Shown here piece after piece: positions 1 through 35,925 of a stretch of DNA of 35,925 nt. Numbering within the stretch: the first letter of the stretch is position 1; each line of letters opens with the position of its first letter. This DNA is from Clostridiales bacterium (lineage in GTDB: Bacteria; Bacillota; Clostridia; Christensenellales; DTU072): positions 1 to 35,925 of the forward strand of contig JAAZJD010000108.1 of assembly GCA_012800525.1 (NCBI GenBank), written 5' to 3'. The translations under genes and the position numbers were made by a program. The notes under the pieces were generated by a model, which was not told the DNA's origin, searched no databases, and worked only from the letters and a program-made list of their open reading frames with translations.

Positions 1-7
1 CATTGAG

Positions 8-37
8 AAAAGAGGGCTTATCTATAGGCTCTCTTTT
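8..37 (+). terminator. Bidirectional terminator of a gene left of the window
   Basis: A 10-bp stem (AAAAGAGGGC at 8-17 with GCTCTCTTTT at 28-37, one G-T pair) with a 10-base loop is followed by an AT-rich tail. It fits an intrinsic terminator for a gene ending just before the window on the + strand. It can also end the minus-strand YcxB-like gene that stops at 84. Confidence 0.7.
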
Positions 38-83
38 ATATATTTTAGTATAATATTAGATGCAAATTTTTAAAAGCTGATAC

Positions 84-689
84 TTATTTTTTTGTCTTGT
101 TTTTTTTATTTATTGCAATGTGTTCTTTTAAAAAAGCAATAATGTCGTTTGAGCTACCTTGAACAAAATCTGTTTTATACATCATAAAAAATTTGCGTGC
201 TTTAGTTCCAATAAGTAAAAGATTTTTGAATGTAAAAACACGGGATATCGTTTCGTATGTTTGTTTTGAAAAGCTACCTGTATCGTTATTTATGAGAGCA
301 AAATAATCTTCAAAAAATACCATTGTAACATTTTGATCTTTTCCACCAGTATGGTTTGAGTAATTTTTATATAAATTTTTAGCCATACGTTTTGCACCAA
401 TCACTACAATTAGAGGTAAGAACACAAAAGCAATAGCTAACGTAATTGAACCAAAAATAATATCGTTATCAGCAATTAATTTGAATAGGCCTAAACCTAG
501 CCAAACAACAGCCATTACGACAATTATTATAAATAGGCTTCCCTTAAACATATTTGCCCAAGAAAAATCTTTAAATATTTGTTCATTAAATTGAGTCTTG
601 GCAATATATAAAGCTGCATTTTGACCTTCTTTTGTCAAAATTTCTTGTTCAACAACTTCTTCATTTGTTTTTTTATTATCTTTATCCAT
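84..689 (-). CDS. YcxB-like membrane protein
   Basis: A 201-residue protein of unknown cellular role. A charged N-terminus (about 1-40) is followed by two hydrophobic segments at roughly 45-68 and 76-98. A soluble C-terminal part (about 110-195) contains the VFFEDYF and YKTDFVQGSSNDIIAFL stretches that resemble the YcxB-like C-terminal domain found in many Bacillota proteins of this size. The ATG at 689 is preceded by an AAGGAAAT-like ribosome binding site. It stands alone between a terminator and a divergent Na/Pi transporter, so the neighbours give no hint of function. Family assignment is by pattern recognition; no enzymatic motif is visible. Confidence 0.65.
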   Translation of the reverse strand: MDKDNKKTNEEVVEQEILTKEGQNAALYIAKTQFNEQIFKDFSWANMFKGSLFIIIVVMAVVWLGLGLFKLIADNDIIFGSITLAIAFVFLPLIVVIGAKRMAKNLYKNYSNHTGGKDQNVTMVFFEDYFALINNDTGSFSKQTYETISRVFTFKNLLLIGTKARKFFMMYKTDFVQGSSNDIIAFLKEHIAINKKNKTKK

Positions 690-888
690 TTATATTATTT
701 CCTTAAACAGTACTTCTAATACTTATTTTAGCATATACGACAACTTATAGCATAGTTTATTTTTTGACTTATTCATAGCTTAAACCTAATTTAAAAGTTA
801 TGCTTACTCTAAGTAGTAAAGTAGCTAACTAACATCATCGTTTTCTTTACAATAATCTCGGTTCTAAGATAAAATAAAAGAGGAGAAA
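690..888. promoter_or_regulatory. Divergent intergenic region with promoter for the Na/Pi gene
   Basis: The gap between the YcxB-like gene and the Na/Pi transporter holds a plausible + strand sigma-A promoter, TTTACA at 846-851 and TAAAAT at 870-875 with an 18-base spacer. Transcription would start near 882, leaving a leader of about 107 bases. Nothing else recognisable was seen at 690-840. Confidence 0.45.
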
Positions 889-948
889 ATGGCTAAATTT
901 ACACAAAGATGGAGTGTGCTTAGCTATAAACAAGAAGGATTGAAATAA
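889..948 (+). CDS. Possible 19-codon leader ORF upstream of Na/Pi gene
   Basis: An ATG at 889 with AGGAG three bases upstream opens a 19-residue frame (MAKFTQRWSVLSYKQEGLK) ending at 948. The frame lies inside a leader with inverted repeats: GCTAAATTT at 892-900 pairs with AAATTTAGC at 947-955, and ACAC at 901-904 pairs with GTGT at 914-917. The spacing of the ribosome binding site is short, and the predicted transcript start is only a few bases upstream. It may be a leader peptide or simply chance within a structured leader. Confidence 0.25.
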   Translation: MAKFTQRWSVLSYKQEGLK

Positions 949-988
949 ATTTAGCAATTTAGCTATATTAAAAAATAGGTATATATTT

Positions 989-2692
989 ATGAATGGATTA
1001 GAAATTTTTTATGCATGTTTGTCTTTAATAGCAGGAGTTGGAGTATTTTTAATTGGTATGAAAATGATGGGAGATAATTTGGAAAATCTCGCTGGCTCTA
1101 AAATTAAAAAAATGTTTGCAAAATTAGATAAAAATGTCTTTATTGGTGTTGGTATAGGACTTGCAACAACTGCTATCATACAAAGTTCAAGTGCAGTGTC
1201 AGCAATGGCCATAGGCTTTGTTAATTCAGGATTTATGAGCCTTATTCAAGCAACCTCTATCATTTTTGGTGCAAACATTGGAACTACTGTTACAGCACAA
1301 ATTATCGCCCTAGGTTCTAGCGGTATAGGACAAGTTAATATTTCAATAATCTTAGCTTCTATGGCAGGACTTGGTGCAATTCTTAGCTTTTCTAAAAAAG
1401 ACAATGTTAAGCTTGCAGGACTTATTGTCACTGGTCTTGGTATTTTATTTGTCGGACTAAACCTAATGAGCAGTAGCATGTCAAATTTTGCAAAAAGTGA
1501 GATTGTACGCTCTTTTATAGGCGGCATTAAGCACCCTATGCTTCTATTTTTATCTGGCATATTAATTACTGCTATCATACAAAGCTCTTCAGCATTTTCT
1601 GGAATTATAATTTCAATGTGTACCGCAGGACTCCTTGATTTTTCACAAGCAATGTATTTAATTGTTGGTTCAAATATAGGAACCTGTGTGAGTGCGGTAA
1701 TTGCTTCTATAGGCACAACCCAAAATGCAAAAAGAGTTGCATTTATACACATATTATTTAATGTCCTTGGTGCTACTATGTTTATGCTAACCGATTTGGG
1801 TCTTAAATATGGCGATATCTTTGGAAAAATGCAAATGAATATACAAACAAAAGTAGCACTACTTCACACCTTATTTAATATTTTTACTGTCATTATTTTA
1901 TTACCCTTTATTAAACTTATTGTTAAATGTTCAACAAAAGTTATTAAAGACAAAAAAGATGAGCAAGCTAAAGACGGTAAACACTTTTATTATGTCAACC
2001 ATCAACTTCTAAAAACACCGTTGATGGCTATCGCTCAATTAAAACTTGAAATTTTACATATGCTAGAACTTGCTATGAAAAATTTTGTTTCAGCAATCGA
2101 TGCTTTAATGCAAGGAAATATTTCTAAAAAAAGTGAAATATTAAAAAATGAAGGCATTATTGACTTTTTAAATAAAAATATAACAAAATTTATGGTCGAA
2201 ATTTCTAACACTTCAATTACACTAAAAGATCGAATTTATCTTGGTACAGCACACCACACAGTTGCAGATGCTGAAAGAATTGGTGATTATGCTATAAACA
2301 TTTTAGAATATTCTGAAGTTTGTGTTGCTGAAGATATAACATTTTCTGGTGCTGGAATTGAAGAAATTATCAAACTAAAAGAAGAAATTTTAGCTCTTTA
2401 TGAGCTCGTTGTTTTAGCATATAAAGATGAGCAACTTGCTGTACTTCCACATGTATATACACATGAACAAAATATAGATGACTTAAAAGATTTAATGGGA
2501 GCAAACCACATATCAAGGCTTGCATCAGGAAATTGCACCCCAGAAGCTGGAGCATATTATTTAAATCTTGCAAATGATTGTGAAAGAGTGGGAGACCATT
2601 TAACAAATATTGCGGAATCAATTAAAAGTTATGCTAAATCCAGTCCAATTAAAAAGCAAATTTCCACGAAAGCAACTAGAAAAAGAGCTTAA
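989..2692 (+). CDS. Na/Pi cotransporter family protein with PhoU-like domain
   Basis: A 567-residue membrane protein of the Na-dependent phosphate cotransporter family (NptA/YjbB type), which carries phosphate across the cytoplasmic membrane with sodium. The two inverted family repeats are clear: QSSSA at 65-69 with NIGTT at 96-100, and QSSSA at 198-202 with NIGTC at 229-233. Hydrophobic segments fill about residues 1-315. The cytosolic C-terminus (about 345-550) is helical and PhoU-like, as in bacterial members that couple transport or export to phosphate status. Length matches the PhoU-fused class. The ATG at 989 has only a weak AGG upstream, and the leader contains inverted repeats and a short frame. 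In bacteria this group can work as importer or exporter; the sequence does not settle the direction. Confidence 0.88.
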   Translation: MNGLEIFYACLSLIAGVGVFLIGMKMMGDNLENLAGSKIKKMFAKLDKNVFIGVGIGLATTAIIQSSSAVSAMAIGFVNSGFMSLIQATSIIFGANIGTTVTAQIIALGSSGIGQVNISIILASMAGLGAILSFSKKDNVKLAGLIVTGLGILFVGLNLMSSSMSNFAKSEIVRSFIGGIKHPMLLFLSGILITAIIQSSSAFSGIIISMCTAGLLDFSQAMYLIVGSNIGTCVSAVIASIGTTQNAKRVAFIHILFNVLGATMFMLTDLGLKYGDIFGKMQMNIQTKVALLHTLFNIFTVIILLPFIKLIVKCSTKVIKDKKDEQAKDGKHFYYVNHQLLKTPLMAIAQLKLEILHMLELAMKNFVSAIDALMQGNISKKSEILKNEGIIDFLNKNITKFMVEISNTSITLKDRIYLGTAHHTVADAERIGDYAINILEYSEVCVAEDITFSGAGIEEIIKLKEEILALYELVVLAYKDEQLAVLPHVYTHEQNIDDLKDLMGANHISRLASGNCTPEAGAYYLNLANDCERVGDHLTNIAESIKSYAKSSPIKKQISTKATRKRA

Positions 2693-2899
2693 CATATTTG
2701 CAAAAATTGAGTTTTAAAGGTAAATACACATTTTTCTGATGAGTGTGCACTTACTCTGAGAATTAACTGCGATCATTTTTTAATGTGGCTTTTGGTTTTA
2801 ACTATTCATTAATGATATTGTTTATTATATAATATTACATATACTCTAAAATTTAATATGTCACACATATTAAGGATATAAATTATGGGAGGGAAATAA

Positions 2900-4396
2900 A
2901 TGTCTAACGCTGGTAAAACTAAACTTGGTGCTAAAACTTGGTCTGCCATCGTCATTTTTGGCTTATTTGGACAACTTGCTTGGGTTTTAGAAAATATGTA
3001 TTTCAATCTATTTATGGATAGGACAGTTTCTAGAAGTCCTATTGGTATTGCCGTAATGGTTGGAGCTAGTGCAATTGTTGCAACAATAACTACTTTAGTT
3101 ATGGGTACTTTTTCTGATAAAAAAGGAAAAAGAAAAAAACTAATATCTTTTGGCTACATTATATGGGGAATTTCAGTTATGATTTTTGCAGCAGTTTCTG
3201 TTGATAACACTATGAAATTTTTTAATACAACTAAAGATACTGCAATCATACTAACCGTAGCCATTATTGTTTTTCTAGATTGCGTTATGACATTTTTTGG
3301 TTCGACAGCAAATGATGCTGCTTTTGTAAGTTGGGTTACTGATATCTCTGATGACACTAACCGTGGTACAATAGATGGGGTTTTAGCTATAATGCCATTA
3401 ATTGCAATGGGAATTATTCTTGGTGCATTTGATCCATTTACACAAAACACATACCGTGTAAATGGCGTAGAAACTAACCAATGGGCGCCAGGTGCAGAAT
3501 TAATCAAACATGGTAATTGGACTCTCTTTTTTGCTATTATTGGAGCCCTAGTATCAGCTGTTGGGATTTTAGGTATATTCCTAGTTAAAGATAGCCCAAA
3601 CCTTCAACCGAACGACAAATTATCATACAAAGATCTCTTATATGGTTTTAAAAAAGATGTTATTAAACAAAATAAAATTTTATATTCTGTATTTTTAGTT
3701 ACATGTATTTTAGGTATTGCAAACAATGCTTACATGCCATACTTAATTATTTATTTCGAAAGAACTTTAGGTATAGAAAATTATATTCTTCCTGTAATTA
3801 TTATCGGCGTTGCCGCTGCAGCTGGAAGCGTAGTTTTGGGAATATTGTATGACAAATTTGGTAAAAGCAAATTTCTCTTCCCAATATTTATTGCATACAT
3901 AATCGGTGCAATTTTAATGACAATTGTTAGCCCTGTAATTTTTAAAGATAAACCAACTACCATTGGTGCCTTAGTTGTTCCAGGATTTCTATTAATGTGT
4001 GCAAATTTAGGTATGTCTGCCTTAACTGCTGCTGCTACAAGAGATTTAGTTCCAAAAGATAGAGTTGGGGGGTTTTCTGGAGTAAGAATGGTTTTTTGGG
4101 TTTTAATACCTATGGTCATAGGACCAGCTTTAACTGCAATTTTAACAAAAGCCAGTCCCGTAGTTGGACTAGACGAATATGGTGAGCCTATATATAAATA
4201 TCCACCTTATATGTTTTTAATTTCTGCTGGAGTAGCTTTATTTGCAATACCTTTCATGATACCGTTATTTAAATACTTTAAAAGCACAGAAATTAAAGTT
4301 ATAAATGAAGCTTTAGAATCTACTAACGAGGAAAAAATTGACATATCGGAAGATGAAATAGACACCGTAGTTAAAGACATAGAGGATGAACAATAA
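2900..4396 (+). CDS. MFS transporter, SLC45/sugar-cation symporter-like
   Basis: A 498-residue major facilitator protein with about 12 hydrophobic segments. The loop after the second or third helix carries the MFS signature in the form MGTFSDKKGKRKK (about 74-86), and a second copy of the loop motif, LYDKFGKSK, occurs after helix 8. The overall shape, with a long loop after helix 5 and an acidic cytosolic tail after about residue 465, resembles the SLC45-like or GPH-like sugar transporters common in gut Clostridia. Substrate cannot be read from sequence. The start is supported by GGGAGGG seven bases upstream. It is followed without a clear terminator by ktrB, which has its own promoter. Confidence 0.8.
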   Translation: MSNAGKTKLGAKTWSAIVIFGLFGQLAWVLENMYFNLFMDRTVSRSPIGIAVMVGASAIVATITTLVMGTFSDKKGKRKKLISFGYIIWGISVMIFAAVSVDNTMKFFNTTKDTAIILTVAIIVFLDCVMTFFGSTANDAAFVSWVTDISDDTNRGTIDGVLAIMPLIAMGIILGAFDPFTQNTYRVNGVETNQWAPGAELIKHGNWTLFFAIIGALVSAVGILGIFLVKDSPNLQPNDKLSYKDLLYGFKKDVIKQNKILYSVFLVTCILGIANNAYMPYLIIYFERTLGIENYILPVIIIGVAAAAGSVVLGILYDKFGKSKFLFPIFIAYIIGAILMTIVSPVIFKDKPTTIGALVVPGFLLMCANLGMSALTAAATRDLVPKDRVGGFSGVRMVFWVLIPMVIGPALTAILTKASPVVGLDEYGEPIYKYPPYMFLISAGVALFAIPFMIPLFKYFKSTEIKVINEALESTNEEKIDISEDEIDTVVKDIEDEQ

Positions 4397-4426
4397 CATA
4401 TTACCTCCTAAAATTAAATAATATTA

Positions 4427-4455
4427 TTGTATTAGATAATTTAGTGTAGTATTAT
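4427..4455 (+). promoter_or_regulatory. Putative ktrB promoter
   Basis: TTGTAT at 4427-4432 and TATTAT at 4450-4455 with a 17-base spacer form a sigma-A type promoter between the MFS gene and ktrB. The c-di-AMP (ydaO/kimA type) riboswitch often found before potassium transporter genes is not present in the short leader that follows. Confidence 0.5.
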
Positions 4456-4490
4456 TTAAAGATAGAAAAGGTAATTGGACTAAAAATTGA

Positions 4491-5858
4491 ATGTCAAAAA
4501 CAATTAAAAAAAATAAATTTTTAAAATTTGATTTGTCGGTATGGCAAGTAATCACTTTAGGATATTTGATTGTCATATCTGTTGGTACCTTTTTATTATG
4601 CCTTCCAATATCAAGCAAACAAGGAGTGTGGTCTCCTTTTATCAATGCCTTTTTCACTGCAACTTCTGCTACATGCGTAACGGGTTTAGTAATTTATGAC
4701 ACTTTTACTCATTGGACTACCTTTGGACATGTTGTTATTTTAATACTTATACAAATTGGAGGAGTTGGTTTTATGACCATCATCACTCTATTTTCTATTA
4801 TGCTCAAAAAGAAAATAGGCTTATTTGAAAGAAAGCTTATCATGATTAGTTCTGCAAGTGATAAACTTTCAGGCAATGTTTCGCTAGTAAAAAGAATCGT
4901 CCTTGCTACAGCATTGTTCGAAGGTACTGGCACAATTTTGCTTGCTATAAGATTTTGCCAAGACTTTGGTTTTGGGAAAGGCCTTTGGTTTGCAGCATTT
5001 CATGCCATTTCGGCATTTTGTAATGCGGGAATTGATTTAATGGGTATTATTAGTCCAATGTCCTCTCTTACAAATTATGCAAATGACCCCTTAATCATTT
5101 TAACTATTGGCTCATTGATTGTTATTGGTGGCATAGGTTTTGTTGTCTGGTCTGATATTGTCACGACAAGATTTAAGCCAAATAAATTTTCATTACATAC
5201 CAAAGTTGTCCTTATATCTACATTCCTATTGCTTAGTGTTTCAACGTTGATATTTTTCTTTGTAGAAAAAAACAATCCTGCTACATTGAAAAATAAAACT
5301 TTACCAAACAAAATTTTGAATGCTTTATTCCTTGCAATAACACCAAGAACCGCTGGCTTTAATTCCGTGGAAACTGATCAACTGCATAGTTCAAGTATCT
5401 TTTTAACAATGGGGTTAATGTTAATCGGAGGAAGCACCGGCTCTACTGCTGGCGGAATAAAAATTACAACACTAGTTGTCATATTAGTAGGATTTCTATC
5501 TATAGCTAGAAATAGAGAAGAAATAGATATTTTTAGAAAAAGAATTGATCCAAATGTATTAAAACACGCTTTAATAATACTTTGCACATATCTTGGGACA
5601 ATTGCCATCGCCACTTTTATATTGTTAATAGCAGATAATTTGCCCATTGAAGCTGCTTTATTTAAAACTTTCAGCGCCATTGGAACAGTTGGTTTGTCCA
5701 TTACCCAAAATGCAAATTTGACTGTTATATCTAAATTAACTATTATTTTATTGATGGTCATTGGTAGAGTGGGGATACTTACTATCGCTCTTGCACTTGG
5801 TCAAAAGAAAAAAGAAGCTCCAATTAAATTTGGTATAGACAAAATACATATTGGTTAA
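4491..5858 (+). CDS. ktrB: Potassium uptake protein KtrB (TrkH family)
   Basis: A 455-residue channel-like membrane subunit of a Ktr/Trk potassium uptake system. It shows the repeated membrane-pore-membrane units of the family, with the four filter regions in TSATCVTGL (58-66), SAFCNAGIDL, ITPRTAGFNSV and FSAIGTVGLS. The GGSTGSTAGGIK loop typical of the third unit follows the third filter. Length matches KtrB rather than the longer Trk proteins. The N-terminal basic stretch is cytosolic. The partner gene ktrA follows after 58 bases. The ribosome binding site before ATG 4491 is weak. Confidence 0.92.
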   Translation: MSKTIKKNKFLKFDLSVWQVITLGYLIVISVGTFLLCLPISSKQGVWSPFINAFFTATSATCVTGLVIYDTFTHWTTFGHVVILILIQIGGVGFMTIITLFSIMLKKKIGLFERKLIMISSASDKLSGNVSLVKRIVLATALFEGTGTILLAIRFCQDFGFGKGLWFAAFHAISAFCNAGIDLMGIISPMSSLTNYANDPLIILTIGSLIVIGGIGFVVWSDIVTTRFKPNKFSLHTKVVLISTFLLLSVSTLIFFFVEKNNPATLKNKTLPNKILNALFLAITPRTAGFNSVETDQLHSSSIFLTMGLMLIGGSTGSTAGGIKITTLVVILVGFLSIARNREEIDIFRKRIDPNVLKHALIILCTYLGTIAIATFILLIADNLPIEAALFKTFSAIGTVGLSITQNANLTVISKLTIILLMVIGRVGILTIALALGQKKKEAPIKFGIDKIHIG

Positions 5859-5865
5859 AATATAA

Positions 5866-5903
5866 AAACATAGTTAACCTATGGTTAAATTCAATCTATG
5901 TTT
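5866..5903 (+). other. Intercistronic hairpins between ktrB and ktrA
   Basis: An outer 8-bp inverted repeat (AAACATAG at 5866-5873, CTATGTTT at 5896-5903) encloses an inner 6-bp hairpin (TTAACC at 5874-5879, GGTTAA at 5883-5888). There is no T-tract, so this is not a standard terminator. The 3' arm ends just before the AGGA of ktrA, so a translational effect is possible. Confidence 0.4.
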
Positions 5904-5916
5904 ATAGGATATAAAA

Positions 5917-6663
5917 ATGAAAAATTCAGTTTTAATTATTGGAATGGGTAAATTTGGACAATATATTGCCGAGAAAATGAAAGAATTTGGCAATGATATT
6001 TTAGTTATTGATAAAGAGGAAGAGGTAATAGATGCAATTTCTCCTTTATATGACAATACCCTTGTTGCAAATTGCACAAATGAATTAGTAATTAAATCTC
6101 TTGGCGTTTCAAACTTTGATTACTGCATAGTCGCCATATCAGATGATTTTCAAGCATCTTTAGAAATTACAAACCTTCTAAAAGAAAATGGTGCAAATTA
6201 TGTAATAGCAAAAGCTGAAAGAGATATACAAGAAAAATTTCTACTTAGAAATGGCGCTGATGAAGTTGTTTTCCCAGATAGAGATATAGCCATTAAACTT
6301 GCAGTCAAATGTACTGAAGATATTCTTGACTATATAGATCTTGGCGATGAATATGGTATTTTTGAAATTGTTGCTCCAGCTCAATGGATAAAAAAATCAA
6401 TCAGAGGCTTAAATGTCAGATCTGCTTTTAACATAAACATACTTGGAATTAAAAAGGGAAACTCTTTAAATGCCCTGCCTGGCCCTGGATATGTCTTCCA
6501 AGAAGGCGATCATGTAATGCTTTTAGGAAAAGCGGATGATATATACAAAATAACAGATGAAGATTCTATTAGAAAAACTATGAAAAAACTAAAAAGAGAA
6601 GACTTAAGAAGGCGCTTATCAAAATCAAATAAGGAAAACAATAAAAAGCAACATAATAAATAA
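5917..6663 (+). CDS. ktrA: Potassium uptake regulatory protein KtrA (RCK)
   Basis: A 248-residue cytosolic gating subunit for KtrB. The N-terminal RCK-N Rossmann domain has the nucleotide-binding loop GMGKFG at 9-14 and the acidic end of strand 2 (LVIDKEEE). The C-terminal RCK-C (TrkA-C) domain runs from about 135 to 220 and ends with VMLLGKADD. A basic, low-complexity tail of about 25 residues (KKLKREDLRRRL onward) is longer than in B. subtilis KtrA. ATP/ADP or NAD binding to the N-domain and c-di-AMP binding to the C-domain are known for the family. Forms a two-gene unit with ktrB; the AGGAT upstream supports the start. Confidence 0.92.
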   Translation: MKNSVLIIGMGKFGQYIAEKMKEFGNDILVIDKEEEVIDAISPLYDNTLVANCTNELVIKSLGVSNFDYCIVAISDDFQASLEITNLLKENGANYVIAKAERDIQEKFLLRNGADEVVFPDRDIAIKLAVKCTEDILDYIDLGDEYGIFEIVAPAQWIKKSIRGLNVRSAFNINILGIKKGNSLNALPGPGYVFQEGDHVMLLGKADDIYKITDEDSIRKTMKKLKREDLRRRLSKSNKENNKKQHNK

Positions 6664-6697
6664 CAAAGTTTTCTGGCTAATCAATTATCACTAAAAA

Positions 6698-6722
6698 AAA
6701 GAAGGCCTCACTGGCCTTCTTT
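6698..6722. terminator. Bidirectional terminator between ktrA and GH3 gene
   Basis: A perfect 10-bp stem, AAAGAAGGCC at 6698-6707 and GGCCTTCTTT at 6713-6722, with a 5-base loop and an A-tract on the left side. It sits between convergent genes and abuts the stop codon of the GH3 gene. It can end transcription from both sides. Confidence 0.85.
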
Positions 6723-6723
6723 G

Positions 6724-9267
6724 CTATTTTTTATCTTTTTCAAGTTTTTCTTCCATGCGTTTTTTATGTGCTTTTTTCTCATCTGGCTCGTCATACAAGT
6801 TCTTCTTTCCAAGTCTATGATTACGATTCATTGTAAACAATGAAGTAAATAACATCCATGTTCCCTTTCTAGACTCTAAAAACCCTTTAAAACCTTTTCC
6901 TTTAGCATTAAACTTCAACATCAAAGCTTGAAGCATTTTTTTATTGAGTAATCCTTGAGAGAAGTTTGCAGTTACTCTAAGTGGAGTTGACATCGCCATT
7001 TCAGCAGCTATTCTTGAAGCACCAAGGGCAGGATTTTTCTTTTGCTCTATTTCAGCACCTCTATTAATTGCCCATGCGATAAATCTTCCAAATGGTGTAT
7101 GTTTTACATCACTAAACGTATTATCTACAGTAAAAACGTAATCCTTTCCATATTCTCTTGGATATAGCTCTGTCTTGCCAGTTAAAGCCATAAATTCTTC
7201 ATCTGAAATATTTGAAATATCTGCTTTATAATATGAAGGAATTTCTTTAGACCTATCCTTAATCTTATGGTTATCGCCTTTTACTTTTACTGTGTCTTTA
7301 AGCTTAATATCTTGGCTAGATGAACCAACTAAAATTTCAAAATCACCACTTTCAACAGTCCAATCACTAACCTCACAATTCCAAAAAGCAAATGCTCTTT
7401 TATTTAAAGTTACATTAACTTCTTTTTCTTCCCCAGGCTTTAGCCACACTTTATCAAAGCCTTTTAGCTCTTTGTATGGTCTATATGCAGTTGACTTTAC
7501 ATCTCTTACATAAACTTGAGCTATTTCGCCACCATATACTTTGCCAGTATTTTTAATCTTAAAGCTAAGCTTTAACTCTTCTTTATTTATATCAAAATCA
7601 TTACTTGAAAGTTTTAAATCAGAATATTCAAATGTAGTATATGATAGACCAAAACCAAATGGGAATAATACATCTTTTTTAGCAGAATCATAATATCTAT
7701 ATCCTACATATAAACCTTCTCTATATTCTACACATCTTCTATATCCTGGGAAATATGGATAACATGATACATCTTCATCTTTAAATGGGAATGTTTCTGC
7801 AAGTTTAGCACTTGGGTTTACTTTACCCGTGAGAATATCATAAATTGCACCACCTGAACTTTCGCCACCTAAATAGGCTTCTAGTACACCACTTACATTT
7901 TCTAGCCATGGCATTGCAACAGGAGAACCGTTATGTAATATGACAACAACGTTTTTATTAACTTTTGCAACTTCTTCTACTAAAACATTATGTGCAATTG
8001 GTAAATTAATATTTTTTCTATCATATCCTTCACTTTCATATATATCAGTTAACCCAATAAATAGTAATGCGACATCAGTATCTTTTGCTATATTAACAGC
8101 TTCATCAATATATTTTTGATTTACTACAGTTTCATCTTTCCATCCATCAGCATAAACGATATTTAAATCTGTTGCTGCATCTAAAAAGCTTGTTATTTTA
8201 TGTGCCTTGATGTGAGAAGATCCTCCACCTTGAATTCTTGGTGTCTTTGCAAACTGTCCAATAACAGCATATTTTTTATCTTTATTTAATGGTAGTATAT
8301 TGTCTTTATTTTTTAGTAAAACCATTGTTTGAGAAGCCATTTCTCTTGCAAGCTCATGATCTTTATCTCTATCATATGTAGCCTCTACTCTTTCTTCAAT
8401 AGATTTAAAGACTATTCTTAAAATTCTCTCGCAAGCTTTGTCTAAAACCTCTTCATCTAAATCACCACTTTCAACAGCTCTTTGTATCCTAAAGTCATTT
8501 GGTCCGCCGTTTGCTGGCATCTCAAGCTCTAGTCCATTTTTAACACCTTTGACTCTATCGTTTACTGCTCCCCAGTCGGAAACAACATAACCTTTAAATC
8601 CCCATTCATCTCTCAAAACCTGATTGAGTAGCCAATCATTTTCTGCACAAAACTCGCCATTTATCATGTTGTATGCGCACATAATTGTCCATGGGTCTGC
8701 TTCTTTAACAATTTTTTCAAATGCTGGGAAGTATATTTCACGAAGTGTCCTTTCATCAACCTCTGTTGAATTGGTGCTTCTATGCCATTCTTGGTTATTT
8801 GCAGCAAAATGCTTAACACTAACACCAACTCCATTTTTTTGCAAAGCCTTAGTATATTCTGTAGCAAGCTCTCCTGTCAAATATGGATCTTCTGACATAT
8901 ATTCAAAGTTTCGTCCACAAAGAGGAGATCTTTTAATATTTATTGCAGGTCCTAGTAAAACTCCGAGATTTTCTGCTGCCGCCTCTTTTCCTAATGCATC
9001 ACCAAGTTTTGATGCAAGTTTTCTATCAAAAGAAGCAGCAATGCCTACTGAAGTAGGAAAACATGTCGCTACAACAGAATCATTTACGCCAAGCCTATCA
9101 CCTTTTGAATAGTCTTGTTTTCTAAGTCCATGAGGACCATCTGACATCATCATCTTTGGAATTCCTAGTCTCTCAACTGCTTTGGTATTCCAAAAATCAT
9201 GACCAGAACAAAGCGATGCTTTTTCTGCAATTGTCATTTTGCTTATTAGTTCTTTAATTTTTGCCAT
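6724..9267 (-). CDS. GH3 family beta-glucosidase, cytosolic
   Basis: An 847-residue glycoside hydrolase family 3 enzyme, expected to release terminal beta-linked glucose (or xylose) from oligosaccharides. No signal peptide is present, so it acts in the cytosol. The first catalytic domain has DGPHG (44-48), the substrate-binding KHFAANNQE (152-160) and the nucleophile in VVSDWGAV (Asp231). The second alpha/beta domain covers about 310-545 and is followed by the fibronectin-III-like domain beginning near PFGFGLSYTTFEY. About 180 residues follow that domain, ending in a very basic and acidic tail. The start at 9267 is chosen because GTGAGG lies a few bases upstream; the frame is open to an earlier ATG at 9306 that lacks a good site. 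The gene follows the unknown gene at 9327-10346 by 59 bases and may be cotranscribed. Confidence 0.9.
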   Translation of the reverse strand: MAKIKELISKMTIAEKASLCSGHDFWNTKAVERLGIPKMMMSDGPHGLRKQDYSKGDRLGVNDSVVATCFPTSVGIAASFDRKLASKLGDALGKEAAAENLGVLLGPAINIKRSPLCGRNFEYMSEDPYLTGELATEYTKALQKNGVGVSVKHFAANNQEWHRSTNSTEVDERTLREIYFPAFEKIVKEADPWTIMCAYNMINGEFCAENDWLLNQVLRDEWGFKGYVVSDWGAVNDRVKGVKNGLELEMPANGGPNDFRIQRAVESGDLDEEVLDKACERILRIVFKSIEERVEATYDRDKDHELAREMASQTMVLLKNKDNILPLNKDKKYAVIGQFAKTPRIQGGGSSHIKAHKITSFLDAATDLNIVYADGWKDETVVNQKYIDEAVNIAKDTDVALLFIGLTDIYESEGYDRKNINLPIAHNVLVEEVAKVNKNVVVILHNGSPVAMPWLENVSGVLEAYLGGESSGGAIYDILTGKVNPSAKLAETFPFKDEDVSCYPYFPGYRRCVEYREGLYVGYRYYDSAKKDVLFPFGFGLSYTTFEYSDLKLSSNDFDINKEELKLSFKIKNTGKVYGGEIAQVYVRDVKSTAYRPYKELKGFDKVWLKPGEEKEVNVTLNKRAFAFWNCEVSDWTVESGDFEILVGSSSQDIKLKDTVKVKGDNHKIKDRSKEIPSYYKADISNISDEEFMALTGKTELYPREYGKDYVFTVDNTFSDVKHTPFGRFIAWAINRGAEIEQKKNPALGASRIAAEMAMSTPLRVTANFSQGLLNKKMLQALMLKFNAKGKGFKGFLESRKGTWMLFTSLFTMNRNHRLGKKNLYDEPDEKKAHKKRMEEKLEKDKK

Positions 9268-9326
9268 TTTTACCTCACATAAATAGTATTGCTTATTTTT
9301 AGCCATTAGTCTAACAACACTACATA

Positions 9327-10346
9327 TTAATTAACTGTTCCATCAGCTTTTGCTTGTAAAGCAGCTTCTTTTAATTCAGCCATGTACTGATAGTTATTTA
9401 CATCACATGCATACTCATCATATTTAAAGAAAGTCTCAAAAAGCAATGTTGTTCCAGCCCCAGCTGTACCACCACCCCAAGTATCTTCTGCTTTAAAATA
9501 TTTAAAATATCCATTATCCCAAATTTGTATAGTTTCAACCAATTTTGAGTAATACGCAGCATCTCCAGCTCCAGCTCTAAGTCTTGGCAAAACTATTTGA
9601 GTTGCTTTATCTTCTGCAGGGTCAAGTTCTAAAACTAACTCCCAATAACCCATAGAAGCACCATCTTCAGCTTCAACTCTTCTCACTTCGGCAGTTAAAA
9701 CTGTGTCTTTTGTTATAACCAATTCTGTTTGCATATATTGCCCATCTTGATTTTTATTGTATACAAACTTGTCTTCCACTTCTACCTCTGCATTTTCCCA
9801 ATTTGCAAAATATTCATTTTGATTTGTTTCCTCATTTAATGTTACTTGAGGTTCTGGGTCAATTGTTCTTCTTCCATAAACTTGAGCCATTGTACTATCG
9901 GTATATTTGCCAAATGCAAATTTTGTACTTTTAGCACTGACTAAACCGATAATCATTGTCATTAAAGGATTTCCCCCTGGTGGTATATGGGAATATTCTA
10001 AATAGTAGTATTCTTCTGCATTTTTAACGATATATCTATATCCTAAAACCATTGCACCCATCATTTCATTTTCAGATTTCACTTGCATTGCGGCATTATC
10101 TAAGTTTTTCCAATTTTCACAAGCTGTATCATATAGCTCTACAGCAAAATCAATTTTAGAAGCACTATCCTCTTCTGGTGCAGTCAAATTCAATGACTCT
10201 ACATCTGGTGGATCACTAGATGTAAAATCAGCTCTAACATGGTTTGCCTTCAATACAAAACCTTGTAAAAACACAACAATCCCTACAGCAATTAAGGAAG
10301 TAATTGCCACTACTAGTATTACAATATCAATTCTTTTTCTTTTCAT
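9327..10346 (-). CDS. Membrane-anchored protein of unknown function
   Basis: A 339-residue protein I do not recognise. A basic start (MKRKR) is followed by one hydrophobic segment at about 8-30 and a large outside domain. The domain is acidic, rich in Glu and Tyr, and predicted to be mostly strand with a helical N-terminal part. No cysteine lipobox is present. The start at 10346 is supported by an AGATGGGA site; an upstream ATG at 10400 would lie inside or next to the promoter. It has its own strong promoter and lies upstream of the GH3 gene on the same strand, so a link to glycan use is possible but only by position. Confidence 0.6.
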   Translation of the reverse strand: MKRKRIDIVILVVAITSLIAVGIVVFLQGFVLKANHVRADFTSSDPPDVESLNLTAPEEDSASKIDFAVELYDTACENWKNLDNAAMQVKSENEMMGAMVLGYRYIVKNAEEYYYLEYSHIPPGGNPLMTMIIGLVSAKSTKFAFGKYTDSTMAQVYGRRTIDPEPQVTLNEETNQNEYFANWENAEVEVEDKFVYNKNQDGQYMQTELVITKDTVLTAEVRRVEAEDGASMGYWELVLELDPAEDKATQIVLPRLRAGAGDAAYYSKLVETIQIWDNGYFKYFKAEDTWGGGTAGAGTTLLFETFFKYDEYACDVNNYQYMAELKEAALQAKADGTVN

Positions 10347-10409
10347 ATAATCCCATCTCTTAAAATTTAAATTCGCAATTACTCTAAAAAATAAAATCAC
10401 TGCCCTTTT

Positions 10410-10439
10410 ATTATATATATAAAAAGGGGGTTAGGTCAA
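10410..10439 (-). promoter_or_regulatory. Promoter of the unknown membrane-anchored gene
   Basis: On the minus strand TTGACC (10434-10439) and a perfect TATAAT (10410-10415) are separated by 18 bases. Transcription would start near 10403, giving a leader of about 57 bases. The position, just downstream of the ABC operon terminator, supports it as a separate transcription unit. Confidence 0.6.
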
Positions 10440-10506
10440 TACCGATTATTTAAAACAACTAATTTGAAGAGACTGCAGCACATGCCCTTATACACATTCA
10501 AAAACA

Positions 10507-10531
10507 AAAAAAGAGCATTACACTCTTTTTT
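10507..10531 (-). terminator. Terminator of the nucleoside ABC operon
   Basis: A 9-bp stem of AAAAAAGAG (10507-10515) and CTCTTTTTT (10523-10531) with a 7-base loop lies 39 bases after the last permease gene. The stem is AT-rich, with only two G-C pairs, but has a U-tract on the minus strand. Confidence 0.65.
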
Positions 10532-10569
10532 AAATTATACATTTCTTTATGCTAACAACACCCCTTTCT

Positions 10570-11517
10570 TTACCGGTCTTCTCTAAAGTATGGTAATCCA
10601 AGCGCACTTGGTGGTTGTGTTTCACGCTTTTTAAAAAATGATATTACAATAAGAACCAAAGCTGTAACAAGATATGGAACTATCTTCATTAACTCCTTAT
10701 CAGCAAATCCTATGCCTTTTATATAGCTTGGCAGAATGTACAACAATCCAAAGATAAAGGATCCTAATATGCTGATGCTTGGCTTCCAAAGTGAGAATAT
10801 TACAAGGGACACAGAAAGCCATCCAAGTGCTTCTATAACATATTCAAGTGAACCTCTTGTACAATCTAACAAATAGAAGGCTCCACCAATTCCAGATATT
10901 GCTGCACCTAAAATACATGCTGTATATTTATATTTATTAACATTAATACCCGATGCATCTGCAACTGCAGGATTTTCCCCAATAGCTGTCAGAGATAAAC
11001 CAACTCTAGTTTTTTTCAAAATAATAGCTACAACAAGAGCTATTATAACTCCAACATAAATAAGAGTACCATGAGATAAGAAAATAGTTGAAAATCCATC
11101 GGTTCCAACTTTTCCAAACATAGGTGCTGTAAAAGCCCTACTTGCTTTATAAAATGTTGTACCAAGCCTTCCCATCTTTGAACCCCAAAAACCTAATATA
11201 CCAGCTCCAAAGGTTGTTAATGTAAGACCAGTAACATTTTGATTACATCTTAATGTAATTGTAAATAGCCCATATAGACCACCTGCAAGACCACCAAATA
11301 TCATAGCAAATAGTATTCCCATCAATATAATTAAAAATTGGCTTCCACTTGCAACAACCATATTAGCACCAATGCATCCACCAACTGCACCAATGCACAT
11401 AATACCTGGAATTCCTAAATTAAGGTGTCCTGATTTTTCAATTACTATTTCACCAGTAGAGCCATATAGAAATACTGTACCAAATTTAATAGCTTGAGTT
11501 ACAATTACAGTAAACAT
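10570..11517 (-). CDS. ABC transporter permease, BMP-type nucleoside system (second)
   Basis: A 315-residue membrane permease of the branched-chain amino acid/ribose type (BPD_transp_2), matching the shorter permease of B. subtilis-like nucleoside (NupQ/YufQ) systems. About eight to nine hydrophobic segments are visible. The central region holds the family's cytosolic loop with GLSLTAIGENPAVADASGI (about 191-209), which contacts the ATPase. The start is supported by AGGAGG ten bases upstream of ATG 11517. It follows the first permease by one base, showing tight coupling. Purine nucleoside import is inferred from the BMP-family binding protein and from xpt upstream. Confidence 0.88.
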   Translation of the reverse strand: MFTVIVTQAIKFGTVFLYGSTGEIVIEKSGHLNLGIPGIMCIGAVGGCIGANMVVASGSQFLIILMGILFAMIFGGLAGGLYGLFTITLRCNQNVTGLTLTTFGAGILGFWGSKMGRLGTTFYKASRAFTAPMFGKVGTDGFSTIFLSHGTLIYVGVIIALVVAIILKKTRVGLSLTAIGENPAVADASGINVNKYKYTACILGAAISGIGGAFYLLDCTRGSLEYVIEALGWLSVSLVIFSLWKPSISILGSFIFGLLYILPSYIKGIGFADKELMKIVPYLVTALVLIVISFFKKRETQPPSALGLPYFREDR

Positions 11518-11518
11518 A

Positions 11519-12700
11519 CTATATTTCCTCCTTTATTGCCATACTATCAACTGGAGCTTTGTTTTCATTTTCTACATCAGTGATTTTGTCAATTGGCTCA
11601 GTGTTATTTTCATCTCTATCGTTTGTTATATTTTTTTTGACTTTAAACAAAATTTTATAATTTATAAAAAATTCTGTTGCTATTATAAAGAAAAAGAAAA
11701 TTCCAGTCATCACTTGAGGATATGACATTCCAAGCCTAGCATAATTTCCTACTTGTGAAGAACCATTACTAATGAAAACAACTAGAAAAGCTGTTAATGC
11801 CATCGCAAATGGATTAAATTTTGCAAGCCAAGATACAAGTAATCCTGTAAAGCCCCTCCCCCTTACAGTGGCGCTTCCTAGCGAATGGTTTATATTGCTA
11901 ACAAGCAAAAAACCTATGAGCCCACACAGAGCTCCACAAAAAACTAATGTTCTAATAATTACAGCTTTGGTATTAAGCCCAATATATTGAGATGTTTTTT
12001 CACTTTCGCCAACAACTGTTAACTCATATCCATGTTTACTATATTTCAAATATGCCCACATAAGTCCAGTGAACACTACAGCTAAAATGATTGTCAAAAT
12101 ATAAGGCTTGCCAGCCATTGGTTGTATGACACCTTCATTAAAGGTTAATGTTCCTGTGCTTGAACTTGCAACACTTTTTATAAAAAACTCAACTAAACAA
12201 ATAGCTATATAATTCATCATTAATGTAAGCAATGTTTCATTAGTATTCCATATCGCTTTAAATATTGCAGGAATAACCGCCCATGAAATACTAAAAACAA
12301 AAGCTAGTAATAAAGACACAAAAATTGTTGCACTATCAGAGTATTTTCCACCCATAAACACTACAGCAACAGAGCAGCCAAGAGCTCCCATCAAAACTTG
12401 TCCTTCACCCCCAATATTCCAGAATCTCATCTTAAAGCATGGTGTTACAGCAAGAGCTACAAGCAATAAAATTGCTGCTTCTTGAAATAGCATCTCAATT
12501 GATATTGTCGTACCAAATGTTCCATTAAACAAATACTTAAAGAAAAAACCCACGGTTTTGCCCGTCAATGCAGCGGATGCTATTGCGCAAACTAATATTG
12601 ATAAAATAAATGCACCAACCCTTATGGTCCAAGCATATCTTTTTCGTACTTCTGTACGCTTAGTTAAATGGAATAGAGGTTCTCGTTTAGTTTTAAACAT
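11519..12700 (-). CDS. ABC transporter permease, BMP-type nucleoside system (first)
   Basis: A 393-residue permease of the same family, matching the longer subunit (NupP/YufP type). A basic cytosolic N-terminus precedes about nine hydrophobic segments; the ATPase-contact loop appears near KYSKHGYELTVVGESEKTSQ. A long charged C-terminal tail of about 45 residues (after FFINYKILFKVKK) is unusual but not unknown. The start at 12700 is chosen because GGAGG lies upstream, and it overlaps the end of the ATPase gene by 8 bases; an upstream ATG-like start at 12733 lies deeper within that gene and lacks such a site. Confidence 0.87.
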   Translation of the reverse strand: MFKTKREPLFHLTKRTEVRKRYAWTIRVGAFILSILVCAIASAALTGKTVGFFFKYLFNGTFGTTISIEMLFQEAAILLLVALAVTPCFKMRFWNIGGEGQVLMGALGCSVAVVFMGGKYSDSATIFVSLLLAFVFSISWAVIPAIFKAIWNTNETLLTLMMNYIAICLVEFFIKSVASSSTGTLTFNEGVIQPMAGKPYILTIILAVVFTGLMWAYLKYSKHGYELTVVGESEKTSQYIGLNTKAVIIRTLVFCGALCGLIGFLLVSNINHSLGSATVRGRGFTGLLVSWLAKFNPFAMALTAFLVVFISNGSSQVGNYARLGMSYPQVMTGIFFFFIIATEFFINYKILFKVKKNITNDRDENNTEPIDKITDVENENKAPVDSMAIKEEI

Positions 12701-14528
12701 TTGCGCCTTCCTCCTTGACATTGTTAATATCAACTGCTAAATCTTTTCCATAAGTTTCGACAGTTTCATCAAATATTTCTATATCATTTGGAATACTTGT
12801 CATCAACATCCCTAGTTTTTCTTTGGTAGTCTTTCTCGCATCTACAATACCACTTACTTTGCCAGAACAAATAACCATAATCCTATCTGAAAGTCCTAAT
12901 AAAACATCTAAATCCTCTCCAACAAAAATAACAGCTACTCCTTTTTCCTTTTGTCTATTGAGCAAGTTATATATTGTATAAGAAGAGTTAATATCTAGAC
13001 CCCTAACTGGATATGCTGCCATAATGACAGTAGGAGCTGAAGATATTTCACGACCTACTAATATTTTTTGTACATTTCCACCAGATAGCCTTCTTACAGG
13101 AGTTTTTATATCTTTTGTAACAACTTCCAACTCTTCAACAATAGTTTTTGCTAGTTTATATGGGGTTTTTCTATCTAAAAAGATTGAGTGACCTTTGCTA
13201 TACGATCTAAGCATCATATTATCGGTTAAATCCATATTTCCGACAAGTCCCATTCCTAGCCTATCTTCTGGTACAAATGACAACCTTACACCTAAATCCT
13301 TAATTTGATTTGGAGTTTTAGATCTTAAATCAACTATTTTCTCAGTTTCTGGTTCGTAGTATTGAATTGCTCCTTGTTCTATCTTTTGTAGACCCGCTAT
13401 AGCTTCTAAAAGTTCTCTTTGACCACTTCCAGATATTCCTGCAATCCCTAAAATCTCTCCTGAATTAACATTAAATGACACATTATCTAGTGCAAGCACG
13501 CCCATACGCGTACGACATGAAAGACCTTGAACCTCTAACCTTCTTCGAACATTTTCAGGAATGGTTCTTCCCATATCAAGTTCTACTTTTTCGCCAACCA
13601 TCATTTCTGTTAATTGAGTTTCATTAGTTTCTGAGGTATTGACAGTTCCAACAAATTCACCTTTTCTTAAAACTGAAACTCTATCAGAAATTGCCATAAC
13701 TTCATTTAGTTTATGAGTTATTATGATAATGGATTTACCACTATCTCGCATCCCTCTTAAAACATCAAACAACTTTTCAATTTCTTGTGGTGTTAAAACA
13801 GCGGTAGGCTCATCTAAAATTAAAACATCTGCACCACGATATAGCACTTTTATAATCTCGACTGTTTGTTTTTCACTAACAGACATGTCGTATATTTTCT
13901 TATTTACATCTATTTCAAAACCATATTTATCAGCAAAATCTTGTATTTTTTTACCTCTTTTTCTAGGGAGCCAATTAAATTTTATCTTATGCCATAACCT
14001 TGCAAGTGGTAAAGATGAAATTTTTAAATTCATTAAAAACCTTTTCCACTTAATATCGTCTGTAAACTTTTGCTTACCTCGTTTTTCGACAACACTCCCC
14101 TCTATTTCTTGGTTTTGTTTTGTCTCTTTATATTCTTCTATTAACCTAGCTTTTTCTTCCTTTAAGCTATCTAATTTTTCTTTATAGTTAAACGGTGGTT
14201 CAGTTTCTCCTAATATAATATTGTCAGCTGCAGTAAATAGATCAATCAACTTAAAATGCTGATGGACCATACCTATTTTATTATTATATGCATCTATTGG
14301 AGATTTAATAACGACTTCTTTGCCGTTAACAAAAATTTGGCCTTTGTCTGGATAATATATACCTGCAAGCATATTCATTAAGGAGGTTTTCCCACTGCCA
14401 TTTTCACCAAGAAGTGACAATATCTCACCTTTTCTTATGGTTAAATCTACTTCTTTATTGGCAATGACCGAACCAAATGTTTTGGTTACGCCTACCATTT
14501 CTATCGCATTTACATATTTATTATCCAT
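12693..14528 (-). CDS. Double ABC ATPase of BMP-type nucleoside transporter, with insertion
   Basis: A 611-residue protein with two fused nucleotide-binding domains, powering the two permeases. Domain 1 has Walker A GENGSGKT (41-48), Q-loop Gln90 and Walker B LILDEP (236-241) with the catalytic glutamate. Its signature is MSVSEKQ (215-221), where relatives have LSVGxxQ. Domain 2 has a degenerate Walker A (GISGSGQRE), an intact LSGGN signature and MAAYPVRGLD in place of a normal Walker B and glutamate, as usual for this family's second half. Between the Q-loop and signature of domain 1 there are about 75 extra Lys/Glu-rich residues (roughly 116-190) that relatives lack. The start at 14528 follows CGAGG. 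Confidence 0.9.
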   Translation of the reverse strand: MDNKYVNAIEMVGVTKTFGSVIANKEVDLTIRKGEILSLLGENGSGKTSLMNMLAGIYYPDKGQIFVNGKEVVIKSPIDAYNNKIGMVHQHFKLIDLFTAADNIILGETEPPFNYKEKLDSLKEEKARLIEEYKETKQNQEIEGSVVEKRGKQKFTDDIKWKRFLMNLKISSLPLARLWHKIKFNWLPRKRGKKIQDFADKYGFEIDVNKKIYDMSVSEKQTVEIIKVLYRGADVLILDEPTAVLTPQEIEKLFDVLRGMRDSGKSIIIITHKLNEVMAISDRVSVLRKGEFVGTVNTSETNETQLTEMMVGEKVELDMGRTIPENVRRRLEVQGLSCRTRMGVLALDNVSFNVNSGEILGIAGISGSGQRELLEAIAGLQKIEQGAIQYYEPETEKIVDLRSKTPNQIKDLGVRLSFVPEDRLGMGLVGNMDLTDNMMLRSYSKGHSIFLDRKTPYKLAKTIVEELEVVTKDIKTPVRRLSGGNVQKILVGREISSAPTVIMAAYPVRGLDINSSYTIYNLLNRQKEKGVAVIFVGEDLDVLLGLSDRIMVICSGKVSGIVDARKTTKEKLGMLMTSIPNDIEIFDETVETYGKDLAVDINNVKEEGANV

Positions 14529-14557
14529 AAACCTCGAAACATTTATTATATAAAACT

Positions 14558-14585
14558 ATGAGTCTATTAATAACAATAGGCTCAT
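14558..14585 (-). other. Intercistronic hairpin 2, BMP gene to ATPase gene
   Basis: An 11-bp stem with one G-T pair: ATGAGTCTATT at 14558-14568 and AATAGGCTCAT at 14575-14585, with a 6-base loop. On the minus strand it is followed by AGTTTTATAT, so partial termination is possible. A TATAAT-like box follows, so it may also precede a secondary promoter for the ATPase gene. Confidence 0.6.
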
Positions 14586-14596
14586 AATTAGAATTC

Positions 14597-14630
14597 GTTT
14601 GCACCTTACTAAATGCTATAAGGTGCAAAC
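14597..14630 (-). other. Intercistronic hairpin 1, downstream of BMP gene
   Basis: A perfect 12-bp stem, GTTTGCACCTTA at 14597-14608 and TAAGGTGCAAAC at 14619-14630, with a 10-base loop. No T-tract follows. Such hairpins after binding-protein genes are known to stabilise the upstream mRNA and so raise binding protein over membrane subunits; that role is inferred here. Confidence 0.65.
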
Positions 14631-14701
14631 ATATTTATCCTATTATTGTACACATTAATTATATATCTGTATTTTTAATTAAATTTTTGTTTTTTACAGC
14701 A

Positions 14702-15997
14702 TTAGCTTCCAAATGCAGTATTTAGTCGTGTTATTCCATCTATTTCTAAATCAAAATATGGTGCAGAACGGAAAAATGATTCATTAAAATAACCATCTTT
14801 ATGTATTACTTCGGTTTCTTTTACAAAATCGCCATAATCATCTACATCAGCTAGATATGTTGTAAGTTTTTTACCATCAACGGTAAATGTATTGGTATCA
14901 AACACATGAAGTTCTTTCTTAACTATTTTTTCACGTACTTCAACGATTTTTTCTACAGTACCTGCTGCTGTTGCTTTTGCTCCAAGATTTGTTAGCTTTA
15001 CTCCACCATTTTTAATAGTTCCAACCCAGTCTTTAGCAACTTCTTCACCTTTAATAACTTGTGAAATTACATAGTTGTAGTATGGAGACCAGTCAATTCT
15101 TGAAGAAATTATAAATGTGTCTGGGCATGCCTTAACTGTTGAACCGTTATATGATACATTTGGAACACCTTTTGTTTCACAAGCATTTGGTGCTCCCATT
15201 GAGTCTGCGTGTTGACTAATTAATTTGCATTTGCGATTAATCAAGCTAATTGCAGAATTATATTCAGCAGTTTCATCATACCAGCTGCCTGTAAAGGTTA
15301 CATCCATTGTAACTGAAGGACAAACTGATTTAGCGCCTAAGTAATATGATGTATAGCCAGAAACAACTTCCGCATATGTATATGCTCCAATATAGCCCAG
15401 TTTAGCTTCATTTGCTTTAAATTCACCAGCTTCAATCATTTCATTCATCTTCATACCAGCTGCAACACCCGCAAGAAAACGACCTTCATAGATAGAAGCA
15501 AATGCGTTTGCATAATTAGCAAGACCTTCAGTATGAGCCCTTGTTCCTGTTGCATGACAAAATTGAACATCCTTGCACGCTGGATCTTTTGCAGCCTTAA
15601 TCATATATGTTTCATGACCAAAACTATCTGCAAAAACAACATCACAGCCATCAGCTGCCAATTGTTTAGCTTTATTAAAACACTCATCTCCCTCTTCTAT
15701 GTTCGTTACGATTATAACTTGTTCATCCGTAAGACCAAATGTTTTTTGAGTTGCCTTCATCGCATCAATAAAGTTTTTGTCATAGGTGCTATTTTCATCA
15801 TGCAAGCAAATTAATCCAACTTTAAAACCCGCAGGTATAGTTAGTGATGAATAATCTGGTGTCTCGACATTATAAGCTGGCAATTCTACTTCTAAAGTTT
15901 CATCTGCACCGCCTGTGCAAGCAACTGCAAGTGTCACTACTGATAGCGCCATAGCAAAAACTAAAACTAATGCTATTACTTTAAAAATCTTTTTCAT
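14702..15997 (-). CDS. BMP family nucleoside-binding lipoprotein
   Basis: A 431-residue extracellular solute-binding lipoprotein of the BMP (PnrA/BmpA-like) family, which binds purine nucleosides for ABC import. The signal peptide covers 1-26 and ends in LAVAC with Cys27 as lipid anchor; the -3 residue is less typical. The mature part begins with an acidic linker. The BMP domain starts at KVGLICLHDENSTYDKNF (about 59-76) and includes IGAYTYAEVVSGY and the late motif WVGTIKNGGVKLTNLG. The length is somewhat above the family's usual 340-380, with extra C-terminal residues. GGAGGG upstream supports the ATG at 15997. It lies between xpt (106 bases upstream) and the ATPase gene. Confidence 0.9.
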   Translation of the reverse strand: MKKIFKVIALVLVFAMALSVVTLAVACTGGADETLEVELPAYNVETPDYSSLTIPAGFKVGLICLHDENSTYDKNFIDAMKATQKTFGLTDEQVIIVTNIEEGDECFNKAKQLAADGCDVVFADSFGHETYMIKAAKDPACKDVQFCHATGTRAHTEGLANYANAFASIYEGRFLAGVAAGMKMNEMIEAGEFKANEAKLGYIGAYTYAEVVSGYTSYYLGAKSVCPSVTMDVTFTGSWYDETAEYNSAISLINRKCKLISQHADSMGAPNACETKGVPNVSYNGSTVKACPDTFIISSRIDWSPYYNYVISQVIKGEEVAKDWVGTIKNGGVKLTNLGAKATAAGTVEKIVEVREKIVKKELHVFDTNTFTVDGKKLTTYLADVDDYGDFVKETEVIHKDGYFNESFFRSAPYFDLEIDGITRLNTAFGS

Positions 15998-16103
15998 AAT
16001 TTTTCTCCCTCCATATATTTTTTTGCCTTTCGGCTGGATTCCATATATTATTTACCCGCTACATAGTTTGCTAATTCAATTTAAAGTATTTGCGAGTTTT
16101 TTG

Positions 16104-16679
16104 CTAGTCTCTAAAAATTATCTTTTCTGGACTCATTGCATCAATTATAGCTAGACTCTCAACTTTTATGCCATTTTGACGTAATGTATCTCCACCACCT
16201 TGAAAACCTTTTTCTATAGCAACTGCAGCACCTACAAGCCCTGCTCCTGCTTCATTTACAATATCAATTAGTGCATTCAGTGCAGAGCCGTTAGCTAAAA
16301 AATCATCTACTATAAGCACCTTATCTTTTGGTGTTATATACTCTGCTGCAATCATAATATCACTATACTTACCTGTAGTATATGAAAATACTTTTGCCTT
16401 GTAAAGGTCTTCTGTTAAATTTATGGTTTTTCTTTTTTTAGCAAAAACAAAAGGAACTTTAAATTCTAATGCTACTAAACATGCTAGTGGTATTCCTGAA
16501 GATTCTATTGTCAAAACCTTAGTCACACCACTATCTTTAAATCTTTTATAAATTTCTTTGGCTAACTTTGACACAATCATAACGTCCACTTGGTGATTTA
16601 AAAAACAGTCTACTTTGAGAACATCACCAGGAAATACTTGTCCACGTTCTACGATTATGTCTTTCAAAAAGCGCATCAC
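16104..16679 (-). CDS. xpt: Xanthine phosphoribosyltransferase
   Basis: A 191-residue cytosolic purine salvage enzyme that joins xanthine (and guanine) with PRPP to make the nucleotide. The type I PRTase PRPP loop is VLIVDDFLANGSA (121-133), and the family's LKVDCFLNHQVD (21-32), TIESSGI (57-63) and VPFVFAKK (75-82) stretches match B. subtilis Xpt closely. Two ATG codons, at 16679 and 16676, are equally possible; GGTGGGG lies upstream. It heads a block with the BMP transporter on the same strand, which argues for joint purine salvage. Unlike B. subtilis, no purine riboswitch was found in the leader. Confidence 0.93.
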   Translation of the reverse strand: MMRFLKDIIVERGQVFPGDVLKVDCFLNHQVDVMIVSKLAKEIYKRFKDSGVTKVLTIESSGIPLACLVALEFKVPFVFAKKRKTINLTEDLYKAKVFSYTTGKYSDIMIAAEYITPKDKVLIVDDFLANGSALNALIDIVNEAGAGLVGAAVAIEKGFQGGGDTLRQNGIKVESLAIIDAMSPEKIIFRD

Positions 16680-16704
16680 TCATCCCCACCAAAAAGATAG
16701 TTTA

Positions 16705-16733
16705 ATTATACTAAATAGTAGCAATGCTGTCTA
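16705..16733 (-). promoter_or_regulatory. Putative xpt promoter
   Basis: On the minus strand TAGACA (16728-16733) and a perfect TATAAT (16705-16710) are 17 bases apart. Transcription would start near 16698, leaving a leader of about 20 bases, too short for a purine riboswitch. Confidence 0.6.
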
Positions 16734-16817
16734 CTCAATACTAGCAATTTTTACTTACCTTATACATATCGTTATTTTACAAAATATAGGCTTACTGTAT
16801 TAATAAGTCAATGGAAA

Positions 16818-17486
16818 CTACCCTCCTCTAGAAGCTGTTTTGACATATTTATTGGCAGTCTCAACACACCACTTTAGATAGTCTGAACTGTATGCTTTGG
16901 GATAATAAAAATCAGTTGCAACAAATTGTTGTATGTAATAAGCTTTTGCACCCTCAATCATTTTTGCAATAGTTTCAATGTCATCAACAGTAAGCTTTGG
17001 ATCTAGTGTTGTTCTAAATTCATAATCTTTTGCTTGTTTTACAAGCTCTATACTTTTTGAAATATTTTCCATCAATTTATCTGTTGCAGGAGTTATCATG
17101 CTATATTTATCTAAAGGTGCCTTAATATCCATTGCCACATAATCAACTAAAGGAAGTAGTTGCTCTAGAACTTTTGGGCTACTGCCACAAGTATCAATTT
17201 TTACTAAAAGATTCAAAGATTTAATGTCTGAAATTAGCTTTTTTAGATCTTCAATAGGTGTTAGAGTAGGCTCTCCTCCAGTAATAACAACACCATCTAA
17301 AAATAGCTTGTTTTTCTTAATCCTTTCTAAAACCTCTTCATATGGAATTGCTTCATATTCACCGTCTAGCATTGGTTTATTATGGCAATATACGCATCTT
17401 AGTGGACAATTTGGCAAAAAAATTACTGATGCAATATTGCCAGGATAATCTACACATGAATTTGGGTTATATCCAGCTATTATCAT
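16818..17486 (-). CDS. nrdG: Anaerobic ribonucleotide reductase activating protein NrdG
   Basis: A 222-residue radical SAM enzyme that installs the glycyl radical on NrdD. The cluster motif CxxxCxxC is Cys27, Cys31 and Cys34 in NCPLRCVYCHN. The glycine-rich SAM-binding motif is VVITGGEPT (about 65-73). Length suits the NrdG2-like activases of Clostridia. The start has AAGGAG upstream. It follows nrdD by 118 bases, with a terminator-like hairpin in between, so its expression may be lower than that of nrdD. Confidence 0.93.
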   Translation of the reverse strand: MIIAGYNPNSCVDYPGNIASVIFLPNCPLRCVYCHNKPMLDGEYEAIPYEEVLERIKKNKLFLDGVVITGGEPTLTPIEDLKKLISDIKSLNLLVKIDTCGSSPKVLEQLLPLVDYVAMDIKAPLDKYSMITPATDKLMENISKSIELVKQAKDYEFRTTLDPKLTVDDIETIAKMIEGAKAYYIQQFVATDFYYPKAYSSDYLKWCVETANKYVKTASRGG

Positions 17487-17549
17487 TATAAAAACTCCTT
17501 ATTTTTATGTTATATTTAAATTGCTTCTATTGTGTTTTTAAAAGTTAAA

Positions 17550-17580
17550 AAATGGAGCTGCAAATTTAGCAACTCCATTT
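17550..17580 (-). terminator. Terminator-like hairpin between nrdD and nrdG
   Basis: AAATGGAG (17550-17557) pairs with CTCCATTT (17573-17580), extended by an internal TGC/GCA stem, with a 7-base loop; on the minus-strand RNA the one odd pair is a U-G wobble. A run of T follows on the minus strand. Its place inside a gene pair expected to be coexpressed suggests partial read-through or a separate nrdG promoter. Confidence 0.7.
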
Positions 17581-17604
17581 CTATATTGGATTTATAATTA
17601 TAAG

Positions 17605-19713
17605 TTAGCAAACAACATCCTTTAATTGATTTTCTTTAACTTTGAATTTTACCCTATCTTTGTACTCAGCTTTTTTGCCATCATTATAGTTTTGAACAGG
17701 TCTTAGATATCCAGTAACTCTGCTATAAACTTCTGTATCTTTTCCACATGTTGGGCAGCTCCATTGTTCACCAGCAAGATATCCGTGTTCATTACATACT
17801 GAGAATGTTGGTGTTAATGAAATATATGGCATTTTGCTAACTTCAAAGATCTTCTTAATTAATTTCTTTGCAACTTGAATATCTTCAATTTTTTCTCCAA
17901 GATACAAGTGTTGCACTGTTCCACCAGTATATAAGTATTGTAGTTCATCTTGTAGCTCAACACACTTCATAATATCATCTGTATATGATGCTGGCAATTG
18001 TGTAGAGTTTGTATAGTATGGAACCTCATCTCCTGCAGAAATAATATCTTTACCAAACTTTTTCCTATCAAGTCTTGCAAGTCTATAGCTTGTTCCTTCT
18101 GCTGGTGTTGCTTCAAGGTTATAGCTTCTTCCACTTTCTTTTTGGAACTCTTGCATTAAGCTACGCAAGAAATTCATAACCTTTAGTGAAAATTCTAATC
18201 CTTCTGGTGTTCCAATATCTTTGCCCATGAAGTTTAATAAACATTCATTCATTCCAACCAAACCTATTGTGTTAAAGTGATTATCCCAAAATCTTCCAGT
18301 TCTTTCTTTTACACTTCTCAAGAAATGTGTGCTATATGGATATAGACCTTTTTCTGATTCTTTTTCAATGATCTTTCTCTTGATTTCTAGTGATGTTTGA
18401 GAAATCCTTGCTAGCCTTTCTACACGCTTAAAGAAATCTTCTTCATCCGTAGCTAAATATCCAATTCTTGGCATATTTAATGTTACAACACCAATTGAAC
18501 CAGTCATTGGGTTTGACCCAAATAGTCCACCGCCACGTTTTCTAAGTTCTGTAACATCAAGGCGTAGTCTACAACACATTGAAACTGCATCTTCTGGTGA
18601 TAAGTCACTATTTATATAGTTTGCAAAATATGGGATACCATATTTACAAGTAATTTCCATAAAGGCATCTACAACAGGATTATTCCAATCAAAATCTTTC
18701 GTGATGTTTAGTGTTGGAATTGGGAATGTAAACACTCTACCTTTTGCATCGCCTTCAAGCATAACTGAACAAAAAGCTTTATTGAAAATATCCATTTCTG
18801 CCTGAAAATCACCGTATTTATCTTCTTTTATTTCACCACCAACAATAACTGGCTGATCTTTCAATGTTGAAGGAACTTTAATATCAAATGTCAAGTTTGA
18901 GAATGGGCATTGGAAACCTACTCTTGTAGGAACATTGATATTGAATATAAACTCTTGAATGCATTGACGCACTTGTTCATAAGTCATTTTGTCATATCTA
19001 ATAAATGGAGCACAATATGTATCAATTGAAGACCATGCTTGAGCACCTGCAGTTTCTCCTTGAGTTGTAAATGTTGAGTTAACAACTTGTCCTAAAAATG
19101 AACGCAAATGCTTAGCTGGCTTACTTTCAACTTTTCCCGCAACTCCACCAAAGCCATCTGTTAAAAGTTGTCTTAAATCCCAACCAGCACAATATGGTCC
19201 AAAGAATCCAAGGTCATGTAAATGAATATCTCCATCTTCATGGGCAACTCTTACTTCTTCTGGATATATATTGTATAACCAATATTTTTTAGTGAAAGAC
19301 TCTCTAACATAGTTATTTAGACCATTTACAGATTTTTGCATATTGGCATTTTCTTTAACTTCCCAAGCTTCTTCACTTAAATAGTCTGCAAAAAGTTCTT
19401 CTGTTTGAGCAATTAAAGCATTTGTGTCACGAGCCTTTTTTCTAGCTTCACGATAACGAATATATGCAACTGCAGTTTTTGCATGCTGCTCATCAATGAG
19501 CACCTTTTCTACCATATCTTGAATTTGTTCAATAGTTGGTGCTAAGTCTTTATATGTGTCATCTAACCTTTGTGCAACCTTCAAAGCAAGCTCTGTTGCT
19601 AATACTTTGTTATCTCCACCAGCAGCTAATGCTGCTTTGTAAATAGCATCTCTAATTTTATCGACATTAAAGTCTTCAATTCTTCCATCTCTTTTAATGA
19701 TTTGTTTAACCAT
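17605..19713 (-). CDS. nrdD: Anaerobic ribonucleoside-triphosphate reductase (class III)
   Basis: A 702-residue oxygen-sensitive reductase making deoxyribonucleotides from ribonucleoside triphosphates under anaerobic conditions. An ATP-cone at about 1-95 (VKQIIKRDGRIEDFNVDKI) gives allosteric control. The large catalytic barrel follows. Near the C-terminus a metal site is visible with Cys640, His643, Cys653 and Cys656, and the glycyl radical loop RVTGY places the radical on Gly668. The start at 19713 has GGAGGG upstream and sits about 100 bases after the promoter; the frame stays open further upstream, through the promoter, which argues against the longer form. Regulation by NrdR is strongly suggested by two boxes. 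Confidence 0.95.
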   Translation of the reverse strand: MVKQIIKRDGRIEDFNVDKIRDAIYKAALAAGGDNKVLATELALKVAQRLDDTYKDLAPTIEQIQDMVEKVLIDEQHAKTAVAYIRYREARKKARDTNALIAQTEELFADYLSEEAWEVKENANMQKSVNGLNNYVRESFTKKYWLYNIYPEEVRVAHEDGDIHLHDLGFFGPYCAGWDLRQLLTDGFGGVAGKVESKPAKHLRSFLGQVVNSTFTTQGETAGAQAWSSIDTYCAPFIRYDKMTYEQVRQCIQEFIFNINVPTRVGFQCPFSNLTFDIKVPSTLKDQPVIVGGEIKEDKYGDFQAEMDIFNKAFCSVMLEGDAKGRVFTFPIPTLNITKDFDWNNPVVDAFMEITCKYGIPYFANYINSDLSPEDAVSMCCRLRLDVTELRKRGGGLFGSNPMTGSIGVVTLNMPRIGYLATDEEDFFKRVERLARISQTSLEIKRKIIEKESEKGLYPYSTHFLRSVKERTGRFWDNHFNTIGLVGMNECLLNFMGKDIGTPEGLEFSLKVMNFLRSLMQEFQKESGRSYNLEATPAEGTSYRLARLDRKKFGKDIISAGDEVPYYTNSTQLPASYTDDIMKCVELQDELQYLYTGGTVQHLYLGEKIEDIQVAKKLIKKIFEVSKMPYISLTPTFSVCNEHGYLAGEQWSCPTCGKDTEVYSRVTGYLRPVQNYNDGKKAEYKDRVKFKVKENQLKDVVC

Positions 19714-19818
19714 ATTTGTTCCCTCCGTTTTAATTTTTTTATAGTTTATATTATCTAAATGAAAAATGTATAATTTATAAAAGTATGAAAAAGTAGCTTT
19801 CATAGTCCGGTAATTGTT

Positions 19819-19847
19819 ATTATAGCACCACAATATATAGTTGTCAA
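19819..19847 (-). promoter_or_regulatory. nrdD promoter, consensus sigma-A
   Basis: On the minus strand a perfect TTGACA (19842-19847) and perfect TATAAT (19819-19824) are 17 bases apart. Transcription would begin near 19811. NrdR box 1 fills the spacer, so bound repressor would block RNA polymerase. Confidence 0.85.
19828..19843. promoter_or_regulatory. NrdR box 1 (promoter spacer)
   Basis: CCACAATATATAGTTG matches the NrdR consensus ACACWATATATWGTGT at 13 of 16 positions, with the core CAATATATAG intact. It lies between the -35 and -10 hexamers of the nrdD promoter. No nrdR gene is in the window. Confidence 0.8.
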
Positions 19848-19859
19848 CACTAAAAAAAT

Positions 19860-19875
19860 ACACAATATATAGTAT
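19860..19875. promoter_or_regulatory. NrdR box 2 (upstream of -35)
   Basis: ACACAATATATAGTAT matches the NrdR consensus at 15 of 16 positions. It starts 32 bases from box 1, three helical turns, the spacing known for paired NrdR sites. Confidence 0.85.
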
Positions 19876-20082
19876 TTTGACATTAAATTTTGCTAAAAAT
19901 CCTAAATTTAGGCTGATAATACCTATTTTATATCAAAAACCCTAGTGTTAATTTTTTTTCATTTTAAAAAATACATTAATATTTAATTTTTTACCTTTTG
20001 AAAATCAAAAAATTTTCCGTAATATCTAAGTAAAAACGTAAACAAATGCATTCTAAAGCCTGAACATTTGTTCTAAACATAA
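19876..20082. other. AT-rich intergenic stretch
   Basis: Between the nrdD control region and the uronate operon terminator no gene is seen. One inverted repeat, AACAAATG (20041-20048) and CATTTGTT (20065-20072), has no T-tract. The rest is very AT-rich without a recognisable signal. Confidence 0.5.
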
Positions 20083-20110
20083 AAAGTGCAAGTTTTTAGA
20101 CCTACACTTT
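20083..20110 (-). terminator. Terminator of the uronate operon
   Basis: On the minus strand a 10-bp stem with two G-U pairs and an 8-base loop (stem arms 20083-20092 and 20101-20110) is followed by a short T run. It lies 43 bases after the last gene of the operon. Confidence 0.7.
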
Positions 20111-20153
20111 CTAGTTTTTAATACCTTTTTCATTAAATATATTTTTAGACAAT

Positions 20154-21311
20154 TCATTTTTTTACTGGATTTTCTTCCTCTTCTTTTATTTTCTTTTTAA
20201 GTTCACTTTCAAACAAAGCTTCATCTAAAGGTATGGACACCTTTTTCCCTGTCCAGCCAGCTAAATGAATTGCATTAGAAAAAGTTAATCCAATCAAACC
20301 TTCTTTGCCTGGAGCTATAAACTTATCGGTTTTACCTAACAAATAGTCTGTGTAATTTTTTATAATCCCTATATGTTGTGGTGGATTTTTAAACATTCTT
20401 AAATAATGCCCTATGCCTCTATATTTATATACTTTGGTTTTAGGTTTGCCCATAAAAACTTTATTGGTTGCATTAAACTCAGGTTCAAATATTTGATTTT
20501 CAGTAAACACAAGTTTACCACCTTCGATTACAATTTTACCGCCATCACCTGTAATTTCTAACCTATTTGTTCCTGGAGCATCATGCGTTGAGGTTATAAA
20601 GACTCCTGTGGCACCATTTTCGAAGGTACACATTGCTGTTACATCATTTTCTACATCTATTTCTCTACCTTTTGTGCTCACTATTGCTTCTACTTCTACA
20701 GGTAATCCTGCAAGCCAAGTAAATAAATCTAATTGATGAGGACATTGGTTAATTAAAACACCGCCACCTTCACCTTTCCATGTCCCACGCCAGCCGCCTT
20801 GATCATAATATGCTTTTGGACGATACCAATTAGTTATTATCCAAACAATTCTTTTTAACTCACCAAGTTTACCACTTTCAATTATTTCTTTTGCTCTTAT
20901 GTATAATGGATTTGTTCTTTGATTGAACATCATTCCAAACAAAAGATCAGGGTGTTTATCTGATTCTTCATTCATTTTCACAACTTGTGATGTATAAACA
21001 CCTGCAGGCTTATCACATAAAACATTAATTCCTGCCTTAAAAGCATCAATTGCTATTGTAGAATGTTCATAGTGGGGAGTTTCAATTAAAACTGCATCAA
21101 TTAATCCACTATTAAACATCTCTTTATAGTCGCTAAATATTTCAACTCCCTTTAGTTTTTCTTTTGCCCTATTCCTTCTGCTTTCATTTACATCACAAAC
21201 AGCTGTAAGTTTTGCACCTTTAATCAAAAAACCAAGTTTTTGAAAAATCATTGAATAAAAACTACCTTGTTTCCCAAACCCTACAATTCCATATCTTACA
21301 ATTTTGGCCAT
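20154..21311 (-). CDS. Gfo/Idh/MocA family oxidoreductase (last operon gene)
   Basis: A 385-residue NAD(P)-dependent sugar dehydrogenase-like protein. The Rossmann loop is GFGKQG (11-16), and the conserved Lys101 lies in CDKPAG, where most relatives have EKP. The catalytic block reads INQCPHQLD with His192 and Asp195. It shares NWYR, QGGWRGT and INQCxHQLD with the paralogue at 22310-23449, so the two arose by duplication. It lies 18 bases after the TIM-barrel isomerase gene. Substrate is unknown; oxidation of a sugar hydroxyl, or its reversal, is inferred from the family and from the uronate operon context. GGAGG upstream supports the start. Confidence 0.88.
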   Translation of the reverse strand: MAKIVRYGIVGFGKQGSFYSMIFQKLGFLIKGAKLTAVCDVNESRRNRAKEKLKGVEIFSDYKEMFNSGLIDAVLIETPHYEHSTIAIDAFKAGINVLCDKPAGVYTSQVVKMNEESDKHPDLLFGMMFNQRTNPLYIRAKEIIESGKLGELKRIVWIITNWYRPKAYYDQGGWRGTWKGEGGGVLINQCPHQLDLFTWLAGLPVEVEAIVSTKGREIDVENDVTAMCTFENGATGVFITSTHDAPGTNRLEITGDGGKIVIEGGKLVFTENQIFEPEFNATNKVFMGKPKTKVYKYRGIGHYLRMFKNPPQHIGIIKNYTDYLLGKTDKFIAPGKEGLIGLTFSNAIHLAGWTGKKVSIPLDEALFESELKKKIKEEEENPVKK

Positions 21312-21329
21312 AGCTAAACCTCCATATAT

Positions 21330-22241
21330 TTACTCTTTTATCATTTCTTCAAGTGTTTTATATTGCCACACGAAAACTTCTTTTCTTGACACACATTTAA
21401 AAAAGCCCAATCCTTTAGCTTTATCTACTAGTCTAAAAGCTTTAAAGTAATTACTCATTATGAATGGCATAAATGGCACGAAATATACTATAGGCTTTAA
21501 CACTGCATATTTCCAAGTGTGTGGCTCTAAAGTCATAAAGCCTTCATAATATCTTTTCTTAAGCTCTTCTATTATATATTGATACTCGCCCTTTCCAACT
21601 CCAAGAGGAACTTCAACCTTATATTCAGAACAATCTTTAATATGATAATACACTGTTATATCTTTTAACATATCAAAAGCTTCTTTGACATTTACATCAC
21701 ATTGCACATAGTTTGAAGAATCAAAAATAAATTCTAGTCCATCATCTTTTAGGTGTTCATATAGCTTTAAAACTCTTGAAGGAACATCCCCAAACACTTT
21801 CTTTTCATTTTCATGTAAAAGTGTGACTCCACTATCTTTTGCAATTTCCAAAAAGCCTTTCATTTTTGTAACAACTTTATCTAAACATGAATCCGGATCT
21901 TCTGAACCATAGAAAAATGAAAATATTCTAATATATTTACATTTTGCTTTTTTTGCTATTCTAATTAAAGTTTCAAGTTGTTTCTTTTGTTTTTCATAAC
22001 CTGCTTCATCATTAATTCCAACCTTTCCTATAGGAGAACCGATAGAAGAAAATTTTATTCCGTTATCAATCATCCTTGGTAAAATAGAAACTTTAAATTC
22101 TTCATATGAGTAGTCTGCAATATTTTTTCCATCCACATTTCTTGGACAAATATATTCGCCTCCTAATTCCTTTGCTAAAGCTATTTGCTTATTAAAATCT
22201 GATGTAACCTCATCATAAAAACCTGAAATTTGAACCTTCAT
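21330..22241 (-). CDS. Sugar phosphate isomerase/epimerase-like TIM-barrel protein
   Basis: A 303-residue protein of the xylose-isomerase-like (AP endonuclease 2) TIM-barrel superfamily. The metal site pattern of the superfamily is visible: Glu144 (LLHENEKK), Asp174 (FIFDSSNY), His200 and Asp203 (YYHIKD) and Glu239 with His241 (LEPH). These bind a divalent metal in epimerases and also in lyase-type relatives. It is flanked by two paralogous oxidoreductases, so an epimerisation, keto-sugar isomerisation or elimination step between two redox steps is likely. GAGGTG upstream supports the start. A 68-base gap before it holds a possible internal promoter. Confidence 0.85.
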   Translation of the reverse strand: MKVQISGFYDEVTSDFNKQIALAKELGGEYICPRNVDGKNIADYSYEEFKVSILPRMIDNGIKFSSIGSPIGKVGINDEAGYEKQKKQLETLIRIAKKAKCKYIRIFSFFYGSEDPDSCLDKVVTKMKGFLEIAKDSGVTLLHENEKKVFGDVPSRVLKLYEHLKDDGLEFIFDSSNYVQCDVNVKEAFDMLKDITVYYHIKDCSEYKVEVPLGVGKGEYQYIIEELKKRYYEGFMTLEPHTWKYAVLKPIVYFVPFMPFIMSNYFKAFRLVDKAKGLGFFKCVSRKEVFVWQYKTLEEMIKE

Positions 22242-22259
22242 AAATTCACCTCACATAAT

Positions 22260-22289
22260 ACTATAATTTAACAATTGAAACGATTACAA
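22260..22289 (-). promoter_or_regulatory. Possible internal promoter with LacI/CcpA-like half site
   Basis: On the minus strand TTGTAA (22284-22289) and TATAGT (22260-22265) are 18 bases apart. The TTGTAATCG half site overlaps the -35 box; the other half, toward 22274, is degenerate, giving an imperfect LacI-family or cre-like operator centred on the CG at 22281-22282. Both are weak predictions. Confidence 0.3.
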
Positions 22290-22309
22290 AACATAATTAT
22301 CATTTTGCA

Positions 22310-23449
22310 TCATTTGCTGTTTACTTTATTTTTCTCTTCTTGACGTTTTTCTTCTAGCGCATTTTCATATTCATTTGCATCAATTGGCAAAAACACTTTT
22401 GCATCTTTCCAAGAAGAAAGATAAATTGCATTAATTAATTCAACACTTTTATGACCTTCTTCAACATTTGCTAGCAACTCGCCTTTATTTTTTATTGCTT
22501 TTGCAAAAGCTTTTATTGTTCTAATTTGTTGGCCTAAAATCAAGTCTCTTAGTTGTCTTATTAATCCATATGAGCTAATTGTCATAAAACTTGGTGACAT
22601 TCCATATCCAAATGTTGTTTCCTTATTAACTTGCTTTTGGCTTTTATGTCTATATACTTTCATAAAGAACTTGCCCATAACGATTCTACCTTTATCTAAA
22701 GCAATCTCCAACCTATTAACACCACTTAACTCATGAGAGGAAGCGGAAAAAGAACAATTATATTCTGGATATTCTAAAATAGCGACTATATCATTTTCAG
22801 TGCAAATATTTCTATCAACTGTCTTAGTTTTAGCAGTAATTGAAGTAGGCATGCCTATCAGCCATTGAAGAATATCAAGCTGATGAACACATTGGTTTAT
22901 TAGAGAACCTCCTCCTTCTTCGCAATATGTGCCACGCCAACCACCTTGTTTATAGTATGCATCTGAGCGATACCAATTTGTTATGATATAATCTGCCCTT
23001 TGTATGCTTCCAAGTTTTCCTGAAGATATTAGCTTTTTGGCTTTTTTATACATTTTATTGCTTCTTTGATTAAAGTTTACACCAACAATAACATCAGGAT
23101 TTGCCTTTGCAACTTCTACAACTTTATCAGCATCAAGTTTTGTAACAGTTAAAGGTTTTTCAATTAAAACATGAACTTTTTGTTCAATACAATACCTTGC
23201 GATTTCTCCATGTGGGTAGTGCTCAGTTGCAATAATTACACCATCCAATTTTTCATTTTCAATCATTTCTTTATAGCAAGAATATTTTTTAGCTTTAGTA
23301 TATTTTTTACTTCTCTCTAAAGCTTTAGATAAAATATCACAAACAGCAACAAGTTTAACTCCTCTTACAAAACCACGAGCTAAATTAAAAGCATGCCTGC
23401 TTCCCATTCTACCAATACCAATAACACCAAATCTTAATTTTTTGTTCAT
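22310..23449 (-). CDS. Gfo/Idh/MocA family oxidoreductase (first of pair)
   Basis: A 379-residue NAD(P)-dependent oxidoreductase. The Rossmann loop is GIGRMG (11-16), the EKP motif with Lys98 is intact, and the catalytic block INQCVHQLD gives His189 and Asp192. Middle regions NWYR and QGGWRGT are shared with the paralogue at 20154-21311. The C-terminal 25 residues are highly charged. It follows kdgK by 7 bases and has only a weak ribosome site, so translational coupling is likely. It is probably the first redox step of the three-gene module; the sugar substrate cannot be read from sequence. Confidence 0.88.
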   Translation of the reverse strand: MNKKLRFGVIGIGRMGSRHAFNLARGFVRGVKLVAVCDILSKALERSKKYTKAKKYSCYKEMIENEKLDGVIIATEHYPHGEIARYCIEQKVHVLIEKPLTVTKLDADKVVEVAKANPDVIVGVNFNQRSNKMYKKAKKLISSGKLGSIQRADYIITNWYRSDAYYKQGGWRGTYCEEGGGSLINQCVHQLDILQWLIGMPTSITAKTKTVDRNICTENDIVAILEYPEYNCSFSASSHELSGVNRLEIALDKGRIVMGKFFMKVYRHKSQKQVNKETTFGYGMSPSFMTISSYGLIRQLRDLILGQQIRTIKAFAKAIKNKGELLANVEEGHKSVELINAIYLSSWKDAKVFLPIDANEYENALEEKRQEEKNKVNSK

Positions 23450-23456
23450 TTTTTAT

Positions 23457-24476
23457 TTATCTTTGTATTCTTCCACTACCATCTGTTTTTATTAAAGTTT
23501 TTACTTCATCTACTGTGGTCAAATTAAAGTCCCCTTCAATGGTTTGTTTTAACGCACTTGCGGCTGCTGCAAATTCTATAACCTCTTGATAATCTTTAAA
23601 CTCATTTAATCCATATATTAAGCCAGCACAAAAACTATCGCCACCACCAACTCTGTCTAGAATATTAATATTATGTGTTTTGGAAAAATATGCTTTATCC
23701 TTAACATATAGCATACCACCCCAGTTATTTAAGCTTGCAGAAATACTTTCACGCAATGATATTGCAACTGCTTCAAAATTGAACTTTTCAACTAATTGTT
23801 TTGCTACATCCACAAATGACTCTCTTTCTATTTTACCTTTAGAAATATCAGCGTTTTTAGCCTTAATTCCAAAAACCTTTTCAGCATCTTCTTCATTTGC
23901 GATTAAAACATCTACATATTGCATAAGTTTTGACATTACTTTTTTAGCTTTTTCAGTTGACCATAACTTTTTTCTATAGTTTAAATCACAGCTAACCTTA
24001 ATGCCTTTTTCTTTAGCTATCTTTAATGCCAAAATCAATATATTGGCAAGATCGTCAGAAAGTGCTGGTGTGATTCCTGTAAAATGAAACCAATTAACAT
24101 TGTCAAAAATTTGATGCCAATTAAAATCCTTTTCTGAAGCCTTAGATATTGAAGAATTTGCCCTATCATATATGACATTACTTGCCCTAACAGACATCCC
24201 CTTTTCTAAATAGTAAATTCCAAGTCTATCTCCACCTTTAGCAATATATGTTGTATTTACACCATGTTTTCTAAGTTCACTAATTGCAGCCTGACCAATA
24301 GCATTATCTGGAACTTTTGTTACAAAGGCTGCATCATATCCAAAAAATGAAAGTGAAACCGCGACATTAGCTTCACCGCCACCAAAGGTTGCTTCTAATG
24401 CAGACTCTTGGAAAAATCTCAAATTTCCAAAAGGTGCTAATCTCAACATTATCTCTCCAAATGTTACAACTTTCAT
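23457..24476 (-). CDS. kdgK: 2-keto-3-deoxygluconate kinase
   Basis: A 339-residue PfkB/ribokinase family sugar kinase that phosphorylates 2-keto-3-deoxygluconate to KDPG. The N-terminal substrate region is GGGEANVAVSL (about 32-42), and the C-terminal ATP/anion-hole motif is RVGGGDSF with catalytic Asp280. Operon position between eda and the oxidoreductases, after uxaC-uxuA-uxuB, makes this substrate very likely over other PfkB substrates. The start has AAGGAG upstream. Confidence 0.9.
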   Translation of the reverse strand: MKVVTFGEIMLRLAPFGNLRFFQESALEATFGGGEANVAVSLSFFGYDAAFVTKVPDNAIGQAAISELRKHGVNTTYIAKGGDRLGIYYLEKGMSVRASNVIYDRANSSISKASEKDFNWHQIFDNVNWFHFTGITPALSDDLANILILALKIAKEKGIKVSCDLNYRKKLWSTEKAKKVMSKLMQYVDVLIANEEDAEKVFGIKAKNADISKGKIERESFVDVAKQLVEKFNFEAVAISLRESISASLNNWGGMLYVKDKAYFSKTHNINILDRVGGGDSFCAGLIYGLNEFKDYQEVIEFAAAASALKQTIEGDFNLTTVDEVKTLIKTDGSGRIQR

Positions 24477-24545
24477 AAATTTTCTCCTTAATTTAAATCC
24501 ACAGTAAAATCTATTTTCACTGAATCAATATTTATTTAATAGTTT

Positions 24546-25142
24546 TTAGCTTTTTAATTCTTTTAAAGCATTTGCTGCTGCTTTTGATATATCGCCTTTC
24601 AAAATCCAAGTGCCCCCAACTGCTATCACAGCATGATGTTTTAAAAATCTTTTAAAATTTTCCTGATTTATTCCTCCAGTAGGAACAAATTTAACTTGTG
24701 GAAACACATTAGAAAATGCATTGATTGTGTCTATTCCACCAAACTCTTGGCATGGGAAGAATTTTAACACACTATATCCTGCTTTATATGCTATCATGAT
24801 TTCTGATGGTGTAATAACTCCTGGAATATATGGAATATTAAAATTATTTGCAACTGCTCCAATTTCTTCTAGATATCCAGGAGAAACTATAAATTTTGCT
24901 CCAGCAGATATTGCATTAGTACATTGCTTTGCATTAATGACTGTTCCTGCACCAATTATCATATTTGGGAAATTTTTAACTGCTAAACTTATTGCTTCTC
25001 TAGCACATTCAGTCCTAAATGTAATTTCCGCTATATTTATCCCACCTTTTTCTAAGGCAGCTAATATATCTAGAATATCCTCAGCTTTTTCTACTTTTAT
25101 TACAGGAATAATTTTATTTTCTTCTAAAAAAGAGTAACTCAT
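24546..25142 (-). CDS. eda: KDPG aldolase
   Basis: A 198-residue class I aldolase that splits 2-keto-3-deoxy-6-phosphogluconate into pyruvate and glyceraldehyde 3-phosphate. The Schiff-base lysine is Lys127 in LKFFPC, and the acid-base glutamate is Glu39 in AEITFRT; GAGTV and PTGGI are the other family marks. Length is normal. It is the last step of the glucuronate route. The 121-base gap before it carries a long palindrome and a motif shared with the araC promoter, so eda and the genes after it may have separate control. Confidence 0.92.
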   Translation of the reverse strand: MSYSFLEENKIIPVIKVEKAEDILDILAALEKGGINIAEITFRTECAREAISLAVKNFPNMIIGAGTVINAKQCTNAISAGAKFIVSPGYLEEIGAVANNFNIPYIPGVITPSEIMIAYKAGYSVLKFFPCQEFGGIDTINAFSNVFPQVKFVPTGGINQENFKRFLKHHAVIAVGGTWILKGDISKAAANALKELKS

Positions 25143-25160
25143 TTTTTTATCTCACATATA

Positions 25161-25197
25161 TGTTGGTTAAATTTAACTAATATATTAGTTAGCAACA
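25161..25197. promoter_or_regulatory. Palindromic operator candidate before eda
   Basis: A perfect 16-bp palindrome, AACTAATATATTAGTT (25175-25190), lies between TGTTG (25161-25165) and CAACA (25193-25197). The right side contains GTTAGCAACA (25188-25197), also found at 28846-28855 next to araC. It sits between uxuB and eda, close to the eda ribosome site. Confidence 0.5.
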
Positions 25198-25263
25198 TTA
25201 TTTAATTTAATAATACGACATTATATATCAATATGACTATACCTTATCATCTCACTTTTCAAG

Positions 25264-26094
25264 CTACACTCCACTAAAAGCATTAAAACCACCATCGATT
25301 GGTAAAACAACTCCAGTGATGAAACTTGCAGCTTTTTCATCTAATAAAAAGTGTGTTGCACCAACTAGTTCATCAATTTCACCAAATCTATCCATAGGTG
25401 TAGAAGCTAATATTTTTTTAGTTCTATCAGTTGGATTTCCATCTTGATCAAACAATAGTCCCCTATTTTGATTAGTTACAAAAAATCCCGGAGCAATGGC
25501 ATTTACTCTTATTCCAACTTTCGAAAAATGAACTGCAAGCCATGCTGTAAAATTACTTACCGCTGCTTTTGCACCACTATATGCTGGGATTTTTGTAAGA
25601 GGAGTAAATGCATTCATAGAAGATATATTTAAAATCGAACATCCCTTTTTGCCAACCATATCTTTTGCAAAAACTTGAGTAGGCAAAAATGTACCAATGA
25701 AATTTAAATCAAAGACAAATTTCACTCCTTCTTCTTTGAGATCAAAAAAGTCTTTTTCTACATCTTTTTCAAAAGCACAGTATTCATTATCTGTTGTGGC
25801 TTTGGGATTATTTCCTCCTGCGCCATTAATTAATATATTGCATTCACCAAGATCTACTTTAATTGCAGCATGAGCATCTTCTATAGAAGTTTTATCTAAA
25901 ACATTTACTTTATATGCCTTTGCAATATATCCATTTGCCACAATTTCATCTGCTACTACTTTAGCTGCATCGACATTTAAATCAAGTAAAGCAATCTTTG
26001 CACCAGTAACTGCAAGTGACTTTGCAAGGGTTGAACAAATAACCCCGCCTGCACCTGTAATAACTACAACTTTTCCTTTTAAATCTAAACTCAT
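25264..26094 (-). CDS. uxuB: D-mannonate oxidoreductase, SDR type
   Basis: A 276-residue short-chain dehydrogenase that reduces D-fructuronate to D-mannonate with NAD(P)H. The cofactor loop is TGAGGVIC (13-20), the form usual for the SDR-type mannonate enzymes of Bacillota. The catalytic set is Asn131, Ser159, Tyr172 and Lys176. The C-terminal PIDGGF motif is present. This is the B. subtilis-like class, unrelated to the long-chain E. coli UxuB. GGAGG precedes the start. It lies between uxuA and eda. Confidence 0.9.
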   Translation of the reverse strand: MSLDLKGKVVVITGAGGVICSTLAKSLAVTGAKIALLDLNVDAAKVVADEIVANGYIAKAYKVNVLDKTSIEDAHAAIKVDLGECNILINGAGGNNPKATTDNEYCAFEKDVEKDFFDLKEEGVKFVFDLNFIGTFLPTQVFAKDMVGKKGCSILNISSMNAFTPLTKIPAYSGAKAAVSNFTAWLAVHFSKVGIRVNAIAPGFFVTNQNRGLLFDQDGNPTDRTKKILASTPMDRFGEIDELVGATHFLLDEKAASFITGVVLPIDGGFNAFSGV

Positions 26095-26200
26095 TTTATA
26101 CCTCCAATCTAAGCTTTAAGTATCTCTATTTTAAACAATTAGATACCTAAACTTCTATTTTAAAATCATCACATATATTATTTATATTGCAAATAACTAT

Positions 26201-27244
26201 CTAACCTTTCTTATGCTCCAAAGCATCCCATATGCCATTTATATAATTTGCTCCAAGAGCTCTATCATACAAACCATATCCAGGTTTTCCAGTTTCACCC
26301 CAAATCATACGTCCATGATCTGGTCTTACATATCCATCAAATTTATTTTTATGTAGCACTTTGACAATACCTACAATATCTAGTGAGCCTGCACTTTGAT
26401 TATGTGATGTTTCTTCAAAGCCATCTTCAACAAATTTAATGTTTCTAATATGCATAAAATGAATTCTTTTTGCTTTTGAATATTTATCTATCATTTTCAC
26501 TAAATCATTTTTTTCTGCAACACCAAGAGAACCTGTACAAAAAGTTAATCCATTTTCTTCTTCATCAACTAGTTTTAAAAATCTATCAAGATTTTTTTCA
26601 TCTGTTATTATTCTTGGTAGTCCAAAAATTGGCCATGGCGGATCATCTGGATGAATAGCCATTTTAACACCCGCTTTTTTTGCAACTGGTATTATAGCCT
26701 TTAAAAAATACTCTAAGTTTGACCATAGTTTTTCTTCATCAACTTTCGAATATTTGTTAAACAATTCTCTTAATTCTTCCTTTTCATAGCTAGAATCCCA
26801 GCCTGGTAAATTCATATCATCGCTCAATGGATTTTTACCTTTAAGTTGTGATTCATAATATACAAGTGATGTTGAACCATCTTCTGCTAACTTATCTAAT
26901 TGTGTTCTTGTCCAATCAAAAACAGGCATGAAGTTATAGCAAATACATTTAACTCCAGCTTTACCTAGTCTTTTTATATTTTCACAATAATTTGCAATAT
27001 ATTTATCTCTTGTTTTAAGTCCTAGCTTTATATCTTCATGTACTGGCACACTTTCAACAACTTCAAACTTTAATCCAACATCTTCCGCCATTTTTTTAAT
27101 TTCATTAATGCTTTCATTAGACCATACTTCGCCAACTTTGACATCATATACAGCACTAACGATGCTATGCATATTAGGAATTTGCCTAATATACCCTATT
27201 TGGACTGGATCGTCTTTTCCATACCATCTAAATGACATTTTCAT
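26201..27244 (-). CDS. uxuA: Mannonate dehydratase
   Basis: A 347-residue metal-dependent dehydratase of the xylose-isomerase-like fold that turns D-mannonate into 2-keto-3-deoxygluconate. Recognisable blocks are [12 protein letters not shown] at the start, [13 protein letters not shown] (about 101-113), [18 protein letters not shown] (about 195-212), the late [14 protein letters not shown] and [18 protein letters not shown] near the end. Length is close to the B. subtilis enzyme. The start codon overlaps the uxaC stop in ATGA, so the two genes are translationally coupled. GAGGTG lies upstream. Confidence 0.95.
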
Positions 27245-28650
27245 ACTACACCTCTCTTCTTATCAAAATATTCTTTTGCATTGTAATAACAAATTTTTTC
27301 TAAAATTTCTACTAACTTTTCATCTGACCCTGCACTGTATTCACCCTTTTCTATCCATGAGCCTATTAAAGAACATAAAATTCTTCTAAAATAATCATGT
27401 CTTGCATATGATGCAAAACTTCTGCTGTCTGTTAACATCCCTACAAAAAGTCCAAGCCCACCAGTTGATGCATTTATTTTTAACTGCTCATAAATTCCAT
27501 CTTTATGATCTAAAAACCACCAAGCGGCTCCAAGTTGCATTTTGCCTCTCTTTCCATTTCCTTGAAAAGAACCAAGTAAAGTTGCTAGAGGATAATATGC
27601 ATTTGGATTTAGGGTAAATATTATTGTTTTTGGTAAACCGCCATTTTGATCTATGTAATCTAGCATATTTCTTGCTTTTTCTATATCTAGAGTGTTTCCT
27701 ATACTATCTCCACCAGCATCTACACCCACTTGGTTATATAATGTTGAACTACAATTTCTCATCGGCCCTACATGAAGTTGCATAACCATGTCGTTTTCAG
27801 CAAAAATTTTAGCTAAACGAGTCACTATGCAAAACATATATTCTTCAGCTTCTTCAGTTGAAATAATTTCGTTATTAATCTTTCTTTTAAAAATACTGTC
27901 TGCTAAATAAAAATCCCCTTTGCCTTTTGGAAAATCTAGAAAAGATAAATCCGCACATAAGCAATTTCTTGCCAAAAAATACTCTATCCTTTTCTTTGTA
28001 GCTTCCATTAGACTATTAAAATCATCAATTGTAATTTCGGTCACTTTCGATAATTTTTCTATATATTCTTTAAAGTCTACATTTTGGATGTTTATAATCT
28101 TGTCTGGTCTAAAACAAGGAAGTACTCTACACTCTAATTTCTCACCTAACAACAAGTCATGATATTTTAAATCATCTAACGGATCATCTGTAGTAATTAA
28201 TGTAGAAACACCAGAAACTTTAAGTAGACTTCTTGGTGAAACTACATTATCTTGCATATATTGTGATGTTTTTTCCCAAATGGCATCAGCATTTTCTTCG
28301 CAAATAGGAATATCTAAATCAAAGTATTTTTTAAGTTCAAGATGCGCAAAATGATATACTGGGTTTCCCATAAAATATGGCAAAGCTTTACAAAAAGCTC
28401 TAAATTTTTCATAATGACTTGCATCACCTGTTACCTTATCTTCACTAATACCAAAAGCACGCATAATTCGCCATTTATAGTGATCACCCAAAAGCCAAAT
28501 CTCAGTTAAATTTTTATACCTTTTATCTTCATATATCTCTTTAGGGTTTAAATGACAATGAAAATCATAAATTGGCAAATCTTTAACTTTTTGATATAGC
28601 TTTTTTGCCATTTCATTTTCTAAAAAAATCTCAGACATAAATTTTTTCAT
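27241..28650 (-). CDS. uxaC: Glucuronate (uronate) isomerase
   Basis: A 469-residue enzyme of the amidohydrolase-like fold that converts D-glucuronate to D-fructuronate (and galacturonate to tagaturonate). The metal motif HCH at 31-33 follows LPIYDF; further family marks are [19 protein letters not shown] and GMLTDSRSF. The start at 28650 is chosen because GGAG lies seven bases upstream; an ATG at 28665 has no such site. It is the first gene of the operon and is divergent from the AraC regulator. No UxaA or UxaB partner is in the window, which points to the glucuronate branch. Confidence 0.95.
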
Positions 28651-28712
28651 CACAATCTCCACCATGTTTTAAAAGTCTTTGTAATAAACATTATATTACT
28701 TATTGCTTAAAT

Positions 28713-28718
28713 ATTATA
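28713..28718 (-). promoter_or_regulatory. Probable -10 box of the uronate operon
   Basis: A perfect minus-strand TATAAT lies 63 bases before the uxaC start. No good -35 hexamer lies 16-18 bases upstream, which fits a promoter that needs an activator such as the divergent AraC-type protein. Confidence 0.4.
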
Positions 28719-28780
28719 GTATATGTTTTTACAAGTAAATTGATAATATTGCTAAATTGTTTGCATTTCTTGCCTTTTAT

Positions 28781-28855
28781 ATGTAAAGATTATTACATAG
28801 AGAAAATAAACTCATCTTTTCTAAAATTACTTAAATTGAATATGAGTTAGCAACA
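28781..28855. promoter_or_regulatory. Operator-like repeats between uxaC and araC
   Basis: Three elements stand out: ATGTAA (28781-28786) and TTACAT (28793-28798) as a 6-6-6 dyad; AACTCAT (28809-28815) and ATGAGTT (28842-28848) as an inverted repeat; and GTTAGCAACA (28846-28855), which recurs before eda. The last lies where the -35 of the araC promoter would be, upstream of TATAAT at 28869-28874, which suggests autoregulation. Confidence 0.45.
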
Positions 28856-28898
28856 ATTATTTAAAATCTATAATATACAAAATTTTTATGAGAGAAAG

Positions 28899-29759
28899 AT
28901 GAAGTATAGTACTTGGAAAACATCGCAACATATGCTTACAAACACTTTTGAAATAAACCTATATAAAGATAGGCAATTTAGCTCTGTACCTTTACACTCA
29001 CATAATTTCCATGAGTTATATTTGTTTTTAAACGGCAAAGCTATATATACAGTTGAAAATGGTGATTACAAGCTTCAACCTTTCGACCTAATACTCATTC
29101 CAGCTAATAACTTACATAGAGTTGAAATATTAAATTCTTCTATTCCATATGAGCGTGCTGTATTGTGGATAAACCCTAATTATTTGAATTCACTTTCTAC
29201 TCCATATACAAATTTAGCACAAGCTTTTCTAGATCGAGCTGAAACAAAAAATTATTTAGTAAGAGATGTTGAATTTTCAAAATTATTACATCAAAAAATA
29301 ACCACTCTACATAAAAGTAATAACTCTGATACTTTTGGCAGCGATCTTGAAACTCAAATCAATCTACAATCATTACTTTTAGATTTATCAAGATATCTTT
29401 CTACACAATCAAATAGCATAAATCCTCCAATAATAAATCAAACCGTAAATGATGCAATTGAATATATTAATAAAAATATAGATAAACCTCTAACACTTGA
29501 TATGCTCGCAAAAGATCTTTTTATCAGCAAATACTATTTAGCAAGGCTTTTCAAAAAACATACTGGAACTTCTCCATATCAATTTATTATAAAAAAACGC
29601 CTTACATTATCAAAAACCTTACTTGCAAAAGGAATAAGTATAAAAGAAGCTTGCTTTCAAGTAGGTTTTGGTGATTACACACATTATTTTAGAGCTTTTA
29701 AACAAGAATTTGGCATTACACCAAAGCAATATCTCAACTTTTTACAAAACAAAAATTAA
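28899..29759 (+). CDS. AraC family transcriptional regulator of uronate operon
   Basis: A 286-residue regulator. The N-terminal cupin-like sensor (about 20-110) has HSHNFHELYLFLNGKAIY and LILIPANNLHRVE. Two AraC-type helix-turn-helix units follow at about 185-283, with LTLDMLAKDLFISKYYLARLF... in the first and the family signature around the GFGDYTHYFRAFKQEFG segment in the second. It is divergent from uxaC, so control of that operon by a uronate or pathway intermediate is likely. GAGAGAAAG precedes the start. It replaces the GntR- or LacI-type regulators that control uronate genes in E. coli and B. subtilis. Confidence 0.9.
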   Translation: MKYSTWKTSQHMLTNTFEINLYKDRQFSSVPLHSHNFHELYLFLNGKAIYTVENGDYKLQPFDLILIPANNLHRVEILNSSIPYERAVLWINPNYLNSLSTPYTNLAQAFLDRAETKNYLVRDVEFSKLLHQKITTLHKSNNSDTFGSDLETQINLQSLLLDLSRYLSTQSNSINPPIINQTVNDAIEYINKNIDKPLTLDMLAKDLFISKYYLARLFKKHTGTSPYQFIIKKRLTLSKTLLAKGISIKEACFQVGFGDYTHYFRAFKQEFGITPKQYLNFLQNKN

Positions 29760-29789
29760 GCACTTCAACTCAAAAAGTCAAAGTGCTTA
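29757..29789 (+). terminator. Terminator of the araC-type gene
   Basis: TAAGCACTT (29757-29765) pairs with AAGTGCTTA (29781-29789) over 9 bases with a 15-base loop; the left arm includes the stop codon. A short T run (29795-29799) follows, so it probably terminates. Confidence 0.6.
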
Positions 29790-29803
29790 CATAATTTTTA
29801 TAT

Positions 29804-29881
29804 ATTTACTAGTCTATGATTTTATATTATGTTTACTCTACAACATTTACTAGTTTACAATTTTATATCTTCTCTACCACC
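29804..29881. repeat. Imperfect tandem duplication, period about 41
   Basis: ATTTACTAGT begins at 29804 and again at 29845. Each copy continues with an ATTTTATAT block and a CTCTAC block, ending in CAAC or CACC; a third fragment, GTTACTA, begins at 29882. The repeat lies between convergent genes and touches the stop codon of the hydrolase gene. Confidence 0.55.
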
Positions 29882-29890
29882 GTTACTAAA

Positions 29891-30994
29891 TTATGGTGCT
29901 ATATATCTAGGATCTCTTGGCAATGTGTTATTTTGAACCATTTTGACATTTTGAGTTCTAAAACCAAATTCTCCATCTTCATCTATTTCTAAAACTATAT
30001 GGCCATGATGATTAGTAGAATATGTAACTATTCCTCTTTCATATAGTCTATTCATAACCGTAGGTCTTGGATGATCATGCTCCTTGCCATTATCTGATGA
30101 AATTATTGCATATTCAGGCTTTATCTTATCTAAAAACTCAGCAGATGTTGATGATGAAGAACCGTGATGCCCAACCTTTAAAACATCGCAATCATAAGTA
30201 TCGCTTAAAAATGGCATTAACCATTCTTCGGTTTCTACAATAGCATCGCCTGTTAGCATAATCTTTCTATTATTGTATTTAATGCTCATCATTATAGACA
30301 TTCCATTACTTTCATCTGCATCATACTCATCGGGATTTTCAGTATTTAAAGTATCATATCCAATTGAATACATATTTATGGTATATCCATTTGTAGCATC
30401 TTCATATTTTATTGTTTTCCAAACTCCTGAAGTTGCATTAGGGCCAGTTTTATGTAAAGTTGCACCTTCCACATCAAATAAACCCATATATTCTTTATAT
30501 GTGTTATTCTTTTCAACATCATGATAGTAAATGTTTTTAATTTCATATGTTTCTAAAATAGGCTTTAACATATTGTAGTGATCTGTATCAGGATGTGTTA
30601 CTACCAAATAATCTAGCTTTGTTTCAGAACCCTTAAGATTAGCTATATAGTCAACAAATTCTGTGCGGACAGCTACTGGAGTTTTAGATCCACCATCTAT
30701 TAGCATATCTTTGCCATCGGGAAGTTCTATATAAATTGCATCACCTTGATTAACATCTATAAAATGCACTTTAAGTTTCGCATCACCAATGGTTATTGGA
30801 TTAAAGTTTGAAGTTAGCACTTCAACTTTTGTTAAATAATTTTTCTTTATAAAATCTGCAGCAGCCTTCCCTACTGGGCTAAAAGCTAAAGCTACTACAG
30901 TAATAGCAATAATTAAAACAATAATTATTCCAGTTACCCCCAACTTACTTATTGCTTTTTTTGCTGTACTTTTTGATAAAATCTTTTTTGCCAT
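29891..30994 (-). CDS. ComEC-like metallo-beta-lactamase-fold hydrolase, membrane-anchored
   Basis: A 367-residue protein with a basic N-terminus, one hydrophobic segment at about 19-40 and an outside hydrolase domain. The domain begins at VHFIDVNQGDA (76-86), has LIDGG (98-102), the metal motif THPDTDH (133-139), LTGDA and KVGHHGSS, all as in the C-terminal domain of the DNA-uptake protein ComEC. The ComEC channel part is absent, so this is the stand-alone class, often annotated as a competence-like hydrolase. Substrate is unknown; an extracellular nuclease or phosphodiesterase activity is possible by homology. AGGAG precedes the start. Confidence 0.85.
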   Translation of the reverse strand: MAKKILSKSTAKKAISKLGVTGIIIVLIIAITVVALAFSPVGKAAADFIKKNYLTKVEVLTSNFNPITIGDAKLKVHFIDVNQGDAIYIELPDGKDMLIDGGSKTPVAVRTEFVDYIANLKGSETKLDYLVVTHPDTDHYNMLKPILETYEIKNIYYHDVEKNNTYKEYMGLFDVEGATLHKTGPNATSGVWKTIKYEDATNGYTINMYSIGYDTLNTENPDEYDADESNGMSIMMSIKYNNRKIMLTGDAIVETEEWLMPFLSDTYDCDVLKVGHHGSSSSTSAEFLDKIKPEYAIISSDNGKEHDHPRPTVMNRLYERGIVTYSTNHHGHIVLEIDEDGEFGFRTQNVKMVQNNTLPRDPRYIAP

Positions 30995-31146
30995 TATCTT
31001 TTCTCCTCTTTTTCTTTCTATGTTTACATTTTACCAAAGATATTAACTTTTTAGAATATATTTGTTTCTTAATTTAAAAACCAAAACACAATACTAGATA
31101 ACTAAATTGATTTGCTTTTAAATTTTATATAATAAATTTTTTACTG

Positions 31147-31175
31147 TTGAAACTTTACCTTTATTAACATATAAT
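31147..31175 (+). promoter_or_regulatory. Promoter of the second MFS gene
   Basis: TTGAAA (31147-31152) and a perfect TATAAT (31170-31175) with a 17-base spacer. Transcription would start near 31182, leaving a leader of about 29 bases before ATG 31211. Confidence 0.75.
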
Positions 31176-31210
31176 TATTGTAGCTAGTTTAAAATATTTT
31201 GGAGGATCGA

Positions 31211-32950
31211 ATGAAATTAAATGTAAAAAACACCATTAAAGTCGGCTTTGCCTTTGCAATAGTTATGACCTTCTGGGGTGCATATGACTTTGTTATCCCA
31301 CTACTTTTAGAAAATGCTTTTGGGCTTTCCCATACAATGAGAGGATTAATCATGGGACTTGATAATTTACTCTCTTTGTTTATGCTTCCACTGTTTGGCA
31401 AATTATCCGACAAAACAAACACAAAATGGGGTAGAAGAACTCCATATATTTTCATAGGAACAATTATATCTTGCGTTTTAATGATTTTTGTCCCAATTTC
31501 TGCAAATAGAGCTTTAAAAGATGGTATGGCATTAAGAGAACAAATCACTCAAACTCATGTTGCAGGCTATTCATACAAAACTTTAGATGGAAAGCATGAA
31601 TTTAAAAACCAGACTGAAATCTATGAATTTTTATATGAAAAAGGAAAAGAAAATTCAGACTATGCTGATCATGATTATATGGAAAAATCAGGCATCAAAA
31701 CAAAAGAGCATTATCTAAGAATTGCTACAAATCCATTTACAAACTTTAAAGATGCTGAAGACCTAACAGGAACTCCAAATGTTGATAAAAAAGGAAATCC
31801 TGCTATTTCAACAAACTACAAAAATTTTGTTCAAGCGGGAATTAATAACTTTGCAAGCAATGAAGTTGGTGTTTCTGCAAAAACAAATCATGTAGCATCC
31901 CTTGTAATATATATGATTATACTATTTTTAGTCCTAGTGGCAATGGCTACATTTAGATCACCCGCAGTTGCTTTAATGCCAGATGTCACTCCTAAACCAC
32001 TACGAAGCCAAGCTAATGCTATTATCAATTTAGCAGGTGGAATTGGTGGAGCTATTTCTTTCCTTATTTACACCATTACTCTAATGATAAATCCTACAGG
32101 CTTTATTGCTATATTTGTTGCAGTAGCTTGTGCAATGGCTTTACTATTAGTAGGCTTTATGCTTTTAGTAAATGAGAAAAAACTACTCAAAGAATGTGAA
32201 GAAGTTTGTGCAGAATATGGAATTTCAAACGATGACACTGACGAAGAGCTTGTTAAAGCAGATGGAACGCTAGTGTCTGAAGTAGCGGCAGATCCTGCTG
32301 AATTAAAAAGAGCTAAAATGATTTCATTTTTCTTAATTCTAGCTTCAATATTTATGTGGTTTATGGGATATAATGCTGTAGGCTCGACACTGTCAATTTT
32401 CTTAACTAAAACTTTATTAGTTTCACCGGGATGGGCCTCTATAGTTTCTGGTATAAGCATGGGCATATCTGCAATCGCATTTATTCCTGTAGGAATGCTT
32501 GCTGTAAAGATTGGTAGAAGAAAATCCATCATATTAGGTTTTGGACTTGCCGTACTTTCATTTTTACTAATATTCTTATTTGCTGCAATGCCTGGAAAAG
32601 CAAGCGTATATCTCTTTACAGTATTCTATCTAATAGCTGGATTTGGTTTAATAATTGCAAATGTAAATACCTTCCCAATGGTAGTTGAGCTTTCCTCTGC
32701 AAGTGATGTTGGAAAATACACTGGGTTATACTACACCGCAACTATGAGTGCGCAAGCAATAACACCATTTATCGCAGGTATATTTATGGATAAGTATGGT
32801 AGTAGATATCTATTCCTCTACTCACTATGTTGTGTCATATTAGCAATAGTATTGATGTTCTTCGTAAAACACGGTGATTCAAAACCACTACCTAAAAAGA
32901 AAAAAAGTGAAGAAGAAGCCGTTGAAAAAGTAGAAGCAGAAGCTATATAA
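31211..32950 (+). CDS. MFS transporter, SLC45/GPH-like, with large extracytosolic insertion
   Basis: A 579-residue major facilitator protein. The typical loop motif GKLSDKTNTKWGRR (about 63-76) and the NWGR-like WGRRTPYI sign resemble SLC45-like sugar-proton transporters. Between the third and fourth hydrophobic segments there are about 130 hydrophilic residues (roughly 98-226) that ordinary members lack; by topology they face outside. A cytosolic loop rich in Glu and Asp separates the two halves, and the C-terminus is Lys/Glu-rich. The start at 31211 has TTGGAGGATCGA immediately upstream. Its place next to the uronate locus makes sugar or uronide uptake an attractive but unproved role, since the operon has no transporter. 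Confidence 0.82.
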   Translation: MKLNVKNTIKVGFAFAIVMTFWGAYDFVIPLLLENAFGLSHTMRGLIMGLDNLLSLFMLPLFGKLSDKTNTKWGRRTPYIFIGTIISCVLMIFVPISANRALKDGMALREQITQTHVAGYSYKTLDGKHEFKNQTEIYEFLYEKGKENSDYADHDYMEKSGIKTKEHYLRIATNPFTNFKDAEDLTGTPNVDKKGNPAISTNYKNFVQAGINNFASNEVGVSAKTNHVASLVIYMIILFLVLVAMATFRSPAVALMPDVTPKPLRSQANAIINLAGGIGGAISFLIYTITLMINPTGFIAIFVAVACAMALLLVGFMLLVNEKKLLKECEEVCAEYGISNDDTDEELVKADGTLVSEVAADPAELKRAKMISFFLILASIFMWFMGYNAVGSTLSIFLTKTLLVSPGWASIVSGISMGISAIAFIPVGMLAVKIGRRKSIILGFGLAVLSFLLIFLFAAMPGKASVYLFTVFYLIAGFGLIIANVNTFPMVVELSSASDVGKYTGLYYTATMSAQAITPFIAGIFMDKYGSRYLFLYSLCCVILAIVLMFFVKHGDSKPLPKKKKSEEEAVEKVEAEAI

Positions 32951-33026
32951 CCTTAACTTTTAACAAAAATACTACAAGACCCTAATTTTTCATAAACTAA
33001 TACAAAAAGACACATATAAAAACAAC

Positions 33027-33053
33027 AAAGGGGACTCACGAGGGTCCCCTTTT
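33027..33053. terminator. Bidirectional terminator between MFS and lipoprotein genes
   Basis: A perfect 9-bp stem, AAAGGGGAC (33027-33035) and GTCCCCTTT (33044-33052), with an 8-base loop and a T run. It lies between convergent genes and can serve both. Confidence 0.85.
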
Positions 33054-33076
33054 CATATTATCTAAATTACAATTTA

Positions 33077-33922
33077 TTATTTGCCAAATTTAATAGATGT
33101 TAAATTATATGTCAAATTATTTTCTTCAATGCGCACTAATGGGAAATATGATGTTTTATTTATTCCGCCTTTGACTAAGGGATTAAATGCATCTTTATAG
33201 ATATATTGTAAAACTATAGACTTTCCTTTTGGCTCAGTTGATTTCCCAACAACAACGTTATACACTTTTGCCCCTTTCATAACAGTTTTTTCATTTTCAT
33301 CTATATCATTATATGTGAAAGATTTTACTAATTGCCCTTCTCCACTAACAGCAATAGATATCTTTTCAGTTGCTCCGGTTTGTGCATCTACAGTAGTCAA
33401 AACTTGATTAAAGGATCTTTCTAGTTCTTGACAACGAATAAACTCAAAAAGGTTCTCATTATCTAATACATTTTTCTTTATTTTAGTTCTTTTTTCAGCA
33501 CCGCCATTGTTAGCATAATAGTAATAGCTTTTAGAATATCTTGTACGAGTTTCTATCTTTTTATCTTTAGAATCTATCTTTTTATAGCTTGCTACTGGAA
33601 CAAAATTTTCTGCCAAAGAAGCAGAATATAATATCTCCTTTCCATCTAAATCTTTTGCTACTTTCGTTACCATGGTGCCTGATGCTACTGCAAATGCATT
33701 GGTCTCACTATCTTTTAATTTATATTGACCAGCACCTAGCTTTTCAATAGTTACTTGCATCTCACCTATTTTTTGTTCTTTTTCAATAATTTCATATGTC
33801 AAAACTTCATAGTCTGACCAAACAGCTGATGTTAAAAATGGGTCCTTTCCGCAACCTGTTAATGAAACAGCAAATATTGCTATTATCAAAACTAAACTAA
33901 TTATTGCTATAAATTTCTTCAT
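33077..33922 (-). CDS. Lipoprotein of unknown function
   Basis: A 281-residue protein I do not recognise. The signal peptide (1-23) ends in the lipobox LTGC with Cys24 as lipid anchor. The rest is predicted to be mostly beta strand, with many Lys, Glu and Thr, a YYYYA run near the middle and no other cysteine. AAGGA precedes ATG 33922. It is transcribed alone from its own promoter, between a terminator and the thiamine locus. Neighbours give no clear function. Confidence 0.7.
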   Translation of the reverse strand: MKKFIAIISLVLIIAIFAVSLTGCGKDPFLTSAVWSDYEVLTYEIIEKEQKIGEMQVTIEKLGAGQYKLKDSETNAFAVASGTMVTKVAKDLDGKEILYSASLAENFVPVASYKKIDSKDKKIETRTRYSKSYYYYANNGGAEKRTKIKKNVLDNENLFEFIRCQELERSFNQVLTTVDAQTGATEKISIAVSGEGQLVKSFTYNDIDENEKTVMKGAKVYNVVVGKSTEPKGKSIVLQYIYKDAFNPLVKGGINKTSYFPLVRIEENNLTYNLTSIKFGK

Positions 33923-33957
33923 GCTTATTCCTTAACTCAAAATATTTAACTTTGTTT

Positions 33958-33986
33958 ATTATAATAGATTTTACTTTTATTGTATA
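33958..33986 (-). promoter_or_regulatory. Promoter of the unknown lipoprotein gene
   Basis: On the minus strand TATACA (33981-33986) and TATAAT (33958-33963) are 17 bases apart, 36 bases before the start codon. Confidence 0.6.
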
Positions 33987-34059
33987 GTATTTTATCTAAA
34001 TGCTAGTTTGCAGCATCTCTTTTTGTTTTGACCTTTACAGTTTTTAATCACCTCATATC

Positions 34060-34088
34060 TTGACATAAACTAGAAAAAACCGTATCAT
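34060..34088 (+). promoter_or_regulatory. Promoter of the TPP riboswitch-thiT unit
   Basis: A perfect TTGACA (34060-34065) and TATCAT (34083-34088) with a 17-base spacer. Transcription would start near 34095, about 15 bases before the aptamer. Confidence 0.75.
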
Positions 34089-34109
34089 AAAGTTACAAAA
34101 TTAAATATA

Positions 34110-34181
34110 TGCTAGGGGTGGCCAAGTGGCCTGAGATTACACCCTCGAACTTGATTGCGGTAATGCGCACGAAAGAAAGCA
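34110..34181 (+). ncRNA. TPP riboswitch aptamer (THI element)
   Basis: The conserved parts of the thiamine pyrophosphate aptamer are in order: GGGGTG, a short GCC/GGC hairpin, CTGAGA (34131-34136), ACCC pairing back to GGGT, GAAC, and TGCG-GTAATG-CGCA (the pyrophosphate-sensing arm), then a GAAAG strand. P1 is short (GCT/AGC). It binds TPP and controls the downstream thiT gene. Confidence 0.93.
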
Positions 34182-34193
34182 AAAAATGCTTTG

Positions 34194-34222
34194 AACCTAA
34201 AGATAATCTCTTTAGGTTTTTT
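34194..34222 (+). terminator. Riboswitch expression platform terminator
   Basis: A perfect 10-bp stem, arms at 34194-34203 and 34209-34218, with a 5-base loop and a T run follows the aptamer by 13 bases and precedes the thiT start. A competing hairpin, AAAGC (34176-34180) with GCTTT (34188-34192), overlaps the aptamer's 3' strand. TPP is expected to favour termination. Confidence 0.85.
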
Positions 34223-34244
34223 ACTCTCTAGCAAAGGAGAATCT

Positions 34245-35282
34245 ATGTTAAAACCATTTCAAGACACTTCTATTTCAAGTATTAATGATGCTATAAAAGC
34301 TTCTTTACAGTATGCATTAGATGTTGCAGGATATTTTGCTCTTGCCATCACAATAGCGCTAGCAATTGTATTAATCATCATTGGTTTTTATATTAAAAAC
34401 AAAAAGCCATATTATATTGAATCTTTTAAAAAGGTAACTTTAGGCATAACAATTGGATACTCAATTGCGGTTATATCTACACTTGGCTCTTTAGTTTTAG
34501 CTAAAACTCTTGGCAGTGGTAGAAAGTTTTTTGAGTTTGATGGCATACAAACATGGGGTCTTGCTTCATCAACAGGTGGTAAAGCTCAACTATATATTTA
34601 TACTTTTGTTTTAATTATAGCTTTAGTCTTAATAGTGCTTCTTTTAGGAAGAAAAAAGAAAATAAACAAAACAAATTCCGTAGTATATGGAGCAGTTTTA
34701 ATTGCTCTTAGTTTTGCCCTATCTTATGTCAAATTTTTCTCTTTGCCACAGGGTGGTTCAATAACTTTTGCAAGCCTATTGCCTCTGATGCTTTATTCAT
34801 ATATGTTTGGAATAAGGCGCGGAATTTTAGCTGGTTTTATTTATGGAATATTGCAATTTTTCCAAGCACCTTATTTTGTCCATCCCATGCAATTTCTCTT
34901 AGATTATCCTATTGCTTTTGCTGCAATTGGAATAACAGGAATATTCAATGAATATAAAGTATTTAAAGGAAAATTAACAATTTTAAACTTTATCATTGGT
35001 GCATTAATTAGTGTCATTATAAGATATCTTTCAAGTGTTGTTGCTGGCATTTTTGTCTGGGGGTCATATGTAGATGAGAACTTAAATAGTGAAGGTAATA
35101 TAATTCTAGGGCCTGTTGCTTGGAGCTTTTTATATAACTCTTTTGTTTTTGCTGATTTGGCTGTTACACTAGTTGCTGGTGCATTTCTCCTAAGCAATAA
35201 ATCATTCCTTGCTATTATGGATAAAACTACAGCAAATCTTAATGTAAATGAACCGCTAGAAGAAGATAACAAAAATGAATAA
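34245..35282 (+). CDS. thiT: ThiT-like thiamine transporter with N-terminal membrane extension
   Basis: A 345-residue membrane protein. The C-terminal half (about 147-320) is ThiT, the thiamine-binding S component of an ECF transporter, with SITFASLLPLMLYSYMFG, RRGILAGFIYG and FVHPMQFLLDYPIAF (211-225) and the late VWGSY thiamine-pocket motif. Normal ThiT is about 180-190 residues. Here about 145 residues precede it, with three hydrophobic segments at about 27-49, 64-88 and 116-135. The start at 34245 has AAAGGAG upstream; an earlier start would lie inside the riboswitch terminator. Control is by the TPP riboswitch. The ECF energising module is not in the window, as usual for shared group II systems. 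Confidence 0.9.
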   Translation: MLKPFQDTSISSINDAIKASLQYALDVAGYFALAITIALAIVLIIIGFYIKNKKPYYIESFKKVTLGITIGYSIAVISTLGSLVLAKTLGSGRKFFEFDGIQTWGLASSTGGKAQLYIYTFVLIIALVLIVLLLGRKKKINKTNSVVYGAVLIALSFALSYVKFFSLPQGGSITFASLLPLMLYSYMFGIRRGILAGFIYGILQFFQAPYFVHPMQFLLDYPIAFAAIGITGIFNEYKVFKGKLTILNFIIGALISVIIRYLSSVVAGIFVWGSYVDENLNSEGNIILGPVAWSFLYNSFVFADLAVTLVAGAFLLSNKSFLAIMDKTTANLNVNEPLEEDNKNE

Positions 35283-35285
35283 CAA

Positions 35286-35308
35286 TAAAAAAACAGTCTC
35301 TTAAACTG
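35286..35308 (-). terminator. Terminator of the thiamine pyrophosphokinase gene
   Basis: On the minus strand CAGTTT pairs with AGACTG (one wobble) over a 3-base loop (35294-35308), followed by seven T (35287-35293). It ends the minus-strand gene, and the short stem makes it a modest prediction. Confidence 0.5.
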
Positions 35309-35350
35309 CATTTATTTTAATATTTTAGGTTGGCTTATTTTATAAAAATA

Positions 35351-35925
35351 CTATTTTGATTTATTATGAAACACTAAAGCTTTTCCCTCTAATATTTCTA
35401 TATAAACTTTATTTTCCACTGAATAATTTGAAATGCCAAGTCCTATTTTATTTATGTTTAATTCTAAATTTTCTGTTTTATAATACAAACCTTTTGAGGT
35501 TTTTAAAACACAACTTTTATCACATGGGATAATTGAAATATAATCCCCTATCGCCACATCTATTGAAAGTTTGCTAGTCAACAAATATATATCTTCTTTT
35601 TTGCTTCTAGCTATTGCTTCCATTTCAAGATTATATGCCTTAAGTAACAAATGTATATTTGCGATTTGATGGTCTAATCTTCCGCCTGCAAATGAATAAA
35701 TAGAAATTGCTGTAGCTCCAATACTTTTGCAATATTCAATGGCTTGTTCACCATCTGTAACATCCTTTTTTACTGGTAACACTATTATATTTTCAGCCTC
35801 AGGTTTAATTTTCAAACTATCAAAGTCGCCAATAATAGCATGCACTTTTTTATCTACTACATGCCTATAGCCACCATCTGCACAAATGATTATATCTTCT
35901 TTTATTTGGGTATCTAAATTCTCAC
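35351..35925 (-). CDS. Thiamine pyrophosphokinase, 5' end cut by window edge
   Basis: About 190 residues are visible of an enzyme that transfers pyrophosphate from ATP to thiamine to make TPP. The frame is open to the right edge, so the real start and perhaps 10-20 residues lie outside. Visible marks are IIICADGGYRHV, IIGDFDSL (the family's metal/phosphate motif) and the FAGGRLDHQIANI region, and C-terminal strands for thiamine binding. A GTG at 35845 inside the ADGG-to-GDFD part is not the start. It converges on thiT, so uptake and pyrophosphorylation of thiamine lie side by side, although no biosynthesis genes are seen. Confidence 0.92.
   Translation of the reverse strand, partial: ENLDTQIKEDIIICADGGYRHVVDKKVHAIIGDFDSLKIKPEAENIIVLPVKKDVTDGEQAIEYCKSIGATAISIYSFAGGRLDHQIANIHLLLKAYNLEMEAIARSKKEDIYLLTSKLSIDVAIGDYISIIPCDKSCVLKTSKGLYYKTENLELNINKIGLGISNYSVENKVYIEILEGKALVFHNKSK

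Follow-up and report, generated by a model that had tools for sequence, protein, structure and literature searches.

Glucuronides are a main form in which drugs, hormones and toxins are excreted in mammals, and their re-activation in the gut usually is attributed to β-glucuronidases. The deposited structure 8TDI (P2B11 Glucuronide-3-dehydrogenase) has an accession close to the AL1 and BT1 lyase entries (released June 2024) and presumably derives from Nasseri et al. (Nature 2024, 631:199, doi 10.1038/s41586-024-07574-y). Four-enzyme chemistry that employs two TIM barrels and a Gfo reductase has been described for the levoglucosan pathway LgdA-LgdB1-LgdB2-LgdC of Bacillus smithii (PMC7676230), and the same chemistry was proposed for Agrobacterium tumefaciens (PMC10628242). 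The chemistry of Escherichia coli YcjR is cited in PMC11543891.

The window analyzed here, a stretch of 35,925 nucleotides from a Clostridiales bacterium, carries a three-gene module in which two Gfo/Idh/MocA paralogs, GFO1 and GFO2, are located on either side of a xylose-isomerase-like TIM barrel, TIM (Table 1). The intergenic gaps are 7–68 nt, and the module stands directly after uxaC-uxuA-uxuB-eda-kdgK on the same strand, where the gaps are −4 to 121 nt. Open reading frames, N- and C-terminal GFO_IDH_MocA domains in each Gfo protein (Pfam), 37% identity between the two and an invariant metal site in TIM bear out the preliminary description of a paralogous pair flanking a TIM barrel in a glucuronate operon. 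All steps of the operon are present as described, but the uxuB function is assigned to an SDR-type protein instead of classical UxuB. AraC-type genes are recurrent neighbors of the module in other bacteria, and a counterpart 51% identical to the transporter directly adjoins GFO1 in a genome of the same family (G001, locus L191). Terminator-like sites were not in excess over chance (4 found, 3.4 expected) and promoter-like matches were no more frequent than in shuffled sequences. No gene for a small lyase subunit was found among minus-strand reading frames of at least 100 aa between positions 20154 and 28665, all of which are assigned.

Table 1. Features of the module, the adjoining operon and the unlinked lyase-type barrel, with supporting matches and predicted roles.
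Feature	Position	Strand	Details
GFO1	20154..21311	-	385 aa; K101, H192; predicted NAD-dependent glucuronide 3-dehydrogenase; best PDB match 8TDI
TIM	21330..22241	-	303 aa; PF01261; E144/D174/H200/E239; predicted 3-keto-glucuronal hydratase, or bifunctional lyase/hydratase, or 4-epimerase
GFO2	22310..23449	-	379 aa; K98, H189; predicted 3-keto-glucuronate reductase or second 3-dehydrogenase
KdgK-type PfkB sugar kinase	23457..24476	-	PF00294; best matched in NCBIfam by the kinase half of NF041633 with 554 bits, below the 700-bit cut-off of the fusion protein
KDPG aldolase (eda)	24546..25142	-	TIGR01182 above cut-off
SDR-type D-mannonate oxidoreductase (uxuB step)	25264..26094	-	NF006132, 428 bits (cut-off 281)
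Mannonate dehydratase uxuA	26201..27244	-	NF003027 and TIGR00695 above cut-off
Glucuronate isomerase uxaC	27241..28665	-	NF002794 above cut-off
AraC-type regulator, divergent, candidate for operon	28899..29759	+	PF12833 and PF02311
MFS/GPH-type sugar transporter, candidate glucuronide importer	31199..32950	+	PF13347 and PF07690
TIMb, lyase-type TIM barrel	G000:C13:15276-16043	+	AtOGE/AL1/BT1-like

The best PDB match of both Gfo proteins was 8TDI, whose substrate is taken from the deposited molecule name. The E value was 2.7e-99 for GFO1, at ~43% identity and with the next best match at 4e-32, and 2.4e-67 for GFO2. Phylogenetic analysis placed GFO1 inside the clade containing 8TDI (support 98/98) and GFO2 in a separate sister clade of 16 (support 96/92). 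The 8TDI protein itself is 68–80% identical to GFO1 of TIM-GFO1-GFOc-TIMb type clusters in Lachnospiraceae, Oscillospiraceae and related Clostridia. With the LgdA model, GFO1 and GFO2 scored 72 bits compared to a cut-off of 650 bits. The motifs NWYR, QGGWRGT and INQCxHQLD, highlighted previously as common to GFO1 and GFO2, indeed occur in both but are not private to the pair: RPxxYYDxxGWRGTW...NQxxHxxD is found also in 3q2i/3q2k, and WxRP, WRG and INQSVHTLD in the second Gfo of four-gene clusters. The suggestion that the differing lysine motifs CDKPAG and IEKPL hint at direction was abandoned because 8TDI has EKPAG, and the motifs by themselves are uninformative on direction.

The TIM protein belongs to the AP_endonuc_2 family, and its four metal ligands are invariant in alignments of 40 and 45 TIM sequences. 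Residues 144–146 read E-N-E, with both glutamates invariant in the 45 sequences. Glu-146 occupies the place of the catalytic histidine that follows the first metal ligand by two residues in AtOGE and PuCGE; this correspondence is an ungapped motif match, beside which hhalign placed a gap. When searched as a single sequence against the PDB with phmmer, TIM produced no match, and an alignment profile was required; the AtHYD hydratase (8ro4) was absent from the matches to the profile of the TIM alignment (A1) at E up to 1. The predicted structure (pLDDT 97.2) matched 8ro4 with a Z score of 25.6, tied with epimerase-type barrels, and YcjR (6wn6) with a Z score of 23.7, tied with many others. The nearest relatives in both sequence and fold include ketose 3-epimerases. 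The lyases AL1, BT1 and AtOGE were not among the best 50 fold matches listed for TIM, which is not counted as showing a difference. The preliminary description had the oxidized sugar opened or epimerized within the module; TIM lacks the catalytic histidine of the known lyases and more likely is a hydratase.

A lyase-type barrel, TIMb, is encoded instead on contig C13 of the same genome, unlinked to the dehydrogenase of the module on contig C73; linkage of these two genes is usual in such pathways but not a strict requirement. TIMb matched the 3-keto-glycoside lyases AtOGE (6.7e-48), AL1 (2.3e-41) and BT1 (9.6e-38) in sequence, and the same three proteins were its top fold matches. Residues H135/H137/D166/H192/E233 correspond to H132/H134/D163/H189/E233 of AtOGE, and the catalytic histidine is retained. 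Thus, by sequence, fold and residues, the genome encodes a protein of the 3-keto-glycoside lyase type with both metal site and catalytic histidine. In relatives, TIMb is linked to the cluster at four loci (L057, L081, L082 and L087), and the protein from the present genome is 74% identical to TIMb encoded directly after GFO1 in L087 and L057. The bond-breaking enzyme most likely is TIMb, as suggested by sequence and modeled fold, and would lie outside the window.

The three genes probably belong to a pathway for glucuronide deglycosylation via 3-keto sugars, and not by direct hydrolysis, of which they are the part linked in the window. Using gene content, homologs, conserved residues, genomic linkage and patterns of co-occurrence, we infer the substrate, the catalytic steps, the role of GFO2 and the division of labor between TIM and TIMb as follows. 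GFO1 would oxidize an imported glucuronide at C3 with NAD+, after which the C1-O bond would be cut by β-elimination, most likely by TIMb, yielding the aglycone and 2-hydroxy-3-keto-glucuronal. TIM would add water to the latter to give 3-keto-glucuronate; within the glucuronide pathway, assignment of TIM as hydratase and not as cleaving enzyme is moderately favored. The 3-keto-glucuronate would be reduced with NADH by GFO2, or by GFO1 acting in reverse, so that oxidation and reduction together would form a redox-neutral cycle. Free glucuronate then would enter uxaC-uxuA-uxuB-kdgK-eda. The earlier proposal of a 3-keto route that acts on a glucuronide and feeds glucuronate to the operon is supported in that both Gfo proteins are related most closely to 8TDI and that TIM and GFO1 recur beside uronate genes, but the cleaving enzyme apparently is not in the window. 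The direction of that proposal was largely right, and it is mostly not new; the route was already known in outline.

Scanning contigs with the single TIM sequence found no relative, whereas scanning with the alignment yielded 80 loci. Among 80 named loci chosen for TIM, GFO1 was adjacent in 70 and all four components were present in 38. The pair of TIM and GFO1 recurs beside uronate genes across Bacillota, and near relatives of GFO1 in gut Lachnospiraceae and Oscillospiraceae occupy a four-gene TIM-Gfo-Gfo-TIM cluster that often is beside uxaC, an arrangement consistent with the published sequence of oxidation, elimination, hydration and reduction. Culturable relatives, such as Niallia or Neobacillus species, also carry the four-gene cluster. 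In many relatives the cluster contains just TIM and GFO1, and the second Gfo is encoded at another site; the neighborhood comparison therefore speaks against the triad as a fixed unit. The conserved unit is TIM with GFO1, and the second Gfo varies by lineage. In this family uxaC co-occurs with TIM (28/31 versus 2/9 genomes, p = 2e-4), also inside a single genus, g2 (4/4 versus 0/6), and TIMb likewise accompanies TIM (22/31 versus 0/9), although 9 of the 31 TIM-bearing genomes yielded no clear TIMb. A ~640-aa protein with weak GDE_C/trehalase-like similarity occurs only in TIM-bearing genomes of the family and is encoded right after GFO1 or GFO2. A uronate-catabolism gene was within the fetched stretch in only 37 of the 80 loci, and some relatives therefore may act on other sugars.

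The absence of a clear TIMb from nine genomes is compatible with TIM itself being the lyase, or a bifunctional lyase/hydratase, such that three genes suffice and TIMb serves another pathway. LgdB2 is partly bifunctional in elimination and hydration (PMC7676230), and the corresponding metal ligand of C-glycoside lyases is a glutamate, like Glu-144 (PMC10628242). This variant of the same pathway, whose probability overlaps that of the best explanation, nevertheless is a minority possibility in view of the invariant Glu-146 at the position of the AtOGE/PuCGE histidine and of a TIMb that is present in the genome and cluster-linked in relatives. A dispersed, reduced form of the pathway in this clostridial family is doubtful: the operon would keep the dehydrogenase and TIM, whereas the lyase and the other Gfo protein would have been relocated or lost, and where TIMb is not evident a TIM of the window type would perform elimination and hydration, or the ~640-aa protein would aid cleavage. 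It is unlikely, although a live alternative that the preliminary description also mentioned, that the module instead oxidizes, epimerizes and reduces, with GFO1 forming a 3-keto uronide, TIM epimerizing C4 (or C2) and GFO2 reducing the product, such that uronides are interconverted without cleavage as YcjS/YcjR/YcjQ do with D-gulosides/D-glucosides. The single TIM barrel between two Gfo enzymes and its epimerase-type E-D-H-E site without the lyase histidine match that scheme, but the many family clusters with TIM and GFO1 and no second Gfo do not, nor do the 38 loci in which the pair is accompanied by a second Gfo and a lyase-type barrel or the tracking of TIM by TIMb. Although YcjR, a 3-keto-glucoside 4-epimerase, and ketose 3-epimerases are among the fold matches of TIM, YcjR is no closer than many other TIM barrels.

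Action on another uronide (galacturonide, unsaturated uronide or C-glycoside) or on free uronic acids, merely co-regulated with glucuronate catabolism, is judged equally unlikely. More than half of the 80 loci are without a uronate gene in the fetched stretch, GFO1 is only ~43% identical to 8TDI, and a single GH88/GH105-like match in the genome exceeds the cut-off only when its neighbors in the frame are included; however, a complete glucuronate isomerase operon adjoins the module, uxaC co-occurs with TIM, and 8TDI is the best solved relative of both Gfo proteins. An inositol or other unrelated Gfo and TIM-barrel pathway of iolG/iolE type was rejected as highly improbable: both Gfo proteins have the iolG model TIGR04380 as their first-ranked NCBIfam hit, but with scores of 92 and 108 bits that are far under the cut-off of 355, and sequence inspection revealed a distinct iolG-iolE-iolD-iolB-like locus on contig C98.

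Cleavage of glucuronides through 3-keto sugars would supply glucuronate without a classical glucuronidase, as was suggested from the operon. In agreement, neither GH67 nor a GH2 β-glucuronidase that reaches the NF007538 cut-off was found in the genome, although a GH3 β-glucuronidase is possible. On contig C78, a sialic-acid locus encodes a GH2-like protein of 597 aa that is an unlikely glucuronidase (61 bits compared to the NF007538 cut-off of 544). Elsewhere the suggestion fares less well: a UidA-like GH2 protein is beside the module in two relatives, Cetobacterium and a Spirochaetia metagenome-assembled genome, and thus the module is no simple substitute for a classical glucuronidase everywhere. 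The module is widespread in Bacillota. If the proposed pathway is correct, glucuronide cleavage of this type would be invisible to surveys for classical β-glucuronidase genes. The specific addition made here is that the lyase candidate is unlinked in some genomes, and therefore searches for whole clusters would miss the pathway.

The preliminary description gave DgpA/DgpC as an example, but this pair is not the closest analog. Puerarin C-glycoside cleavage by DgpA/DgpBC resembles the proposal in that 3-oxidation by a Gfo protein is followed by a metal-dependent TIM-barrel lyase, but D3dgpA, a DgpA, failed to oxidize a glucuronide (PMC11239390), and the operon has no gene for a small lyase subunit, nor does TIM have the catalytic histidine. 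The order of dehydrogenase, TIM barrel and dehydrogenase is shared with YcjS-YcjR-YcjQ of E. coli, which acts on 3-keto glycosides but by epimerization and not cleavage, with no lyase partner or uronate context. As to the Agrobacterium pathway, TIMb shares the metal and catalytic residues of AtOGE (8bvk), and AtHYD (8ro4) is among the tied top folds of TIM, but the first oxidation in Agrobacterium is by GlycDH, described as a flavoenzyme and not a Gfo protein, and the pathway was studied on glucosides (PMC10628242). The Lgd pathway parallels the proposal in its two dehydrogenases and two TIM barrels and in its sequence of oxidation, elimination, hydration and reduction; it acts on another sugar, and here the fourth gene is unlinked. 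The 8TDI system differs in that, in the lineage of the window, GFO2 replaces GFOc and a lyase-type TIM barrel is not linked, but GFO1 shares with 8TDI the clade, the lysine and histidine motifs and NWYRP, and some close relatives of 8TDI have their clusters beside uronate genes, as in the window.

In the window, uxaC, uxuA, uxuB, eda, kdgK, GFO2, TIM and GFO1 form a single row of minus-strand genes that runs from position 28665 down to 20154 with intergenic gaps of -4 to 121 nt. A gene for an AraC-type regulator is divergent from uxaC, and the uxuB step is occupied by an SDR-type mannonate oxidoreductase. As proposed in the preliminary description, GFO1 and GFO2 (37% identical) are both Gfo/Idh/MocA proteins on either side of a xylose-isomerase-like TIM barrel. 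The motifs that it noted as shared are present in GFO1 and GFO2, but are not private to the pair: RPxxYYDxxGWRGTW...NQxxHxxD also occurs in 3q2i and 3q2k. Both of these structures are WlbA-type UDP-GlcNAcA 3-dehydrogenases, which would suit a C3 dehydrogenase acting on a uronic acid.

The top solved relative of GFO1 is 8TDI (E 2.7e-99; runner-up 4e-32), deposited as 'P2B11 Glucuronide-3-dehydrogenase', and the same structure is the top solved relative of GFO2 (E 2.4e-67). In a tree of 61 proteins, GFO1 and 8TDI share one clade (support 98/98) and GFO2 falls in a sister clade (96/92); GFOc, the second Gfo of four-gene TIM-GFO1-GFOc-TIMb clusters, is more distant. Every function assigned here is a prediction from sequences and models, and with ~43% identity to 8TDI the substrate of GFO1 is inferred rather than certain.

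Neighborhoods were sampled as 80 named genome loci selected by the window TIM. GFO1 adjoins TIM in 70 loci, a second Gfo is present in 58 and TIMb, a second, lyase-type TIM barrel, in 42; all four components occur together in 38, and a uronate-catabolism gene lies within the stretch in 37. In Lachnospiraceae, Oscillospiraceae and related Clostridia, proteins that share 68-80% identity with 8TDI hold the GFO1 position in clusters of this kind, which are also present in Bacillaceae and staphylococci. Within the family of the window's organism, TIM was found in 31 of 40 genomes, and uxaC in 28 of the 31 TIM-bearing vs 2 of the 9 TIM-less genomes (p = 2e-4 in a test that ignores shared ancestry); in the comparison within genus g2, exempt from this limitation and small in size, uxaC accompanied TIM in 4/4 genomes and occurred in 0/6 without it. 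Many family clusters consist of TIM and GFO1 only, beside uxuA-uxuB, and these genomes encode their second Gfo, a member of the GFO2 clade, at another location. A ~640-amino-acid protein, weakly GDE_C/trehalase-like, is encoded 3′ of GFO1 or GFO2 in many relatives. It is present in 21/31 TIM-bearing vs 0/9 TIM-less family genomes and was not found in the window's genome.

Coordinates of features in the window and in related loci (G000, the window's own genome; G001, a family relative; C, contig; L, locus in relatives or family)
Feature	Location	Strand	Remarks
GFO1	window 20154-21311	-	
TIM	window 21330-22241	-	
GFO2	window 22310-23449	-	
GH3 gene	window 6724-9306		45% identical to GH3 gene near GFO1 in L191
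Transporter	window 31199-32950		51% identical to transporter near GFO1 in L191
TPP riboswitch	window 34104-34194	+	62 bits vs gathering 54.3; immediately 5′ of ThiT-like gene
ThiT-like gene	window 34191-35282		annotated TTG start may be too far upstream
TIMb candidate gene	G000:C13:15276-16043	+	counterpart of TIMb in relatives' clusters; in apparent glycine cleavage operon, as in L163 and L194
~640-aa protein	L084:12175-14106	+	further copies next to GFO1 or GFO2: L061, L063, L182-L185
L191	G001:C82:9000-28000		
L033, Cetobacterium somerae plasmid p2	10001-17155		TIM, Gfo, Gfo, TIM, MFS, beta-glucuronidase (uidA) contiguous
Candidatus Gemmiger stercoravium	L120:4252-6707	-	two extra GFO1-like proteins, side by side, near TIM-GFO1-TIMb cluster

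No second TIM barrel is linked to the module within the window. A TIMb gene lies on another contig of the same genome; its product shares 74% identity with the TIMb encoded immediately 3′ of GFO1 in L087/L057, and 62-68% with the TIMb proteins of L082 and L042. By inspection of translations, its flanking genes are gcvT/gcvH-like and gcvPA-like, and this genomic address thus provides no functional hint. TIMb is present in 22/31 TIM-bearing vs 0/9 TIM-less family genomes. The TIMb profile matched the 3-keto-glycoside lyases AtOGE (8bvk; 6.7e-48), AL1 (2.3e-41) and BT1 (9.6e-38), which also are among the top folds for the predicted model (pLDDT 95.6). TIMb has invariant residues H135, H137, D166, H192 and E233, which match those that in AtOGE bind the metal or, in the case of His134, act catalytically (PMC10628242). 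The unlinked TIMb is therefore a lyase candidate, as judged from sequence and modeled fold.

The window TIM (model pLDDT 97.2) is closest in fold to epimerase/isomerase-type barrels, and a 4-epimerase is one possible reading; AtHYD, a 2-hydroxy-3-keto-glucal hydratase (PMC10628242), is in the near-tied group behind the top match (Z 25.6 vs 27.6). At the site of His132 and His134 in AtOGE, which are Glu and His in C-glycoside lyases (PMC10628242), the window TIM carries E144-N145-E146; both E144 and E146 are invariant across 45 sequences. By motif comparison the elimination His is thus missing, although hhalign, which paired E144 with H135 and N145 with N136 of TIMb, left a gap after that pair. 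The levoglucosan pathway divides the work between two TIM barrels: LgdB1, the smaller one at 30 kDa, carries out elimination, and LgdB2, at 36 kDa the larger, hydration (PMC7676230). By size and residues TIMb resembles LgdB1 and the window TIM LgdB2, a likeness which, with the missing His, favors a hydratase. LgdB2 has some elimination activity of its own (PMC7676230), and a bifunctional lyase/hydratase is likewise possible. A hydratase is the preferred role for the window TIM.

The NF007538 beta-glucuronidase cut-off was reached in 0 of 40 family genomes; the window's genome lacks GH67 and has one GH88/GH105-like match, weak by itself. GH3 enzymes can be glucuronidases, a paper on an unexpected beta-glucuronidase reportedly concerning a GH3 enzyme, and with a GH3 gene in the window the organism may also possess a hydrolytic glucuronide route. 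The proximity of related GH3 and transporter genes to GFO1 in L191 hints that their window counterparts serve the same substrates. A UidA above the NF007538 cut-off in Cetobacterium, and a UidA-like protein in a Spirochaetia MAG, adjoin the module, which there presumably handles linkages or aglycones outside the reach of UidA.

The chemistry first envisaged was right in outline. Its strongest element, the proposed oxidation of a glucuronide at C3 to feed glucuronate, agrees with 8TDI, a solved and named relative, so that the proposal was mostly already known. New here are a corrected assignment of roles, a lyase candidate that is not linked to the module, a second Gfo that differs by lineage, and the finding that uxaC co-occurs with TIM. 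On the sequence and model comparisons, the module is an additional member of the known 3-keto-glycoside pathway family.
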